From Akkermansiaceae bacterium (GTDB lineage Bacteria > Verrucomicrobiota > Verrucomicrobiia > Verrucomicrobiales > Akkermansiaceae), in assembly GCA_903919975.1 (NCBI GenBank), contig CAIXKE010000094.1:1-64000 (forward strand): a DNA stretch of 64,000 bases, read 5' to 3'. Shown in pieces: positions 1 to 64,000 of this stretch. Every line of letters starts with the position of its first letter. The stretch's first letter is position 1. Position numbers and translations under genes: made by a program. Under the pieces are notes generated by a model. It made no database searches and had not been told where the DNA came from. It worked only from the letters and a program-made list of their open reading frames with translations.

Positions 1-16
1 CGGGCGTCTCCGCCCG
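1..16. other. GC-rich perfect hairpin at window edge
   Basis: A 6-bp perfect stem (CGGGCG / CGCCCG) with a TCTC loop lies downstream of the leftward genes holA and tauE. It could be the stem of a terminator for them, but the sequence where a U-tract would fall lies outside the window, so this cannot be decided. Confidence 0.25.
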
Positions 17-89
17 GAGCCAAATTGGGTCACGCGATTTCACGGATATTGCCCGGAATTTCGGCATTGGTCAGGATGCCTAACCCCCC

Positions 90-452
90 TTATCCTTTCC
101 ACAGCAAGCGCGCGCCGAAGACGACGAGCAGGACGCCGAAGATCCGGGTGAGAGTCTGGTTGCTGAGATTCCGCATGAGGTCGGAGCCGAACCAGGCGGC
201 GATGCCCGACGCGATGCCGACGGCGGCGACGATTTTCCAGTCGATGAGATTGTTCGCGCGGGCGTTGTTGAGGGTGGCGGCGATGGCGGTGATGATGATC
301 ACGGCCATTGAGGTGGCGACCGCCTGTTTGTGTTCCAGTCCTAACAATCCGACAAAAGCCGGGACCATGACGATGCCGCCACCGACGCCGCAAAGCGCGC
401 CTAGCAATCCGGCGGCGAGGCCGATGAATACGGCGGTTATGAGGAATTTCAT
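90..452 (-). CDS. Half-length TauE/SafE-family membrane protein
   Basis: A 120-residue membrane protein of the TauE/SafE (sulfite exporter/anion permease) family. The N-terminal glycine-rich segment LLGALCGVGGGIVMVP (residues 16-31) is the family signature. About four hydrophobic segments follow, and the chain ends in a typical FGVLLVVFGARLLW segment. Known TauE proteins are about 250 residues with two repeats, so this is one repeat only. Such half-size members are thought to dimerise. The start codon overlaps the stop of holA by 4 bp (ATGA), so it is probably translationally coupled to holA. No second half is encoded immediately downstream. The substrate cannot be read from the sequence. Confidence 0.85.
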   Translation of the reverse strand: MKFLITAVFIGLAAGLLGALCGVGGGIVMVPAFVGLLGLEHKQAVATSMAVIIITAIAATLNNARANNLIDWKIVAAVGIASGIAAWFGSDLMRNLSNQTLTRIFGVLLVVFGARLLWKG

Positions 453-1615
453 CGGCGTGCGGGGGCTGGGCGGCGTGCGGCGGATTTGCGGGCGGAGGCG
501 ATTTCGACAATCAACCGATGCAGGATGAGTCGGTGATCAAGGCCGGTGGTGACGAGTGCCTGATCCGCTTTGAGGGTGGCTTCCATGATGTGTTGGAGGC
601 TGGACAACTCGAAATTGGCGGCGTTGGGGAGGGAGAGAAAGATCGGGAAAACATTCACGCCGCTGCCATCTTTTTTCTGCGGGAGCCAAGCGCGATCGTT
701 TTCCGGCAGGCGGTTGAGGGCTCCGGCGAAGGCGTTGTAACTGCCGGTGGGCGTTTTGAATCGCTCGACGATGAGTTTCGCCATGTAGAGGTTTCTAACC
801 ACGCCGATGATCGAGGCGCGCATGATGCCGATGGCGGACTCGTCCGCTTCGAGTTGCTGGTCGATGAGCTGGATGGCGCGGGTGGTGTTGCCGTTTTGGA
901 TGGCCTTGCCGGTTTCGAAAACCACGGCCGCGCGACTCAGCGGCACTAACACATTCACGTCTTCTTCGGTGATCGTGCGGCGTTCCGGGCCGAGAAATAG
1001 GTCGAGTTTTTCAAGTTCATTGCCGATTTGCTGGGATTGCTCGCCCGCCAGCATGACGAAGATCGCGAGGGCGTCCGGCTCAAAATTCAGCCCGAGTGCG
1101 CGGGCTCGTTTGGTGACGAGCGCGGCGACTTGGTCCTGCCAATCATCGCGGCTGGTATCAATGCGATCGCAGACTTGGACATCGGCGGATTTTTCGATGA
1201 ATTTCCAAAACCCCCGGCGTTTATCGACGCCTTGGGCGGTTAGAAGAAACTTCACACCGTTCGGCAGTCCGTATTCGAGACTGGCGCGCAGGCTTTCCAC
1301 GCCCGCTTCGGTGCGTTGCGAGCGGCCGGTGACGTTGTCGCCGAGGAAATTCGCGTTGCGCAGCCAGACCACCTTGTCGCCGCCGAACATCGGGATCGTT
1401 TGCAGCGCTTGGATGGTGGATGAGCAAATCTCAAACGCGGAGTCCGAGTTGTCCGCGATGCCATCGATGGTTTCGTGCGTGAACCCATCGTCGAGCCCGC
1501 CGGTGAGCTGGTTGTAAAGCGCGAGGGCTTTTTCCCGGACGAGGCCGTCATCGCTGCCGACCACCACAAAGAAATTTCCGGGGTTTTTGGATGAGGGTTT
1601 CACGTTGGCGGCCAC
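449..1615 (-). CDS. holA: DNA polymerase III delta subunit
   Basis: A 388-residue protein that loads the sliding clamp as the delta subunit of the clamp-loader complex. The N-terminal part has the HolA pattern: GSDDGLVREKA near residue 20, then LQTIPMFGGDKVVWLRNANFL near residues 70-90. The middle carries EDVNVLVPLSRAAVVFETGKAI, and the C-terminal collar domain contains the helix with DQALVTTGLDHRLILHRLIVEI. As expected for delta, there is no Walker A motif. The 45-residue C-terminal tail ends in a basic AARRPAPARR. The gene is transcribed leftward and its stop overlaps the start of the TauE-like gene. Confidence 0.9.
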   Translation of the reverse strand: MAANVKPSSKNPGNFFVVVGSDDGLVREKALALYNQLTGGLDDGFTHETIDGIADNSDSAFEICSSTIQALQTIPMFGGDKVVWLRNANFLGDNVTGRSQRTEAGVESLRASLEYGLPNGVKFLLTAQGVDKRRGFWKFIEKSADVQVCDRIDTSRDDWQDQVAALVTKRARALGLNFEPDALAIFVMLAGEQSQQIGNELEKLDLFLGPERRTITEEDVNVLVPLSRAAVVFETGKAIQNGNTTRAIQLIDQQLEADESAIGIMRASIIGVVRNLYMAKLIVERFKTPTGSYNAFAGALNRLPENDRAWLPQKKDGSGVNVFPIFLSLPNAANFELSSLQHIMEATLKADQALVTTGLDHRLILHRLIVEIASARKSAARRPAPARR

Positions 1616-1684
1616 AGGAGGGTGTTATCGGGATGCGGCGCGGACTGCAAGCGCCGGAAGATTGAGGTATAAAAACTTGGCGGT

Positions 1685-2215
1685 TCATTCTTCCAAATCG
1701 ATGATCTCGCCAGCGCCCCGTTCGAGCTTCTTCCGTTCGCGGGCTTCGCGGAAAAAACTCTGCAACAGGTAAACGCATTCCTCGCCGAGCACGCCGGACG
1801 TCACGTCGCAGCGGTGGTTGAGTGGCGGATTCGCTTCCAGCAGGTTGATCCATCCACCGGCCGCGCCGCCCTTGGGATCCGGACACCCGAACACCACGCG
1901 CTCCGGGCGGCAATGCACGATCGCCCCCGCACACATCGGGCAGGGCTCCTTGGTGACGTAAAGCGTGCATTTTTCCAAGCGCCAGTCACCGAGCGCTTCC
2001 TGAGCGGCGGTGAGCGCGAGCATTTCCGCATGGGCGGTGGCGTCCTTGAGCGTCTCGACCTGGTTCCATGCCCGGGCGATGATCCGGCCCTCGCGGACGA
2101 TCACCGCTCCGCACGGAACCTCTCCGGCCGCGTATGCCTTGCGTGCTTCCCGCAGCGCTTGGCCCATGAAATAGGCGTCACTGTGCAGGTCAATGATCGG
2201 TTCGGTGTCGTCCAC
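1685..2215 (-). CDS. tadA: tRNA-specific adenosine deaminase (TadA)
   Basis: Converts adenosine 34 to inosine in the anticodon of tRNA-Arg(ACG). Zinc-site motifs are present: HAEM (zinc His and catalytic Glu) followed by PCPMCAGAI (the two zinc cysteines). The N-terminal core has AGEVPCGAVIVREGR. I chose a GTG start at 2215 (176 residues) because the helix ahead of the first ATG (2167) fits the family. An in-frame ORF extends to 2326, but its extra residues (Arg/Ala/Gly rich) do not look like TadA. Neither start has a good ribosome-binding site. It is monocistronic, divergent from the Hsp20 gene at 2373. Confidence 0.88.
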   Translation of the reverse strand: MDDTEPIIDLHSDAYFMGQALREARKAYAAGEVPCGAVIVREGRIIARAWNQVETLKDATAHAEMLALTAAQEALGDWRLEKCTLYVTKEPCPMCAGAIVHCRPERVVFGCPDPKGGAAGGWINLLEANPPLNHRCDVTSGVLGEECVYLLQSFFREARERKKLERGAGEIIDLEE

Positions 2216-2372
2216 GCCCGATGGGTAATGGAGGAACGCGCGCGATGCACGCGGATTTGCGGTCAATTCGTACGGCCCGCCCCACCACCCCGCGTACCCC
2301 CGACGAGCGAATCCACGGATTTTCAATGCCGGTGAAGCGGGCTAGCGTCGGATCAGTTCACAAACGCCCCCC

Positions 2373-3350
2373 ATGAAAACCGCATCCCCGCGTCAGTCCT
2401 GTCTTCGTCACCGCGCTGTGTCTTTCGTCATCGGTGCGCTCATCGCCTTGCCGCCGCTCACGATGGCAGCTGAGGATGATAAATCATTTCCGGAAAACGT
2501 GATTGAGAAAACCAAGCAGCTTCAAAACCGGATGTCGGGGATGTTTCGGGATACCTGGAGTGAGCTTCGGGATTCGATTGATGCCAAAAATCGTGTGGGA
2601 CATTCGTTGTCCACGGCCTCCGTCGATGTGCGCGAGCAAAATAGCGGTTACACGGTGCGGGTCAGTTTACCGGGCCGGGATATTGAGAAAACGGAAGTCG
2701 GAATGGTCAATGGCAAGCACCTGCGGATTTTTGCGCCGGCCAATGGGAAATCCGGCCCCTACGAACAAATTGTGATACTCGATCGCCTGGCGCCCGGAGC
2801 GAAACCCGACGTCGAGAAACGGTCGGGCGAGCATCTGATCATCATACATCTTTCCAAGACACCGGATGCGGCGGAAACCGCGCCGGAATCCAGGGAAACA
2901 CCGCCGAAGCCCTTGATGGCTCCTCCGGATCGTTGGGATCGCGACATCCTCGCGCGCATGGAACGCATGCGCCGTGAGATGGATGAGATCTTCCAGCAAT
3001 CGGTCAAGGACTTCGGCGATGTTCCTGATTTCAAGGATCTCTTCGATCATTCCCGCTTCGGTTCCTCCGTTGAGTTGCAGGAGGAGGATGGCAACTACGT
3101 TGTGCGTGCCTACCTGCCGGACCGCGCCGCGGAGGATGTCAAAGTCACCATCGAGAACGGCCGGATTCTCAACATCGAGGCCAAGGCTGAGGAGCGTGCC
3201 GACCAAGAAGGCGAGGGAATGGTGATCAAACGCAAATCGCACTACTTGCAGCAACTCACTTTGCCCGGTCCGATCGATGCGGGCGGCCTCAAGGTGGACC
3301 GCAAGGAAGGTTTGCTTGTCATCACCGTGCCAAAGAAAACCAAGGATTAA
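2373..3350 (+). CDS. Exported tandem small heat-shock (Hsp20) protein
   Basis: A 325-residue protein with a signal peptide (basic start, hydrophobic residues 15-31, likely cleavage after TMA at about 32). It has two alpha-crystallin-like domains: residues about 82-161 and about 232-321. The first ends in GEHLIIIHLSK. The second has GNYVVRAYLPD and the canonical GLLVITVPKKTK C-terminal strand. The linker contains a charged coiled coil (residues 185-212, RMERMRREMDEIFQQ). Small heat-shock proteins are usually cytoplasmic single-domain holdases, so a secreted, duplicated version suggests an envelope chaperone. The first domain is more diverged. Intergenic gaps on both sides suggest its own promoter. 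Confidence 0.8.
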   Translation: MKTASPRQSCLRHRAVSFVIGALIALPPLTMAAEDDKSFPENVIEKTKQLQNRMSGMFRDTWSELRDSIDAKNRVGHSLSTASVDVREQNSGYTVRVSLPGRDIEKTEVGMVNGKHLRIFAPANGKSGPYEQIVILDRLAPGAKPDVEKRSGEHLIIIHLSKTPDAAETAPESRETPPKPLMAPPDRWDRDILARMERMRREMDEIFQQSVKDFGDVPDFKDLFDHSRFGSSVELQEEDGNYVVRAYLPDRAAEDVKVTIENGRILNIEAKAEERADQEGEGMVIKRKSHYLQQLTLPGPIDAGGLKVDRKEGLLVITVPKKTKD

Positions 3351-3434
3351 CGAGGTCACACATCGTCAGAAAAAGTCATGGCGTTACGCGCCGGATTCAG
3401 CTGGTTTCCATGGTGGATCTCACCCTGAATCGCC

Positions 3435-3935
3435 ATGAAATCAAGCCCTGAAAGTCTATCCGAACTTGCCCGCAAGATCGCGTTATCCGAAGTCAAACTT
3501 CAGCGTCTCGGATGGGAAATCGAGGAGATCGGCCAGCCTGCTGCGCACGAGTTGCAGCGGCGGCTGGACGTGCTGCGGATTGAAGAAAACGCGTTGAAGC
3601 GCAATCTCGCCGAGTTGGTGAACATGGAAGACCCGAATTCCGTGCGGATGGAAAAACTGGAGGCCTTGCTCCTCCACATCCAGAGCGAGGAGAATTCGGT
3701 GCTGCACGATGCGGATTTTCTGCATCAATCGCCGCCGACCTCGGCGGAGTTTGCAGCGAAGGCGGGGGCCGGCCTCGTGGATCTTTGCCTGCGGGGGATC
3801 AAGCGGGTGATTGGCGACCATCATCCTCTCGGGATGTCGGCTTTTGTGAATCACAGCCGCGAAAACCTACAGAGTCTCTATGGCTTGGATGAGACGCAGG
3901 CGGACCATGAAGCCGCAGGATCTAGCGATGCTTGA
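3435..3935 (+). CDS. Hypothetical protein with N-terminal coiled coil
   Basis: A 166-residue soluble protein of unknown function. Residues 5-60 are strongly helical and charged (heptad-like, EVKLQRLGWEIEEIG and RRLDVLRIEENALKRNLAEL), indicating a coiled coil. The C-terminal half is mixed and ends with acidic residues. No signal peptide or known motif was recognised. It lies 85 bp after the Hsp20 gene in the same direction and could share its transcript, but nothing else supports a functional link. Confidence 0.6.
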   Translation: MKSSPESLSELARKIALSEVKLQRLGWEIEEIGQPAAHELQRRLDVLRIEENALKRNLAELVNMEDPNSVRMEKLEALLLHIQSEENSVLHDADFLHQSPPTSAEFAAKAGAGLVDLCLRGIKRVIGDHHPLGMSAFVNHSRENLQSLYGLDETQADHEAAGSSDA

Positions 3936-4019
3936 GTTTCTAGAGCCCAGCCACCGCATGCCATTGTCGGCGAGCAGGACAGGGGTTGCGCTTTGCTGAA
4001 AATTTGCGAGATTTAACCG

Positions 4020-4994
4020 ATGCTCCATCGGTTCCTCGGAAAATTAGTGATCATGGCTGCATGTGCTTTGTTGCCGTGCATGACGGGTTGTGGTCCCCAG
4101 ACCACGATGGTCTATTATCCGAAAGCCGCCGGGGCCAAGGGTGAGACGTTTGGCTACCGGAAATGGATTTCCGACAAAATCGAGCCGGACGTGGTTCTGA
4201 TCGGCATTCACGGGTTTTGTGGGGCGTCGATCGATTACGCCAACCTCGGCGAAAATCTGCTCGAACACCAACCCAAGACCGGGCTCTACGCTTATGAAGT
4301 GCGCGGACAAGGCAGTGATCCGATCATCGCGCGGCGCGGCGACATCGGCGATCCCAAGGACTGGTATCGTGATTTGTTCGCCTTCACCCAGCTCGTGCGG
4401 GAGCGCCACCCGGATGCCAAAGTCGTTTGGTTCGGCGAGAGCATGGGGGCTTTGATCGCCGCCCATGCATGGCGCGAGGCTCCTGATAACGATCCGCCAT
4501 GCGATGGTTTGGTGTTGTCCTCGCCGATTGTGCGTTTCCGCGATGACATTCCGGCGTGGACTCCGGGTTTGGTGCAAATCGCCGCGACGACCTTGCCGCT
4601 GGCGCGCGTTTCGCTGGAGGCGCTCTCGGGCGGGCAGGAAGTGCAGATGACCCAAAAATCTGTCCATGGTGAGCAGGTGAAAAAGAATCCTTACCATGTC
4701 GAGCAGCACACGCTGAGGATGATTGGTGCGCTTGCGCGGTTGATCAACGGCATGAACGCCTGCGCGGCGGAACTTGAGTCGCCGGTGCTCGTGTTGCATG
4801 GCGGTCAGGATTTTTTCAACAACGACTCGGACGTCCGTGGCTTAGTCGCGAGGATTCCATCGAGCACATCGAAGACCTATCGGAATTACCCGAAAGCCTA
4901 CCATTTGTTGATGTATGACGAGCAAAACGAGGTGATTTTTCGGGATGTCCGGCGATGGGTGGATCGATTGCGGCACAATCGATTGAAAAATTAA
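4020..4994 (+). CDS. Lipoprotein alpha/beta hydrolase (lysophospholipase-like)
   Basis: A 324-residue putative lipoprotein. A hydrophobic signal (residues 7-22) ends in a lipobox-like CMTGC with Cys about 24. The alpha/beta hydrolase fold follows: the oxyanion region is LIGIHGFCG (about 61-69), the nucleophile elbow is GESMGAL, the likely acid is in VLVLHGGQDFF, and the C-terminal catalytic His is in KAYHLLMYDE. This resembles monoacylglycerol lipase/lysophospholipase proteins. The substrate is not known. The gene is followed 82 bp later by rpmB. Confidence 0.82.
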   Translation: MLHRFLGKLVIMAACALLPCMTGCGPQTTMVYYPKAAGAKGETFGYRKWISDKIEPDVVLIGIHGFCGASIDYANLGENLLEHQPKTGLYAYEVRGQGSDPIIARRGDIGDPKDWYRDLFAFTQLVRERHPDAKVVWFGESMGALIAAHAWREAPDNDPPCDGLVLSSPIVRFRDDIPAWTPGLVQIAATTLPLARVSLEALSGGQEVQMTQKSVHGEQVKKNPYHVEQHTLRMIGALARLINGMNACAAELESPVLVLHGGQDFFNNDSDVRGLVARIPSSTSKTYRNYPKAYHLLMYDEQNEVIFRDVRRWVDRLRHNRLKN

Positions 4995-5076
4995 TCACGA
5001 AAGCGGCAGGATTCGTCTTGACGGGTTGGAAGCCGCAGCCATTCTTCGCGCCCCGCAACCCCACAAATTTTTTATT

Positions 5077-5340
5077 ATGGCCCGTATTTGCAGTATTAGA
5101 GGAACCCGCGTCCGCTCCGGCGGCAGAATCCACCGTTCCGGTTTGGCCAAGAAAAAGGGCGGTATCGGTCGTCACGTCACGAAAGTGGTGAAGCGCACCG
5201 TTTCCCCTAATCTTCAAACCAAGCGCATTTGGGTTCCAGAACTCGGAATTTACGTCCGCCTGAAGCTCAGCTGCCGCGCGCTGAAGACTATCAACAAGAA
5301 TGGTGCTTTCACCACGCTCAAGAAGGCCGGCATTCTCTGA
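5077..5340 (+). CDS. rpmB: Ribosomal protein bL28
   Basis: An 87-residue basic protein of the large ribosomal subunit. The family core SPNLQTKRIWVPELG (middle) and an N-terminal MARICSIRGTRV segment identify bL28. I chose ATG 5077 because L28 starts directly at M-A/S-R-x-C. The longer ORF from 5026 adds a non-conserved leader. A strong intrinsic terminator follows within 60 bp, consistent with a single-gene transcript. Confidence 0.92.
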   Translation: MARICSIRGTRVRSGGRIHRSGLAKKKGGIGRHVTKVVKRTVSPNLQTKRIWVPELGIYVRLKLSCRALKTINKNGAFTTLKKAGIL

Positions 5341-5375
5341 GATCCGTCTCTGGTTTCACCAAGTTTCAAAGTCAG

Positions 5376-5409
5376 CGGCCCCGTGGAAACACCGGGGCCG
5401 TTTGCTTTT
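5376..5409 (+). terminator. Rho-independent terminator of rpmB
   Basis: An 8-bp perfect stem (CGGCCCCG 5376-5383 with CGGGGCCG 5393-5400) and a 9-nt loop are followed directly by TTTGCTTTT. It lies between the convergent rpmB and the leftward gene ending at 5420. Confidence 0.88.
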
Positions 5410-5419
5410 CCCCGGAGGA

Positions 5420-6700
5420 TCACTCGATCATGCAAGGGATCAGGACGCCGTCGCTCATGCCGTGGATTTTCTTCTTATCAGCCGGCACCAAGGTGGCCAG
5501 ACAGCCGCCGAAGCTGGTGACTCCCGCATCGTTGGTGAAGAAATACGGGCACAACCGGGCGCGGCCCCGCATGATTTCCACCGAGCCGTCATCGCGGAAA
5601 ACCGGGTGATCGATCAGGCGGCCTTCCCGGAATTCCTGGAGGATCCACGGTTGTGCGGCGGATTGATCCAAGGCCGTGCGCAAGCGCTCGGCCCACTCCG
5701 GGCCCGGCAGATCGTGGCCGATGAACACGCCGCGCGATCCCCAGGCGGTTTCGTGAAAGCCGGAGACCTTGAGAACGAGCTCGCGGTCTTTTTGGCTGAA
5801 ACGGGCGACATCGTCCCACGAATGCGCATCCAACCGCGGTAGCGCCGCGTGGGGCGGTAATGGGGTGGGATCAATGACCCAGCCGAAGGGTACCAACTCG
5901 CGCAGGCGCTTGAGGTGATTGCCGCGCAAGGTCTGCTCCCAGATGGGCTTCAAAGCGGGCGCCCACAACAGCGCCAACCAGAGTTTGTCCTCCAAATGGG
6001 GTTTGAACGGCGGTGTGATTTGAATTTCTCCGCGTGTCGCAGCCTCGGCGAGGTCTTTTGCGGCGGGCACCGATTGCCAATCGAAAAGCTCGAAAAACCG
6101 ATAGAGTGCCCGCTGGTCCGGGGCGTATGCTTCGGCGGCGACCACATTCCACGCATCGCCCAATTTGCCCGTCAGCCATTCCATTTCCGGCCGATAGTCT
6201 CCCGATTCCTGAGAAACGAGCACCGATCCGCCATCCGGCAGCAGCGATTTAAAACCTTCGATCATCCCGTTCGGGCCGCCGAGCACCTCGAATCCGGCTT
6301 TCGAATAAACTTGGGCGAGCCATGCCGCCACGCCGATCCCCCCCGGGACGCTATCGAGCTCGGTCATGGCGAAGCCGCGTTCGGTGAGGATGAGGTCCGG
6401 GCGAATGACCCGCGGGAACTGAGCCACGGTGGCATGCTGGCGTTGCAGCGCGGTCATCCATGGCGGCTTCCCTGCGTCGAGCAATTCCGCGAGCCAGTCG
6501 GGGAGTTTGCCTGCCGCGCTGCGGCGGTAGAGCATGTCGCATGCTTGTTGGAATCGCGCCAGCGGGTGGCCGAGCGCCATCATCTGAAGGGCTTCCGCAC
6601 GGCTGAGCTTCAACGGTTCCGGCGACCAACGCCACGCGCCTCCACCAAACAACCCGCCGTCTGGTAGGCCGTCGCGTAATTCAGATAGACTCAATCCCAT
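5420..6700 (-). CDS. Putative ATP-grasp-like protein, function unknown
   Basis: A 426-residue soluble protein. The segment RPDLILTERGFAMTELDSVP followed by GGIGVAAWL (about residues 99-128) and the C-terminal RELVLKVSGFHETAWGSRGV resemble the substrate and ATP regions of glutathionylspermidine-synthase-like, circularly permuted ATP-grasp proteins. The C-terminal part has ILQEFREGRLIDHPVF, which fits an ATP-grasp strand. I do not recognise a specific enzyme. It stands alone, convergent with rpmB and followed upstream by a 150-bp gap before the oxidase operon. The assignment to ATP-grasp is an inference from these motifs. Confidence 0.55.
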   Translation of the reverse strand: MGLSLSELRDGLPDGGLFGGGAWRWSPEPLKLSRAEALQMMALGHPLARFQQACDMLYRRSAAGKLPDWLAELLDAGKPPWMTALQRQHATVAQFPRVIRPDLILTERGFAMTELDSVPGGIGVAAWLAQVYSKAGFEVLGGPNGMIEGFKSLLPDGGSVLVSQESGDYRPEMEWLTGKLGDAWNVVAAEAYAPDQRALYRFFELFDWQSVPAAKDLAEAATRGEIQITPPFKPHLEDKLWLALLWAPALKPIWEQTLRGNHLKRLRELVPFGWVIDPTPLPPHAALPRLDAHSWDDVARFSQKDRELVLKVSGFHETAWGSRGVFIGHDLPGPEWAERLRTALDQSAAQPWILQEFREGRLIDHPVFRDDGSVEIMRGRARLCPYFFTNDAGVTSFGGCLATLVPADKKKIHGMSDGVLIPCMIE

Positions 6701-6854
6701 GCCGCGCCCAACTTCGACGCCACAGGCCCGCTTGCCAAGCGGGATTCATGGATAAAACGGCATTCCTTCAGTTTCCTCAGTGGTGCTCAGTGTTTCAGTG
6801 GTGAAAAATCGCCCATTGGTTATCAACGCCTTACAAATGACTTCCTCGGGAGGC

Positions 6855-7490
6855 TTATTTGGCGGGGATGTCTTTGAAATCTTCGGGCAGTTTGGCAATC
6901 AGGTAAGCGGTGACTTCGGCGACCTTTTTGGGGCCGAGAGTTTGGCCCCAGGCCTGCATTTTCGCGCCATTGTGGCCGCTGCTCTCCGGCGGTGAGCCTA
7001 CGTTGATGAGCTTGAAAAGGTCCATCGGTTTGCTTCCGAATTTCCATTGGTGGTCGTTGAGCGGCAAGCCGGGAAGCGGGACTTTGTTGCCGCCCGCACT
7101 GATGGTGGCGCTGAGGTCCGCACCGTGGCAGGCGGTGCAGTTGGTGAGGTAGGTGACTTCACCGGCGGAGACGACTTCCGGTTTGGTGGCCCATTCGTGC
7201 ACCAAGGTCGAGTCATCGAGGGTCGCGAGGGTTTTCTCAAGCTCAGCGGCTTTCGCTTGTTGGACGGCGACGATTTCCTGCTTCACGCGTTCCTGCGGGG
7301 TGCGGAAGAAATCGGTGTAATAATAAACGCCCCAGTGGATGACAAACCAAACGATGGCACCATAGAAGGTGAACAACCACCAGTTCGGCAGTTTCTGATC
7401 GTATTCCTGAATGCCGTCGTATTCGTGTTCGCGTAGGATGATCTCACCTTCTTCTTTGGCGAAATGTCCGCGTTTTGGTTCTTGGCTCAT
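6855..7490 (-). CDS. ccoP: cbb3-type cytochrome oxidase subunit III, single haem
   Basis: A 211-residue subunit that passes electrons to the oxidase core. The N-terminal cytoplasmic part has EYDGIQEYDQKLPNWW (CcoP signature), one membrane helix spans about 38-57, and a periplasmic cytochrome c domain has CTACH at 118-122 and a candidate Met ligand in KMQAWG (Met 178). Classical CcoP carries two haem-c domains and about 300 residues. This one has a single domain. It is the last gene of the leftward operon ccoS-ccoNO-ccoQ-ccoP and starts 6 bp after ccoQ. Confidence 0.92.
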   Translation of the reverse strand: MSQEPKRGHFAKEEGEIILREHEYDGIQEYDQKLPNWWLFTFYGAIVWFVIHWGVYYYTDFFRTPQERVKQEIVAVQQAKAAELEKTLATLDDSTLVHEWATKPEVVSAGEVTYLTNCTACHGADLSATISAGGNKVPLPGLPLNDHQWKFGSKPMDLFKLINVGSPPESSGHNGAKMQAWGQTLGPKKVAEVTAYLIAKLPEDFKDIPAK

Positions 7491-7496
7491 GGAGTG

Positions 7497-7676
7497 TTAG
7501 GATGGTGGGTTGGCGTCGGAATTCTCTTCAAGCGGCAAGGCCGCAAGGCGGGTGCGTTCGGCTTTGTCGAGCCGCATCGCGCGGATGGTCACGAAGACGA
7601 ACACCGTCGCAAAAATGAAGAATGAGATGAATGGGATGATGTGGGCCCAATCTTCGATAAACATGCGTTTGAACAT
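7497..7676 (-). CDS. ccoQ: CcoQ-like small membrane subunit
   Basis: A 59-residue single-span protein starting MFKRMFIEDWAHIIPFISFF, with a transmembrane helix at about 12-33 and a charged cytoplasmic tail (MRLDKAERTRLAALP). Position between ccoNO and ccoP, size and topology match CcoQ (FixQ), which stabilises the cbb3 complex. The primary sequence alone is too short for a firm match. Confidence 0.75.
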   Translation of the reverse strand: MFKRMFIEDWAHIIPFISFFIFATVFVFVTIRAMRLDKAERTRLAALPLEENSDANPPS

Positions 7677-7700
7677 GGCGATAGAGGATGGGTGAAGGAG

Positions 7701-10196
7701 TTAGTTGGAGGCGTCGGTCCGGCGATGGGAATCCGGATTGAGCGGCGAGGGGCTCGAGGGATGATCTTTTCCGACTTCCTTGTAAGAGCCGAGTTTCTGG
7801 AGGTAAGCGATGAGGGCGACGACTTCGGATTTGGCAAGGTGGTTGCGCAGGGCATCGTCCTTGAGGTCCGGTTTGTCGGGGAGATAGACCTTGGCGTCGA
7901 TGAGCGATTTGGCGATTTCCTGGGCTTGGGTTTCCACCGAGTCGCGGATTTCATGCTGGTTCATGGCGGGCCATGGGACGCCGATTTTGACTTGGGCGGC
8001 GATTTTTCCGGGCAACGATTTCACATCGGTTTCCTTGTCGAAGAGCCATGGATAGGCGGGCATGTTGGAGCCGGGCGAGGTTTGGCGGGGATCGAGGAAA
8101 TGATTGAAGTGCCAATCATTGCCGCGCTTGCCGACGCGCATGTATTTTTGAGAAGTGCCGTCAGGGTATTTGGCGATTTCCCCACCCTCGCGGGCGAGGT
8201 CCGGGCCGGTGCGCTTGGAACCCCATTGATAGGGGTGATCGAAGAGCGACTCGCCGAGGTGCGAGTAGTCATCGGCGATGCCGGGGCGGCCGTAGCGCAT
8301 GACTTCCGGTGCGAGTGTGCGGATCATCTGCGAGTGGCAGTTGTAGCACCCTTCGGAGACAAAAACATCTCGGCCGGCGAGTTCGAGCGGCGTGTAGAGT
8401 TCCTGCAGGCGGCCCTCGATGTTTTTCTCGCGGTTGACGATGAGCGACGGGATGATCTGGACGGCGCCGCCGATGGCGACAGCGACAAAAACCAGGACGG
8501 TGAATGGGAGGTAGTTCTCGATCAGGCGTTCATGCCAATTGGTCCACTGATCCTTGGAAGCCTTGAAGGCGGCGTAGGCCTTGTAGGAAAGCAGCAGGGA
8601 AACGATGAGGGCGGCTTTGTCCGCATGGGGCGGCAGGAAAATCCAAAGGAGCACGAAGACCATCGCCAGAATGATGTGGGCGAGCGGATCGTTGAAGAGG
8701 GCCTCGCCCCAAGCCATGCCGTCCTTTTGTTTTTTTTCTAGCAAGGTGATTTCCACGGATTCGTCCACGGCCTTGCCGGAGCGAGCGGTTTTCCAGACAT
8801 TGAATGCGCAGAGAATGAAGCCGCTGAGGTAAAGCAAGCCACCGAAGGAGCGGAGCCAGTAGAAAATCTGGATGTCATTGAGCGTTTCAATGAACTCGTA
8901 TTTCAGGGTGGTGCCGCCGGGGTTGATCTGGCCGAGCATGAGGCCTTGCATGATGCCGGCGCACCAGAGCGCAACGACGTAAAGCAGGATGCCGGTGATG
9001 CCGATCCAGAAGTGCATGTTGGCGAGTGCCTTGGACCAGAGTTGGGTTTTCCAAAGGCGCGGGGCGAGCCAGTAGAATAAGCCGGCGGCCATGAAACCGT
9101 TCCAGCCGAGCGCTCCAGAGTGGACATGACCGACCGTCCAATCGGTGTAATGGGAGAGGGCGTTGACCTTTGTGATGGCGAGCAGCGGGCCTTCGAAGGT
9201 GGCCATGCCGTAGAAAGTCACGCCGGCGGCGAAAAACTTGATGACGGGATCGGTGCGGAGTTTGTCCCACGCGCCGCGCAGGGTGAGCAGGCCGTTGAGC
9301 ATGCCGCCCCATGAAGGAGCCCAAAGCATCAGCGAGAAGAGCATGCCGAGGTATTGCAGCCACTGTGGCAGCGCGGTGTTGAGCAAGTGGTGCGGGCCGG
9401 CCCAGATGTAGATGAAAACCAGCGACCAGAAGTGGATGATCGAAAGTCGATAGGAATAAACCGGGCGGTTGGCGGCCTTCGGCAGGAAGTAATACATGAT
9501 GCCGAGGATCGGCGTGGTGAGGAAGAAGGCGACGGCGTTGTGCCCATACCACCACTGGACGAGACCGTCTTGCAGGCCGCCGAAGATCGGATAGGAATGG
9601 ACGAGCGAGGTGGGCAGCGAGAGGTGGTTGACGATGTAAAGCATCGCAACCGTGACGATGGTGGCGATGTAGAACCAGAGGGCGACGTAGAGGCTGGGTT
9701 CGTTGCGTTTCGCAAGGGTCCAGAAGAAGTTGACGGCGAAGACGACCCAGATGACGACGACCGCGATGTTGATCGGCCAGATGAGCTCGGCGTATTCCTT
9801 ACCTCGCGTGAAACCGGCGGGTAGGGTGATGGCGGCGGCGACGATGATAAGCTGCCAGCCCCAGAAATGGATTTTTGATAGCAGATCCGAGGCGGTGCGG
9901 ACTTTGCAGAGTCGCTGCGTGGAGTAATAGATGCCGGCGAACATCATGTTGCCGACGAAGGCGAAAATGACCGCGTTTGTGTGCAAGGGGCGGAGGCGGC
10001 CGAAAGTGAGGAACGAGATGCCATCGGATTTAATAGCCCCGAAGGTGACGATTTCGATCCAATGTCCGTTCATTTCCCAACGGGAAAGTTGGGTGGCGAT
10101 GAGGACTCCCACCAGCATGCCGACGATGCCCCAAAAGATGGAGGCAATCATGAAATGGCGGACTGATTTATCGTCGTAGGTGATGGTGGCGGTCAT
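7701..10196 (-). CDS. ccoNO: Fused cbb3 oxidase subunits I and II (CcoN-CcoO)
   Basis: An 831-residue fusion. Residues about 1-480 are CcoN, the haem b/b3-CuB core, with HTNAVIFAF, WWYGHNAVAFFLTTP, WAGPHHLLNT (CuB histidines) and TVGHVHSGALGWNG. About three linking membrane helices follow. From about residue 590 the chain is CcoO: a membrane anchor (NYLPFTVLVFVAVAIGG), then a haem-c domain with CYNCH at 617-621. It reduces oxygen at low tension and pumps protons. I chose ATG 10196, which overlaps the ccoS stop (ATGA) and starts at MTATITYDDKSVRHF. A longer ORF to 10349 would overlap ccoS in another frame. Confidence 0.93.
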   Translation of the reverse strand: MTATITYDDKSVRHFMIASIFWGIVGMLVGVLIATQLSRWEMNGHWIEIVTFGAIKSDGISFLTFGRLRPLHTNAVIFAFVGNMMFAGIYYSTQRLCKVRTASDLLSKIHFWGWQLIIVAAAITLPAGFTRGKEYAELIWPINIAVVVIWVVFAVNFFWTLAKRNEPSLYVALWFYIATIVTVAMLYIVNHLSLPTSLVHSYPIFGGLQDGLVQWWYGHNAVAFFLTTPILGIMYYFLPKAANRPVYSYRLSIIHFWSLVFIYIWAGPHHLLNTALPQWLQYLGMLFSLMLWAPSWGGMLNGLLTLRGAWDKLRTDPVIKFFAAGVTFYGMATFEGPLLAITKVNALSHYTDWTVGHVHSGALGWNGFMAAGLFYWLAPRLWKTQLWSKALANMHFWIGITGILLYVVALWCAGIMQGLMLGQINPGGTTLKYEFIETLNDIQIFYWLRSFGGLLYLSGFILCAFNVWKTARSGKAVDESVEITLLEKKQKDGMAWGEALFNDPLAHIILAMVFVLLWIFLPPHADKAALIVSLLLSYKAYAAFKASKDQWTNWHERLIENYLPFTVLVFVAVAIGGAVQIIPSLIVNREKNIEGRLQELYTPLELAGRDVFVSEGCYNCHSQMIRTLAPEVMRYGRPGIADDYSHLGESLFDHPYQWGSKRTGPDLAREGGEIAKYPDGTSQKYMRVGKRGNDWHFNHFLDPRQTSPGSNMPAYPWLFDKETDVKSLPGKIAAQVKIGVPWPAMNQHEIRDSVETQAQEIAKSLIDAKVYLPDKPDLKDDALRNHLAKSEVVALIAYLQKLGSYKEVGKDHPSSPSPLNPDSHRRTDASN

Positions 10197-10384
10197 GTGA
10201 GGTCGTTGGGAAGGGTGGTTTTGGAAGAAGGATGGCTGCAGGGAGGCGATGGTGGATCGAGAGGCAGCAAGGAGTCTCGCTCCGGGCTTGAGCGCTTGGC
10301 GCGTTGAATTTCCATCGCGAAACAAGCGATGAAGATTCCCGCAAGACAAGCGGATACGAAAATGGTGAGAGCGAGGACGTTCAT
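10193..10384 (-). CDS. ccoS: cbb3 oxidase maturation protein CcoS
   Basis: A 63-residue protein with one N-terminal membrane helix (MNVLALTIFVSACLAGIFIACF) followed by a short basic then proline-rich tail. CcoS (FixS) is needed to insert cofactors into CcoN. The family normally begins with M-N/S-V/I-L and a single span, as here. The stop overlaps the ccoNO start by 4 bp, giving first place in the operon. It is usually found with ccoGHI, which are absent from this window. Confidence 0.85.
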   Translation of the reverse strand: MNVLALTIFVSACLAGIFIACFAMEIQRAKRSSPERDSLLPLDPPSPPCSHPSSKTTLPNDLT

Positions 10385-10456
10385 TTACGGGGAGGGGGAG
10401 GGAAGCAGTCCGTTCACCGGGCTTCTGAGCAGATCCTCTTAAAAGCTGCGCGTATT

Positions 10457-11005
10457 TTATCGGATGCCATGAATGGGAGGGTTTCGCCGCATTTCACAAT
10501 GAAGCCACTCGAGGAAAACATCGCCAATGATGTAGGCGATGCACTTGTGATCTATCAGATAAGGGTCGAGAATCAAGTGGCATTTTTCGTCAATGTCACG
10601 CGCTCGGCAGACGCCGGCGTGGAAGGTATTGGCAAGTTTCAGTTCTTGTGCGGGAATCCCGGGCGAGCGGAAGACGACGTGGCCGCGTTGGCCGAGGGCG
10701 GTGAGGGTTTTCATGAATTCGGTGTGGGACGCGTCAGGATCCGAAGATCCGGTTTCCGCCATGCCGAGAAGTCGGCGGTGGTTGGGGTCGTGTTCGATTT
10801 TTTTCACCAATTCCTCGGTGGCGGGAAGCCAGCGACCGTCACCATCGTCATCATATTCATTGAGGTAATCGGTGATTTCCCGAATCAGTGAATCGTTGGA
10901 GAATGACTCATCGCCATGGAGAACGATGGCGCAGGCGGAAGCTTGGCTTGCGGCATCGGCAAGAAGCCATTGGTGGAATACGGACATCGAGGTGGAGGCG
11001 GTCAT
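10457..11005 (-). CDS. Hypothetical protein
   Basis: A 182-residue soluble protein I do not recognise. It is acidic in the middle (NEYDDDGDGRWLPATEELVKK) and has no signal peptide or membrane span. Segments such as GHVVFRSPGIPAQELKLANTF and YIIGDVFLEWLHCEMRRN look like real protein with hydrophobic periodicity. It lies 72 bp upstream of ccoS on the same strand and just downstream of a decayed GH95 gene. A link to the oxidase is possible from position only. Confidence 0.6.
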   Translation of the reverse strand: MTASTSMSVFHQWLLADAASQASACAIVLHGDESFSNDSLIREITDYLNEYDDDGDGRWLPATEELVKKIEHDPNHRRLLGMAETGSSDPDASHTEFMKTLTALGQRGHVVFRSPGIPAQELKLANTFHAGVCRARDIDEKCHLILDPYLIDHKCIAYIIGDVFLEWLHCEMRRNPPIHGIR

Positions 11006-11119
11006 GCGGATAAAGCGGTTTCAGTCTGAACGTGACCATCTGCGGATCGGTGTGCTCCGCATCCAGTCTGGAAGGGTGCGCGGATTTTCCGAGAGATTCC
11101 CGAAGCGGGATTTCTTCAA

Positions 11120-11677
11120 TCAAGCGGGAGTTCCGGCCTTGGTGATTTGTCGGCCGGGATGCAGGGCGAAGAGATGGGAAACATGGCGGTGGTCATCCTT
11201 GGGATTGTCTTTGTCTTCCTCCCACTCCTGCAATTGTCCCAATCGGCCGATTTTAGGCTTCAGGAGCTTGTCGCGCAGGCTGGCATGTGTTCCCACAGGT
11301 GCTGCGCATACCACGCGCTGCCGGGCGGGTTCCACTTTCAGAAGGAAATTCCGCAGGCGTTGTTCATCGTCTGCACGGTCCAACCGCGGACATCGCCATA
11401 ATGCTTGCGCGTGTTAAGTATGCTGACCTCACGGATGCTGTTGACATAATTGATGAACGGCTCGTGGCACTCCGCGAGGTTGGCCACTTCGGCGGGCCAG
11501 TAGTTCATCTCGATGTTGATGTTCGAATGGTAGTCGCAGGCCTAGGCGGGCTGATTGCTGTCGTTCCAGACCCCTTGCAGATTCGCGGGATCTCGTTCCT
11601 CCGGTCGCCAATGAGGTGGATCGCAAAAAACGCCGCCGGGAAACATCATGCTCTTGAGGCAAATTGGGATTCATCAT
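11120..11677 (-). pseudogene. Decayed GH95 alpha-L-fucosidase-type gene
   Basis: Pieces of a GH95 glycoside hydrolase are readable leftward in changing frames. First comes a start with a Tat signal (SRRRFLRSTSLATGG, about 11675-11595). Then NLQGVWNDSNQPA is followed by an in-frame TAG and CDYHSNINIEMNYWPAEVANLAE (about 11590-11465). Then KHYGDVRGWTVQTMNNACGISF is followed by another stop, then WNPPGSAWYAQHLWEH. Finally, in another frame, GQLQEWEEDKDNPKDD and HRHVSHLFALHPGRQI end at 11120. Intact GH95 enzymes are about 750-800 residues, so most of the gene is deleted as well as frameshifted. The family assignment rests on the NMNYWPAE-like and HRHVSHL motifs. Confidence 0.8.
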
Positions 11678-11931
11678 GATGCGGGAATGCTTTTGCCGCA
11701 TGAGCCGGTTGTCAGCCAGTAATTCCGTTGGTTTCAATACATCGTGTGGGGATGGCGTCATCCGAATGGCCAATACCCGTGATCCGATGTTGAAGAGCAG
11801 GTGGCTTCTTTGGCAGAAGATTCGGGTCCATGGTCAGGGCGCTGCGTACGCGCATTACGTACTGCTGAAACGTATTTCACGCAGCGGTTTCACAAGGCAT
11901 GACCGACACTTCTGGTGGAGACTATTATGTC

Positions 11932-12384
11932 ATGAAAAAGCTTATTATCGCCGCCAATCTCGGCAAGGTTAGGGTTTTGAAATTTCGCGCGGCCGGAGAG
12001 GATCCGATTGAACAGGCGCATTTGATCGAAGAGCCGGATGCGATTACCGAAGTCCATGTGGAAACGATTCCGGAAGCGGTAACCGATCAAGCCGGCCGCT
12101 TCGGCCGCGGAGCACGGGTGGGATATGAAACGGGCATGTCCTATGGGGATGAACACAATCTTGAGCGGGAAATGGAACGTGGGGCGCTCAGGAGAATTGC
12201 CACCCGGATTGGAGATATCTTGAAGCGGGCGGATCATCCTGCTTGGATCCTGGCCGCTCCTCAATCGATCCTCGCGCAGTTGGAGCAAGCTCTTCCCACC
12301 TCAGCGAGAAAGACCTTGGTCTCCTCCGTTGGAGCTGATCTAACACAATGTCGTTTGCAGGAAATGGAAGAACGATTCCTATGA
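11932..12384 (+). CDS. Host-attachment-protein family (release-factor-like fold)
   Basis: A 150-residue protein of the family annotated as 'protein required for attachment to host cells' (Host_attach, now grouped with bacterial relatives of archaeo-eukaryotic release factors). It opens with a strand MKKLIIAANLGKVRVLKF and ends with helix-strand units ILKRADHPAWILAAPQSILAQLEQALP and ADLTQCRLQEMEERFL, the family hallmark. I chose ATG 11932 (GGTGGAG about 11 bases upstream). An in-frame ATG at 11899 would add 11 residues. Its true function is unknown. In other bacteria it is often near stress genes, as here. Confidence 0.75.
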   Translation: MKKLIIAANLGKVRVLKFRAAGEDPIEQAHLIEEPDAITEVHVETIPEAVTDQAGRFGRGARVGYETGMSYGDEHNLEREMERGALRRIATRIGDILKRADHPAWILAAPQSILAQLEQALPTSARKTLVSSVGADLTQCRLQEMEERFL

Positions 12385-12443
12385 TTTGAAGCATTTGAAT
12401 TCAAAACTATTACCAGCCTAAAGCCAGGCTTGTAATCCAAATT

Positions 12444-13367
12444 ATGTCTACCGATGAAAAACTCAATGATCCTTGGTTGGTCGCTGTCTGGCCAGGCATG
12501 GGAGGAGTCTCGATCAGCGCGGGTTATTACCTGATGGCTAAACTCGGAATGCACCTTCTGTTGGAGTTTCCGGCCACGGAATTTTTCGATCTCGAACACA
12601 TCGAGGTGAAGGATGGATTGATTCTCACACGCCGCTTGCCACGAAGCAGGTTGTTTCTTTGGAATGATCCGCAACATCAGCACGATCTGATTGTTTTCAT
12701 AGGCGAGGCCCAACCACCAGTAAAGGGCGGGGCGTTCTGTCGGACACTCATCAATCAAGCCAAGGCGCATGGTGTCACACGCGTCTTCACTTTCGCCGCC
12801 ATGGCCACACAAATGCGTCCCAAAAACGACTCACGGGTGTTCGGTGCCGCCATTGATCGTGAGACGCTCTCTCAATTCAAGCAGCTCGACATCCATCTTC
12901 TGGAAAGCGGCAGCATCAGCGGACTCAATGGAGTTTTGTTAGGAATGGCCGCCGCCGACGGCCTGCCCGGCGGCTGTTTGCTCGGAGAGATACCACATAT
13001 ATTCTCACAAATTCCTTTTCCCAAAGCATCGCTCGCGGTTCTTGAGTTTTTCACGGTCATGGCGGGAATCGAGATCGATCTGGTTGAACTGCGCCAGCAC
13101 GCGGACACAGTCGAGAGAACACTCGAAGACTTTCTGATCCGGATGGAGGGCGCTGTCGAAGGTGCCGGCGTGTCAGGAGGGGCTGAAACCGAAGCTGGTG
13201 AAAGCATGCCGCGCCCGAGCTCGAGCGAGAGTCAGCATGTCGAGCAGTTGTTCGAGGAAGCACGCAGGGACCGCTCGCGGGCCTATGAGTTGAAGCAGGA
13301 ACTCGACCGCATGGGGGTTTTCAGCGAGTTTGAGGACCGTTTTCTCGATCTATTTAAGGAGCCTTAA
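12444..13367 (+). CDS. PAC2-family protein
   Basis: A 307-residue protein of the PAC2 (proteasome assembly chaperone 2-like) family, common in actinobacteria and some Gram-negatives with unknown function. Family features seen are an N-terminal WPGMGGVSISAGYYL loop, ARVFTF-like strand (VTRVFTFAAMATQM) and the conserved ISGLNGVLLGMAAADG followed by CLLGEIPH. The C-terminal 90 residues form a charged coiled coil (RSRAYELKQELDRMGVF). It starts 59 bp after the host-attachment-type gene and may be in one transcript with it. Confidence 0.8.
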   Translation: MSTDEKLNDPWLVAVWPGMGGVSISAGYYLMAKLGMHLLLEFPATEFFDLEHIEVKDGLILTRRLPRSRLFLWNDPQHQHDLIVFIGEAQPPVKGGAFCRTLINQAKAHGVTRVFTFAAMATQMRPKNDSRVFGAAIDRETLSQFKQLDIHLLESGSISGLNGVLLGMAAADGLPGGCLLGEIPHIFSQIPFPKASLAVLEFFTVMAGIEIDLVELRQHADTVERTLEDFLIRMEGAVEGAGVSGGAETEAGESMPRPSSSESQHVEQLFEEARRDRSRAYELKQELDRMGVFSEFEDRFLDLFKEP

Positions 13368-13369
13368 TA

Positions 13370-13444
13370 ATGTTAGATAATGCAGAAGCGGAAGTTCAAG
13401 CTGGAGTTATAGGCTTAAATGAATCTAATGATGTTTTTTATTGA
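13370..13444 (+). CDS. Possible 24-residue small protein
   Basis: A short open frame (begins MLDNAEAEVQ, ends NESNDVFY, acidic) starts 2 bp after the PAC2 gene. An AAGGAG sequence at 13356-13361, inside the end of the PAC2 gene, sits 8 bases before its ATG. That is one of the few strong Shine-Dalgarno matches in the window. No homologue is recognised. The motif could be chance. Confidence 0.35.
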   Translation: MLDNAEAEVQAGVIGLNESNDVFY

Positions 13445-13478
13445 TCTGCCCGAAAAAATGCGGATCTATAAATGAAGC

Positions 13479-14138
13479 ATGATCAACAAGATTCTTCTGG
13501 TCGACGATCACCCCTTGCTGCGCGAGGGATTGGGTAGGTTGGTTGGTGCCGAATCCGGGCTTCGCGTTTGCGGGATGGCCGGTGATGTTCAGGAAGCGCT
13601 TTCAATGGTCGAGAGTACGGAGCCTGATCTTGTAATCACGGATCTCACCCTGCCCGGACGCAATGGCTTGGAGCTTATCAAGGACTTGATTGCCACTCAT
13701 CCGGAGCTTCCGATTATCGTTCTCTCGATGCATGATGAATTGATCTATGCCGAGCGTGTGCTGCGTGCGGGTGGCCGCGGGTATGTGATGAAAGACGCGC
13801 CCCCGGACCGCCTGCTTGAAGCGATCCGCACGGTGCTTGGGGGTGGGGTTTTTGCCAGCCAGACCGTAACCAATCACTTCCTGAGAGCGCTTTCCTCCGT
13901 GAAGGGTCCGCCCGCTCCCGGGTTCCCGCTGGAACGCCTGACCGACCGTGAAATGGAGGTTTTCGAATTGATCGGCCAAGCCAAAAGCAACCAGGATATC
14001 GCCTCGCGTCTGGGCATTAGCCCGCGAACGCTGGATGCCCATCGGGCCCATATTCGCGAGAAACTCGGACTCGGAGATGGCAATGAGCTGACCCGCTATG
14101 CCATCCGCTGGGTCGAGGTCGGCGTGATTGGTGGCTAG
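13479..14138 (+). CDS. NarL/LuxR-type response regulator
   Basis: A 219-residue two-component regulator. The receiver domain (1-120) has acidic pocket D9-D10, phosphorylation site D55 in VITDLTLPGRNG and K105. The C-terminal LuxR-type helix-turn-helix (about 150-205) has LTDREMEVFELIGQAKSNQ and the recognition helix SPRTLDAHRAHIREKLGL. It is predicted to bind DNA after phosphorylation by a sensor kinase, which is not in the window. The region before it is AT-rich. Targets could include the neighbouring cytochrome c gene, by position only. Confidence 0.92.
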   Translation: MINKILLVDDHPLLREGLGRLVGAESGLRVCGMAGDVQEALSMVESTEPDLVITDLTLPGRNGLELIKDLIATHPELPIIVLSMHDELIYAERVLRAGGRGYVMKDAPPDRLLEAIRTVLGGGVFASQTVTNHFLRALSSVKGPPAPGFPLERLTDREMEVFELIGQAKSNQDIASRLGISPRTLDAHRAHIREKLGLGDGNELTRYAIRWVEVGVIGG

Positions 14139-14299
14139 AAAGCCGTGTTGGCTGGAGAGGCCTAATGAATTCGCGTACGCCGTCCTGCGGCAATGTCGCA
14201 GACGTGACAACGACTCTAGCGGATATCAAAAACCCTGGATGTTTGTATATTCGCCTCAACTGCGGATATCAAACCGCAGAGTCCACTCCTGACACGGTC

Positions 14300-14773
14300 A
14301 TGCAAATCTATCGATATCTCGTGGTTATTCTTGTCAGTGTGTTTTTAATCAAGATTTCTTCATGCAAGGATCAGAGTGCCCGGATGGCCAAAGGCTTCAG
14401 TCTTCCCGAAGGTAATTCCGATCGCGGGCAAGCTGCTTTTTTGCAGATGAAATGCCATCAATGCCATCCTGTGGCGGGCATCGTTCTGCCGAAATCCGAT
14501 GCGCCAATGCCAATCAGCATGGAACTCGGCGGAGTTGTTAGAAAAGTGAAAACCTACGGTGAACTGGTCACTTCAATTATCCAGCCGCAGCACATCGTCT
14601 CGCCGGAATACATGGAAAAAATTGCAGTTCATAATGGAACCAGTGCCTCGCCGATGCCTTCGTTTAACGACACCATGACCGTCACCCAGTTGACGGATAT
14701 CATTACTTTTCTGCATGAGCGCTATCAGAAGGCTCCGCCTTCTGGAGGAACTTATCCCTATTATCTTCCCTGA
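14300..14773 (+). CDS. Lipoprotein c-type cytochrome
   Basis: A 157-residue exported protein with a hydrophobic signal (residues 5-20) ending at ISSC, a probable lipidated cysteine. A single haem-c site CHQCH near residue 55 (MKCHQCHPVAG) is followed by a candidate Met ligand in SASPMPSFND. The C-terminal helix LTDIITFLHERY is typical of class I cytochrome c. I chose ATG 14300 because it begins the signal peptide. The longer ORF from 14165 adds a non-signal leader. The electron partner is unknown. Confidence 0.8.
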   Translation: MQIYRYLVVILVSVFLIKISSCKDQSARMAKGFSLPEGNSDRGQAAFLQMKCHQCHPVAGIVLPKSDAPMPISMELGGVVRKVKTYGELVTSIIQPQHIVSPEYMEKIAVHNGTSASPMPSFNDTMTVTQLTDIITFLHERYQKAPPSGGTYPYYLP

Positions 14774-14804
14774 AAATCAACTCTCTGTCCCAACCATATC
14801 CACC

Positions 14805-15479
14805 ATGCAACTCGAACAAGTCCAGTCATTCGCCAGTCGTGAGGAAGCGGGCCGCAAGCTCGCACAACGCCTCGCCAAATATTCAAACACCGGAAACACG
14901 ATCGTCCTTGCCCTGCCTAACGGAGGGGTGCCGGTCGGCGCTGAAATCGCAGAGTTCCTCCAGAAGCCGTTTGATATATTGTTAGTAGAAAAAATCATAG
15001 CTCCAGGCAGTGATGGAGCGCCTTTGGGCGCGCTCACCGGCGGTGGAGTGCGAATGCTGAACTCCGCGATGATCGACCGCCTGCACCTGAGCAAGCCGGA
15101 AGTCAACAGCGCGGTCCTCGATGGATCCATGAGGTTGGCCCGCCGGGAGAAACGCTGCCGCGGGAAAAAAGCCGCGATCGAAATCGCCGATCGTACGGTG
15201 ATTCTCATCGATGATGGAACCGCTCCTTGTGAGGTCATCCGAGCTGCCGTCCGTTTGCTGCGCCGGCAACATGCGGAACGGGTGATCGTCGCGTTGCCCG
15301 TCGTTTGCCACGATACCGCCAGCGATCTCCGGATGGAAGCCGATCAAGTGGTAACACTTGCCGAGCCGGAATACTCGGGAGTCGCGGGGAATTGGTTCGA
15401 GCAATTTCCGATGACTACCGATGCGGATGTGCGCCGACTCTTGTCCGGCATATCTTCCACCGTCTGCGTGGCGAACTAA
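14805..15479 (+). CDS. Phosphoribosyltransferase-family protein
   Basis: A 224-residue type I phosphoribosyltransferase-fold protein. Strand-loop LALPNGGVPVGAEIAEFLQ is the pyrophosphate loop. VILIDDGTAPCEVIRAAVR is the PRPP-binding motif (DDGT), and LLVEKIIAPG is the K-containing strand. Stand-alone proteins of this type often sit in stress-related clusters with Hsp20, host-attachment-like and universal stress proteins, and their substrates are not established. It starts 31 bp after the cytochrome gene. Confidence 0.8.
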   Translation: MQLEQVQSFASREEAGRKLAQRLAKYSNTGNTIVLALPNGGVPVGAEIAEFLQKPFDILLVEKIIAPGSDGAPLGALTGGGVRMLNSAMIDRLHLSKPEVNSAVLDGSMRLARREKRCRGKKAAIEIADRTVILIDDGTAPCEVIRAAVRLLRRQHAERVIVALPVVCHDTASDLRMEADQVVTLAEPEYSGVAGNWFEQFPMTTDADVRRLLSGISSTVCVAN

Positions 15480-15488
15480 CGGGAAATA

Positions 15489-17465
15489 TCACTTCGCCGC
15501 GGCGATGACGTGATCCTTGGTCATGCCAAGTTCCTGCATTGCAATGTTGCCCGGTGCGCTCATGCCGAAACGGTCGATTCCGAGGACTTTGCCTTGGGTG
15601 CCGACATATTTCCACCAAAGTCCGGTGACACCGGCCTCGATGGCGATGCGCTTATGGCATGAGGACGGCAACACGCTTTCGCGGTATTCCGCGCTCTGAC
15701 GGTCGAAGAGTTCGAAACATGGGAGGGAAACCACGCGGACGCCCTCGCCGAGTTCGGCGGCGGCGGTCATCGCATGTTGGAGTTCAGACCCCGTTGCGAG
15801 AAGGATAGTGGTGAGGGCGGCGCTTTCCTTTTTCGCGATGTAGCCACCTTTGCGCGTGCCGTCGCGGCGGGCATCGACGGACAACTCGTTCATGAGCGGA
15901 ATTGCTTGGCGCGTCAGGATCAAGGCGGTCGGTCCATCGGTGCGTCCCATCGCGGCGAGGAAGGCTCCGGCGGTTTCCTCGGCATCGCCGGGGCGAATCA
16001 CATCGAGATTCGGGATCACGCGCAGGCCGCTGACGGTTTCCACCGGTTGGTGGGTGGGTCCATCTTCGCCGACGCCGATGGAGTCATGGGTGAAAATGTA
16101 GGTGACGGGCAGACCGGAGAGTGCGGCGATGCGGATCGAGCCGCGCAGGTAGTCTGCAAAGACGAGGAAGGTAGCGCCACTCGCGCGGAATAGCCCGTCG
16201 TAGGCGATGCCGTTGCAAATCGCGCCCATGGCGTGCTCGCGGATGCCGAACCAGATATTGCGGCCCAGGGGGGTGGATTTGGAGAAATCCCCGCCGTTCT
16301 TGAGGTAATTTTTAGTAGATCCGTAAAGGTCTGCGCTGCCGGTGATGACTTGCGGCATGGCGGCGGCGATTGCATTGAGAATCGTGCCACCGGCGGAACG
16401 GGTGGCGTCCATGTAATCTGTGGCAAAGGCCGGGATTTTCTCGCCGAGATCCGTGGGGACCGCGCAAGCTAGCGCTTCGGTGAGTTGCTCGGCCAGGGCG
16501 GGATTTGCCTTGGCCCATGCGTCATAGGTCTTCTGCCAAGCCTCGAATTCCGAGTGGGAAGTGGATTTTTTCGCGGTAAAGAAGGCTTGGGTTTGTGGGG
16601 AAACGTAAAAATGCTCGGCAGCTGGCAGACCGAGACCCGCGCGGGCGGATTCGCTGAACTTCGCGCCGCCTTCGCCGTGGCCCTTGGCGGTGCCAGCGAC
16701 TTCCGGGATCCCTTTGCCGATGAGGGTTTTTGCGATGATGACCTTTGGGCGACCGTTGTTTTGCGTTTTGGCCGTTTCGAGGGCATGGGCGATGGCTTGG
16801 AGGTCGTGGCCATCAATGGTGACGGCATCCCATTTTTGTGAAGTGAAATAAGCCTCCGCATCCTCGCTCTGGCTTGCATCCGCCATGGCGTCGAGCGTCA
16901 CATCGTTCGAGTCATAGATGAGGATTAAATTGTCGAGGCCGTTGTGGCCGGCGAAGGCGATGGCCTCCTTGGCGACGCCTTCCTGCAGGCATCCATCGCC
17001 GTGTAGGGCGATGACATGGTGATCGATGATGGTGTGCTCGGCGGTGTTGAAGAGTGTGGCGGCGCGTTTTCCGGAAAGCGCGTAACCCACGGCATTGCCG
17101 ATGCCTTGGCCGAGCGGGCCGGTGGTGGCCTCCACGCCGGGCGTTTCGTGATACTCGGGGTGGCCTGGCGTGATCGAGTGCAGTTGGCGGAAGTTTTTCA
17201 CATCCTCACGGGAAACCGCATAGCCGGAAAGATGTAGCCAGCTGTAGAGGAACATCGATCCATGACCGGCAGAGAGGATGAAACGGTCGCGGTTCAGCCA
17301 TTTCGGGGCGTCCGGGCTGTAGCGCAGCGACACGCCGAAAAGCACCGCTCCGATTTCGGCGCAACCGAGAGGAAGGCCCAAATGGCCGGAGTTGCAGGCG
17401 TGGACGGCATCGATCGAGAGGCCGCGGGCCTCGTTGGCGGCTTGAGCAAGAAGAGTCGTATTCAT
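15489..17465 (-). CDS. tkt: Transketolase
   Basis: A 658-residue thiamine-diphosphate enzyme of the non-oxidative pentose-phosphate pathway, moving two-carbon units between sugar phosphates. The N-terminal domain has [17 protein letters not shown] and [12 protein letters not shown]. The ThDP site is [14 protein letters not shown] ending in YDSNDVTLD. The pyrimidine domain has [14 protein letters not shown] (catalytic Glu) and the C-terminal domain [18 protein letters not shown] chose ATG 17465, giving the usual start [15 protein letters not shown]. Full family length and all motifs are intact. Confidence 0.96.
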
Positions 17466-17699
17466 GGCAGTTGAAGGGGTCCGCGGGTGATTTGCGGCGG
17501 ACAAGAACGCCAGCGTAGAAGTCCCGCCAGCATTGACAAGCCACCATTCACAGCAATGCCGGGATCTTCCATGTGTCGGCCATTACGCGGATTCATGCAC
17601 CCTCACGACTGCGGATCGCCTTCGTTATGAAAAATTTGACCGAAAAACCTTGCCAAGCCGCCCGGCGTGAGGTTCTTTTCCGCCCGCACCGCGACCAAC

Positions 17700-17774
17700 G
17701 ACCCGTTCGTCTATCGGTTAGGACTCCAGGTTTTCATCCTGGCAAGAAGGGTTCGACTCCCTTACGGGTCGCCA
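17700..17774 (+). tRNA. tRNA-Glu (UUC)
   Basis: Complete cloverleaf. The acceptor stem is GACCCGT / ACGGGTC with discriminator G and an encoded CCA. The anticodon stem is CCAGG / CCTGG with loop TTTTCAT (anticodon TTC). The T arm is AAGGG-TTCGACT-CCCTT. A T-run follows directly and may terminate it. Confidence 0.95.
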
Positions 17775-17839
17775 TTTTTTTACTCAGCCTCCGCCCCAAA
17801 GCGGGGGCTGTTTGGTTTCCAGTCATTCCCCGCCCACCC

Positions 17840-18604
17840 GTGACCGCCCAAGAAAAAGCCGAATCCCTGCGGGCCCGCAAAGGCGGCCGCCGAATCACCG
17901 CGCTGACGGCCTACGACTACCCCACCGCCCGCCTGCTGGACGAATGCGGCGTGGATGTCCTACTCGTCGGCGATTCGCTCGGGATGGTGGTGCTGGGATT
18001 TCCAGACACCACCCACGTCACGCTCGACCACATGCTGCACCACGTGGCGGCGGTCGCCCGCGCCCGGCCTCGCGCTCTCGTCATCGGCGATTTGCCGATC
18101 CACAGCTATGAAACGCCGCAGCAGGCGCTGGAAAGCGCCCGCGAACTCGTCGCCGCCGGTGCCGAGGCGGTGAAACTCGAAGGCGGAATCCGCCAAGCGG
18201 AAAAAGTCCGGGCCATCACCCAAGCCGGCATCCCAGTCGTCGGCCACCTCGGCATGCTGCCGCAGCGCGTGCTTGATGAAGGCGGTTACCGCAAAAAGGG
18301 CAAAACCCCGGAACAGGCGGAAGCAATCCGCGAAGGCGCTCAGGCGCTCATCGATGCCGGGGTTTGCGCCATCGTTTTTGAATCCGTCATTCCGGAAACC
18401 GCCCGCCTGCTTTCCGAATCGCTCTCGGTGCCGATCATCGGCATCGGCTGCGGGGATCAGACCTGCGATGGAGAAGTCGCGGTCGTCACCGATTTGTTAG
18501 GATCCTTTCCATGGTTTGTGCCGCCCTTCGCCAAGCCGGAGGTGGACCTGGCAAACGTCATCCGCGAGGCGGTCGCACGCTACATCGCACGGGTAGAGAA
18601 TTGA
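17840..18604 (+). CDS. panB: Ketopantoate hydroxymethyltransferase
   Basis: A 254-residue enzyme making ketopantoate from 2-ketoisovalerate and methylene-tetrahydrofolate, an early step of pantothenate/CoA synthesis. It shows ITALTAYDYPTARLLDE, the metal-site LLVGDSLGMV, VKLEGG, VVGHLGMLPQ and IIGIGCGDQTCDGEV (family: GIGAGxxxDGQ). The GTG at 17840 is taken as the start because tRNA-Glu occupies the sequence just before. An open frame continuing through the tRNA is not plausible. Pairs with coaB at 48 kb in CoA synthesis. Confidence 0.93.
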   Translation: MTAQEKAESLRARKGGRRITALTAYDYPTARLLDECGVDVLLVGDSLGMVVLGFPDTTHVTLDHMLHHVAAVARARPRALVIGDLPIHSYETPQQALESARELVAAGAEAVKLEGGIRQAEKVRAITQAGIPVVGHLGMLPQRVLDEGGYRKKGKTPEQAEAIREGAQALIDAGVCAIVFESVIPETARLLSESLSVPIIGIGCGDQTCDGEVAVVTDLLGSFPWFVPPFAKPEVDLANVIREAVARYIARVEN

Positions 18605-18626
18605 GCCGCCCTGAATAAAGAGTTGC

Positions 18627-18680
18627 GACCTTATTGTCGCTTCTTCCTCTTTCCCCCACCGAAGAAGGGACAATAAGGTC
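18627..18680. repeat. 20-bp inverted repeat between panB and hemW
   Basis: Arms 18627-18646 and 18661-18680 match at 19 of 20 positions (starting GACCTTATTGTC, ending GACAATAAGGTC) around a 14-nt pyrimidine-rich loop. There is no U-tract, so it is not a classical terminator. It resembles the other palindromic repeats in the window in design but not in sequence. Confidence 0.8.
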
Positions 18681-18745
18681 CCTGCTCCTTAAATCCCCCA
18701 TCCCAAGCCTTCCCGGCGGCGGATTCCCGTGCTACACAGCGGCTC

Positions 18746-19831
18746 TTGCTGATCTACCTCCACATTCCCTTTTGTCACCGCGTTTGCCCGTATTGCTCGT
18801 TTTACAAGCATACGCCGGGTGCCACGCCGATCGGCGAGTTCATCGATGCGCTCGCGGCAGAAGCGAGGCAACGCATTTCCACACAAACCCGCACGATCTA
18901 TCTGGGCGGCGGCACGCCGAGCATGCTCTCGCCGGCCCATCTGAAACGCTTGTTCTCCGCGTTGCATGAAACCATCGATTTCACGCAACTCGATGAAGTC
19001 ACGCTGGAGGCGAATCCCGCCACCTTCGATGTGGAGAAAGCTCGGCTTTTCCGCGATCTCGGCGTGACCCGCGTCTCGCTCGGCATTCAATCGTTCACTC
19101 CGCACGTCCTGCAAACCCTCGGCCGCGAACACTCGGTGGAACAAGCATCCGAAGCCGTCGCCATTCTCCGCGCCGCCGGAATTCCACAAGTGAACATCGA
19201 CCTGATGTTTTCCATCCCCGGACAATCGAAGGCCGACTGGGAGAGCACGCTGCGCCACGCTGTTTCGTTAGAGCCGGATCACATTTCCGCCTACAACCTC
19301 ACCTACGAGGAAGACACCGCGTTCTTCGAATCTCTCCGCCGCGGGGAAATGCGCGAAAATGAAGATCACGACGCGGAGTTTTTCCATCTGGCCGATGACA
19401 TTCTAACATCCGCAGGTTTCGACCATTACGAAACCTCGAACTATGCCAAACCCGGCTGCCATTCCTCGCACAACCGCGGCTATTGGCGCGGTGAAGATTA
19501 TCTCGGCCTCGGACCATCGGCTGTTTCCACCCTCGAAGGAATCCGTTCCAAAAACGTGCCCGACACCGCACGTTATGTTGCGCAAATCCAAGCGATCGGG
19601 AACGCCACCGTCGAATCCGAATTCCTCGATGCCGAAGCCCGACGTCTCGAACGCATCGCCCTCGGACTCCGCACCACCGAGGGAATTCCGCTTAACTTGC
19701 TAGATGCCGCCGCGCGCGCCCGCGCCCGCACCCTCGCGGATGAAGCGCTCGCCCGTATCGATGATGACCGCCTGATACTCATCCACCACGGCCGCGCCCT
19801 AGTCGATCCCATCGCCGCAGAGTTGGTGTGA
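18746..19831 (+). CDS. hemW: Radical SAM haem chaperone HemW
   Basis: A 361-residue radical-SAM protein. The cluster motif CHRVCPYCSFYK is the HemW form of CxxxCxxC. Other family motifs are TIYLGGGTPSML, LEANPATFD, RVSLGIQSF, NIDLMFSIPGQ and ETSNYAKPGCHSSHNRGYW. HemW was long annotated as an oxygen-independent coproporphyrinogen oxidase but acts as a haem chaperone. No ATG precedes the conserved start. TTG 18746 (reading L-L-I-Y-L-H-I-P-F) is the best start. No ribosome-binding site is evident. Confidence 0.9.
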   Translation: MLIYLHIPFCHRVCPYCSFYKHTPGATPIGEFIDALAAEARQRISTQTRTIYLGGGTPSMLSPAHLKRLFSALHETIDFTQLDEVTLEANPATFDVEKARLFRDLGVTRVSLGIQSFTPHVLQTLGREHSVEQASEAVAILRAAGIPQVNIDLMFSIPGQSKADWESTLRHAVSLEPDHISAYNLTYEEDTAFFESLRRGEMRENEDHDAEFFHLADDILTSAGFDHYETSNYAKPGCHSSHNRGYWRGEDYLGLGPSAVSTLEGIRSKNVPDTARYVAQIQAIGNATVESEFLDAEARRLERIALGLRTTEGIPLNLLDAAARARARTLADEALARIDDDRLILIHHGRALVDPIAAELV

Positions 19832-19875
19832 GTCAGAGGGCCCCACCACCTTATCGCCGATCCACGACAAAATCA

Positions 19876-19987
19876 TAAGGAGGCACCACACTCCTGTGGT
19901 GCCTGCGGAAGAGCCACCGATGGATCACGCGAAGCTCTCTCATTGGCTTTCCTTCCGCTTCTACGACAAGAGTTTCGCAGTTCCTTA
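19876..19987. repeat. Dispersed repeat family A, copy 1
   Basis: A 112-bp element with short terminal inverted repeats (TAAGGAG at the left, TTCCTTA at the right) and a 9-bp hairpin GGCACCACA / TGTGGTGCC near the left end. It is clearly related along its length to 38885-38999. No coding capacity. It lies between hemW and a gene remnant. Confidence 0.8.
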
Positions 19988-19996
19988 AATCCCTAA

Positions 19997-20477
19997 CTAT
20001 CGCCGCGGACCTGCCGGGAGCTTGTGGCGCGGCACCCGGGTAGCCGGGTCGAGGTCGGGATCGAAGCCATAGACCCCCGCCGTCTCCGCCACCGGGAGCT
20101 CGGGGCGGGAACGGCCCGGAGCATCGGATGCAAACCAATGGTTGCCGCGAAACTTGAACGTCTTCGGTTCGGCGTCAGGTCCGATGTTGACGATCGTCCG
20201 CACTTTGGAACTCTTAAAAACCACAATATTGTTAGTAAATTGGTTGTTGCCGCAGCGGGCGAAGCGTTGTTCCGGCAAGATCCGGAACACCCACTTCTCC
20301 GGCTGTTCTATCATATTAAAGCGGAAATCGCACTCGGTCGCCCCGGTGAAAGCCACGGCACATTCGCCGCCGAGAGTCACATTGTCCTCGATCCGGATCC
20401 GGGTCGCCTCATACGGCGCACGCTGCGGATGGAATCTAATCCAGTGGACCCGCCGGTCATGGCATGAAAAAAGAAAT
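19997..20477 (-). pseudogene. C-terminal remnant of a parallel beta-helix-type protein
   Basis: An open frame without a usable start reads leftward from about 20477 and stops at 19997. It contains HWIRFHPQRAPYEATRIRI, then GATECDFRFNMIEQPEKW, then KSSKVRTIVNIG and FRGNHWFASDAPGRSRPELP. This looks like the last part of a right-handed parallel beta-helix protein (polysaccharide lyase or carbohydrate-binding type), preceded directly by a stop codon, with no 5' part in the region. It lies next to repeat family A. I read it as a truncated gene. The family assignment is tentative. Confidence 0.5.
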
Positions 20478-20652
20478 CAAACAGCAGATCCTATTCCTTC
20501 CGCTGACAAATGCTCAGCCGAAAAACGACGACCTAAAAAAATGCCCGATACCACCCGCTGCTTTGCAGTAAATCCGCTCGTTTCCGCAACTTGCCGCTTC
20601 CGGCGCGCGATTCCGCCTGTTATGAATCGCGGCGCTTTCACACTGCCTGCCG

Positions 20653-21333
20653 ATGTCCGACGTTTCACCTTTGCCATTCTGCACCGCCATCCTCGTGGCG
20701 GCGGGCTCCAGTCGGCGCATGGGATTCGATAAACTCGCGGCCACTCTCGGGGGGAAATCGGTATTGCGGCGGTCCTTGGAAGCGTTTCTTGCGGCAGATT
20801 CGATTTCCTCGGTGGTGCTCGTGTGCCCGGATGACCTCTGGAGTTTGCTCGATGGCGTGGATTTCACCAAACCCGTAACGCGCACGGACGGCGGAGCAGA
20901 CCGCCAGGACTCAGTGGCCCGCGGACTTGCCGCGCTGGGCCCGGAAACGCGATTCGTCGCCGTGCATGACGGCGCGCGGCCATTGGTCGCGCAGGAAGAC
21001 ATCGACCGCTGCGTGGCGGCGGCGATCGAGTATCGCGCGGCCAGCCTTGCCCGCCGCGTTACCGAGACGATGAAACGCTCAGATGCGGACGATTTCATCG
21101 CCGAAGCGGTAAGCCGCGAAAATCTATGGTGCATGGAAACCCCACAGGTGATCGAAATCTCGCTGCTGCGCGATGCCTACGCCGCTGTGGCCGCCAACAA
21201 TCTGTTAGTTACAGACGAGGTTTCAGCCGTGCAAGCCATCGGCGCAAAGGTGAAATTCATCGAATCCCGGCATCCGAATCTGAAAATCACGACCCAGGCC
21301 GACCTCGCTCTAGCAGAGGCATTGTTGAAATAA
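20653..21333 (+). CDS. ispD: 2-C-methyl-D-erythritol 4-phosphate cytidylyltransferase
   Basis: A 226-residue enzyme of the MEP isoprenoid pathway, joining CTP and MEP. It shows AILVAAGSSRRMGFDKL (nucleotide loop), RTDGGADRQDSVARGL, VAVHDGARPLV, LWCMETPQV and TDEVSAVQ, all diagnostic. ATG 20653 begins just before the first strand. It is separate from ispF (49.5 kb), although the two are often fused or adjacent in other bacteria. It is followed 6 bp later by the M16 protease gene. Confidence 0.95.
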   Translation: MSDVSPLPFCTAILVAAGSSRRMGFDKLAATLGGKSVLRRSLEAFLAADSISSVVLVCPDDLWSLLDGVDFTKPVTRTDGGADRQDSVARGLAALGPETRFVAVHDGARPLVAQEDIDRCVAAAIEYRAASLARRVTETMKRSDADDFIAEAVSRENLWCMETPQVIEISLLRDAYAAVAANNLLVTDEVSAVQAIGAKVKFIESRHPNLKITTQADLALAEALLK

Positions 21334-21339
21334 CAGATC

Positions 21340-22587
21340 ATGAGTAAAGCAATCTACGAATGGCGGCAGATCCCCGGCGGCCCGCGACTGGCAGTGGCCA
21401 CCGTGGCGGATTCGGAATGCGCTGCGCTTACGATCCACATACCCGCAGGCAGTCGCGACGAGGCGGACTTGCCCGCCGGACTCGCGCATTTCGTCGAGCA
21501 CATGGTTTTCAAAGGCACGGATCGCCGGAGCGCGCGTGAGTTGAGTTTTGAAATCGAAAATGCCGGCGGCCAACTCAACGCCTGCACCTCGGAAGACCAA
21601 ACCGTTTATGAAGGACGCGGTGAAGCGGAACTGTTACCCGTGCTCGCCGACGTGCTGGCGGACATGGTCTGGCACGCGACGTTTCCTGAAGCGGAAATCC
21701 AACTCGAACGCGAAGTCATCAGCGAGGAAATCACGATGTATCGCGAATCACCGGCTGACCACATCGGCGATCTGATTTCAAAAGCATTGTGGGGCGATCA
21801 TCCGCTCGGCAATGCCATCTCGGGATCACTGGAATCCATTGCCCGGATCGATCGCCAAGCATTGCTGGATTTTAGGAATCGCCACCATTTCCGCAAGGAC
21901 GTGGTGATCGCCGCAGCCGGGCCATTCACCGCAGATGAGGTCATGAAAATCATCATGCCGCATTTGCCAGCGGTGTTTCACGCTGGAGAAACCAGCGCTC
22001 CATTTGTCCGCGATACTGCAAGCGTTGGCAATATCATCGACCGCCGCGAAACCGATCAACTCCAACTCTCACTCGCCTGGCACACGCCGGGCCGCCACTC
22101 GGAGAGCCGCCATGCGCTGCGCCTGCTCAGCATGATGCTCGGCGAGACTGCCAGCTCGCGCCTCTTTCTCGAACTCCGCGAGGAACGCGGACTATGCTAT
22201 CAGATCGGCTGTGACGTTTCATTTTTCGATGAAACCGGAGCCTTCGAGGTCAACGCCGGACTCGATCCTGAAGCGCGTGCGGAAGCGCTCGAATGCATTC
22301 ACCGGGAAATCAAGGATCTCGCCACCCGCGGCCCGCAGCCCGGAGAACTTGATCGTGCAAAACGACTCGCCATTTCTCAAAGCAAGTTGGCCTTCGAAAC
22401 CACCTCCGCCCATGCCGCATGGGCTGGCGAAGGCGTGTTGGATTTCGGCCATATCCCATCACCTGCCAAATGGCGCGACGATGTCCTGTCCGTGACCGAT
22501 GCCGCAATCCAAGAAATCGCCCGCGAGGTGTTTTTAGACCAGCAACCCGCCATCGCAGAAATCGGCCCGTTAGATGTGACGTTCTAA
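21340..22587 (+). CDS. M16-family zinc protease
   Basis: A 415-residue peptidase of the pitrilysin/processing-peptidase family. The inverted zinc motif HFVEH is at 50-54 with a distal Glu near 129 in EREVISEEI. The R/Y-type C-terminal domain has LRLLSMMLGETASSRLFLELREERGLCYQI. Such proteins degrade peptides or process exported proteins. This one lacks a signal peptide and carries the catalytic half only once, so it may dimerise. Probably co-transcribed with ispD. Confidence 0.92.
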   Translation: MSKAIYEWRQIPGGPRLAVATVADSECAALTIHIPAGSRDEADLPAGLAHFVEHMVFKGTDRRSARELSFEIENAGGQLNACTSEDQTVYEGRGEAELLPVLADVLADMVWHATFPEAEIQLEREVISEEITMYRESPADHIGDLISKALWGDHPLGNAISGSLESIARIDRQALLDFRNRHHFRKDVVIAAAGPFTADEVMKIIMPHLPAVFHAGETSAPFVRDTASVGNIIDRRETDQLQLSLAWHTPGRHSESRHALRLLSMMLGETASSRLFLELREERGLCYQIGCDVSFFDETGAFEVNAGLDPEARAEALECIHREIKDLATRGPQPGELDRAKRLAISQSKLAFETTSAHAAWAGEGVLDFGHIPSPAKWRDDVLSVTDAAIQEIAREVFLDQQPAIAEIGPLDVTF

Positions 22588-22618
22588 TTCGCTCGGATAC
22601 GGAGCGCGGGAATCCTAC

Positions 22619-22740
22619 GGAGCGCCGATATTCTGTCGGCTGTCGGACGGGGGACATTCTGTCACCCGTCTTTCGCGATGCGACTCGCCGGACAGAATGT
22701 CCGTCATCCAACAGCGCGCAAAATGCACGCGCTCCGACAA
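22619..22740. repeat. Dispersed repeat family B, copy 1
   Basis: About 120 bp rich in the element GACATTCTGTC / GACAGAATGTCC in both orientations, ending with CAAAATGCACGCGCT. The first 50 bases and the last part match the reverse complement of 46453-46540. Non-coding, directly after the M16 gene. Confidence 0.8.
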
Positions 22741-22774
22741 ACTGGATCCTAAAAGCCAGCGCTCCGTGCCAAAT

Positions 22775-23062
22775 TTATTTCCCAAGGCGTCGATTCGCAG
22801 CAATCCACCCGATGAACGAGACGGCAAGTCCGACTGCAGTGACTATCGCGAGGCGGATCGTCCAAGCATAAGCAACTGGAATGGACTCCTCGGTGCCGCT
22901 GAAAATCTTAACCACAGGAAAAACGTCCTCAGGGTAGCTGCCGGTCGTCAGTATGAGCAACTGCCAACCTAGAAGCACGACAAAGAAAATGACAGAGATG
23001 ATGGAGATGAGCCGGACCAACCGCATCCGGGGGTTTTGCGTTGGATTGCGATTCTTGCTCAT
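22775..23062 (-). CDS. Small two-span membrane protein
   Basis: A 95-residue protein with two hydrophobic helices (about 16-38 and 67-88) separated by a short loop with TTGSYPEDVFPVVKIFSG. No family recognised. I chose ATG 23062. The ORF continues upstream to 23182 but that part is repeat family C, so it is unlikely to be coding. Same strand as the TM2 gene, separated by the repeat. Confidence 0.6.
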   Translation of the reverse strand: MSKNRNPTQNPRMRLVRLISIISVIFFVVLLGWQLLILTTGSYPEDVFPVVKIFSGTEESIPVAYAWTIRLAIVTAVGLAVSFIGWIAANRRLGK

Positions 23063-23111
23063 AGTGTGGTTTGTTCGATCAGGAGGCTTGAGCGGTGATC
23101 CAAAATAGTAG

Positions 23112-23162
23112 TCTAGGACTTCAGTCCGTTCTTCGCTCAAAAGAACGGACTGAAGTCCTAGA
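23112..23162. repeat. Repeat family C, compact hairpin copy
   Basis: A perfect 22-bp inverted repeat (23112-23133 with 23141-23162; core AGGACTTCAGTCCGTTCTT) around a 7-nt loop. The same arms flank a longer spacer at 32318-32445. It lies between two leftward membrane-protein genes. Confidence 0.9.
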
Positions 23163-23174
23163 TTACTTTTCTTT

Positions 23175-23573
23175 TCACCCACGGTTCCGCTCGTCCACCT
23201 GGAGATTCAGCGTGCAGAAGTCATAGAGCCAACCGATGCCTAAGAGTCCGCCGGTGAAAAGCCACAGGAGGCCGGTCCAGATTTTCCCCAGATAGAACCG
23301 ATGGATTCCCAGAAGTCCGAGGAAGGTCAGCAGAATCCACGCCACTGAGTAATCGTAAGGTCCGGAGGTGAAACGCAAATCCGCCCGACGGTCCATGCTT
23401 GGAATCAGGAATAAATCGATAAGCCAACCAATGCCTAACAATCCAAGCGTGAAAAACCAGATCGCGCCAGTGATCGGTCTTCCATAATAAAACCGATGGG
23501 CTCCGGTGAATCCGAAAATCCAGAGCAGATAGCCGATGGTTTTGCTGTGCGTGTCGCCATGGGGAGTTTCCAT
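23175..23573 (-). CDS. Protein with two TM2 domains
   Basis: A 132-residue membrane protein with tandem TM2 units. Each unit has two helices and the family pattern: GFTGAHRFYYGRPITGAIWFF then GLLGIGWLIDLFLIP, and GLLGIHRFYLGKIWTGLLWLF then GLLGIGWLYDFCTL. TM2 proteins are widespread and their molecular role in bacteria is unknown. The internal duplication is clear. Its 3' end abuts repeat family C. Confidence 0.88.
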   Translation of the reverse strand: METPHGDTHSKTIGYLLWIFGFTGAHRFYYGRPITGAIWFFTLGLLGIGWLIDLFLIPSMDRRADLRFTSGPYDYSVAWILLTFLGLLGIHRFYLGKIWTGLLWLFTGGLLGIGWLYDFCTLNLQVDERNRG

Positions 23574-23768
23574 GCATGGAAGCTACATCAATAAAGCGCA
23601 AATGGAAGCACGGAGCGGCGGAACAGCTTGCCCGGCGTGGCGCAGCGAAGACGGGTGTCCGCCGATGCCCATGAGAAGCCAATGAGGTGAGGAACCGGCT
23701 TGTCACTGTCCCCCATGGACGTCGGCGATCATGCATCGCCGCTCCTTGAGGCGAATTCAGAATCGCTT

Positions 23769-24188
23769 TCAGTCCCCCACCACGCTGACGGCGATTTCGC
23801 GGTGGTGTGGCGCACGGCGGTGCTCGAACAAAAAGATGCCCTGCCATGTACCGAGGGTCATGCGCCCGCTGATGATGGGAATGACCTCACTGCTGCGAGT
23901 GAGCGCCATCCGGATATGGCTAGGCATGTCGTCGGGTCCTTCCTGGGTGTGAATAAACCATGGCGTGTCCTCCGGCACCAGATGATCGAAAAAACGCTCC
24001 AAATCCCGACGTGCGCTGGGATCGGCGTTTTCCATGATGACCAGGCTGGCACTGGTGTGTCGAACGAAAATGGTGACGGTGCCGGACCGAATGCCGGAGC
24101 GGGCGACAATCGCCGCGGTTTCCCGGGTGATCTCGATGGTGCCCTTGCCATGACTCCTGACGGAAAACTGCTCGGTGTGCGCGGCCAT
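23769..24188 (-). CDS. yjbQ: YjbQ family (UPF0047) protein
   Basis: A 139-residue protein of the YjbQ family, reported to have weak thiamine-phosphate synthase activity. Diagnostic features are FVRHTSASLVIMENADPS (with the metal-binding His), then HTQEGPDDMPSHIRMAL, then GTWQGIFLFEHR. It is complete and starts 9 bp after the end of the next upstream gene, the MDR oxidoreductase, so the two are likely co-transcribed. Confidence 0.92.
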   Translation of the reverse strand: MAAHTEQFSVRSHGKGTIEITRETAAIVARSGIRSGTVTIFVRHTSASLVIMENADPSARRDLERFFDHLVPEDTPWFIHTQEGPDDMPSHIRMALTRSSEVIPIISGRMTLGTWQGIFLFEHRRAPHHREIAVSVVGD

Positions 24189-24197
24189 AATGGGATC

Positions 24198-25235
24198 TCA
24201 GGAGTTCGACGGATGATCGTTCAATTCAAGCACCCACTTGCCGTGGGCGCGGCCGTTTTCCATGGCGGCATGCGCCTCACGAAGGTTCTTGACTGTTAGT
24301 CCATCGAAAAAACGGGTATGGATTTTCGGGAAATCCCCGGAGTCACAGAGCAAGGCGAGATCGGCGAGAATTTCGCCTTGGCGGTGCATGTCCGGCGTTT
24401 GGAATTTCGCGCGAGCGGCCATGAATTCCCATGCGATTCGCACGCACTTCGCCTTGAGCGGATCGCCGATGTGGAGTTTCTCACGAGGTTCGACGATCAA
24501 GCCGAGCGCGCCCAGTGGAGCGATGAGATCCGCAGTGGTGTCCCAGTAGAGTTCGGTGTTGAATAGATTGGCGATGAAGGGAAACGCGGTGATGCCCAAG
24601 GCCTCGACTTGCGGGCGTAGGGGTTCGCGGTGATTGATGACGTGATGAGCACCTAACGATTCGCACCACGCGCGGGTTTCCGGCCGCGAGGCGGTGGCCA
24701 CGACGGTCAGCCCGGCCGCTCGTGCCAATGGAATCAGCCCGGAGCCGACGCCGCCTGCCCCGTTGATGATGAGCAAGGCCTTGCCGCGATCTTTTCCGTT
24801 AGGGTCCGCGCCCATGCGCTCGAAGAGCAACTCCCATGCGGTGAGTGCCACCAATGGAATGGCGGAGGCTTCCGCAAACGACCAGGATTTCGGTTTGTGC
24901 GCGACGAGTCGGGAATCAACCGCTTGAAACTCGGCGTTGCAGCCGGGCCGCGTAAGATCGCCTGCGTAAAAAACCTCATCGCCGGGGGAAAACGTGGTGA
25001 CCTTCGAGCCGACAGCCTCCACCGTGCCCGCTGCGTCCCAACCGAGGATGCGTGGCGGGTCATGTGGGCCAGCACCGAGAGAACTGCGGATTTTTGTGTC
25101 CACTGGATTCACCGCGACGGCGCGGATTCGCACTAACAAATCCAGTGGGCCGGGCTTTGGGGTTTCCGTTTCAAACTGCACGAGGCAGTCGGGATCTGTG
25201 ACGGGAAGAAACTGACGTGCTCCGATGGCTTTCAT
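24198..25235 (-). CDS. Zinc-independent MDR alcohol dehydrogenase/quinone reductase
   Basis: A 345-residue medium-chain dehydrogenase/reductase. The N-terminal substrate domain has VRIRAVAVNPVDTKIRSS and LGWDAAGTVEAVG. The nucleotide-binding domain has GAGGVGSGLIPLARAAGL followed by a basic residue pattern (ATASRPETR) suggesting NADPH. The structural zinc cysteines are missing, as in quinone-oxidoreductase-like members. The real substrate is unknown. Nine bases before yjbQ. Confidence 0.88.
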   Translation of the reverse strand: MKAIGARQFLPVTDPDCLVQFETETPKPGPLDLLVRIRAVAVNPVDTKIRSSLGAGPHDPPRILGWDAAGTVEAVGSKVTTFSPGDEVFYAGDLTRPGCNAEFQAVDSRLVAHKPKSWSFAEASAIPLVALTAWELLFERMGADPNGKDRGKALLIINGAGGVGSGLIPLARAAGLTVVATASRPETRAWCESLGAHHVINHREPLRPQVEALGITAFPFIANLFNTELYWDTTADLIAPLGALGLIVEPREKLHIGDPLKAKCVRIAWEFMAARAKFQTPDMHRQGEILADLALLCDSGDFPKIHTRFFDGLTVKNLREAHAAMENGRAHGKWVLELNDHPSNS

Positions 25236-25262
25236 TGGCTAATTCAAAGGCAATCCGCCCGC

Positions 25263-26216
25263 TTATGGCAATATGGGTTTCAACCCAATCCACTCGCAGC
25301 CCAGAGTGATGATCCATGGCAAGGTGAACAGACTCAGGATCGTGGTAAAAACGACGATTTGCACGGCGATGGCTGGCCGTCCGCCATACATCCGGGCCAG
25401 GATGATCGGCGTCGCGGCAGCGGGCATTGCGGCTTGCACGATGATCACCTGCCGCAACTCATCGGCCAGCGGCAAGAATTTGGCGACGGCGAGAAACACC
25501 GCGGGAACAATCATCAGACGCACCAGTGACGAGGCGACGATGATTTTTAAAGAGGGCTTTTCCGAGCCGATCAAATCCATGATCATGCAACCCGTGATGA
25601 AAATCCCTACTGGAAATGCACCCAGTCCGAGCATCGACATTGCCTTGCGGGCAGGACCGGTGAAGGCATCATCCAGCCCCAGCGAGACCAATGTGAGCCC
25701 GACGATCACCGCAAAAACCGGGCCATTGAGCAGCTTGCGCCAGCGCAGGCCCTTCTCGCCGCTCATGATCATTACGCCCACCGACCACAACGCCAGTTCC
25801 ACGCCGATGTTGTGGATGAAAAGCACGGCCAGCGCGCCGGTGCTCCACAGGATCTCGACCACCGGTGCGGCGGTGAACCCGAAATTTTGTGAGCCAGCGG
25901 AAAGTGCGAACGTGCGGATCCCACTGCCGCGCTCCAGTCCGATGATTTTGCCCACCACCGCGCCAATCGCCACGCCGACAATGATCAGTCCGAATCCAAG
26001 GCCCATCGAACTGAAAACCACCGTGCCGCTTTTCAGCACTTCGCTACCAAGGATTTTATCGAGAATATAACAGGGCAGCATCACGGTATAAACCATCCGC
26101 ATCACGCCATCATCGTGGTCCTTGCGGAATATCCCGGTTTTCCGACAGGCTGCCCCCGCCAGAATCAGCAAATAAACCGGCAGCACCGAAGCGACGACAT
26201 CCCACGGAGAAATCAC
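25263..26216 (-). CDS. AEC-family (auxin efflux carrier-type) permease
   Basis: A 317-residue membrane protein with about ten helices. The N-terminal half has VLPVYLLILAGAACRKTGIF and the C-terminal half QAAMPAAATPIILARMYGG, the conserved pair of the AEC/bile-acid-permease-like fold. Bacterial members carry organic acids such as malate or malonate, but the substrate cannot be read here. It is transcribed leftward, with a 146-bp gap to the divergent gene at 26363. Confidence 0.88.
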   Translation of the reverse strand: MISPWDVVASVLPVYLLILAGAACRKTGIFRKDHDDGVMRMVYTVMLPCYILDKILGSEVLKSGTVVFSSMGLGFGLIIVGVAIGAVVGKIIGLERGSGIRTFALSAGSQNFGFTAAPVVEILWSTGALAVLFIHNIGVELALWSVGVMIMSGEKGLRWRKLLNGPVFAVIVGLTLVSLGLDDAFTGPARKAMSMLGLGAFPVGIFITGCMIMDLIGSEKPSLKIIVASSLVRLMIVPAVFLAVAKFLPLADELRQVIIVQAAMPAAATPIILARMYGGRPAIAVQIVVFTTILSLFTLPWIITLGCEWIGLKPILP

Positions 26217-26362
26217 GGCATCAGCGTCCCGGGATGGTGACTACCGTGCAAGTGCATAATCGGAGCGCAGTGATGGTCTCGTTCACTGCGGAGTCTTTAG
26301 AGCACACCCGCCATTTACGACCGCTTGCCTTTTGGTAGTTTTATGTTCAACATCTCCTACCG

Positions 26363-26683
26363 ATGAGTGCCAGCGACCACCACTTCCTCCGCGAGGACCG
26401 CACAGTTTTATGGGTGCGCATTGCTAAGCATATCGAGACGCAACCGGAAGATTTGTCCATTGCTCTGGAAAATCTGAACCGCTGGGAAATGCTCGGGCGA
26501 GTGCATCCCGGACCACTCCATGAATGGCGTAAACGCATCCTTGCAGCACAGGAATCGGATGAGGCGCTGCAAGCACTTGTCGCGTTCCTCGCCGCCCCCA
26601 ATCACGATTCCGAGCCGCTCAAATCCTGCTCACCCTTCGTCGGACTGCCCCTGATGGCGAGCGTCGAATCCCACCCTGCATGA
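26363..26683 (+). CDS. Hypothetical partner of a DUF6036 protein
   Basis: A 106-residue soluble, mostly helical protein of unknown function (starts MSASDHHFLREDRTVLW). A helical core RWEMLGRVHPGPLHEWRKRILAAQ is followed by a flexible tail. Its stop overlaps the ATG of the DUF6036 gene by 4 bp, so the pair is translationally coupled. Proteins of this size in front of DUF6036 genes are candidates for a partner or antitoxin. That role is an inference from context. Confidence 0.65.
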   Translation: MSASDHHFLREDRTVLWVRIAKHIETQPEDLSIALENLNRWEMLGRVHPGPLHEWRKRILAAQESDEALQALVAFLAAPNHDSEPLKSCSPFVGLPLMASVESHPA

Positions 26684-27210
26684 CTCTTGCCGCGCTCCAG
26701 CATCTTCTCCGCTCCGCCAGCGCTCTTGCCGGGGACCGGCGGTTTTTGGTGCTTGGCTCAGCATCCTTGCTGGCGTCTTTCCATGAGCTAGGCGAGGCGT
26801 CCTCTCCCCTCACCGTCACCTACGATGCGGATCTCTGCCCCGAACCCTTCGACGAACTCACTGGACTCATGCTTGAAGAAGCACTGGGCGAAAACCGCGC
26901 TTACTTCCGCCGTCATGGCTATCATGCCGATGTTCTCAGGGACTCGATTCTCGAAACCCTGCCGCAGGGATGGCGCAGCCGATTGGTTCCCGTTCCAGAC
27001 TGCCCCGCCGCCTTCGCCTTGGAGCCTACCGACCTCGCTGCAGTAAAACTCCTTGTCGGCCGTCCCAAGGGTCTCGCACTGGTAAAGCTGCTACATACCA
27101 CCGGCCGCATCGATGCGGCAATCGTCCGTTCCCGTATCGCATGCTTGGACATACCTGTCGAACTCATCCCACGGCTTCTTGCCAACTTGAAGCACACCAT
27201 GGATGTCTGA
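26680..27210 (+). CDS. DUF6036 nucleotidyltransferase-like protein
   Basis: A 176-residue protein of the DUF6036 nucleotidyltransferase-fold family. The N-terminal part has RRFLVLGSASLLASF (the GS motif of polymerase-beta-type transferases), an acidic strand VTYDADLCPE, HGYHADVLRDSILETLPQGW, and EPTDLAAVKLLVGRPKGLALV. Members resemble the AbiEii toxin group and are often the second gene of two-gene modules. Coupled to the 106-residue gene upstream. Toxicity is not demonstrable from sequence. Confidence 0.75.
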   Translation: MTLAALQHLLRSASALAGDRRFLVLGSASLLASFHELGEASSPLTVTYDADLCPEPFDELTGLMLEEALGENRAYFRRHGYHADVLRDSILETLPQGWRSRLVPVPDCPAAFALEPTDLAAVKLLVGRPKGLALVKLLHTTGRIDAAIVRSRIACLDIPVELIPRLLANLKHTMDV

Positions 27211-27304
27211 CACCAGGGCATGAGAGGAAGATTGCCACCAAGGCCCGAGTGCTCAGCGAATAGTGCTCCAAGGATCGGAATCCTTCGAGCCGCGCACCAT
27301 TGTG

Positions 27305-27476
27305 CCAGCCTTGGACTGCGGCAGCCTGCTGCCGCTTTGGGGTTCGCAGCCTGCTGCGGAGAGTGAATGAGAAGCGAAAGAAGAGCCTTCGGGCTGGACC
27401 TCGACGGGGCTTCGGCTTCCGGGCCAGCAGGCTGGCTCCGGGAAAGCGGCAGCAGGCTGCCGCAGTCCAAGGTTGG
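27305..27476. repeat. Long inverted repeat family D
   Basis: Arms 27305-27338 and 27443-27476 match at 33 of 34 positions (core GGACTGCGGCAGCCTGCTGCCGC). The 104-bp spacer contains further partial copies of CAGCCTGCTGC and CAGCAGGCTGGC. It fills the gap between the DUF6036 gene and the end of pheT. Non-coding. Confidence 0.9.
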
Positions 27477-27485
27477 GAACCCAAA

Positions 27486-29864
27486 TCACCGGAACTTCAC
27501 ACCGATTTTCTGCGTCAGCGCTTCCAGCACCTTCTGATGCGCAGCGTCCACTTCTTCGGCTTTGAGGGTGCGATCGGCGGCGCGGTATTGGAAACGATAG
27601 GCGACGGATTTGCGGTCGGTGGGGAGTTTTTCGCCGGTGGGATCGGTGAAGACGTCGAAGCATTCGAAGGCGATGAGCAGGGGCTCGTTGCACTTGGCGA
27701 GCACGGCTTCGATATCCGCGTTTGGCAAGGTGGCGGGGAGTTCCATGGCGGCATCGCGTGAGGAACCGGGGAATTGTGGCAGGTCTTCGACGTGCTCGAT
27801 GCCGGTAAGCAGTTTGCGGAGTTTTGTTAGGTCAAGTTCTGCGACGAAGACGGGCGAGGTGAAATCGAGTTCGCGTTCGCGGGAGGGTTTGAGGCGAGCG
27901 AAGAGGCCGATGGTTTGGTCGTCGGCTTTGATGTCGCAGCCGAGGGTGAAACCGTCGCGCTCGCGTGGCGAGAAACGGATCGTTTTGTTAGGAACGAGGG
28001 CGTTGATCAATCCTTTGAGATCGTAGAGATCGGCCTGGCGGTCGGATTGATTCCAACCTGTGGGAGCGGTGCCGCCGGAGAGAAGAATGGCGAGGGTTTC
28101 GCTTTCCTGGTCCTTGGCTTTGCCGCCGCCGACATTGCGGAAGGCGCGGCCCATTTCGAAGAAACGCAGGGATTTTGCTTGTTGGCGGACATTTCTAGCA
28201 GCTGAGGCGACGAGTCCCGGCACCAGGCTTGGGCGCATGACGGCGTGGTCTTCGCTGAGCGGGAGTTTCACGCGGATGACATCGCCATCTTGGAGTGGGC
28301 GCAGTGGGAGGGCATCGGTGAGTTGGGAGTCAGCGATGAGTTTGATCGTCTGACATTCGTAAATCCCGAGCGCGGCGAGGCGGCGGCGTAAGACCATGTC
28401 GGCATCGTAGGCGGCGTCGATCGCGCTGGCGGGGACGAAGGCACCGAGGAAACGCGAGGGGACGTTGGCTAGGCCGTGGACGCGGGCGATTTCCTCGACG
28501 AGGTCAATGTGGCGTTGGAGGTCGGCGCGGAAAGAGGGGACGTTCCACGTGCCATCGGCGAGTTGGGTGAGCCCGAGTCGGGTGAGGATTCCCTCTGCGG
28601 CGGTTAGGGAAATCGAACCGCCCATGAGTTGATCGAGCTTGGCGGGATCGAGCGCGACGGGGCGGGTGAGAGCAGGGGCTTCACCGGCGACTTGGGTGCT
28701 GGCTTCGGCAGTGCCGCCGGCGGTTTCCAGGATGAGTTTTACGGCGAAGGCGGAGGCAGTTAGAACGCCTTGCGGATCGACGCCGCGTTCGAAGCGATAC
28801 GATGAATCCGAGGATAGCGCGGTGCGGCGTGAGGTGCGGCGGATGCCTTGCGGGGTGAAATAAGCGGACTCCAGCAGGATGTCGGTGGTGGTTTCCGTGA
28901 CCCCACTAGTGAGGCCGCCCATGACTCCGGCGAGGGCGAGGGCAGCGCCGGATTCGTCGGAGATGAGGAGGTCGTCGGGAGTGAGTGTGTGCTCGGATTC
29001 ATCGAGTGCGAGGAAGGTTTCTCCATCGGTGGCATTGCGGATGATGATGTTGCCGGTGAGTTTGGCGGCATCGAACGCGTGGAGTGGTTGGCCGAGTTCG
29101 TGGAGCACGAAATTCGTGACATCGACGATGTTGTTGATCGGGCGCAGGCCGATGGATTCGAGGCGTTGTTTGAGCCAGGTGGGGGAGTCCTTGATAGTGA
29201 CTCCGGAGATTCTAACGGCAGTGTAGAGCGGGCAGGCGTTGGGGGATTCGATGGTGATGTTGGCGGCGGGCGAGACGCCCGCGCCACGGATATCAAGCGG
29301 TTTGAGGGGAGTCTTGAGTAAGGTGGCGAGCTCGCGGGCCATGCCGTAGTGGCTGAGGAGATCCGGGCGATTCGGAGTGACTTCGAGTTCCAACAAGGTG
29401 TCGGAATCGTAGAGTTGTTTGACGGGTTTCCCGATTTCCGCATCTTGCGGAAGGATGAGCAAACCGTCCTCACCGGCAGGCAGGCCGATCTCGGCGGCCG
29501 CGCAAAGCATGCCTTTGGATTCGACTTTACGCATGACGGTTTCGCCAATCGTGAAACCGCCGGGCAACGCGGCTCCGGGGAGCGCGCAGGGCACTTTGTC
29601 GCCGACCTTGTAGTTTTGCGCACCGCAAACGATTTGGCGGAGAGTGCCTTCGCCCGCGTCCACTTGAGTCACTTTCAGCCGATCCGCATTCGGGTGCTGG
29701 ACGGCTTCCATGATCTGTGCGACGACAATTTTCTCCGAAGCGATGCCTTTGGAAACAATGCCTTCCACTTCGACTCCGGCGAAGGTGAAAAGGTCATCGA
29801 TTTCCTTAATCGATTTTCCAGATAGATCGAGGTGCGTAGCGAGCCAGTTGAGTGAGATGTTCAT
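27486..29864 (-). CDS. pheT: Phenylalanyl-tRNA synthetase beta subunit
   Basis: A 792-residue subunit of the (alpha-beta)2 enzyme charging tRNA-Phe. The order of domains is complete: N-terminal MNISLNWLATHLDL, an EMAP/OB tRNA-binding domain (about 40-150, VVAQIMEAVQHPNADRLKV), B3/B4 editing domain (LYTAVRISGV), B5 domain, a catalytic-like core (IAVEEIARVHGLANVPSRF region) and a C-terminal FDX-ACB anticodon-arm domain (SVAYRFQYRAADRTLKAEEV). It follows pheS on the minus strand but is separated from it by an inserted four-helix-bundle gene. Confidence 0.96.
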   Translation of the reverse strand: MNISLNWLATHLDLSGKSIKEIDDLFTFAGVEVEGIVSKGIASEKIVVAQIMEAVQHPNADRLKVTQVDAGEGTLRQIVCGAQNYKVGDKVPCALPGAALPGGFTIGETVMRKVESKGMLCAAAEIGLPAGEDGLLILPQDAEIGKPVKQLYDSDTLLELEVTPNRPDLLSHYGMARELATLLKTPLKPLDIRGAGVSPAANITIESPNACPLYTAVRISGVTIKDSPTWLKQRLESIGLRPINNIVDVTNFVLHELGQPLHAFDAAKLTGNIIIRNATDGETFLALDESEHTLTPDDLLISDESGAALALAGVMGGLTSGVTETTTDILLESAYFTPQGIRRTSRRTALSSDSSYRFERGVDPQGVLTASAFAVKLILETAGGTAEASTQVAGEAPALTRPVALDPAKLDQLMGGSISLTAAEGILTRLGLTQLADGTWNVPSFRADLQRHIDLVEEIARVHGLANVPSRFLGAFVPASAIDAAYDADMVLRRRLAALGIYECQTIKLIADSQLTDALPLRPLQDGDVIRVKLPLSEDHAVMRPSLVPGLVASAARNVRQQAKSLRFFEMGRAFRNVGGGKAKDQESETLAILLSGGTAPTGWNQSDRQADLYDLKGLINALVPNKTIRFSPRERDGFTLGCDIKADDQTIGLFARLKPSRERELDFTSPVFVAELDLTKLRKLLTGIEHVEDLPQFPGSSRDAAMELPATLPNADIEAVLAKCNEPLLIAFECFDVFTDPTGEKLPTDRKSVAYRFQYRAADRTLKAEEVDAAHQKVLEALTQKIGVKFR

Positions 29865-29869
29865 GGGAA

Positions 29870-30357
29870 GAGGATAGGGGATTAGGGATCGGAGATAGGG
29901 GATGGAAGAGGAAGAGATTGCCTTCAGCGGTCCTCGTTGTGGTGGGTTTCCACGCCGCGCGTGAAGAGATAGATGGATTTGGAAAGCTGGTTCAGACGTT
30001 CGTGAAGCGAGTGAAACTGCTCTTCGTCGCGATAGGATTCGGTTTCGAAGAGAGTTTCTAGGTGGTCGACTGTTTCGAGAGTTGAACCATAGGCATAGTC
30101 CAGAAAACGGATGTATTCCGCTTTGTGTCGTCGGCGACCGTAGCCTTCGACGATGTTGGATTTCACAGACTTTATACTGCGGCGGATCTGGCTGCCTTCC
30201 TCGTAGAGTTCGAACTTTGGCAACGAAACCAAGGTCATGCGATGAATCTCGACCACCAGCTCACGAGCCAGTATCCAGATCCTCAGCTTTTTGTAACCCA
30301 GAGAGTCCGATTCCATAATCTTCTATCTACAATCTCCGATCTCTTATCCCCTATCTC
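29870..30357. mobile_element. Cassette with terminal inverted repeats carrying a four-helix-bundle gene
   Basis: About 26-bp inverted repeats bound this block. The left end (29870 onward, GGATAGGGGATTAGGGATCGG) and the reverse complement of the right end (30331-30357, reading GAGATAGGGGATAAGAGATCGG) differ at only a few positions. Between them is one gene (29924-30316). The block separates pheS from pheT, which are normally adjacent. I saw no transposase and no clear target duplication. Confidence 0.6.
29924..30316 (-). CDS. Four-helix-bundle protein (23S rRNA intervening-sequence type)
   Basis: A 130-residue helical protein of the four-helix-bundle family named after proteins encoded in 23S rRNA intervening sequences; diversity-generating retroelement Avd proteins are related. 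Typical features are [20 protein letters not shown], then [21 protein letters not shown], the most conserved stretch, then [20 protein letters not shown]. The function is unknown. It is neither in an rRNA gene nor near a reverse transcriptase but inserted between pheS and pheT inside inverted repeats. Confidence 0.9.
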
Positions 30358-30361
30358 TTCT

Positions 30362-31378
30362 TCAGGCGAACTGCTTGAGAAAGCGGACGTCGTTTTCGAT
30401 GAGGAGGCGGATGTCTTTGATGCCCCAGCGGATCATGGCGAGGCGGTCGAGGCCCATGCCGAAGGCGAAGCCGGTGACGGTTTCGGGATCGAAGGCGTTG
30501 TCTTTGCGGGTCTTGTTGATCGACTCGAACACGGCGGGATCGACCATGCCGCAGCCGGCGACTTCAATCCAACGCGGCGCTTGGCCTTTGATGGTGAGTT
30601 TCACATCGATCTCGAAACTCGGTTCGGTGAAGGGGAAGAAGTGCGGGCGGAACCGGACTTCGGTTTGTGGGCCGAAGAGTTCGTGGAGGAAATATTCGAG
30701 CGTGCCTTTGAGGTCCGGGAGCGAGACGTCCGTGCCGACGTAAAGGCCTTCGAGTTGGTTGAAGACGGAAAGGTGGGTGGCGTCGATCTCATCGCGGCGG
30801 TAGGCGGAACCGGGAGCGATGATGCGGACCGGCGGCTTGGCGGTTTCCATGGTGCGGATTTGCACGCTGGAGGTGTGGGTGCGGAGAAGTTTTCCGGAAT
30901 CGAAATAAAAGGTGTCCTTTTCGTTGCGGGCCGGGTGGTCGGCGGGCGTGTTGAGGGCGTCGAAACAATGGAATTCGTCCTCGATTTCCGGGCCGTCGGC
31001 GAGGGCGAAACCCATCCGGCGGAGGATGCCGATGGCTTCATCGCGGATGAGCGTGAGCGGATGGAGGGCTCCGGTGGCGACGGCGCGGGCGGGCAGCGTG
31101 ACGTCGATGCCGGCGAGTGCGGCTTGATCGGCGACTTCCTGGAGGGCCGTTTGTTTTTCCTCAAGTGCGGCGGAAATGGCGGTGCGGGCGGCGTTGAGGA
31201 GTTGGCCGACTTCGGCCTTGTCCTCTTTCGGCACGTCCTTCATGCCGGCGGCGATGAGGGTGAGTGTGCCTTTTTTGCCAAGCACAGAGACGCGGGCGTC
31301 TTCGAGCGAGCGCTCGTCGGCGGCGCTGGCAATTTGTGCAAGTGCTTCGGATTGAATGACTGGGATTTGCTCCTTCAT
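30362..31378 (-). CDS. pheS: Phenylalanyl-tRNA synthetase alpha subunit
   Basis: A 338-residue catalytic subunit. The N-terminal coiled coil is followed by class II motifs: HPLTLIRDEAIGILRRMGF, motif 2 RTMETAKPPVRIIAPGSAYRR, HLSVFNQLEGLYV and motif 3 TGFAFGMGLDRLAMIRWGI near the C terminus. ATG 31378 gives the usual MKEQIP start. ATG 31396 is an in-frame alternative adding six residues. Transcribed leftward and followed by the four-helix-bundle cassette, then pheT. Confidence 0.95.
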   Translation of the reverse strand: MKEQIPVIQSEALAQIASAADERSLEDARVSVLGKKGTLTLIAAGMKDVPKEDKAEVGQLLNAARTAISAALEEKQTALQEVADQAALAGIDVTLPARAVATGALHPLTLIRDEAIGILRRMGFALADGPEIEDEFHCFDALNTPADHPARNEKDTFYFDSGKLLRTHTSSVQIRTMETAKPPVRIIAPGSAYRRDEIDATHLSVFNQLEGLYVGTDVSLPDLKGTLEYFLHELFGPQTEVRFRPHFFPFTEPSFEIDVKLTIKGQAPRWIEVAGCGMVDPAVFESINKTRKDNAFDPETVTGFAFGMGLDRLAMIRWGIKDIRLLIENDVRFLKQFA

Positions 31379-31425
31379 GGGAAAGCTGTGGGGCATAGAC
31401 CGAAATCAGCGGACGGTCAAAGGTT

Positions 31426-32232
31426 TCACAATGTCCGGGCAATTCCTTCCGCAGCATTGAGGTACGAGGGGAACTCCGGTTGCCAGCCGGTGGCGCGGAG
31501 TTTCGCATTGGAGACCTGCTTGTGAGTCCAACCGCGCTTGCGGTTCAAATCGCGGGGGCCGGATGGCGGCAGTGGGCGGGGAAAAATCCGACATAGGGAC
31601 TCGTAGCATTTCCGCTGGGTGAGCGGCGTGGAATCGCTGACGTTGAAAACCTCACCACGGATGCCGGAAGTGGCCAAGTGAAGGATGGCACGGGCGGCAT
31701 CATCGCGGTGGATTTGATTGAGAAAACGCTGGCCGTCCTCCTCGATCACCGCTTCACCGGAGAGGAATTTTTTCAGGATGACGCTGCGTTCCGGGCCGTA
31801 GATGCCGGCAAGCCGGGCGACGATCCCATTTGCGGCCAGCGTTATATTTTCCGCCGCTAACAATAAATTGCCAGTTTCGCGTTCCGGTATGGCGGGGCTT
31901 TCCTCGGTGACGATGGATCCGTCGGTTTGCGAATAAACCGAGGTGCTGGAGGTGAATAACAACGGCACGCCGGGAAATTGTTCCACGAGGTTGTGGCAGC
32001 CATCCACATAAACATGCTGATAAGCATCCGCCCCGCCACGACCGGAGGCCGCACAGTGGACGATGAAATCTGCGACGGGCAGTTTCGCGACGTCATCCGG
32101 ATTGCCGATATCGCAGGCGAGCGTCTCATTTCCGCCGGAAAGCGAGGTGGCGATGACTTCCCAGCCATTTTCGCGGAAAACCCGGGTAATGGCCTGGCCG
32201 AGGTAGCCTTGGCCGATGAGGAGAAGTTTCAT
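31426..32232 (-). CDS. NAD(P)-dependent sugar-epimerase-like protein
   Basis: A 268-residue extended-SDR protein. The Rossmann start is MKLLLIGQGYLGQAITRVF (GxGxxG). LLFTSSTSVYSQTDG resembles the active-site Ser/Tyr segment, though the usual YxxxK is weak. IVARLAGIYGPERSVI and NQIHRDDAARAILHL are typical of YeeZ-like epimerase proteins. I chose ATG 32232 because the frame beyond it runs through repeat family C. Substrate unknown. Located 47 bp upstream of pheS on the same strand. Confidence 0.85.
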   Translation of the reverse strand: MKLLLIGQGYLGQAITRVFRENGWEVIATSLSGGNETLACDIGNPDDVAKLPVADFIVHCAASGRGGADAYQHVYVDGCHNLVEQFPGVPLLFTSSTSVYSQTDGSIVTEESPAIPERETGNLLLAAENITLAANGIVARLAGIYGPERSVILKKFLSGEAVIEEDGQRFLNQIHRDDAARAILHLATSGIRGEVFNVSDSTPLTQRKCYESLCRIFPRPLPPSGPRDLNRKRGWTHKQVSNAKLRATGWQPEFPSYLNAAEGIARTL

Positions 32233-32317
32233 GATAGTGGTGATCAAACTCAGAGCAATCGAGTCGGAAGCATGAAGCAAAACAATAGGAATTCCCCCGC
32301 GCCGACAATCCCGAAAC

Positions 32318-32445
32318 GTAGTCCAGGACTTCAGTCCGCCCGCGAAGCGAGATGAAAGGAACCGCCTCTGTCCCGCGTCCATCTTCAGCACCGCCGTTCC
32401 GCTTGCGCATGTGACACGTCAGAACGGACTGAAGTCCCATACTAC
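32318..32445. repeat. Repeat family C, long copy
   Basis: Arms GTAGTCCAGGACTTCAGTCCG (32318-32338) and CGGACTGAAGTCCCATACTAC (32425-32445) match the arms of the hairpin at 23112-23162, but here they enclose an 86-bp spacer. It lies upstream of the leftward epimerase gene. Confidence 0.85.
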
Positions 32446-32517
32446 ATTTTAGAACGGCATTTTCCGCAAAACTTACGCTGGGTATTCCGGCGGTGGCATA
32501 TAGGGTTCCACCCAATC

Positions 32518-32733
32518 ATGCTAAATTTCAATCCCTATAACCTGCTGGCCGGTTTCATTTTCGGGACGATTGGCTTGGGGGCGTTTTCCTACGGCAAACG
32601 GCTGGATCGCTGGCAACCCCGCGCGATCGGTGTGGCTTTGATGGCTTACCCGTATGTCATCAGCGATGGTTGGTTGCTCTGGAGTGCCGGAGTGGGGCTG
32701 CTTGTGCTCCTGTGGTTTTACCATCACGAGTGA
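32518..32733 (+). CDS. Small two-span membrane protein
   Basis: A 71-residue membrane protein (starts MLNFNPYNLLAGFIFGTIG) with two or three hydrophobic segments, GFIFGTIGLGAFSYG, a middle segment VALMAYPYVISDGWLLW and LLVLLWFYHH. This pattern is common in uncharacterised proteobacterial and verrucomicrobial proteins. It precedes the kinase-like gene by 56 bp. No function recognised. Confidence 0.7.
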   Translation: MLNFNPYNLLAGFIFGTIGLGAFSYGKRLDRWQPRAIGVALMAYPYVISDGWLLWSAGVGLLVLLWFYHHE

Positions 32734-32789
32734 AATTCCCGGTTTTCCCTTGGCAGAACGGGCGATTTCCCGCCTATTCTCCCGCGCCC

Positions 32790-33740
32790 ATGCCAACCGA
32801 AGCGATCCTTTCCACCGCCCGACAATTCCTCGGAGTGGACCCGACGGTTCCTATCACCCTGGAGCCCATCAAACGCGGTGCCTCAGGGCGCACGATCGTG
32901 CGCGTGAAGTCTCCCGTCTATGAAACGTTCATCGGCATTCATTGGACGGAAGAACGCGAGGACAACGCCCAGTTCATCCCGGTCGGAAGATTCCTTCGGC
33001 AAGCCAAGCTGCGGGTTCCTGAAATCATCCATGACCGCTCCCGCTACCGCGTCGCGCTGGTGGAGGATCTCGGCGACACCGATTTGCATTCGCTGAAAGA
33101 CCGCCCGTTTGCGGAACGCTTGCCGCTCTATCGCTCGGCATTCGAACAGGTGGACCGCTTGTTTTACGCCAAGCCGCCGAAGGATTTCCATCTGATGCCG
33201 CCATTCGATGCGAAGCTCTATCGATGGGAGCAGCAATATTTCTTCGAGCATTTGGTGGAGGATTTCCTCGGGCAGGATGCCTCAGGCCTGCGCCAAAACC
33301 CGGTCTTCACCGACCTCGCGGAGCGCCTTGGCACTGTCGCCCGCCATCTCGTACACCGCGATTTCCAATCTCAAAACCTGCTCGTCAAAGACGCCAAAGT
33401 CTGGCTCATCGACTTCCAAGGACTCCGCCGCGGCCGCCAGGAATACGACCTCGCCTCATTGATTTTCGATCCTTACATGGATCACTCCGAAGAGGAGCGC
33501 GAAGCCTTGCTGGATCTTTGGGAAGACATCGCCGATGAGCGTCCGGAGCCCACCTTATTCCGTGAATGCGCCACCCAACGCCTGATGCAGGCACTCGGCG
33601 CATATGGCAATATCCTGAAAAATCGCGGCGATGAATGGTATCGCCCGCACATTGCCACCGCCGCGCGCTTCCTCGGTGAAGTCACCGCCGGCACCGCCCT
33701 CGAAACCCCGCTCGCGCCGGTTCTGGGCGCGATCCGCTGA
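32790..33740 (+). CDS. Aminoglycoside-phosphotransferase-family (sugar kinase-like) protein
   Basis: A 316-residue kinase-fold protein. The catalytic loop is LVHRDFQSQNLLVKD (Brenner motif HxDxxxxN) and the metal site VWLIDFQGLRRGRQEYDLASL, which keeps DFQ instead of DFG. The sequence resembles AmgK, the cell-wall-sugar (N-acetylmuramate/N-acetylglucosamine) kinase, but the usual partner murU is not next to it, so the substrate stays open. ATG 32790 is chosen over the upstream ORF start because the extra residues overlap the membrane-protein gene. Confidence 0.82.
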   Translation: MPTEAILSTARQFLGVDPTVPITLEPIKRGASGRTIVRVKSPVYETFIGIHWTEEREDNAQFIPVGRFLRQAKLRVPEIIHDRSRYRVALVEDLGDTDLHSLKDRPFAERLPLYRSAFEQVDRLFYAKPPKDFHLMPPFDAKLYRWEQQYFFEHLVEDFLGQDASGLRQNPVFTDLAERLGTVARHLVHRDFQSQNLLVKDAKVWLIDFQGLRRGRQEYDLASLIFDPYMDHSEEEREALLDLWEDIADERPEPTLFRECATQRLMQALGAYGNILKNRGDEWYRPHIATAARFLGEVTAGTALETPLAPVLGAIR

Positions 33741-33750
33741 TTTCCTCACC

Positions 33751-35064
33751 GTGACCGACACGCTCCAACGTCGGTGTATCGTGCTGATCGCCGCAGCGGT
33801 CACGGCGATCTTTTGTTGGAAAATCATTCCTGGCACCATCGTGGATCGGGCGGTATTCACCGGCATTGCCCACATTTTCGACAAGTCTCCGTTTTTCATC
33901 TCGGGAAATGGCAGCCACGCCAAGGCTTGGAAACTCCAGTCGATTGCGGAGAAAAGCGACTCCGCGCAAACACCAGCGCCAGCGATCGTCTCGCTGGGCG
34001 ATGATCTTGAAGGGTTTTTCCAAAGTTCCCCGGCCTCGCCCATCGATCTGGCGGTGATTTTGAGCAATTTCCAGCGACTTGGTGTCAAAAAAGCCGCCAC
34101 CGCTGCCGCGCTCGCATGGGATGCGCCGGACCCGATCGGGCTTGCGGCCCTAGACAAGGCGATCGGCGGATTCGAGTCCCTCGTGATGGCCGCCCCGCTT
34201 TCACGCGGGGCCGTCCCGGAGCCCGTCCCGCCCGCGTTCCGCCGCGCATCCATCGCGATCGATGCCATCCACGGTGACACCGCATTGCTGCCTGTGGTCA
34301 ATCGCATTCCTCTTCCCGGCATCATTCTTGGTGGTGGAAGCACCCTCGCTGGATTCCAAGCGCTCGAATCCGAGCCTGACGCCGAGTTTGTTCAACTCAT
34401 CGCCCGCTGGAATGACCGGGCCGTCTTTGCCTTCCCTCTGCTTACCGCCCTTCAGCAGCTGGGTCTAACAGTCGACGGGGTCGAAATCCAGATGGGCAAG
34501 TCCATCAAACTCGGCCCCGTAGGCCCCATCATTTCCATCGATTCATACGGCCGAATGGCCCTGCCGCTCAAAACAGCTTCCCTGCCTCCCATCATCCCTG
34601 CCGAGACACTGATTGATAGAAGCGAACCCCTTTTTTCATCCAAAGCGATAGAGCCCGTCATTCTCCGTGATGATCGCAGTCTGGCAGAACCTGGCACCCG
34701 CAAGTTTTCAGAACAACTCCCTGCCGTGATCTTCACCATCACATCGGGTGCGGCTCTATACCCCGAGCGCGACTACCCCAGAATTCCAATATATCTGGAA
34801 CTCATGCTGCTTTTCATCCTCATCCTCTTGCTCGCCGCCATTTGCACGCTGCCGACATCGCAGCGGAAGATGGCTTTCCTTCTCATCATCACAGACTGCC
34901 TCTTCATCCAAGCCGTCGCAGCCGGATACGCCCATCTCTGGCTGCCCGGAATCCCGGCGCTCGCCGCGACACTCAGCGCAGTTCTTTTTTCTTATGGAAA
35001 AAACATCATGGCCAAGTTTCGCGCCTTGTTTCTTACGCCCCAGCCTCTCAATTTCCAGCCATGA
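33751..35064 (+). CDS. CHASE2-domain membrane protein without output domain
   Basis: A 437-residue protein. An N-terminal membrane helix (about 8-25) is followed by a large extracytoplasmic region resembling a CHASE2 sensor domain (FQSSPASPIDLAVILSNFQ; NRIPLPGIILGGGSTL; FAFPLLTALQQLGLTVDGVE; IISIDSYGRMALPL). Three C-terminal helices (about 355-375, 380-400, 405-425) end the chain. CHASE2 normally leads into a kinase or cyclase. Here only about 15 residues follow the last helix. A GTG start at 33751, 10 bp after the kinase gene, is inferred. It overlaps argB by 4 bp. Confidence 0.65.
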   Translation: MTDTLQRRCIVLIAAAVTAIFCWKIIPGTIVDRAVFTGIAHIFDKSPFFISGNGSHAKAWKLQSIAEKSDSAQTPAPAIVSLGDDLEGFFQSSPASPIDLAVILSNFQRLGVKKAATAAALAWDAPDPIGLAALDKAIGGFESLVMAAPLSRGAVPEPVPPAFRRASIAIDAIHGDTALLPVVNRIPLPGIILGGGSTLAGFQALESEPDAEFVQLIARWNDRAVFAFPLLTALQQLGLTVDGVEIQMGKSIKLGPVGPIISIDSYGRMALPLKTASLPPIIPAETLIDRSEPLFSSKAIEPVILRDDRSLAEPGTRKFSEQLPAVIFTITSGAALYPERDYPRIPIYLELMLLFILILLLAAICTLPTSQRKMAFLLIITDCLFIQAVAAGYAHLWLPGIPALAATLSAVLFSYGKNIMAKFRALFLTPQPLNFQP

Positions 35065-35930
35065 ACCCCATCGACAAAGCGGATGTCCTCATCGAAGCCC
35101 TGCCTTATCTTCAGGCCTTCCGCGGTAAAACCTTCCTCATCAAGATGGGTGGTTCCGCCATGGAAAACCCGGACCTTGTCGCCAAAATCATGCGTGACAT
35201 CGTGTTTCTTGAGGTCGCCGGCATCAATCCGATCGTCGTCCATGGCGGCGGCAAGGCGATCTCCGCCGCCATGGAGAAGGCCGGCTTGAAGGCGGAATTC
35301 ATCGGCGGCTTCCGCGTCACCACCGATGAAGCCATCGACATCGTGGCGCGCGTGCTCTCCGAGGAAATCAACCCCGGCCTCGTCCGCATGATCCGCGATT
35401 TCGGCGGCAAAGCCGTCGGAATCCCCGGCAACGATGTGTTTCTCGGCGAAAAAACCAAAGGCCTTGATGCGGATGGAAACCGCGTGGATATCGGCCGCGT
35501 GGGCGAAGTTGTCGGCTGCCAACTCAACCACATGGATGCCGCCCACGCGGCCGGCATCGTCCCGGTGATTTCCCCGCTCGCGGCGGAACTGGCCACCGGC
35601 AAGCCGCTCAACATCAACGCCGACCTCGCTGCCGCGGCTCTCGCCAAGGAGCTCCGCGTCGCCAAACTCGTCTATCTATCCGATGTTCCCGGCCTCCTCT
35701 CCGACCCGAAAGACCCTTCCACTTTGATCAAATCCGTCAGCCGCAAGGAAGCCGCCGAGCTGATTGCCGATGGCACGATCTCCGGCGGAATGATCCCGAA
35801 AATCCGCAGTGCCGTGGATGCCCTGAACGCGGGTGTCCGCAAGGTCCACTTTGTCGATGGTCGCCTGCCGCACGCCCTGTTGCTGGAGATTTTCACCGAC
35901 GGGGGGATCGGAACGGAAGTCGTGCGCTGA
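35061..35930 (+). CDS. argB: N-acetylglutamate kinase
   Basis: A 289-residue enzyme for the second step of arginine synthesis, phosphorylating N-acetylglutamate. It shows FLIKMGGSAMENPDL, VVHGGGKAISAAMEKAGL, GFRVTTDEAIDIV, NINADLAAAALAKEL and YLSDVPGLLSDP, then GGMIPKIRSAVDAL, the complete amino-acid-kinase set. ATG 35061 overlaps the previous stop (ATGA), arguing for coupling with the CHASE2 gene. Arginine is also a building block of cyanophycin, whose synthetase is encoded about 9 kb downstream. Confidence 0.95.
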   Translation: MNPIDKADVLIEALPYLQAFRGKTFLIKMGGSAMENPDLVAKIMRDIVFLEVAGINPIVVHGGGKAISAAMEKAGLKAEFIGGFRVTTDEAIDIVARVLSEEINPGLVRMIRDFGGKAVGIPGNDVFLGEKTKGLDADGNRVDIGRVGEVVGCQLNHMDAAHAAGIVPVISPLAAELATGKPLNINADLAAAALAKELRVAKLVYLSDVPGLLSDPKDPSTLIKSVSRKEAAELIADGTISGGMIPKIRSAVDALNAGVRKVHFVDGRLPHALLLEIFTDGGIGTEVVR

Positions 35931-36073
35931 AAAAACCGGCTTGCGGATGAGATGGCGCGCGCAAATTCCTCCTCCTCATGCCAAACCAATCAACGAAGAA
36001 TTCCCGCTGCAAAGAGATTGCTGGAGTTTTCCCCGGTAAATTGCTAGCTGTCCATTCTCACTCATCCGCCAAC

Positions 36074-36220
36074 ATGAAAATCCTAGTGTCCATCCCGGTT
36101 CTCGCCCTCGCCCTGTTCGCCAGTTCCTGCCGCACTTTCACACCCATCGATCCGATGACGATGAAGCCATCCGAGCATTGTCTGCCAGCCACGCAAGCTA
36201 CGGTTCATGGCACCAAGTGA
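36074..36220 (+). CDS. Small putative lipoprotein
   Basis: A 48-residue protein. A short basic start and hydrophobic stretch (VSIPVLALALFASSC) end in a lipobox with Cys 19, then a hydrophilic tail of about 30 residues with a second Cys. Tiny lipoproteins of this type are common in Verrucomicrobia and Planctomycetes, without known role. It lies 144 bp after argB. Confidence 0.6.
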   Translation: MKILVSIPVLALALFASSCRTFTPIDPMTMKPSEHCLPATQATVHGTK

Positions 36221-36231
36221 GCGGTTTTCTC

Positions 36232-37500
36232 TCAGGAGAATAGGCCTCGGCTGGCGAGATGCCGCAGCCATGGATTGAAGTCCAATTCAGGGCAATGGCT
36301 TTTAGCGAAAGCTTTTAACGAGGCTTGATCTCGCGTGCCATCCATCCGCGCCAGCACCTCATAATGCCGCGCTGGAAACGCACATGGCCGATGCCAAATA
36401 TCCACGAGTGGCAGCCCACGCCGGGCACAGTCCAAGCGAAACCGGTCCAAAATCGGCCGCTCCGGCGGGATGGAATCGTATTTCACCGCCTCCATGCGTG
36501 GTAAAAACCAGCCCTGCCGGATCCCCTCGAGAAGCTGTGTTCCGAGATCCTGCCGAGTCATATCCGGCAGCAATGCGCTCAACTCCGCCACCGCAAGGCA
36601 GGTGGGCGCCGCCGCTGCGATCGTTTGCCACAACGAGCCCGGCACTCCTGGAAAATCGCCCGCCCTAACAAAAATCCGCTCCAAAACCTCCCAGGAAATC
36701 CATCCCTCCATGGGCGCGTCGTCGCGGCACAGGACCGCCGAGCGAAACGTCTGCAATCCCTCCTCATTCATTCCGGGATCGGACTCACCCAACCAGCGCA
36801 GGCCGGCCGCTCGCGCCGCCCCCACAAACCGCTCCAACGACCATGGATCGTTGACCGGAGCGAAGTCATCGAACGGCAAGATCTCAGGCCCCTTCGCCAA
36901 CATGTCGTCGATGATCGCCATCTCCGGCGAATCCGACACCGTGACCGTGCGCAAGATGGCCAGCGCCGCCATCACCTCCACCGCTCCGGCCTGTTGGATC
37001 GCCCGCGTTTTCGCGATCACCGGAAACCGCGGCAGCCAGCCGCTCTCCAAGTTGAAACTAATCGTCGCCATTCCCTCGGGTGCTAGATTTCTGCGGCAAA
37101 AACCGAACAACGCCGCCTTCACCTCATCCGGCACCCATGAGAAAAATCCATGTGCGATGATGAAATCAAACGGCTCCCCGGCATCCGCAAAATCCCGTAG
37201 ATCCGCGATCTGAAATTCCACATTCTCCACCCCCGCCGCCACCGCCAACTCGCGGGCTGTCCGAATCGCCGATGCAGCTAGATCGATCCCTGACAATCGA
37301 CTGCCCGGCCAGCGTTGTGCCAGAGGAATCAAATGGTGCCCGGACCCGCAGCCGATCTCCAAAATCCGAGCCCCGGAAGGATGCCGGACGCGAAGTCCTG
37401 CGAACATCGCCGCCACCCCGCTGACTGACGGATCCGCGAGCGGGTGACTCATCGCCGGATAAGCCTGCGCATTATAGAGCTCTTGAATGGGGTCCATCAT
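36232..37500 (-). CDS. SAM methyltransferase with regulatory domain
   Basis: A 422-residue protein. The N-terminal class I methyltransferase domain has RILEIGCGSGHHLIPLAQ (motif I), LSGIDLAASAI and FDFIIAHGFFSWVPDEV. The C-terminal half resembles the methyltransferase regulatory domain (PF10119 type), with DFNPWLRHLASRGLF at the end. ATG 37500 was chosen because the ORF beyond it runs into the next gene. Substrate unknown. It starts 13 bp after the spermidine-synthase-like gene, suggesting one transcript. Confidence 0.83.
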   Translation of the reverse strand: MMDPIQELYNAQAYPAMSHPLADPSVSGVAAMFAGLRVRHPSGARILEIGCGSGHHLIPLAQRWPGSRLSGIDLAASAIRTARELAVAAGVENVEFQIADLRDFADAGEPFDFIIAHGFFSWVPDEVKAALFGFCRRNLAPEGMATISFNLESGWLPRFPVIAKTRAIQQAGAVEVMAALAILRTVTVSDSPEMAIIDDMLAKGPEILPFDDFAPVNDPWSLERFVGAARAAGLRWLGESDPGMNEEGLQTFRSAVLCRDDAPMEGWISWEVLERIFVRAGDFPGVPGSLWQTIAAAAPTCLAVAELSALLPDMTRQDLGTQLLEGIRQGWFLPRMEAVKYDSIPPERPILDRFRLDCARRGLPLVDIWHRPCAFPARHYEVLARMDGTRDQASLKAFAKSHCPELDFNPWLRHLASRGLFS

Positions 37501-37513
37501 GGCCGCGCCTTCT

Positions 37514-38251
37514 TTAAATCCGTCGCAGCTCCAAACGCTCCCAATACATCCGATCCCGCCAGTGGTGGAAGGTGTCGGCGTATTCGGAGAGGCATGATTT
37601 GGATGCCACAAAATCACCGGCCACCAGCACCTCGTTCATCGCCTCGGCGGATTTGATCGTCCGGACTACCGGAAATGCCTCGCGCAGCACCCGGCGCGTC
37701 GTTGTCTGCATCGTCCGGTGTCCCGCGCCTGTAACCAGATTGACCGCCAGCACGCCACCGGGCGCCATTGCCCGCTTCAAATGCCCGATTAACCGCTCAT
37801 CCCACTCCCGCGGACGGAACACATCGATTTTCCCCGCCAGATAGATGTCGTCGATCACCGCGTCAAACGTCCGCCGGTTTTGCTCAAGCCACGGATAGGC
37901 ATCGCCGATGATCACCTCGATGCCGAGCGCGTCCAAGTCCATGTGCTCCCGGGCAAGTTCAACAATATCCGGGTCGATATCGATCGCCGTGAGTCGACAA
38001 TCGGGCAGCAAATGCCGCAGCACGCGAAATGCCGTGCCGCCCGCCAATCCTAGCATCAATACCGAGCGCGGCGGATCGTTTTTACCTAGCAATGCGCTTG
38101 AAGCGATCATGTCCCATGCCAGTCCCGTCAAAAAACGGTCACGGTGAAACGATGCATGCACCGCTCCGGCGACGCGGAATTCCGTCGTGAGCTCTGATTT
38201 CCAGACCTCAAGCGATTGGTAGGGGGTGGTGACAATTCCCGTGCGGCGCAT
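37514..38251 (-). CDS. Spermidine-synthase-like methyltransferase-fold protein
   Basis: A 245-residue Rossmann-fold protein similar to spermidine synthase. It has VLMLGLAGGTAFRVLRHLLP (nucleotide loop), LTAIDIDPDIVELAREHM and IGDAYPWLEQNRRTFDAVIDDIY. In true spermidine synthases the aminopropyl-transfer site has DSxDP. Here it reads IDDIYLA, so it is unlikely to be a genuine SpeE. Catalytic role unknown. Operon with the methyltransferase. Confidence 0.82.
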   Translation of the reverse strand: MRRTGIVTTPYQSLEVWKSELTTEFRVAGAVHASFHRDRFLTGLAWDMIASSALLGKNDPPRSVLMLGLAGGTAFRVLRHLLPDCRLTAIDIDPDIVELAREHMDLDALGIEVIIGDAYPWLEQNRRTFDAVIDDIYLAGKIDVFRPREWDERLIGHLKRAMAPGGVLAVNLVTGAGHRTMQTTTRRVLREAFPVVRTIKSAEAMNEVLVAGDFVASKSCLSEYADTFHHWRDRMYWERLELRRI

Positions 38252-38305
38252 CGTGGAAGAGCCTGAACGATCCGCCTCACGATGAAAGCGGGAAATCTGT
38301 TGGGA

Positions 38306-38569
38306 TCAAACCGCGTCGAGCAGCAGTTTTGCAGCTTTCTTCGCAGTTGAGGCACTCACTTTGCCTTCCACCAGCTTCGAGCCTTCGAGCAGCGCTCTGA
38401 GTTCGCTGAGGGTTTTCTCGGCCGCTGCGAGGGATTTCTTGCCGCTTCCGAACTTCTTGTCGGGGAAATAGCGGGTAAAAGCGGTTCCTTTATAGCTGAG
38501 GCTCAAGCGCCAGCCTTGAAAGGCGGAGGTTTCGTAAGTGAAGCGGGTAAGGTTCTTTTTCGATTTCAT
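38306..38569 (-). CDS. AP2-like small putative DNA-binding protein
   Basis: An 87-residue basic protein. Residues about 9-60 (RFTYETSAFQGWRLSLSYK then FTRYFPDKKFGSGKKSLA then AAEKTLSELRAL) give three beta-strands and a helix with the WR, YF and AAE spacing of AP2-type/integrase arm DNA-binding domains. The C-terminal tail is Lys/Ala rich. The fold assignment is by pattern and not certain. No neighbour suggests a job. Confidence 0.5.
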   Translation of the reverse strand: MKSKKNLTRFTYETSAFQGWRLSLSYKGTAFTRYFPDKKFGSGKKSLAAAEKTLSELRALLEGSKLVEGKVSASTAKKAAKLLLDAV

Positions 38570-38884
38570 AAGAGGGCTTTGTAAGTCGTGGGGGCACTCT
38601 ATGATCTGATTGCTAGGAATCCAGCAGTTTTTTCAATAGTTTCGAAAAAATTGTATGAGGATCACGGACAGCGCATGGCTGGGGCAAGCGGATCCGGGTT
38701 GCGGGCATCTCATGAAGATCCTCGCGGAGGATGGGCGGTCGATTTACCACGATCCCCCTGGCCAAGAGGAAATCTGGCAGCGCGTGGATGTCGGAGATCA
38801 TCTTGCGAAACCATTCGGGCAAGAGACACTGGTTCCTGCCATCCAGGGATCAGTTGATCAGTGAAGGGGGCATGGAGTCTGAAG
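38570..38884. other. Intergenic stretch, nothing recognised
   Basis: About 315 bp between the AP2-like gene and repeat family A. Short open frames exist on both strands (a 69-residue one at 38613-38822 on the minus strand contains HALPDFLLARGIVVNRPP) but none looks convincingly coding. I see no RNA gene or terminator. Confidence 0.4.
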
Positions 38885-38999
38885 TAAGGAGGCACTACAC
38901 ACTTGTGGTGCAGGCGGAAAAGTAGCCAATGAATTGCGCGAAGCTCTTGCTCATGCGCTTTCCCTTCCTCGCTTACGACAGAAATGTCGTAGCTCCTTA
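38885..38999. repeat. Dispersed repeat family A, copy 2
   Basis: A 115-bp element related to 19876-19987 and in the same orientation, starting TAAGGAGGCACTACAC and ending GTAGCTCCTTA. The ends are short inverted repeats. It lies directly downstream of the DUF1854 gene. Confidence 0.8.
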
Positions 39000-39010
39000 T
39001 GCGCTTTGCC

Positions 39011-39478
39011 TTACAGGAAGCGGTCTAAAATCCGGCGGCTGGTGTCGTCTAACGCATTTCGATCTCGAATGAGGAATTGGATGCCGCGGTTGTCTACGAT
39101 GAGCAGTGCGGGGGCGGTTAGGCGTCGGATGTCTTCTTCGGTGTTGAGGACGAAGCTGGTGGCTCCGCGGTCGGTTTCGACTTGCCAGGTGCAGGGGGTG
39201 GCGTAGCCGGAGACGCTGGAGACGCGGCGGATCTCGGGCATGAATTCCCGGGTTTGCAATTCCTCTTCCACGAGCAGGCGGGTTTCTGCGGAGAGCGTGT
39301 CCAATTGTGGAATCCATACCATCTCGTGGCCGTCACGGCCGATGATGGCAACGCTTTCGCTGGGCGCGGTGATCGGAAATGCCCGCGCAGCGGAGACGTC
39401 CGGATGAACGCCGCCATCGGCAGTAATGAAGACCAAGTGGCCGAAGGAGTCGCGTTGAAGTTGGAAGTCGCCGGACAT
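39011..39478 (-). CDS. DUF1854 protein (cyanophycin-associated)
   Basis: A 155-residue soluble protein of the DUF1854 family. It has GHLVFITADGGVHPDVSAARAFP, then IGRDGHEMVWIPQLDTLS, then RRVSSVSGYATPCTWQVETDRG and DIRRLTAPALLIVDNRGIQF. Family members sit beside cyanophycin genes in other bacteria and are usually found with an ABC transporter, as here. The gene starts 4 bp after the ABC transporter gene. Molecular role unknown. Confidence 0.85.
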   Translation of the reverse strand: MSGDFQLQRDSFGHLVFITADGGVHPDVSAARAFPITAPSESVAIIGRDGHEMVWIPQLDTLSAETRLLVEEELQTREFMPEIRRVSSVSGYATPCTWQVETDRGATSFVLNTEEDIRRLTAPALLIVDNRGIQFLIRDRNALDDTSRRILDRFL

Positions 39479-39482
39479 GGGA

Positions 39483-41795
39483 TTAAATTTCTTTGAGTGA
39501 GGCGAGTGGGGCGAGGTCGTCGTCCGAGTCGTGATTGGAACTGGCGATGCCGGTGAGTGATTCGGTTTGGGCGCGGTCGAGGCGATAATACGCGCCTTTT
39601 TTAGCGAGTAATTCTTCGTGTTGGCCTTCTTCCACGACTTGGCCGCGGTCGAGCACGACGAGGCGGTTGGCGCGCCGCAAGGTGGATAGGCGGTGGGCGA
39701 TGGCGAGGGTGGTGCGGCCGCGGATCAGGTTGTCGAGGGCGGCTTGGATTTCCAATTCGGTCTCGGTATCGACGGAAGAGGTGGCCTCGTCGAGGATCAG
39801 GATCGGTGGATCGATGAGTAGGGCGCGGGCGATGGAAATGCGTTGGCGCTCGCCGCCGGATAGGGCTTGGCCACGTTCGCCTACTAACGAATCGTATCCT
39901 TGCGGGAGGCGCAGGATGAATTCGTGGGCGTGGGCGGCGCGGGCGGCGGCGATGATTTCATCGCGGGATGCATCGGGATTTCCGTAGGCGATGTTTTCGG
40001 AGATCGTGCCGAAAAACAGGAATGGTTCTTGAAGGACGAGGCCGATATTGCGGCGGTATTCGGAGACCGGTAGCGAGCGGATGTCCACGCCTTCGAGTCG
40101 GATCGAGCCTTCCGCGACGTCGTAGAAACGGCAGATCAGGTTGACCAGCGTGCTCTTGCCCGATCCACTGTGGCCGACCAAGCCGATCATTTCACCAGGA
40201 GCGATGGTTAGGTTGACGTCTTGTAGGATGGTGCGGGTGCCGTAGCGGAATGAGACATTTTGCAATTCGAGCGCGCCATGGACATGAGCGAGATGCACTG
40301 GATGAGTGGGCTCCGGCACGCTTGAAACATGGTCGAGGATATCGAAGATTCGTTTGGCGCCGGCGGCGGCCTTTTGGGATACGGAAACGATGCGGCTCAT
40401 CGAGCCGAGCCGCGAGTAGAAGCGGTTGATGTAGGCGAGGAAGGCGACCAGCACACCCACCGAGATCTCATTTTTGGAAACCTGCCAGATGCCGAATCCC
40501 CATACAACTAACAGCCCGACTTCGGTGAGAAATGTGACTGTCGGCGTGAATAACGACCACACTTTGTTGACGCGATCATTGACGACGAGGTTCCGGGCGT
40601 TGGCTTCGCGGAAGCGCTGAGCCTCGCGTTTTTCCTGGGCAAAGGCCTTCACCACGCGGATGCCGGGGATGGTATCCGCCAGCACGCTGGTGACTTCCGA
40701 CCAAATCCGATAGACTTGATCGAAGCCGTGGTGGAGTTTGTTTCGCACGAGGTGAATCAACCATGCGATCAGTGGGAGTGGCGCCAATGTCACCAGAGCC
40801 AGCCATGGATTGATCGAAACGAGGATGGCCGAGGTCATCAGGATCATCAGGAGGTCGGTGGCGAAATCCAGAAGATGCGACGAGAGGAAAACGCAGATGC
40901 GATCGCTGCCGGAGGAAATGCGGGCCATCAGGTCGCCGGTGCGTTTGCCGCCGAAGTATTCAAGCGAGAGCCCTTGCAAGTGCTCGTAGGTGGTGGTGCG
41001 GAGGTCGGCACCGATGCGTTCGCTGACCAGGGCGAGAATGTAGGTTTTCGCCCAATCGAGAAACCACGCGAGAAATGCGGCGCCGAGCAGTCCTCCGAGC
41101 AGCCACATCACTTGGTGGCTGTCGATGGGTTTGCCGTTTTGAAAAGGAATCAGCACCTGATCCATCAGCGGCATGGTTAGGTAAGGCGGCACCAGCGTGG
41201 CTGCGGTGGCCAGCAAGGTCAGCACGAAGCCGGCGAGCAAGGGGCGTTTGTAGGGACGGGCGAAGCGCCAGAGGCGGAACAAGGTCCAGGCTGAAGGTGG
41301 GGCGTGGATGGTTTTGGCGCAATTGGGGCACTCATCCTGGCCCGCCGGAATCGTGTACTCGCAGACCGGGCAAATACTATCCACCGCCGGGATCACCGGT
41401 CGTTTTTCGGCCAAGGCGGTGAGGAGTTCAAGGAATTGTTCGGTGATGCGGCGCAGGGCGGCGTCCCGGCCCAAGGTGTGGCGCCAACGCGCCAGCAGGC
41501 TCGTTTCATCGCGTAGATCCAAAGTGCCCACGCCGGCGTGGTCGCGGTGTTCCAGTCGCAGTCCCGGGCGCAAGTCCCAGCGCTTCCAATCCGTCTCGCC
41601 GGGGGTCTTGGCCAGTACTTGCCGCTCGGTGAGGACGACGACGCCATGGCCAAAGTGAAGGCGCGGGGTGAGATCGAGCTCGAGGCAGGCGATCACGCAA
41701 TCCCCCTTGCCTAAGGCGGCGGCAATTTCTTCCCGCCATGGTTCCGGAATGAACGACGGGGAGGATTGTGGACCAGTGAGACCGGCTGAGGACAT
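39483..41795 (-). CDS. ABC exporter with N-terminal DUF1854-like domain and zinc ribbon
   Basis: A 770-residue half-transporter. The N-terminal part (about 1-140) is a soluble domain of the kind found with DUF1854 (PGETDWKRWDLRPGLRLEHRD). A zinc ribbon (about 142-163, CPVCEYTIPAGQDECPNC) precedes it joining six membrane helices (about 170-465, type-1 exporter). The nucleotide-binding domain has Walker A GHSGSGKST, signature LSGGERQRIS, Walker B ILILDEATSS and the H-loop AHRLST. The best match is the cyanophycin-metabolism-associated ABC transporter. The substrate is unknown. Divergent from the cyanophycin synthetase genes. Confidence 0.92.
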   Translation of the reverse strand: MSSAGLTGPQSSPSFIPEPWREEIAAALGKGDCVIACLELDLTPRLHFGHGVVVLTERQVLAKTPGETDWKRWDLRPGLRLEHRDHAGVGTLDLRDETSLLARWRHTLGRDAALRRITEQFLELLTALAEKRPVIPAVDSICPVCEYTIPAGQDECPNCAKTIHAPPSAWTLFRLWRFARPYKRPLLAGFVLTLLATAATLVPPYLTMPLMDQVLIPFQNGKPIDSHQVMWLLGGLLGAAFLAWFLDWAKTYILALVSERIGADLRTTTYEHLQGLSLEYFGGKRTGDLMARISSGSDRICVFLSSHLLDFATDLLMILMTSAILVSINPWLALVTLAPLPLIAWLIHLVRNKLHHGFDQVYRIWSEVTSVLADTIPGIRVVKAFAQEKREAQRFREANARNLVVNDRVNKVWSLFTPTVTFLTEVGLLVVWGFGIWQVSKNEISVGVLVAFLAYINRFYSRLGSMSRIVSVSQKAAAGAKRIFDILDHVSSVPEPTHPVHLAHVHGALELQNVSFRYGTRTILQDVNLTIAPGEMIGLVGHSGSGKSTLVNLICRFYDVAEGSIRLEGVDIRSLPVSEYRRNIGLVLQEPFLFFGTISENIAYGNPDASRDEIIAAARAAHAHEFILRLPQGYDSLVGERGQALSGGERQRISIARALLIDPPILILDEATSSVDTETELEIQAALDNLIRGRTTLAIAHRLSTLRRANRLVVLDRGQVVEEGQHEELLAKKGAYYRLDRAQTESLTGIASSNHDSDDDLAPLASLKEI

Positions 41796-42008
41796 CGGGA
41801 AAAAGGCCCGGTTTTACACCGTCGGTGACAGGAACGGTGAAGGGCTGGGGCGGGTTTTGACCCGTTTCGTCGATCATGCCAACCAATTTGTCAGCCCGGG
41901 GGGATTGCCTGATTGATTTGTTTTCCGATACGAAGCTTGATTTACCGTCGATAACCGGAAACAAAACCCCCACCACCGCGGCGCCCAAACGCCGTCGTCA
42001 TCGTCTTC
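41796..42008. promoter_or_regulatory. Divergent promoter region of the cyanophycin locus
   Basis: A 213-bp gap between the leftward ABC exporter gene and the rightward cyanophycin synthetase genes. It must carry promoters for both directions. I could not identify a certain -35/-10 pair or operator. A purine-rich tract (GAAACAAAACCCCCACC) lies near the right end. Confidence 0.55.
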
Positions 42009-43880
42009 ATGAAACACCGCGACATTCGTTTTCTTGAAATTTTGTCCCTGCGAGGTCCAAACCTATGGACTTACCGCCCGGTTTTAGAAGCTTGGGTGGA
42101 CATTGGCGAATTGGAGGATTGCCCGTCTAACACGATTCCGGGATTTGTCGATCGTCTCTGTGCGTGGTTGCCGACTTTGTCCGAGCATCGCTGCAGTTAT
42201 GGTGAGCCGGGAGGGTTTGTGAAACGCCTGCAAGAGGGCACTTGGCCGGGACACATTCTTGAACATGTCACGCTGGAACTCCAGAACCTGGCTGGCACGC
42301 CCGGCGGGTTTGGCCGGGCCCGCGAGACTGGCGTCAGAGGAGTTTACAAAGTGGTGGTGCAGGCATGGCAAGAGGAAGTCACCCGCGCCTGTCTTCATGC
42401 CGCGCGGGATTTGGTGATGGCTGCCATCGAGGACACACCTTTTGATGTCGAGGCCACCCACGCCCGCTTGCGGGAAATCGCCGGGCGGTATCTGCTGGCA
42501 CCTAACACCTCCTGCATCGTCAACGCCGCCATTGCCAAAGAGCGCGGGATTCCATCCATCCGCTTGTCCGCCGATAATCTCGTGCAACTCGGCTATGGTT
42601 CGCGCCAGCGGCGCATTTGGGCCGCGCAAAGCGACCGCACCGGCGCCATTGCCCAAGGAATCGCCCGTGATCCGGAACTGAGCGCTCGTTTGTTAGAATC
42701 GTGTGGGCTGCCGGTGGTGGATGCCGACGAAGTTCCAGAGGGGCAGGATACCCGCCACTCCTATCGATTGCTGGTGGTTGGCGGTTCGCTGGCGGCGGCG
42801 GCACGGATGGATGCAGCGGAGGGAGATTCTCTCCATGCGGTGGACGTCACCGAGCAGGTGCATCCGGCCACGGCAAGCGCCGCGTGTTTGGCCGTGCGGG
42901 TGATCGGCCTCGACATCGCTGGCGTGGATGTTCTGGCGGATGATATTGCGCGACCGCTGGTCGCTCAAAACGGAGCGATCGCCGGAGTGCATGAGGCCCC
43001 CGGATTGATCCACCATATGCAGACGGCGTCGGGCGAGTCGCGTCCGGTCGGTCTCGCGATTGTCGATCATTTGTTTCCGGGTGGCGACACCGGGCGGATT
43101 CCGGTGGTTGGGATCACGGGTTCCGGCGGAACGACTGAGGTCGCGCATTGGGTGACGGAGTTTTTGCGGCTCAGCGGGAAATTTACCGGTTTGGCCTGCG
43201 GCGATGGTTTGTTCTTGGATCGCCGGCGCGTGGAAGCGGGCGATTGCGGGACTTGGCGATGTGGCACGCATCTGTTGATGAACCGAGCGGTGGAAGCCGC
43301 CGTTTTGGAGAACAGTGCGGACGTGATTCTCGGGCAAGGTTTGGCCTATGACCGCTGCCAAGTGGCTGTGGTGACCGGCATCGAGCCCGGGCGGCATTAT
43401 GGGAGATTTTATATCGAGAAACCCGAGCAAGTTTTCCAAGTGTTTCGCAGCCAGGTGGACGTCGTTCTGCCAGATGGATTGGCGGTCCTGAATGCGGCGG
43501 ATCCGATGGTGGCGGAAATGGCACCGTTGTGCGACGGCGAGGTGATTTTCTTTGCGGTCGAGCCGGATTTGCCGGTGCTACAGGAACATCTCGCGAATGG
43601 AGGAAGAGCGGTTTTCGTCCGTGGGGGTAGCTTGATTCTCGCCAGCGCTGCCGAAGAATTGCGGCTCTTGCCCTTGGCCGAGATTCCATTCCTCAGTGGT
43701 AATTCGTCGCCCGAACGATTAAAAACCGTGTTGGCCGCCGTGGCTGCCGCATGGGCGTTGGGAATCGCCAACCATGTGATCCGGACCGGAGCGGAGACCT
43801 TTTCCAATGAACCGGCCGACATGACGGCGTCTGACAACTCGACTCCGATCTTTGCGCCTTCGATACCTCTCAACGCATGA
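42009..43880 (+). CDS. Shortened cyanophycin-synthetase paralogue, probably non-catalytic
   Basis: A 623-residue paralogue of the following cphA. The N-terminal domain aligns well (SLRGPNLWTYRPVLEAW; LAPNTSCIVNAAIAKERGIP). The ATP-grasp B domain is nearly absent: CGLPVVDADEVPEGQD jumps straight to YRLLVVGGSLAAAARMD, where cphA has about 60 residues including KPRDGNQGKG. The Mur-ligase domain begins ITGSGGTTEVAHW at 369-381, where cphA has AGTNGKTTT, so the P-loop Lys is lost. The Mur-ligase C-terminal substrate domain is also missing. It overlaps cphA by 4 bp (ATGA). A structural or regulatory role in the synthetase is plausible. Confidence 0.9.
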   Translation: MKHRDIRFLEILSLRGPNLWTYRPVLEAWVDIGELEDCPSNTIPGFVDRLCAWLPTLSEHRCSYGEPGGFVKRLQEGTWPGHILEHVTLELQNLAGTPGGFGRARETGVRGVYKVVVQAWQEEVTRACLHAARDLVMAAIEDTPFDVEATHARLREIAGRYLLAPNTSCIVNAAIAKERGIPSIRLSADNLVQLGYGSRQRRIWAAQSDRTGAIAQGIARDPELSARLLESCGLPVVDADEVPEGQDTRHSYRLLVVGGSLAAAARMDAAEGDSLHAVDVTEQVHPATASAACLAVRVIGLDIAGVDVLADDIARPLVAQNGAIAGVHEAPGLIHHMQTASGESRPVGLAIVDHLFPGGDTGRIPVVGITGSGGTTEVAHWVTEFLRLSGKFTGLACGDGLFLDRRRVEAGDCGTWRCGTHLLMNRAVEAAVLENSADVILGQGLAYDRCQVAVVTGIEPGRHYGRFYIEKPEQVFQVFRSQVDVVLPDGLAVLNAADPMVAEMAPLCDGEVIFFAVEPDLPVLQEHLANGGRAVFVRGGSLILASAAEELRLLPLAEIPFLSGNSSPERLKTVLAAVAAAWALGIANHVIRTGAETFSNEPADMTASDNSTPIFAPSIPLNA

Positions 43881-46432
43881 AAATTCTCAACACCAGGGCA
43901 CTGCGTGGACCCAACTTATGGGGGCTGCACACCGCGATTCAAGCGCTCGTCAGTTGCAGTGGGCAGGAATATTTCTTGAACCGCATGCCCGGTTTTGAGG
44001 ATCGCCTGCGCGAACGTTTTCCGCAGATCAGTTCCTTCCCGCCCGATGCGGCTTTGGTTTCCGCGCTTGAATTGGCAGCTCTCGGCTTGCAAGCCCAAGC
44101 AGGGTGCCCGGTCGCATTCAGTCGCTCGGTGGCTACTCTCGATCCTGAAATCTATCAGGTAATTGTCGAATACACCGAGGAAGCTGTTGGCCGACTCGCC
44201 ATGGAACTGGCCCTCGAGCTTTCTGCGGCGGCTCGTGATGATCTGCCATTCGACCTTTCTTCAGCGCTCGCCCGCTTGCGTGATCTCGACGAAGAGGTTC
44301 GCCTTGGTCCGAGCACCGGTGCCATTGTCGCCGCCGCCGTCGTGCGCGGCATTCCGTATCGCCGCCTCACCGAAGGCAGCTTGGTGCAGTTTGGCTGGGG
44401 CAGCAAACAACGCCGCATCCAAGCGGCGGAAATGGATAGCACCAGCGCCATCGCCGAATCGATCGCCCAAGATAAGGAACTCACCAAAAAATTATTAGAT
44501 TCCGCTGGAGTGCCGGTGCCTAAGGGCCGCCCTGTCACCGATGCCGAGGATGCCTGGGCCGCAGCTTGCGAACTGGGAGGACCGGTGGTCATCAAGCCGC
44601 GCGATGGAAACCAAGGCAAGGGTGTGGCCGCCAATGTCGAAACCCGGGAAGATGTCTTGGCCGCCTATCACGCCGCCCACGAAGTCAGCCCCAACGTGAT
44701 GATCGAGCAATATCTGACGGGTCAGGATTTCCGGTTGCTGGTGATTGGCGGTCGCCTGATCGCTGCCGCCCGCCGCGAACCGCCACACGTGACCGGCGAT
44801 GGCAAACACACGATTCAAGAACTCGTGGACGAGGTCAACAGTGACCCGCATCGCGGCTCCGGACATGCCACATCACTCACCAAGATCCGGTTGGATGAAA
44901 TCGCCCTCGCCACATTGGCGCAGCAGGATTTCGATGCCGGATCGGTGCCTCGCAAGGGCGCGCGGGTGATCTTGCGCAACAATGCCAACCTGAGCACTGG
45001 CGGCACCGCGACCGATGTCACCGACGATGTGCATCCCGAGCTTGCTGCCCGTGCCGTGGCGGCGGCGCAAATGGTCGGGCTTGACCTGTGCGGCGTGGAT
45101 GTGGTTTGCGAAAGTGTTCTAACTCCTCTGGAAAACCAGGCGGCCGGGGTGATCGAGGTGAATGCCGCGCCCGGTCTGCGCATGCATTTGCAGCCATCGT
45201 TTGGCAAAGGCCGACCGGTCGGCGAGGCCATCATTTCGACGATGTTCGATGAACGAGACGATGGCCGAATTCCAATTGTCGCCGTGGCCGGAACCAATGG
45301 TAAAACCACCACGGTGCGCCTGATTGCCCACCTTCTGGGATTGATGGGCAACCGGGTGGGCATGACGAACTCCGACGGAGTTTACATCGCTAACCAACGC
45401 ATCGATACAGGCGATTGCAGCGGTCCACGCAGTGCGCGCAATGTATTGTTTCATCCGGATGTGGACGCCGCTGTCTTGGAAACCGCACGCGGCGGCATTC
45501 TGCGCGAAGGTCTGGGCTTTGATCGTTGCAACGTCGCCGTGATCACCAACATCGGCATGGGTGACCATCTTGGCCTCAATTACATTTGCACCGTGGAAGA
45601 CCTCGCGGTGGTCAAGCGCGTCATCGTTCACAGCGTCGCCCCGCATGGTGTGGCCGTCCTGAATGCGGCAGATCCGATGGTCGCTGGCATGGCGGATGTT
45701 TGCCCCGGATCCGTCACGTTTTTCGCTCATGACCGTCATGAACGCGTGCTCGCCAATCACCTTGCCCAAGGCAAACGCGGCGTATTTGTTGATGGTGACG
45801 CCATCGTCGGTGCGAAGGGCAAACTCCGTTACCGCGTTGCCTTGAGCGAGATTCCCATCACCCGCAACGGCACCATCCAGTTTCAAATCGAGAACTCGAT
45901 GGCAGCTATCGCCGCCGCATGGGGCCTCGGCATTTCGTGGGAAATCATCCGTCGTGGCATGGCCACGTTCATCAGCGATGCATCCACGGCTCCCGGCCGA
46001 TTCAATGTGTTCAGCTACCGTGGCGCTACGCTCATCGCCGATTACGGTCACAATCCGGACGCTATCCAGGCGCTGGTCCAAGCCGTTGGCAGCATGCCAG
46101 CGAACCGTCGCTTAGTCGTTGTGAGCGGTGCGGGTGATCGCCGCGATGAGGACCTCCGTCAGCAAACGGAAATTCTCGGTGAAGCCTTCGACGAAGTGAT
46201 TCTCTATCAGGATGACTGCCAGCGTGGCCGCGCCGACGGAGAAGTCCTCGCCTTGTTGCGTGATGGTTTGAAAAACGCCACCCGGACCACCCGGACCGAG
46301 GAGATCCGGGGTGAGTTTTGTGCTATCGATGCCGCCCTCGCCCGTCTGAATCCCGGCGATTTGTGCCTGATCTTGATCGATCGCATCGACGAATCGCTGG
46401 CTCACATCGCCCGGCGCATCGCCGAAGTGTGA
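43877..46432 (+). CDS. cphA: Cyanophycin synthetase
   Basis: An 851-residue enzyme that polymerises Asp and Arg into cyanophycin without a ribosome, using ATP. The N-terminal domain is followed by an ATP-grasp domain (VVIKPRDGNQGKGVAANVET; VIEVNAAPGLRMHLQPS) and a Mur-ligase-like domain with P-loop AGTNGKTT (Gly 472, Lys 476) and VLETARGGILREGLGFDRC. The C-terminal domain has DYGHNPDAIQALV. All catalytic motifs seem intact and length matches bacterial CphA. It is coupled by a 4-bp overlap to the shortened paralogue. Cyanophycinase and isoaspartyl dipeptidase genes are not in the window. Confidence 0.97.
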   Translation: MKILNTRALRGPNLWGLHTAIQALVSCSGQEYFLNRMPGFEDRLRERFPQISSFPPDAALVSALELAALGLQAQAGCPVAFSRSVATLDPEIYQVIVEYTEEAVGRLAMELALELSAAARDDLPFDLSSALARLRDLDEEVRLGPSTGAIVAAAVVRGIPYRRLTEGSLVQFGWGSKQRRIQAAEMDSTSAIAESIAQDKELTKKLLDSAGVPVPKGRPVTDAEDAWAAACELGGPVVIKPRDGNQGKGVAANVETREDVLAAYHAAHEVSPNVMIEQYLTGQDFRLLVIGGRLIAAARREPPHVTGDGKHTIQELVDEVNSDPHRGSGHATSLTKIRLDEIALATLAQQDFDAGSVPRKGARVILRNNANLSTGGTATDVTDDVHPELAARAVAAAQMVGLDLCGVDVVCESVLTPLENQAAGVIEVNAAPGLRMHLQPSFGKGRPVGEAIISTMFDERDDGRIPIVAVAGTNGKTTTVRLIAHLLGLMGNRVGMTNSDGVYIANQRIDTGDCSGPRSARNVLFHPDVDAAVLETARGGILREGLGFDRCNVAVITNIGMGDHLGLNYICTVEDLAVVKRVIVHSVAPHGVAVLNAADPMVAGMADVCPGSVTFFAHDRHERVLANHLAQGKRGVFVDGDAIVGAKGKLRYRVALSEIPITRNGTIQFQIENSMAAIAAAWGLGISWEIIRRGMATFISDASTAPGRFNVFSYRGATLIADYGHNPDAIQALVQAVGSMPANRRLVVVSGAGDRRDEDLRQQTEILGEAFDEVILYQDDCQRGRADGEVLALLRDGLKNATRTTRTEEIRGEFCAIDAALARLNPGDLCLILIDRIDESLAHIARRIAEV

Positions 46433-46452
46433 ACAGTAAGACAAGGGGTGAT

Positions 46453-46540
46453 GTCGTAGCGCGTGCATTTTGCGCGCTACGCTAGTAGACGGGTGACAGA
46501 ATGTCCCCCTGCCAGCAGCCGACAGAATGTCGGCGCTCCT
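46453..46540. repeat. Dispersed repeat family B, copy 2 (reverse orientation)
   Basis: The reverse complement matches 22619-22740: GGAGCGCCGACATTCTGTCGG, then GGGGGACATTCTGTCACCCGTC and CAAAATGCACGCGCT. It contains an 8-bp hairpin GTAGCGCG / CGCGCTAC. It fills the gap between convergent cphA and the oxidoreductase gene. Confidence 0.8.
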
Positions 46541-46554
46541 GTGTGCATTTTGCT

Positions 46555-47847
46555 TTATGCCGGGATTTCGTAGCCTTTGCGGCGCGGACGATCCTGCATG
46601 GCGGCCGCCTCTGCGTCGCCGACGATTTGTTCCGCCTTCGGGTCCCACCTGACGGCGCGACCGAGCCGTAGGGCGATGGCGGAGAGTTGGCAAATGGTGG
46701 CGGTGCGGTGGCCGACACTGGCGGGACAGATGGTGGGTTTGCGGGATTCAATCGATTCGATGAAATTCAAACGATGATCCTTGGACTCATAAACTTGCAC
46801 ATCGTTCGGGCCGAATTTGTGGCGTATGAGCTCTTCGGGCGAGCTTGCGATCTTTCCGCGGTCGACATAGACCTCGCCCTTGGTTCCGACAAAACGGATT
46901 GAGTGGCCGTTATCGGGATTTTTCTTGTCGCGCCAGACGGTGATGCCGTCGGCATAACGGTAGTGCAGGGCGTCGGCGCCCTCAAAGCCCATGGGAATAA
47001 ACTCAATAGGTCCGGTTTCATCGCGACCCAGCGCCCACTGGACGATGTCGAAATGGTGTGCGCCCCAATCGCCGAACTTGCGGCTGCCGTATTCCCAGTA
47101 GCTGCGCCATCCGCCGCCGTAATTTCCTTTCACGCGGTTTTCCGAATGCTCAAAGAACGGCGTGGGGCCGAGCCAGCGGTCGTAATCGAAGCCTGCGGGC
47201 ACGGGAACAATTGCCTCTTTCTCCGGTGGCGGTGGAAACTCGCCAAGCCGGCAGTAAACTTCCTTGATCTCACCAATCATGCCGTTGCGCACCAAGTTGG
47301 CGGCGATGCGGAAGTGGACGGACGAGCGTTGTTGGCTGCCCACTTGCACGATGCGGCCGTATTTTTTTTCTGCAGCGACCATCGCCTTGCCTTCCTCGAT
47401 GGTCAGCGTCATTGGTTTCTCCACATACACGTCTTTGCCCGCCTTCATCGCGGCCAGCGCGATTGCTGCGTGCCAGTGGTCCGGGGTGGTCACGCAGACT
47501 GCGTCGATATCGGGGTTGGCGAGCACTTCCTCGAAGCGCGAGGTTGCGATGATGTCGTTAAAGCCCTTGCCCTTGAGCAAGTCCACGGCCTTTTTCACCT
47601 GCCAATCCCTCAGATCGCAGACTGCGATCGGTTGGACGTTTTTCATGCCGGGAAACGACACCACGTGACCTTCTGAAATCAGGCCCATCCCGATGAATCC
47701 CATGCCGATGCGCGAATTTGCGGCGGCTTTGGTTTCATTGCCTAGCGTTTGGGATCGGACAATCTGAGGCGCGGAAAATACCGCGCTTGCGGCAGTGAGG
47801 GTGGACTTTAAAAACCGACGTCGCGTGGCGTGTGTTGAATCATTCAT
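46555..47847 (-). CDS. Tat-exported Gfo/Idh/MocA oxidoreductase
   Basis: A 430-residue NAD(P)-dependent oxidoreductase. The N terminus carries a twin-arginine signal ([17 protein letters not shown]). The Rossmann domain has [16 protein letters not shown] and [17 protein letters not shown], the conserved [15 protein letters not shown] (Lys of the EKP motif), and [14 protein letters not shown], the catalytic His-containing stretch. Typical of Planctomycetes/Verrucomicrobia enzymes acting on sugars or inositols in the envelope. Substrate unknown. No nearby sugar operon. Confidence 0.93.
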
Positions 47848-48028
47848 GGCGATATCAAAACCATGAAAACCCGATGTCCTGCGCGCAAGAACGGATTTGT
47901 CACAGTGAAGCTATTTCATAGAGGCCGTAGTCCATAATTTTATGGCGTTCCCGGACCTAATTTCCCGAGTCTCATTGCGCAAATCGCTTCCGGCTTGCCT
48001 CTAGCGCCTTGCCATTCAGACTCCCGCC

Positions 48029-48673
48029 GTGCACATCCTTGTCACAGCTGGCCCCACCCGCGAGCCGATCGATCCCGTTCGTTTCCTCACCAACCGCTCG
48101 TCCGGGAAAATGGGTTACGAACTGGCCGCCGCCTTTGCGCATGCAGGTCACACCGTGTTGTTGGTCTCCGGCCCGACCGCGCTCGATGTGCCGGATCGCG
48201 TCGATTTTCTGCCGGTGGAAACCGCGGCCGAAATGCATGCCGCCGTCGCCAATCACTTAGAACGGATGGATATCGCCGTGTTTGCCGCCGCCGTAGCCGA
48301 CTACACCCCGAGCACGGTCGCCCCCGAGAAGGTCAAGAAATCCGCCGATACCCTGACTCTCGAACTCGTGAAAACTCCGGATATCCTCGGCTCGGCGCGC
48401 ACGCCTTTCGGATTCGCTGGAACGCTCGTCGGCTTCGCCGCGGAAACTGAAAACCTCGAAGCCAACGCTCGGGAAAAACTCACCCGCAAGCGATGTGATC
48501 TCATCGTCGCCAACGATGTCTCCAAGCCCGGCATCGGCTTCGATTCGGACCAAAATGAAATCCTGCTCGTCTATCCGGACCACAGCGAAGCGCTCCCGCA
48601 AGCCAGCAAACACGACCTCGCCCATCAACTCGTCCAAGCCATTCTAGAACTCTATACCGCACAGAAGAAATGA
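48029..48673 (+). CDS. coaB: Phosphopantothenate-cysteine ligase (stand-alone CoaB)
   Basis: A 214-residue ligase of CoA synthesis. It shows VTAGPTREPIDPVRFLTNRSSGKMGYELA (nucleotide and active-site region), AVFAAAVADYTPS, and FAAETENLEANAREKLTRKRCDLIVAND near the C-terminal part. In most bacteria CoaB is fused to the decarboxylase CoaC. Here only CoaB is present. The GTG start at 48029 gives M-H-I-L-V-T-A-G. It overlaps the next gene by 4 bp. Confidence 0.93.
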   Translation: MHILVTAGPTREPIDPVRFLTNRSSGKMGYELAAAFAHAGHTVLLVSGPTALDVPDRVDFLPVETAAEMHAAVANHLERMDIAVFAAAVADYTPSTVAPEKVKKSADTLTLELVKTPDILGSARTPFGFAGTLVGFAAETENLEANAREKLTRKRCDLIVANDVSKPGIGFDSDQNEILLVYPDHSEALPQASKHDLAHQLVQAILELYTAQKK

Positions 48674-49419
48674 CTGATCTCGAACTCGCCACTGAAGCCG
48701 CACTCACTGCCGGCAAATTGCTTCGTCAACACTTTGGCTCTGATGCCACCGTCGATGAGGCCACTCACCACGATATTAAACTCGCCCTCGACAAGGAATC
48801 GCAGGATCTTATCACCAAAATATTGTTAGGTGCGCGGCCGGGAGACGCGCTTTATGGCGAGGAAGGACTCGCGGGAAATCAAGACTCGGATCGCCAATGG
48901 ATCGTTGACCCTATCGATGGCACCGTGAATTTCTTCTATGGCATTCCGCATTTCTGCGTCTCCATCGCCCTCCGTATCGCCGGGGAGATCGTCGTTGGCG
49001 TCATCCATGATCCGATGGTCGGTGAAACATGGACCGTGGAAAAAGGCGGCCCAGCCTTGCTCAATGGCGTGCCGATCCAAGCCAGCAAGCGCGAAAATTT
49101 CGACCAATCGATTCTTTTTGTCGGCTGCGGCAAGGATGAGGAAGCGCTGCGCACCGGCATCGAGCGATTCCGCAAAGCCTCGCTGCGCGCCCGTAAAATG
49201 CGCATGATGGGCTCCGCTGCTCTCGGTATGGCCTACATCGCTTGCGGTCGACTCGATGCTTACATCGAATCCCGCATCTCGCTCTGGGACATCGCCGCCG
49301 GCCAGCTACTGGTGGAAACCGCCGGTGGCAAAGTTGATCTAACACCCGTTGCCGGTTATGCCGACGCATGGTCAATCGTCGCCAGTAACGGCAGACTGCC
49401 GCTTGAAGAAATTCTTTGA
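48670..49419 (+). CDS. Inositol-monophosphatase-family phosphatase
   Basis: A 249-residue metal-dependent phosphatase. The metal and catalytic motifs are LYGEEGLAG (Glu), WIVDPIDGTVNFFYGIPHF (DPxDGT) and the C-terminal LWDIAAGQLLVETAGG. It could act on inositol phosphate, histidinol phosphate or 3'-phosphoadenosine 5'-phosphate (CysQ-type), and the sequence alone does not decide which. Overlaps coaB by 4 bp, so it is translationally coupled. Confidence 0.9.
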   Translation: MTDLELATEAALTAGKLLRQHFGSDATVDEATHHDIKLALDKESQDLITKILLGARPGDALYGEEGLAGNQDSDRQWIVDPIDGTVNFFYGIPHFCVSIALRIAGEIVVGVIHDPMVGETWTVEKGGPALLNGVPIQASKRENFDQSILFVGCGKDEEALRTGIERFRKASLRARKMRMMGSAALGMAYIACGRLDAYIESRISLWDIAAGQLLVETAGGKVDLTPVAGYADAWSIVASNGRLPLEEIL

Positions 49420-49423
49420 AGAA

Positions 49424-49504
49424 GATTGTGGATGGTAAATCGTAGATGGAAAAAATACTCTGCGCCTCGCTCTTCCTCCAATCCACAATCCACAATCCAC
49501 AATT
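49424..49504. repeat. Small inverted/direct repeats upstream of ispF
   Basis: GATTGTGGAT (49424-49433) is matched in reverse by AATCCACAATC inside a run of three CCACAAT units (about 49481-49504). Repeats of this type are like the TACAATC-containing edges around the four-helix-bundle gene, but no gene lies between them. No coding function. Confidence 0.5.
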
Positions 49505-49510
49505 ATCTCC

Positions 49511-49984
49511 ATGACCGGCATTGGCTACGACGTTCACCGATTTGCGGAAAACCGCCCGCTTGTGCTGGGCGGTGTGACCATTCCGCACACCCACGGACTT
49601 GAGGGCCATTCCGATGCGGATGTGCTCAGCCACGCCATCGCGGATGCCGTGCTCGGAGCGATGGGCCTGCCGGACATCGGTTATTATTTCCCGCCCGGCG
49701 ATGAGGCCTGTAAGGACATCGTTTCACTCCGGATTCTGGAAAAATGCCGTGATCTCGCTGCGGAAAATGGTTTTGTCATTATCAATGTCGATTCCACCCT
49801 GGTCGCGGAAGCGCCCAAAGTCCTGCCGCACCGCGAGGCCATGCGGGCCAATATCGGGGCAGCGCTCGGCATTTCGCCTAACCGAGTCGGCATCAAAGCC
49901 ACCACCAATGAACTGATGGGATTCGTCGGTCGCAAGGAAGGCATCGCCGCCCTCGCCGTGGCGCAGGTGGAAAATCAAATATAA
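49511..49984 (+). CDS. ispF: 2-C-methyl-D-erythritol 2,4-cyclodiphosphate synthase
   Basis: A 157-residue enzyme of the MEP isoprenoid pathway. It has GIGYDVHRFAENRPLVLGGV (metal ligands D-V-H), GLEGHSDADVLSHAIADAVLGA, NVDSTLVAEAPKVLPHREAM and KATTNELMGFVGRKEGIAALAV. Complete. It lies 91 bp after the phosphatase and 14 bp before hom, so it is probably read with them. ispD is about 28 kb away. Confidence 0.96.
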   Translation: MTGIGYDVHRFAENRPLVLGGVTIPHTHGLEGHSDADVLSHAIADAVLGAMGLPDIGYYFPPGDEACKDIVSLRILEKCRDLAAENGFVIINVDSTLVAEAPKVLPHREAMRANIGAALGISPNRVGIKATTNELMGFVGRKEGIAALAVAQVENQI

Positions 49985-49998
49985 TAACATTTAAATTT

Positions 49999-51309
49999 AT
50001 GGAACCTATTCAAGTTGGACTATTAGGCATCGGCACGGTGGGCAGCGGCACATTTCAAGTGCTGGCGCGCAACCAAGAGGAAATCCGGCGGCGCGCCGGT
50101 CGCGGCATCGAGATCACGATGGTCGCGGACCTGGATGTCGAGCGGGCGCGGGCGCTTGTCGGTGATCGCTCTAAAGTGGTGGCGGATGCGCGCGAAGTGA
50201 TCGCCAACCCGGCGATCGATATCGTGGTGGAATTGATCGGCGGATACGGGATCGCGCGGCAGTTGGTGTTAGAAGCGATCGCCGCCGGGAAACACGTCGT
50301 CACTGCCAATAAAGCGTTGCTGGCAGTCCATGGTAGCGAGATTTTCGCCGCGGCTCGCGATAAGGGCGTCATGGTCGCCTTCGAAGCGGCGGTGGCCGGC
50401 GGCATCCCGATCATCAAAGCGCTGCGCGAAGGACTCACTGCCAACCAGATCGAATGGATCGCCGGGATCATCAACGGCACCACCAATTTCATCCTCTCCG
50501 AAATGCGCGACAAGGGGCTCGACTTCGCCGATGCCTTGAGCGAGGCGAAGCGCCTCGGATACGCCGAGGCCGATCCGACATTCGACATCGAAGGGATCGA
50601 TGCCGCGCATAAAATCACTCTGATGAGTGCGATTGCATTTGGTATCCCCGTGCAATTTTCCAAAGCACACGTCGAGGGCATCACCAGCCTGCAATCAGTG
50701 GATATCCATTATGCCGAGCAATTGGGCTATCGGATTAAATTGTTAGGAATCACCCGGCGGCTTTCTACAGGGATCGAGCTGCGGGTCCATCCGACTCTAG
50801 TCCCGGCCAAGCGCCTGATCGCCAACGTCGAGGGCGCGATGAATGCGGTGATGGTCCAGGCGGACGCGGTGGGCACAACGCTCTATTATGGAAAAGGCGC
50901 GGGCAGCGAGCCAACGGCATCGGCTGTGATCGCCGACCTAGTGGACATCACGCGATTGCACACCGCCGATCCGTGCAGCCGGGTGCCGCACTTGGCATTC
51001 CAGCCGGACGAGCTGCACGCCACGGTCGTGTTGCCGATCAGCGAGGTGGTCACCGCCTTTTACCTGCGCTTGCAGGTTGCCGATGAGAAGGGCGTGTTGG
51101 CGGACATCACCCGCATCCTGGCGGACGTTGATATTTCGATTGATGCCGTGTTGCAGCGCGAATCCGAGGAAGGTGAAAACAAAACCGACCTGATCATTCT
51201 AACACACCAAACCCCGGAAGGAAAGATGCGCGCAGCCCTCGCCAAGATGCAAAGCCTAAGCACCGTGCTCGCGCCGATCGTCAGCATCCGCAAGGAGGAA
51301 CTGGCTTGA
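49999..51309 (+). CDS. hom: Homoserine dehydrogenase
   Basis: A 436-residue enzyme converting aspartate semialdehyde to homoserine for threonine/methionine synthesis. The NAD(P) motif is GLLGIGTVGSGTFQVL. The catalytic core has TANKALLAVHG, AGGIPIIKALREGLTANQI and GIINGTTNFILSEM, with EADPTFDIEGIDAAHKI. A C-terminal ACT domain (about 360-430, YLRLQVADEKGVLADI) suggests feedback control by threonine. A complete monofunctional enzyme. Confidence 0.96.
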   Translation: MEPIQVGLLGIGTVGSGTFQVLARNQEEIRRRAGRGIEITMVADLDVERARALVGDRSKVVADAREVIANPAIDIVVELIGGYGIARQLVLEAIAAGKHVVTANKALLAVHGSEIFAAARDKGVMVAFEAAVAGGIPIIKALREGLTANQIEWIAGIINGTTNFILSEMRDKGLDFADALSEAKRLGYAEADPTFDIEGIDAAHKITLMSAIAFGIPVQFSKAHVEGITSLQSVDIHYAEQLGYRIKLLGITRRLSTGIELRVHPTLVPAKRLIANVEGAMNAVMVQADAVGTTLYYGKGAGSEPTASAVIADLVDITRLHTADPCSRVPHLAFQPDELHATVVLPISEVVTAFYLRLQVADEKGVLADITRILADVDISIDAVLQRESEEGENKTDLIILTHQTPEGKMRAALAKMQSLSTVLAPIVSIRKEELA

Positions 51310-51357
51310 GCGGAGGCGCGCTGCGCGTTTCGACCGATGTTCGTTAATCCCATCTTT

Positions 51358-52950
51358 ATGAAACACTCTACTAACACCGATGCGATGAATGCCTGGTATC
51401 CGGCGATAGATCTGGTGAAACAATGCCTCCGGGTCGGGGTGTGCGAATTCGTGGTGTGTGCGGGCGCTCGAAATGCCGCGCTCATCGAAGCGCTGACCCG
51501 CGCGGAAGCCGCCGGTCTCGTGCGCTTGTGGCGGCACTTCGAGGAACGCAGCGCCGGGTTTTTCGCGCTGGGCCGCATGATGGAAACCGGGCTGCCCTGC
51601 GCGGTCGTCACCACCAGCGGCACGGCTGCGGCAGAGCTGCTGCCAGCAGTGATCGAGGCGCACTATCAGGCGCGTCCTTTGGTCGCGCTGACGGCTGACC
51701 GCCCTGCGGAATATCATGGCACCGGTGCGCCGCAGGCGATCGAACAGCAGGGGATTTTCGGGGTTTATGCCTCGCAAGTGGATATATCGGAATGGGACGG
51801 ACGCGGACCGATCCATCTGAATGCCGCGTTCGAGGAGGAGTTTCAACCGGGTGATGATGGGTTTTCCGGAGTATCGGTCGGCACCTTTACTCCAGCACAG
51901 GATCGCATCGATGTGGCGGCGCTGGCCCGCTGGCTGCGCGAGGACCTCAGCCGTGGAATCGTGGTGATGGTCGGCGGGCTTGAGCCCGATGAACGGGAGG
52001 ATGTGTTTCATTTTTGCCTCGATCTTGGCGCGCCAGTTGTCGTCGATGCGACGAGCGGATTGCGCGAGGCGTTGCAGGGATTGGCGATTCATGGTGCGGA
52101 CCGTGTGCTCAAAGCCGGGCCGCCGGGAAAAATCCTGCGGCTTGGCGAGGTGCCGAGCGGTCGGTTTTGGCGCGATCTTGAAAACCTAAGCGATGTTTCC
52201 GTTTGGAGCGTCTGCCGTAACGGCCTGCCCGGCCTCGCCCGCGAAAGCAAGGTGACGCGCGGGCCGCTGAACCGTGTGTTGCCCGCGCTGGGTGATATCG
52301 AAGCCACCGATGATGCCTTGGATTTTTTGATAGAAGCCTCGGCGCGTGCAGCGCGAATCGGCGAAATGTTAGAATGTTATCCGGACAGCGAACCGGCATT
52401 GATACGGGCGCTCTCCCACTTCGTCTCCATCGGCAGCGGTGTGTTTCTCGGCAATAGCCTGCCGATCCGCGAATGGAATCAATTCGCGCAATGGACGCGC
52501 CCGGTTTCCTCGGTGCGTGCCAACCGCGGGGCCAATGGGATCGACGGCCAAATCAGTGCCTGGCTCGGATGGTCGGCCGATCTCAGTGATAGCTGGGCGG
52601 TGGTCGGGGATTTGACCGCGCTGTATGATTTGGCGGCTCCGTTCATGCTGGGTCAGGTCCAAAGCGCAGGCCGTGTGCTGGTGGTGATTCACAACAACGG
52701 CGGCGGAATTTTCAAACGGCTTCCAAGATTGGCCGCCATGAATCCGCGTGCGGCCGAATGCATGGTCAACCCGCATGCGGCCGATTTCTCGGGAATGGCC
52801 GCGCTGTGGGGTATGACACATCTCCGCGTCCGCCGGGCAGACGATCTCGACCAGTTTGAACCGGGCGAAAAAACCGTGTTGCTGGAAATCATTCCGGACG
52901 CCACTCAGACGCAACAATTCTGGGCGGACTTGGATCGCCTCGGATGTTGA
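51358..52950 (+). CDS. menD: SEPHCHC synthase (MenD)
   Basis: A 530-residue thiamine-diphosphate enzyme of menaquinone synthesis. It has CAGARNAALIEAL, then RHFEERSAGFFALGRMMETG (catalytic Glu region), VVTTSGTAAAELLPAVIEAHY, LTADRPAEYHGTGAPQAI and a ThDP region VVGDLTALYDLAAPF with VVIHNNGGGIF. The exact start is uncertain among ATG 51337, 51358 and 51385. I used 51358. No other men genes are in the window. The cell therefore likely uses menaquinone. Confidence 0.93.
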   Translation: MKHSTNTDAMNAWYPAIDLVKQCLRVGVCEFVVCAGARNAALIEALTRAEAAGLVRLWRHFEERSAGFFALGRMMETGLPCAVVTTSGTAAAELLPAVIEAHYQARPLVALTADRPAEYHGTGAPQAIEQQGIFGVYASQVDISEWDGRGPIHLNAAFEEEFQPGDDGFSGVSVGTFTPAQDRIDVAALARWLREDLSRGIVVMVGGLEPDEREDVFHFCLDLGAPVVVDATSGLREALQGLAIHGADRVLKAGPPGKILRLGEVPSGRFWRDLENLSDVSVWSVCRNGLPGLARESKVTRGPLNRVLPALGDIEATDDALDFLIEASARAARIGEMLECYPDSEPALIRALSHFVSIGSGVFLGNSLPIREWNQFAQWTRPVSSVRANRGANGIDGQISAWLGWSADLSDSWAVVGDLTALYDLAAPFMLGQVQSAGRVLVVIHNNGGGIFKRLPRLAAMNPRAAECMVNPHAADFSGMAALWGMTHLRVRRADDLDQFEPGEKTVLLEIIPDATQTQQFWADLDRLGC

Positions 52951-52972
52951 AACCAAGTGCCACGCCTTGGCA

Positions 52973-54085
52973 TCACTTCCAATTTGCTAGAAATTTTTCC
53001 AGATCATCGAGGCTCGGGCTTTTGCCGGTGCGGACGTAGTGGCCGCTGGTGCAGACGCCCATGCCGAGACAAGCTTCGGGAGCCAGTCCGAGCATTTGGC
53101 CTTGGGCGAAGCCCGCATTGAAATGATCGCCCGCGCCGGTGGTGATGAGGGGTTGGTCAGTGTAAGGACCGGGCACCCATGAGGTGCCATCCGCCGTGGA
53201 GCAAGCAGCCGACTCACGCGGATGGACGACAACGCATGCGAAGTTGAGCTTTTTCCGGATGTCCGTCGCGATGGTCCGGAGATCATCTTCCGATTCGCCA
53301 AGCGCTGAGAAGCCCAGCGCTTGATAGACGCGTTGGGCTTCTTTGAGATTCAGGCCCAACGTCACCTTGCCAAACTTGTCGAAGCGGGCCATCACTTCCA
53401 AGACCTCTAGCAAATCCTCGTGCGATCGTTTTTCGGGATCGGCCAAATCAAAGAAAAAGAGCTTCCCTTCACGAGGCGGGCAGGCTGGCAGCACGTCCTC
53501 CACGAAGGAGCGCAAGACAGCTGTCATATTCGGAATCATCGTCCAATTCACCAATGAAACGAGATCGGCGGCAGCTAGGGCGGAGCGCAACCTCTCCTCG
53601 CCCATCACTTGGTAAATGGTTTCCAGCGTGATCAGATCCAGACTCCGCAATTGGCCGAGCATGAGTTTCCCGTCGTTGAACTCCACCGCAATGGTCGTGC
53701 CGGGATTGCAAAGCGAAACCACTTCAACGCGGCTGGCGAAGTCATGGAAAACCGGGTGTATAGCGGGTCGTCCGAGCGCTCCCAGATAGGTCACGCGGGT
53801 GCCCGCATCAAGCAGGGCATTGGCCATGATCGGGCCATTGCCGCCTAATTTGTCCATCAAAGGGTAGAGTTCGATATTGGTGCTCTTGCCGGCGGCCCCA
53901 CCAATGCGTTGCGCGAATTCCGGAATCGAACGAATCGGCGTAAAGGCCTCGCCTTGCGCGGTTCGCTGGTCCACCGGGGTGACGATCGTGTCCACAAAGC
54001 CGTCCAACCCGACGAGTGCGGTGTTCGTTGGAGAATTCGCGCGGGCGGCTTGGAGGGCGGCGAGGGTGCGTTGTTTGAAATCCAT
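52973..54085 (-). CDS. PfkB-family carbohydrate kinase
   Basis: A 370-residue ribokinase-like enzyme. The N-terminal start VGLDGFVDTIVTPVDQ and GGNGPIMANALLDAG are the first family signature. The C-terminal DTxGAGD motif reads ITTGAGDHFNAGF, with Asp as catalytic base. It is longer than usual (300-330), with an insert in the middle (RSLDLITLETIYQVM). Sugar substrate not determinable. I chose ATG 54085. The frame continues to 54664, antisense to the DUF1080 gene. Divergent from that gene. Confidence 0.88.
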   Translation of the reverse strand: MDFKQRTLAALQAARANSPTNTALVGLDGFVDTIVTPVDQRTAQGEAFTPIRSIPEFAQRIGGAAGKSTNIELYPLMDKLGGNGPIMANALLDAGTRVTYLGALGRPAIHPVFHDFASRVEVVSLCNPGTTIAVEFNDGKLMLGQLRSLDLITLETIYQVMGEERLRSALAAADLVSLVNWTMIPNMTAVLRSFVEDVLPACPPREGKLFFFDLADPEKRSHEDLLEVLEVMARFDKFGKVTLGLNLKEAQRVYQALGFSALGESEDDLRTIATDIRKKLNFACVVVHPRESAACSTADGTSWVPGPYTDQPLITTGAGDHFNAGFAQGQMLGLAPEACLGMGVCTSGHYVRTGKSPSLDDLEKFLANWK

Positions 54086-54205
54086 GTCGCGGACTCTGAT
54101 TTCCACCGTGGAGGCGGTCAAGAACGGAGGCGGGCAAGTTCCTGGGTCCGCCCTGATCTCGCTCGCTTGACAGCGGGTGGCTGGGACTCCAGCGTCCTTT
54201 GCATC

Positions 54206-54847
54206 ATGAAAAACGTGCTTTTTGGTTTGCTTGCGATGGTAGTTTCCTCGGTGTCGGTTTTTGCCGAAGAGGGCTGGGTGTCGATGTTCAATGGTAAGGA
54301 TTTCAGCGGTTGGAAATCCAACGAGGAAAAGGCCGGCGCGTTCAGCGTCAAGGACGGTGAGTTGATCGTCAGTGGTGGGCGAGCCCATCTGTTTTACACA
54401 GGCGGAGATGGCAATGCGAAGTTCCGCAACTTCGAGTTCAAGGCCAAGGTCAAGACCAACCCAGGATCTAACAGCGGAATCTATATCCACACCGTTTTCG
54501 AGGAAAAAGGCTGGCCGTCGAAAGGCTACGAGTGCCAGGTGAATGCCACCCACACCGACCGCAAGAAGAGCGGCGGACTCTATGCCGTTGCCGACGTGAT
54601 GGACCAGGCCCCGCACAAGGACGATGAGTGGTTCGACTACTCGATCAAAGTGGACGGTCGCCACATCGTGATTTCAATCAACGGTAAGGTCACCACCGAT
54701 TGGACCCAGCCTGAAGATTGGAATCCGGAAAAATCCCTCAAAGGCATGCACGGCCGAAAACTCGGAGAAGGCACCATCGCCATCCAAGGCCACGACCCGA
54801 AGAGTGTGGTGCACTATAAGGAAATGTTCATCAAAGCGCTGCCATAA
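54206..54847 (+). CDS. DUF1080 secreted protein
   Basis: A 213-residue secreted protein with an N-terminal signal (MKNVLFGLLAMVVSSVSVFA, cleavage near 20). The DUF1080 (3-keto-disaccharide-hydrolase-like/laminin-G fold) domain follows: GWVSMFNGKDFSGWKSNEEK, IYIHTVFEEKGWPSKGYECQ, SGGLYAVADVMDQ and GTIAIQGHDPKSVVHYKEM. These are abundant in Verrucomicrobia and Planctomycetes for extracellular glycan use. Located beside a sugar kinase and KDPG aldolase. Exact substrate unknown. Confidence 0.9.
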   Translation: MKNVLFGLLAMVVSSVSVFAEEGWVSMFNGKDFSGWKSNEEKAGAFSVKDGELIVSGGRAHLFYTGGDGNAKFRNFEFKAKVKTNPGSNSGIYIHTVFEEKGWPSKGYECQVNATHTDRKKSGGLYAVADVMDQAPHKDDEWFDYSIKVDGRHIVISINGKVTTDWTQPEDWNPEKSLKGMHGRKLGEGTIAIQGHDPKSVVHYKEMFIKALP

Positions 54848-54961
54848 GCCATAACAACGATGTCCTGGGGTGGAAGGAATGATGGAAGTTTCCCGGTATC
54901 GCCGCATTTGCTTGGTGATAGGACATTTTTGCCTTAATATTTTGCTCGAACTCATCGAGCC

Positions 54962-55597
54962 ATGATCCATCGCATCCTCGCCAAACGCATTGTTCCCGTC
55001 GTCGTCCTTGATTCTGTAGAATCCGCCGAGCCCCTAGCCGAGGCGCTTCTAGCAGGTGGCCTCGACATCATGGAGATCACCTTTCGCACCGCCGCTGCGG
55101 AGGAGTCCATCCAACGCATCGCCGCCCGTTTTCCGGAGATCCTTTTGGGAGCTGGCACCTTACTTGAAAAAGACCAAGTCAAACGCGCAAAAAACGCCGG
55201 AGCCGTCTTCGGCTTGGCACCGGGCCTCAATCCGGAAATCGTCGCCGCCGCCCAAGAAATCGGCCTGCAATTCTCGCCCGGTGTGATGACTCCCAGCGAA
55301 GTCGAACAAGCGCTCTCGCTCGGGTGCAAGTTGCTGAAGTTTTTCCCCGCCGAGGCCGCCGGCGGCGTGGACATGCTCAAGTCCTTGGCCGGTCCATACG
55401 CTCACACCGGCGTCAAATTCATCCCCACCGGCGGCGTCTCCTCCGCCAACCTCACGTCCTATCTGAAACTCCCCGTCGTCGCCGCGATCGGCGGTTCATG
55501 GATGGTGGACAAGGCGCTGGTCAATGCTGGCAAATGGGCGGAAATCACCCGCCTGACCCGAGCCGCCTTGGAAGCCGCGCGGATCGATGTCCCATGA
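54962..55597 (+). CDS. eda: KDPG/KHG aldolase
   Basis: A 211-residue class I aldolase cleaving 2-keto-3-deoxy-6-phosphogluconate to pyruvate and glyceraldehyde-3-phosphate. It has VPVVVLDSVESAEPLAEALL, MEITFRTAAAEESI (catalytic Glu), LLGAGTLLEKDQ, and LLKFFPAEAAGG with the Schiff-base Lys, then GVKFIPTGGVSS. A complete enzyme, 114 bp after the DUF1080 gene. No edd or KDG kinase was recognised, so the pathway (Entner-Doudoroff or uronate) is open. Confidence 0.94.
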   Translation: MIHRILAKRIVPVVVLDSVESAEPLAEALLAGGLDIMEITFRTAAAEESIQRIAARFPEILLGAGTLLEKDQVKRAKNAGAVFGLAPGLNPEIVAAAQEIGLQFSPGVMTPSEVEQALSLGCKLLKFFPAEAAGGVDMLKSLAGPYAHTGVKFIPTGGVSSANLTSYLKLPVVAAIGGSWMVDKALVNAGKWAEITRLTRAALEAARIDVP

Positions 55598-55648
55598 TTT
55601 CCTGAAATTTGCGGCAGCAAATTTCTCCAACCGCGCTAGAATCCGTGT

Positions 55649-57094
55649 ATGCATGTCCTCGTCAGCGGCGCCAATGGCTACATCGGATTGCGCCTGGTCC
55701 GGACGCTGCTCGATGCGGGCCATGAGATCACGGCTGTGGTGCGTGACCGGCGGAGGTTTCCTGCGGCCGAATATGCGGCGGAGGAAAACCGCCTGCATGT
55801 GGTGGAGGCGGATTTTCTCGATGCCCAGTCGCTCACCCATTTGCCGCTGGAGCTGGACGCTGCGTATTATCTGATTCACTCGATGGGATCCGGCGCCGGT
55901 TTCGCGGAGCGCGAGGAACGTTGCGCACGGAACTTCTCAGCGGCGGCGTTGGCCTCGGAATGGAAACGCATCATCTATCTTGGTGGACTCGTCGCAGAAG
56001 ACGGTCCGCTTTCCGAGCACCTCGCGTCCCGCCTCAGAGTGGAGCACATCCTTCGCGAGTCTCGCGTGCCGCTCACCGCTCTGCGCGCTTCGATCATCGT
56101 CGGATCGGGTTCGGCCTCATTTGAAATCATCCGTGATCTAGCGGAAAAACTGCCGGTGCTCGTCACGCCGCGCTGGGTCCATACTCACTGCCAACCGATC
56201 GCCGTCCGCAATGTCCTGGAATATCTAACTGAGGTTGCGCGGCATCCCGAAACCGCCGGGTTTTCCTATGATATCGGCGGACCCGAGGTGATGAGTTATT
56301 TGGAGTTGATCAAGGGTTACTGTGAAGTGCGGGGATTGCGGCGCATCTTCCTTCCCACCCGCTTGTTGAGTCCGCGCTTGTCATCGGCTTGGTTGTGCCT
56401 GCTCACCTCCACCTCGTTTCCTCTCGCCCGCGCGCTGGTGGATTCGCTGACTCATGAAACGGTGTGTCATGATTTCAAAATTAGGGAAATCATTCCACTC
56501 GAACTATTAACTTACCGGGAGGCCGTCGAACGAGCGCTGGCAAAGATCGCGCAGAACCATGTGCCATCGAGTTGGATTGATTCTCTAGCAGCCGGCACAC
56601 TCGACCCGAAGCTCTTTGATGCGGTAAAGGTCCCTGAACACGGCGTTTTCACCGATTTTCAAACGGTGCATCTCACCGCAACGCGCGAAGAAGTGATCGC
56701 CCGCATCTGGTCGATTGGTGGCACGAATGGTTGGCCCTCGATGAACTGGGCGTGGAAACTCCGCGGCACGATGGACAAGTTCTCCGGCGGCATCGGCATC
56801 CGCCGCGGTCGGCGGCATCCGAGGGAGCTTCGTCCGGGCGATTCATTGGATTTTTGGCGCGTCTTACTGGCGGATCACGCGAAAGGCCGGTTGATCCTTT
56901 ACGCGGAGATGAGGCTGCCGGGTGAGGCATGGCTGGAATTCGCACTGGAAGACATGCCGGACGGAAAACCCGGACTGCGCCAAACGGCCACATTCCGGCC
57001 ACAAGGATTATTGGGCCGACTGTATTGGCTGGCGGTCCTGCCATTTCATATTTTGCTATTTCCGCAGATGGCCCGCAAATTGGCGGCAGGATAG
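55649..57094 (+). CDS. SDR-family NAD(P)-binding protein with DUF2867 domain
   Basis: A 481-residue two-part protein. The N-terminal Rossmann domain has MHVLVSGANGYIGLRLVRTLL (GxxGxxG) and the atypical-SDR helix YYLIHSMGSGAGF. The C-terminal half (about 330-475) is a DUF2867 domain with VIARIWSIGGTNGWPSMNWAW, then PGDSLDFWRVL, and a terminal hydrophobic helix GRLYWLAVLPFHILLFP. Widespread and uncharacterised; suspected to act on membrane lipids or quinones. Followed by tRNA-Ala. Confidence 0.9.
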   Translation: MHVLVSGANGYIGLRLVRTLLDAGHEITAVVRDRRRFPAAEYAAEENRLHVVEADFLDAQSLTHLPLELDAAYYLIHSMGSGAGFAEREERCARNFSAAALASEWKRIIYLGGLVAEDGPLSEHLASRLRVEHILRESRVPLTALRASIIVGSGSASFEIIRDLAEKLPVLVTPRWVHTHCQPIAVRNVLEYLTEVARHPETAGFSYDIGGPEVMSYLELIKGYCEVRGLRRIFLPTRLLSPRLSSAWLCLLTSTSFPLARALVDSLTHETVCHDFKIREIIPLELLTYREAVERALAKIAQNHVPSSWIDSLAAGTLDPKLFDAVKVPEHGVFTDFQTVHLTATREEVIARIWSIGGTNGWPSMNWAWKLRGTMDKFSGGIGIRRGRRHPRELRPGDSLDFWRVLLADHAKGRLILYAEMRLPGEAWLEFALEDMPDGKPGLRQTATFRPQGLLGRLYWLAVLPFHILLFPQMARKLAAG

Positions 57095-57110
57095 CGGAGC
57101 GGCCGGGGGG

Positions 57111-57183
57111 TGGAGCATAGGAGATTCGAACTCCTGACCTCTTCATTGCGAACGAAGCGCTCTACCAACTGAGCTAATGCCCC
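57111..57183 (-). tRNA. tRNA-Ala (CGC)
   Basis: Cloverleaf on the minus strand. The acceptor stem is GGGGCAT / ATGCTCC, which keeps the G3:U70 pair of tRNA-Ala. The anticodon loop is TTCGCAA (anticodon CGC), the T-loop TTCGAAT and the discriminator A. CCA is not encoded; the next bases are CCC. It runs opposite to the neighbouring genes. Confidence 0.93.
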
Positions 57184-57349
57184 TCGGCCCTCTTGGGTGA
57201 GAAATGACTGCCATCTACGACCACTCTAAGCAAGAACGAAGTGACCCGTGGAGACGGCGATTTCCCGTTCTCAGTCGGTTTTTTGGAAAAATGGATTACC
57301 TCAGGCAACGAGGCGTTGCCAAACCCGACAAATACTTCATCATTCCCGT

Positions 57350-57871
57350 ATGAATTCAGCCAATTGGCTTCCAGCTCTCTCTGCCCTCGTCCTCATCCTG
57401 ACCGGATGCACCGGTAACAAAACATCCTTCTCGGGCAACGGTCCGCACGGGACCGGGCCTTTCAACAGCCGAGGCGACTATGTGGACGCTTGGGCCGACG
57501 ATCCGTCTAAATGGAGCAGACCTGGCAGCCGACAGCGGACCGATGATCTGCCGGTCGTCGCAAAAACCGAAGAGCCGCCAGCCAACGCCAATCCGCTGGG
57601 GGCCCCCAAAGTTTCGTCGCGTGAGCCATTTGCCACCACCAAAGTGCAGACGGCCAAAGTGGACAGCACCCAACCCAAGCCAAGTGCCGCCAAACCGAAG
57701 CCAGCCTCCAAGCCGAAACCAAAGTCGAGCCGCTATGTTGTGAAAAAAGGCGACAGTTTATCGGCGATCGCCAGCCGCAATGGCTCATCGGTTTCCGCGA
57801 TCCGCAGCGCCAACGGCATTTCCGGCACCATGATCCGGCCCGGCCAATCGTTGGTGATTCCGAAGCGCTGA
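57350..57871 (+). CDS. LysM-domain lipoprotein
   Basis: A 173-residue lipoprotein. The signal (residues 6-18) ends in LTGC. A low-complexity, Lys/Pro-rich linker (about 75-125, KPKPASKPKPKSS) leads to one C-terminal LysM domain (YVVKKGDSLSAIASRNGSSVS, ending RPGQSLVIPKR) for binding peptidoglycan. ATG 57350 follows the tRNA region and begins the signal. Role in the envelope is inferred from the fold; the partner is unknown. Confidence 0.88.
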   Translation: MNSANWLPALSALVLILTGCTGNKTSFSGNGPHGTGPFNSRGDYVDAWADDPSKWSRPGSRQRTDDLPVVAKTEEPPANANPLGAPKVSSREPFATTKVQTAKVDSTQPKPSAAKPKPASKPKPKSSRYVVKKGDSLSAIASRNGSSVSAIRSANGISGTMIRPGQSLVIPKR

Positions 57872-57964
57872 TCTTGGCCGTGTTTCATCCGGCAAACTAA
57901 AGCGTCGATTTCTGGATTTCTGAGTTCCAGAGTTTCGCCGAACGCCTCAGGATGATCTCCAGAA

Positions 57965-60900
57965 ATGGACATTCTGGCGAAAAACCTGCTCATTCTGGCT
58001 TCCGCCGGATCGGGAAAAACATTCCAACTCGGCAACCGAATCATCGGCTTGGTCGCGAACGGTGCCGAACCGGAGCGGATCGTCGCCTTGACCTTCACCC
58101 GCAAGGCCGCCGGGGAATTTGCAGATTCCGTGCTGACCAAATTGGCCGAGGCCGCCGCCGAAGCGCAATCCGCCGCTAATCTGCGTGAAGAACTGGGCAT
58201 TCCCGGGGCTGATTTCAAACAAGCGCTGAGCAAAGTGGTGCAAGCCTTGCCGCGCATCACTTTGGGGACCATGGACGGGTTTTTCTCCAGAATCATCCGG
58301 AGTTTCCAATATGAACTCGGCCTCACCGGCGGAAAATTCGACCTGCTCGAAGGTCCGCGCGCCGCCGTTATGACGGATGAAATCCTGTCCGGAATCCTCA
58401 GCGATGTCCTGGCAAATGAAGCCGGCCAAGAATTTTTCCATGCCTTCCGTCGGGCGACCATCGGCAAAGAGGATCAAACCGTCATCAACTCCCTGCGCGC
58501 CTTCGTCACCCGCTGGCATGGCCGCTATCGCGAAGCACCGGAACTCGAATGGGGGCCCGCAGCCATCGCCACCGTCAGCCCGGATGATTGGAGCAAACAA
58601 AAATCCGGATTGGCAGCGCAGGTTTTGCGCGGACTCGATGATCTCGATTACACCCGCAAAGGCCAACGCGAGGCGCTTGAAAAAGAAATCCTGAATTTGG
58701 GAAATCATGTCATCGGCGGCGGCAGCCTTGGCAGCGGCATCTCCGGCCTCATGGAGAGCATCCTCGCTGCGGCGATCAGCCCTAACCAGCCATTGACCGT
58801 TAAATTCTACAAGGAATTCACCATTGGCGGACCGACAGGCGAAGCCTTGAGCGCGATGGTCGAGCTGGCCGCGCAATGTGAATTTTCCGCCGCTTTGCTG
58901 CGGACCAGGGCGGTTAGAGAAGTGATTGCCATGTTCGATGCGCTTTGCGCGAAACGCCTCCGCAGCAAGGGCATGCTTGGATTCAACGACGTTAAAATCC
59001 TCATGGGAGAATGGGCCGCCAACGAGGATTCGCGCTTGCGGCGCGAGGCGGTGGATTTCCGCTTGGACGCGCGTATTGATCATTGGTTGTTGGATGAATT
59101 TCAGGACACCAGCCGCGCGGATTGGATGGGTCTGCTGCCACTCGTAGACGAAGCCGCTACCAATGACGAAAGTACGATGTTCATCGTTGGAGACCGCAAA
59201 CAAGCCATCTATGCTTGGCGCGGTGGGGACGTAGGCCTTTTTGACGAGGTGATCTCGCATTACGGCCATGGTCTTGAGATCGCCCCCATGGCGGAGTCCT
59301 GGCGTTCATGCCCAGAGGTCCTCGCATTGGTCAATCAAGTTTGTGGGGGTCTCACCACGCTGAACGAGCTTTTCGGCGATGTGGCGAAACAGTGGGAGTG
59401 GCAGGATCACTTTCCGGCGAAACCGTTGACGAAACCCGAAAAGCGCGGGCATGCACGCGTTGAAATGGTCGGGGATTGGGAAGAGCGACTCGAAAGACTC
59501 GGCGAAATTCTCCACGAACTCGGCGTCGGTGAACGCGCCATGACCTGCGGCGTGTTGCTGCGTGGAAATGACAAAGCCCGACAAGTCGCCGATGACCTCA
59601 GAGCCCGTGGCTTCGATGTGATCGAGGAAGGACGAAGGCAGCCTGGAAAAGACAATCCCGTCGGGATTCTAATCACCCATCTTCTGAAATGGCTGGCCGA
59701 CCCCGCGGACCACTTTGCCCGCAGAGTGATTGAAATGTCACCTCTAGCAGAGATCCTCCACTCAACGCCCGATCAGTCATGGCGCGATATCTGGGAAAAT
59801 CTCACTCGTGAAATCTCTCTCTCGGGATATGCGGCCTGCATCGGCAGATGGATCGATCCATTGTGGACCGACTGGTCGGACTTCGGTCGCCGCCGCGCGG
59901 GCGATCTACTGGCCGGACTTGCGGCACTCGATCATCAGGACGGAGTTTCCGCCAAGGAAGCCGCCGACTGGATGGAGCGCCTCGAATTCACACAAAGCCC
60001 GGGTATTGCCGCCGTGCAAGTCATGACGATCCACAAGGCAAAAGGTCTTGGTTTCGACGTCGTGATCCTTCCGGATATCCCCAGCGATAGTGTGCCACAG
60101 GCCCAATATTTTGAGGTGGCCGAGGGTGAAGCATGGCTCACCCAAACACCTCCCAAATGGGCGCGGGCGATGATTCCGGAGCTCCGTGAGGCGGAAGAAC
60201 GCTGGAGCACCGGCCAACGCTACGAGGCATTTTGCATGCTCTATGTCGCACTCACCCGGGCCAAGCGCGGACTCTATGTCTTGCTGGAGCCCGCTGCGAA
60301 AAAAAGCGATCCTGATAAACCATCACTTTCTAACTGGCTCACCCGCTCCATCGGTGATTCGAAAGAGACCGGAGTTCTCTATCAAACCGGCGAGGATGAC
60401 TGGATCGAAATGATTGCCCTTTCGGAATCAAGCCAGAAGCCACAGCCCACCATGAGTCCTGCCGCAGCCACTCCGCGACGTGGGCGAAAAACCCCAAGTG
60501 GAGCCAAGTCGAAATCCACGACCATCGCTCATTCAAGCACCGGGATGCAATTCGGCACGGAAGTGCATGCGCTCCTTGAGCAAATCACTTGGACCGATGA
60601 ATCCGCGCCGAATCTTCCGGACAGCGATGCCGGTCAGGCCGTTAGCCGAATCCTCCAAAATCCGACATTGTCTCCGATTTTCCAAAGAGCCGGCCGCAAC
60701 ATCGAACTATTCCGCGAACAAGGCGCCGATATCATCCAAGATGGGAAACTGCTCACGGGTGTGATCGATCGACTTCATCTGCACCAGGATGCAAATGGAA
60801 AAGTGGCACGGGTCGAGATCATCGACTACAAAACCGATGCGGTCGAAAAAACCGCCGAGCTCGCGGAACGATACCAAGGGCAAATGCATTCCTACCGCCA

Positions 60901-60982
60901 AGTGATGCAATCCATCCATCCGGACGCCGAGGTCGCATGCTCGCTCATCTCCGTGAGGCACGGCGAAGTCGTTTCCGTTTGA
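57965..60982 (+). CDS. addA: AddA-type UvrD-family helicase-nuclease
   Basis: A 1005-residue DNA double-strand-break-processing enzyme. Walker A is LILASAGSGKTFQL (about 10-23). Other helicase motifs are VALTFTRKAAGEF (Ia), WLLDEFQDTSRADW (II), FIVGDRKQAIYAWRGGDVG (III), VMTIHKAKGLGFDVVIL (V) and YVALTRAKRGLYVL (VI). The C-terminal PD-(D/E)XK nuclease has GTEVHALLEQ, LLTGVIDRLH and VEIIDYKTD. An adjacent AddB is absent. The stop lies 6 bp from the end of the convergent primase-helicase gene. Confidence 0.9.
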   Translation: MDILAKNLLILASAGSGKTFQLGNRIIGLVANGAEPERIVALTFTRKAAGEFADSVLTKLAEAAAEAQSAANLREELGIPGADFKQALSKVVQALPRITLGTMDGFFSRIIRSFQYELGLTGGKFDLLEGPRAAVMTDEILSGILSDVLANEAGQEFFHAFRRATIGKEDQTVINSLRAFVTRWHGRYREAPELEWGPAAIATVSPDDWSKQKSGLAAQVLRGLDDLDYTRKGQREALEKEILNLGNHVIGGGSLGSGISGLMESILAAAISPNQPLTVKFYKEFTIGGPTGEALSAMVELAAQCEFSAALLRTRAVREVIAMFDALCAKRLRSKGMLGFNDVKILMGEWAANEDSRLRREAVDFRLDARIDHWLLDEFQDTSRADWMGLLPLVDEAATNDESTMFIVGDRKQAIYAWRGGDVGLFDEVISHYGHGLEIAPMAESWRSCPEVLALVNQVCGGLTTLNELFGDVAKQWEWQDHFPAKPLTKPEKRGHARVEMVGDWEERLERLGEILHELGVGERAMTCGVLLRGNDKARQVADDLRARGFDVIEEGRRQPGKDNPVGILITHLLKWLADPADHFARRVIEMSPLAEILHSTPDQSWRDIWENLTREISLSGYAACIGRWIDPLWTDWSDFGRRRAGDLLAGLAALDHQDGVSAKEAADWMERLEFTQSPGIAAVQVMTIHKAKGLGFDVVILPDIPSDSVPQAQYFEVAEGEAWLTQTPPKWARAMIPELREAEERWSTGQRYEAFCMLYVALTRAKRGLYVLLEPAAKKSDPDKPSLSNWLTRSIGDSKETGVLYQTGEDDWIEMIALSESSQKPQPTMSPAAATPRRGRKTPSGAKSKSTTIAHSSTGMQFGTEVHALLEQITWTDESAPNLPDSDAGQAVSRILQNPTLSPIFQRAGRNIELFREQGADIIQDGKLLTGVIDRLHLHQDANGKVARVEIIDYKTDAVEKTAELAERYQGQMHSYRQVMQSIHPDAEVACSLISVRHGEVVSV

Positions 60983-60988
60983 TATCGA

Positions 60989-63823
60989 TTACCTATTCAG
61001 ACGCCGCTGGTGGGCGACAATGCGAAGAATGGCGTCGAGCGTCGCGTCCAAGTTCTTGCCAAGATCTTCAGCGAGAAAGCGCAGGACGAGAAAACCGCTT
61101 TCCTGAAGCAGGGCGTCCTTGCGTCGATCACGGCGATAAGCCGCTGGATCAACGAGGTGCTGTGGTCCATCGATCTCGATGGCGAATTTGAGATCAACGG
61201 AGAACAAATCGATTTCCATTTCGCTCCAGCCATCGAAGGGAATCGCAAGCTTGGTGTTGAGACGGAAAAGGCCGGCGGTTTCCGGCAAGAATTCGAGGCG
61301 TTTGAAGAGAAATGCTTCGGATGCACTGCGCGCACGATGATCATCGTTATTAATCCGCGCCGCACTGACAAACAGATTGCCAAGGGGAACGTCCACGCCA
61401 TCGCGAATCAAGCGGCGGACGCTGGCGGAATAGTCCTGTTTCCAAACAGGATCGATGGGCAGAGGCACCTCGCTCGGCCAGCCGGGTAAAGCACTGGCGG
61501 GCAGAAGGATTGTGTAACCGACGGCTTCGTAACCCGAACAACGCTTGTCGAACATGCGGGAAAGCATCGGAATATCCAGATCGGCATAGTCGTGAACCCT
61601 GACCTCTCGTTTGCCATCGTGTAGGCGATGGAGACGCCCGGCATACTGGGCGATCATGCCACGCCATGAAACGGGCATCGTGAGAAAAAGGGTGTCGAGA
61701 CGCGAATCGTCGAAACCTTCGCCGACGAACTTGCCGGTCGCGATGACGACCCGTGACTCGTTTTCTGGCACGGCGGCGAGTTGTCCGAGTGCTTCCCGCA
61801 AACTTTTACGTCCCATGCCACCCTGCAGCACGATCAGGTGGCTTGCGTGCGGGCGAATTAGTTCGGTTAGTGTCATTACGTGCTCTGTCCGTTCGGTGAG
61901 AACCAGTGGCGAGCGTCCCTCGTTAAGGGCGGCAATAACATCATCGCGGATCATGAGATTGCGCGGATCCGAGCGGATGATCTCCGCACAAAGGTTTTGG
62001 TATTCGATCCGGCGGTCGGAATCCGGATCGGTGGTGGAGCGGAGACCGGTGGGACGGACAATGACATGATGGGAAAATGGCCGGGCATGTGCCTGTTGCT
62101 TGGCATCCACCCGGTGGCGGACGGGGCCACATTGCATGAAGATGATCGGATGGTGGCCATCCTTGCGCGCCACAGTAGCGGATAGACCGAGCACATAACG
62201 AGCCTTGGTTCGGCGGGTCACCAACTCAAAACTGCTTGCTGATAGATGATGGCATTCATCGACAATCAAATGTCCATAGTCTGCCACCCGGTCATCCACC
62301 ACACCTTTGCGAACAAGGCTTTGGATCAAGGCGACGTCGATTAAGCCATTGAGTTTCTTGTGACCTCCGCCGAGTCTTCCGATGGCCTTGGCAGGCAGAC
62401 CGAGGAAGGACGAGAGTCGCTCTACCCATTGTTCCAGTAGTTGCTGGCGATGCACCAGAATCAGCGTATTCACGCCGCGCGCCGCTATGAGATGAGCGGC
62501 AACCACGGTCTTTCCGAAAGCAGTGGTCGCGGAGAGCACACCGGAATCGTGCTCGAGCATTGCGGTGGCGGCTTGCTCCTGCTCCGGACGGAGGGTTCCG
62601 GCAAAATGGAAATTCTGGGGTGTTCCAGCCACCCGCTCATCTCGGATGATCGGTTTGATTTTCAGTCCGGACAGCAGCGTGAGGACCTCCTCAAAACAAC
62701 CACGCGGCAATCCCACATGCGCGGGCAGATCTTCCGCACAGGCGATGACCCGCGGTTTTCCATAGGTTGAAAGGCGCATGGCCTGGGCGCGGTAAAACTC
62801 CAGATTTTGGAATGCGGCAAGGCGCAGCAGACTATTGCGGAGCGCAGGCGGCAACTCGCTTTTTGCTAGATAAATCTGATCTCCAAGAACTACTTCAATC
62901 TCCTGAGGCAAAGGACCCGCGACGGGCGAAGCGCGATGCCTGCGGGAAGGCGGGCTGTTCCATGGCTCCACTTCGTCGTCGTCATGCATGAGCGCGTATC
63001 GCACGCCAACAACGCGGCCACGGCTCTCCGCATTTTGCACGAGAGCATCGATTCGATCCCGTGATAGGCGCTCGATTGACGAGATAAAGGCCCAAGGATC
63101 CGGATAAGGAGTGAGCTTATCATCCACAAACATGCTGTGCTTGTTTTGCCGCGGGCCTTTCTGCATCGGTAGGGCGATCAAATTGCCGAAGCCTCCCTTG
63201 GGCATCGTATCCTGATTCGGGAAAAGCCGGTCGTATGAGGCGAGACCGAGTTCCGGCCTTTGCTCCATCGTTTCCGTGAGAATGAATGATCCAAGCTTTC
63301 TCGCGAATACGGCGGGAACGGCGTCTTTGAAAAACAACCAAACATGCCCGCCATTGCCGGACCGTGAGCGCTCGAGCGCGGCGGGAATTGCCAAGCGTCG
63401 ACAAGTTTCCATCACCGCCAGCACGTCTTCCTGCCACGATTCCTTATCGAAATCCGTGGCGAGAAAATAACAGGTTTCATCCACGAGCATCGGATAGACG
63501 CCGGCGACAAAATCATTCCCGGCCTTGTCTTTTCCTGATAGATGACAGCGGATGATCTCATCGGTGACTGGCAAAAAGGCGCGATGTGGGCAAGCGCCGC
63601 ATTTGATCTTCGGTTTCTCACAAATACCGCGAACCCATTCATTGCCGCATACCGGAGCGTAGCCGGATTTGCCCGACTTCGGGTTGTCGTAGCGTCGGGG
63701 ATACACATCCTCGCGTCCCCGGAAAAGTGAACGAAAAAGCGCTATCTTTTCTCCGACTGGACTGCGTGCGTGCACTCCGATGGGATCAACCGCAGCGAGT
63801 TGGTTTTCTGGCTTACCTCTCAT
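60989..63823 (-). CDS. Primase-helicase-nuclease fusion (TOTE-type conflict protein)
   Basis: A 944-residue three-part protein. The N terminus has a Cys cluster (C59, C68, C75, C78) and an archaeo-eukaryotic-primase-type domain with FLATDFDKES (DxD metal site, 124-126) and ERSRSGNGGHVWLFF (SGxGxH, 155-160). The centre is an SF2 helicase: ATTAFGKT (Walker A, 432-439), LIVDECHHLS (DECH, 522-525), GLSAT and IAQYAGRLHRLHDGKR (motif VI). The C terminus is a DUF559/Vsr-like nuclease, with EIDLFSVDLKFAIEIDGPQH and DALLQESGFLVLRF. This architecture matches the core of TOTE conflict systems. Such proteins are proposed to defend against foreign nucleic acid; activity here is inferred. Confidence 0.88.
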   Translation of the reverse strand: MRGKPENQLAAVDPIGVHARSPVGEKIALFRSLFRGREDVYPRRYDNPKSGKSGYAPVCGNEWVRGICEKPKIKCGACPHRAFLPVTDEIIRCHLSGKDKAGNDFVAGVYPMLVDETCYFLATDFDKESWQEDVLAVMETCRRLAIPAALERSRSGNGGHVWLFFKDAVPAVFARKLGSFILTETMEQRPELGLASYDRLFPNQDTMPKGGFGNLIALPMQKGPRQNKHSMFVDDKLTPYPDPWAFISSIERLSRDRIDALVQNAESRGRVVGVRYALMHDDDEVEPWNSPPSRRHRASPVAGPLPQEIEVVLGDQIYLAKSELPPALRNSLLRLAAFQNLEFYRAQAMRLSTYGKPRVIACAEDLPAHVGLPRGCFEEVLTLLSGLKIKPIIRDERVAGTPQNFHFAGTLRPEQEQAATAMLEHDSGVLSATTAFGKTVVAAHLIAARGVNTLILVHRQQLLEQWVERLSSFLGLPAKAIGRLGGGHKKLNGLIDVALIQSLVRKGVVDDRVADYGHLIVDECHHLSASSFELVTRRTKARYVLGLSATVARKDGHHPIIFMQCGPVRHRVDAKQQAHARPFSHHVIVRPTGLRSTTDPDSDRRIEYQNLCAEIIRSDPRNLMIRDDVIAALNEGRSPLVLTERTEHVMTLTELIRPHASHLIVLQGGMGRKSLREALGQLAAVPENESRVVIATGKFVGEGFDDSRLDTLFLTMPVSWRGMIAQYAGRLHRLHDGKREVRVHDYADLDIPMLSRMFDKRCSGYEAVGYTILLPASALPGWPSEVPLPIDPVWKQDYSASVRRLIRDGVDVPLGNLFVSAARINNDDHRARSASEAFLFKRLEFLPETAGLFRLNTKLAIPFDGWSEMEIDLFSVDLKFAIEIDGPQHLVDPAAYRRDRRKDALLQESGFLVLRFLAEDLGKNLDATLDAILRIVAHQRRLNR

Positions 63824-63850
63824 GTCACACGAGGATGTATAGAAAACCTA

Positions 63851-64000
63851 CTATTCAATCAACGCCTGGAGTTCGTGGGTTTGTTTCGAGCGTGGTATGA
63901 AGGGGCTGTTGTAGCCGAAAAGACGGAAGCCGGTGGCCTTGAGATTTTGTTTCGCAAGCTCAGCCTCAATCGCCGCGCGCGCTTTGGCGGTGGATTCCTT
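63851..64000 (-). CDS. SOUL-type haem-binding protein, C-terminal part
   Basis: The last 49 codons of a leftward gene that runs off the window (stop TAG at 63851-63853). The segment FRLFGYNSPFIPRSKQTHEL resembles the C-terminal strand of SOUL haem-binding proteins, where a tyrosine-asparagine-proline pattern (YNxPF) precedes the end. With so little sequence the family is tentative. It is 27 bp from the primase-helicase gene on the same strand. Confidence 0.45.
   Translation of the reverse strand, partial: KESTAKARAAIEAELAKQNLKATGFRLFGYNSPFIPRSKQTHELQALIE

What the first reader, a model, noticed from the sequence alone, without database searches (positions are those of the whole stretch)
60989..63823. 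Primase-helicase-nuclease fusion: a probable TOTE-type defence protein
One protein joins a Cys4 cluster, an archaeo-eukaryotic primase-like domain (DxD and SGxGxH intact), an SF2 helicase (Walker A, DECH, QYAGRLHR intact) and a DUF559-like nuclease. Established knowledge: this order is the core of the TOTE conflict systems. The sequence shows all catalytic motifs intact. Inference: it acts against foreign DNA. It sits convergent with a RecB-family nuclease, and no transposase or phage gene is near it.
Basis: partly seen in the sequence, partly recalled or inferred. Interest (0 to 1): 0.72.

Follow-up and report, generated by a model that had tools for sequence, protein, structure and literature searches.

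The report
Solitary primase-translocase-nuclease fusion protein
A bacterial chromosome carries a single large enzyme that joins a DNA-priming domain, a DNA motor and a DNA-cutting domain; it belongs to an already named family of unproven function that may defend cells against foreign DNA or help maintain their own.

Summary
One intact 944-residue gene (60989-63823, minus strand) encodes a Cys4 site, an archaeo-eukaryotic primase-polymerase, an SF2 motor and a DUF559 nuclease. Profile and fold comparisons sharpen this: the primase is closest to CRISPR-associated Prim-Pol (CAPP), and the motor is XPB-like, with an XPB-type N-terminal domain and a RED-like motif. The catalytic positions are kept in all, or all but one, of 75 full-length sequences from several phyla.

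TBP was found in 0 of 50 carrier genomes, no TPR or OB family recurs among 143 nearest neighbours, and the neighbours scanned here are not TOTE parts.

The nuclease-bearing form parts from the nuclease-less form by one change on a quick, unrooted tree. The nuclease-less form often sits beside transposon or recombinase genes and resembles the already described CAPP-helicases.

Defence is a reasonable lead but unproven; genome maintenance is a serious rival. New member of a known kind, moderate interest.

The parts
60989..63823 (-). Whole gene: Prim-Pol / XPB-like motor / DUF559 nuclease fusion, 944 aa
   Evidence: purifying selection in two close pairs of relatives, dN/dS 0.095 and 0.078
63590..63649 (-). 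Cys4 site C59, C68, C75, C78, inside the N-terminal part of the Prim-Pol domain
   Evidence: invariant in 75 of 75 long forms and in 35 rows labelled short plus 93 long of a wider alignment; metal binding inferred
63044..63751 (-). Archaeo-eukaryotic primase-polymerase domain, residues 25-260
   Evidence: PF22548 323.5 bits; PADLOC PrimPol 290.6 bits; CAPP Prim-Pol 7nqd, profile E 1.3e-14, VIA Z 23.5, rmsd 2.1 over 196 residues
62624..62905 (-). XPB/UvsW-type N-terminal domain, about residues 307-400 (corresponds by alignment range to the XPB 'damage recognition' domain)
   Evidence: VIA: XPB 6p4f residues 0-435 on model 307-762, Z 22.9; T4 UvsW 1rif 1-282 on model 307-572, Z 19.6
62144..62623 (-). 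Motor domain 1 (residues 401-560): Walker A K438-T439, DECH 522-525, RED-like R553-K554-D555
   Evidence: ResIII; XPBII phmmer E 1.2e-17, R553-K-D555 aligned with R-D-D of StXPB
61484..62143 (-). Motor domain 2 (residues 561-780) with QYAGRLHR 726-733
   Evidence: fold alignment to XPB through residue 762; motif invariant except A728; Helicase_C only below its cut-off
61004..61324 (-). C-terminal DUF559 / PD-(D/E)XK-like nuclease, residues 834-940
   Evidence: DUF559 37.6 bits; profile match to 3hrl 'endonuclease-like protein' E 2.1e-7, 0.013 with the single sequence; E836, E870, E883, D885, D899, K902 in 75 of 75
57965..60982 (+). Context only, not part of the system: convergent AddA-type helicase-nuclease
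   Evidence: strong match (E 4e-84 or better) in 40 of 41 genomes of the genus, the other only 2.8e-6; adjacency not seen in the relatives compared

Best explanation
A stand-alone, chromosomally resident enzyme of the CAPP-helicase / AEP-TOTE family that bears its own nuclease. Proposed working: the XPB-like motor recognises a DNA distortion or a single/double-strand junction (archaeal XPB uses its RED motif for this) and translocates or opens it; the Prim-Pol primes or fills the exposed single strand; the DUF559 domain cuts the processed DNA. The most likely use is as a self-contained innate barrier to incoming or actively replicating foreign DNA. Shown: the domain composition, the integrity and conservation of three active sites, no TOTE partner genes in the searches made, the one-step long/short split on a quick tree. 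Inferred: substrate, order of steps, and that the target is foreign rather than the cell's own damaged DNA.
For: Three catalytic domains intact and near-invariant in 75 full-length sequences, under strong purifying selection in two pairs. Patchy presence: 24 of 59 relatives, 41 of 288 genomes of the phylum (39 over the cut-off). One clear discordant placement against AddA, G017 (AddA 48.5%, this protein 79.5% identical to the window's). Nuclease-less relatives lie beside TniB-TniQ, three-recombinase clusters, a Tn3-type transposase, integrases, or in AlpA-YfjI islands, a setting of inter-element conflict. Single family members lie beside or near a C5-methyltransferase-like and a GIY-YIG-like gene (named by eye), a methyltransferase-helicase pair or AbiEii. 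The nearest solved Prim-Pol, CAPP, is implicated in CRISPR adaptation (PMC8211822, abstract start and passages).
Against: No excess of defence families: 123 PADLOC families matched among 143 nearest neighbours, 124 among 143 distant ones; a crude measure. No association with Cas1: 12 of 24 carriers, 16 of 35 non-carriers. None of 16 probe proteins from the mobile loci matched the 80 long-form loci at 1e-6; two weak matches at 1e-3. The long form follows phylum closely (10 changes, least possible 7, shuffled 32.5) and mostly follows AddA within the genus. It is 61-67% identical to rows labelled as other phyla over its full length, which seems high for a defence gene (my judgement). I found no experiment on it in the held papers.
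Confidence: 0.47

Rival explanations
1. A genome-maintenance enzyme (repair or replication restart). The XPB-like motor opens damaged or stalled DNA, the nuclease incises and the Prim-Pol re-primes or fills the gap, all in one chain, much as archaeal XPB works with the separate nuclease Bax1 and as bacterial LigD (recalled) joins a Prim-Pol to end-processing domains.
For: Best fold and sequence matches of the motor include XPB of XPB-Bax1 repair complexes and of TFIIH, RadD and T4 UvsW; largely vertical inheritance and high conservation; neighbours scanned are LysM, NmrA-like, AddA, SOUL, YaaH-like and AAA_14/DUF4143 genes; no excess of defence families. Carriers rarely have Ku: 1 of 24 against 9 of 35, p 0.038. 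In Thermus a Prim-Pol, whose kinship to this one I could not test, was reported to balance AddAB (PMC9751324, abstract and discussion).
Against: No match in 247 of 288 genomes of the phylum. The Ku contrast vanishes within the genus (1 of 17 against 3 of 20, p 0.61), and 5 of the 9 Ku-bearing non-carriers are of one family, f4. Nuclease-less relatives beside mobile-element genes are not where a host repair enzyme is expected.
Confidence: 0.33
2. A gene for replication, transposition or maintenance of mobile elements, with the nuclease-bearing form a domesticated relative.
For: 12 of 22 plasmid regions viewed have the gene beside or near recombinase, transposase or island genes; PMC8211822 says non-CRISPR CAPP homologues are typically in MGEs and TEs (passage).
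Against: No integrase or transposase family in 2 or more of 143 nearest neighbours of long forms, no probe match at 1e-6, composition close to the surroundings (GC 56.4%, window 58.3%). Several plasmid regions viewed show no recombinase or transposase.
Confidence: 0.1
3. The effector of a true TOTE system whose TPR-OB and TBP proteins lie elsewhere in the genome.
For: The Prim-Pol domain is Pfam's AEP-TOTE family and NCBI uses that name.
Against: TBP in 0 of 50 carrier genomes including this one, while four archaeal controls rang; 12 of 288 phylum genomes gave weak TBP matches, two of them over the cut-off; no TPR, OB or TBP family in 2 or more of 143 nearest neighbours. A very divergent TBP could be missed by PF00352.
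Confidence: 0.04
4. A CRISPR adaptation helper acting in trans, like CAPP.
For: CAPP is the closest solved Prim-Pol; this genome has a Cas1.
Against: Cas1 is on another contig (C53), and presence of Cas1 is not associated with the gene.
Confidence: 0.03

Closest known systems
CAPP_A type 3 (CAPP-Helicase) and their non-CRISPR homologues on mobile elements (PMC8211822, passages)
   Same: Prim-Pol followed by a helicase; the non-CRISPR group has no Cas operon; Prim-Pol fold matches CAPP
   Different: A C-terminal DUF559 nuclease is added and the gene is chromosomal without a recurrent partner; 'DUF559' does not occur in that paper's main text and the passages seen mention no nuclease fusion
TOTE conflict systems (TPR, OB, TBP, Effector)
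   Same: Prim-Pol domain belongs to the family Pfam names AEP-TOTE
   Different: No TPR, OB or TBP partner found
Archaeal XPB-Bax1 helicase-nuclease
   Same: XPB-like motor with N-terminal domain and RED-like motif, together with a nuclease
   Different: The nuclease is a DUF559-type domain fused at the C terminus, a Prim-Pol is fused in front, and RED reads RKD
RadD and T4 UvsW helicases
   Same: SF2 motors that align over model residues 407-792 (RadD) and 307-572 (UvsW 1rif)
   Different: Only the motor part is aligned; the rest of those chains was not compared
PADLOC 'PrimPol' models
   Same: PDLC01465 matches residues 24-338 with 290.6 bits
   Different: The model's description is CRISPR-associated; the only Cas1 of this genome is on another contig

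Membership tests
TOTE conflict system | effector with AEP-TOTE primase domain (Pfam's naming) | tested here: met
   PF22548 323.5 bits, cut-off 27
TOTE conflict system | TATA-binding protein (TBP) | tested here: not met
   PF00352: 0 of 50 carrier genomes, own genome included; controls ring in 4 archaea
TOTE conflict system | TPR and OB (cold-shock) protein in the operon | tested here: not met
   own neighbours scanned: KDPG aldolase, NmrA-like, LysM, AddA, SOUL, YaaH-like, AAA_14/DUF4143, Y1_Tnp; no TPR, OB or CSD family in 2 or more of 143 nearest neighbours of relatives at E 1e-4
CAPP (CRISPR-associated Prim-Pol) | CAPP-type Prim-Pol fold with catalytic residues | tested here: met
   7nqd Z 23.5; D124, D126, H160 aligned with CAPP and invariant
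CAPP (CRISPR-associated Prim-Pol) | operon with Cas1/Cas2 | tested here: not met
   the only Cas1 match of the genome is on contig C53, the gene on C94
XPB helicases | N-terminal domain plus two motor domains in XPB order | tested here: met
   6p4f 0-435 on model 307-762, Z 22.9, rmsd 4.5 over 392 residues
XPB helicases | RED motif | tested here: inconclusive
   R553-K554-D555 in its place; R and D in all 128 rows examined (93 long, 35 labelled short), middle residue K, R or once Q
XPB helicases | thumb (ThM) motif | not tested
   model not examined for it
DUF559 / PD-(D/E)XK nucleases | profile match and catalytic residues | tested here: met
   DUF559 37.6 bits, cut-off 20.6; E870, E883, D885, K902 in 75 of 75, D872 in 74 of 75; residue roles recalled
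anti-phage defence gene | location among defence genes | tested here: not met
   123 against 124 PADLOC families matched, near against far neighbours of relatives; a crude measure
anti-phage defence gene | protection against phage or plasmid | not testable with these tools
   needs a bench test
Ku-LigD-type end joining | Ku partner | tested here: not met
   no Ku match in the window's genome

The most novel reading that the evidence does not exclude
A single polypeptide that restricts DNA without a modification enzyme or guide: the XPB-like motor finds structure (forks, gaps, bubbles) on incoming DNA, the Prim-Pol turns exposed single strand into duplex, and the fused nuclease cuts it. That would be a structure-sensing, self-templating restriction enzyme, derived by one nuclease fusion from a mobile-element CAPP-helicase.
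Probability: 0.15. Interest if true: 0.75.

Novelty: new member of a known kind. Interest (0 to 1): 0.38.

Why it matters
In E. coli it is mostly named after TOTE systems (23 of 25 listed rows), and my searches found no held paper that tests it. Showing that the name does not fit this gene's surroundings, and that a nuclease-bearing chromosomal form parts from a nuclease-less, often mobile form at one branch, makes a clean comparison possible: same motor and Prim-Pol, with and without the cutter.

Tried and rejected
Partner genes: clustering the ORFs of 80 loci (1054 in all, the family's own included) gave no family in more than 6 loci; that six-locus cluster was not annotated further. AddA as functional partner: AddA matches strongly in 40 of 41 genus genomes, but in only one other of them (G013) do the listed matches share a contig with this gene, some 22 kb apart. 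No AddA match at 1e-10 was printed for the 80 fetched loci, many with short flanks. Flanks are little conserved for either gene (this gene 2 of 15 genome pairs, AddA 4 of 15), so adjacency proves nothing. Empty-site test: no SOUL match lay in the AddA regions of the relatives fetched, and where both were found they are on different contigs, so no insertion boundary could be drawn.

Rampant transfer between phyla was my first reading of about 65% identity everywhere; the tree rejected it (quick tree, phylum labels as submitted). Within the genus G017 is discordant, the window's own placement shifts with modest support, the rest is mostly concordant; identities of the two proteins correlate only moderately (Spearman 0.39, 14 genomes).

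Co-occurrence with Ku is weak and with Cas1 absent. TBP matches in 12 of 288 phylum genomes are weak (best 24.8 bits, two over the cut-off, frames of 310-536 aa) and were not pursued. Phages: 559 records matched, none over 80% of the query; the 30 listed cover only the motor side (from residue 297) at 24-29% identity. Viral contigs: 7 loci, one of them a long form.

Dropped rows: of 80 loci, six (L054, L064, L065, L072, L075, L090) were in pieces or truncated and left out of the 75-row set. L180 and L233 were left out of the long/short tree, and L175, L178, L179, L229, L234 bore no label there; still counts L178, L179 and L234 among 35 'short'. Long/short labels of loci L213-L241 rest on open-frame length alone. 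Of the relatives, G051 and G054 have only weak matches (34 and 40 bits) in frames of 442 and 394 aa. Neighbour ORFs (one on each side, 90 aa or more, within 3 kb) were chosen mechanically and include false ones in both near and far sets. The best 80 loci are those nearest in sequence, so conservation figures lean high.

Literature: the paper that defines TOTE (Aravind, Iyer et al. 2022) is not held and I saw nothing of it; the expansion of the acronym comes from PMC12458937 (abstract and passages). Listings for TOTE, for Prim-Pol with DUF559 and for TniQ with primase showed nothing on this fusion. PMC7824862, PMC10853773, PMC7159879, PMC10910872, PMC8649781 and PMC10345425 were searched for terms only. 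The XPB-Bax1 paper PMC7293015 was seen in a listing only.
Full report
What is there. The ORF at 60989-63823 (minus strand) is intact, 944 aa, and the only full-length copy in a 3.8 Mb, 112-contig genome of 97.6% completeness. Its nearest named relatives are in records titled Akkermansia, Prosthecobacter, Akkermansiaceae and Verrucomicrobiia. Pfam finds AEP-TOTE (residues 25-260, 323.5 bits), ResIII (410-552) and DUF559 (871-936) over their cut-offs.

Domain identity. A 75-sequence profile matches, in the PDB, archaeal XPB (E 3.2e-20), CAPP Prim-Pol (1.3e-14) and the endonuclease-like protein 3hrl (2.1e-7). An AlphaFold2 model (mean pLDDT 78.7, pTM 0.53, so the placement of domains is uncertain) aligns to CAPP Prim-Pol at residues 24-268 (Z 23.5, rmsd 2.1 over 196 residues), to XPB at 307-762 (Z 22.9, rmsd 4.5 over 392 residues) and to T4 UvsW at 307-572 (Z 19.6). 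So part of the stretch between primase and motor, unassigned by Pfam, corresponds to the XPB N-terminal domain. The RED motif of S. tokodaii XPB (R205, D206, D207; PMC7672443, passages), which helps recognise bubbles there, aligns with R553-K554-D555. The nuclease end was not searched as a model of its own.

Conservation. In 75 full-length sequences (the window's plus 74 of 80 fetched loci; six in pieces were dropped) the Cys4, DxD, H160, DECH, R730/R733 and nuclease residues are invariant, except D872 in 74 of 75. Identity to the window's protein is 61-82%. Two close pairs give dN/dS 0.095 and 0.078, against 0.118 and 0.103 for AddA. All three activities appear to be under selection.

Distribution and descent. 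The family is in 24 of 59 genomes searched and in 17 of the 37 of the genus, the window's included; three of those 17 are nuclease-less copies at about 41% identity. In the phylum it is in 41 of 288, 39 over the cut-off. The tree of 75 long forms needs 10 changes of phylum label, where 7 is the least and shuffles average 32.5, so descent seems mostly within phyla. Within the genus the tree mostly matches that of AddA; G017 is the clear exception. GC content is close to the window's.

Long and short forms. The 17 plasmid copies examined and the four of the genus and order end near residues 770-790 of the query, without the nuclease. On a tree made from residues 25-755 the 93 long and 32 short rows part at one branch (SH-aLRT 95, quick tree, unrooted): one gain or one loss of the nuclease. 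Gain is favoured because short rows fill the deeper diversity under the midpoint root, but no outgroup was used.

Surroundings of the other form. 28 plasmid records match over at least 80% of the query and 114 match at all at 1e-20. I viewed 22 plasmid regions (17 confirmed nuclease-less, five, not checked) and one E. coli chromosome region. The gene follows TniB-TniQ in two; lies beside, or one gene from, three tyrosine recombinases in five; lies between a resolvase and a Tn3-family transposase in one; is next to an integrase in two; and lies in AlpA/YfjI/Gp2 islands in two plasmids and the chromosome (the first of these in the chromosome annotated only as a helix-turn-helix regulator). The remaining ten show IS or transposase genes, toxin-antitoxin or other genes, or no recombinase. 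Plasmids are rich in such genes, so this is suggestive; it was not tested against a control. PMC8211822 already states that non-CRISPR CAPP homologues are typically in MGEs and TEs and most often Prim-Pol plus helicase (passage). The short form is therefore known in outline.

TOTE membership. The name means TPR, OB, TBP, Effector (PMC12458937, passage). TBP was found in 0 of 50 carrier genomes tested, own included; no TPR, OB or TBP family occurs in 2 or more of 143 nearest neighbours; the window's own neighbours scanned are none of these. The protein has the AEP-TOTE domain, but on these tests the locus is not a TOTE system as defined there.

Function. For defence: patchiness, intact nuclease, conflict-prone settings of short forms. 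Against: no excess of defence families (123 near, 124 far), no link to Cas1, mostly vertical descent. For maintenance: XPB/RadD/UvsW kinship, high conservation, and rarity of Ku in carriers (1 of 24 against 9 of 35), which does not hold within the genus. The Thermus Prim-Pol work is only an analogy: its Ppol was first credited with defence against environmental DNA (PMC7693054, abstract and section 5), an effect that the same group later said could mostly be attributed to loss of AddAB (PMC9751324, abstract and discussion). I lean to an innate DNA barrier at 0.47, maintenance at 0.33.

Verdict. Observation confirmed; interpretation partly supported; new member of a known kind; interest 0.38.

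Noticed in passing
L206 3142-4834 and 4880-7369: In a genome of the same genus a nuclease-less relative is convergent with a C5 DNA methyltransferase-like gene and a GIY-YIG-like gene (Eco29kI-like by eye, recalled), which look like a small restriction-modification pair.
   Followed up: no
L048 6837-7319: An Acidobacteria contig carries, downstream of the full protein, a second separate copy of the C-terminal nuclease region (64.6% identical to residues 802-941).
   Followed up: no
L188 6286-12223 (NZ_CP070285.2): An Escherichia albertii plasmid holds the short form between a resolvase and a Tn3-family transposase, as if part of the transposon body.
   Followed up: no
L265 9001-12675: In E. 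coli strain 111 the short form is interrupted by an IS3-family element; 681 of 5426 E. coli genomes hold at least 80% of the gene.
   Followed up: partly
contig C94 about 71753-72832, beyond the window's end (L104 15754-16833): A Y1_Tnp (IS200-like) transposase-like gene about 8 kb from the gene's start.
   Followed up: no
short forms L204-L207: Short forms of the genus and order start with a conserved stretch, coiled-coil-like by eye (such as LRALEARREQLIRERERL), that the long form lacks.
   Followed up: no
L024 against L144; L211 against L103: In one close genome pair the synonymous divergence of this gene (0.388) is twice that of AddA (0.189), while another pair shows no such gap (0.256, 0.225).
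   Followed up: no
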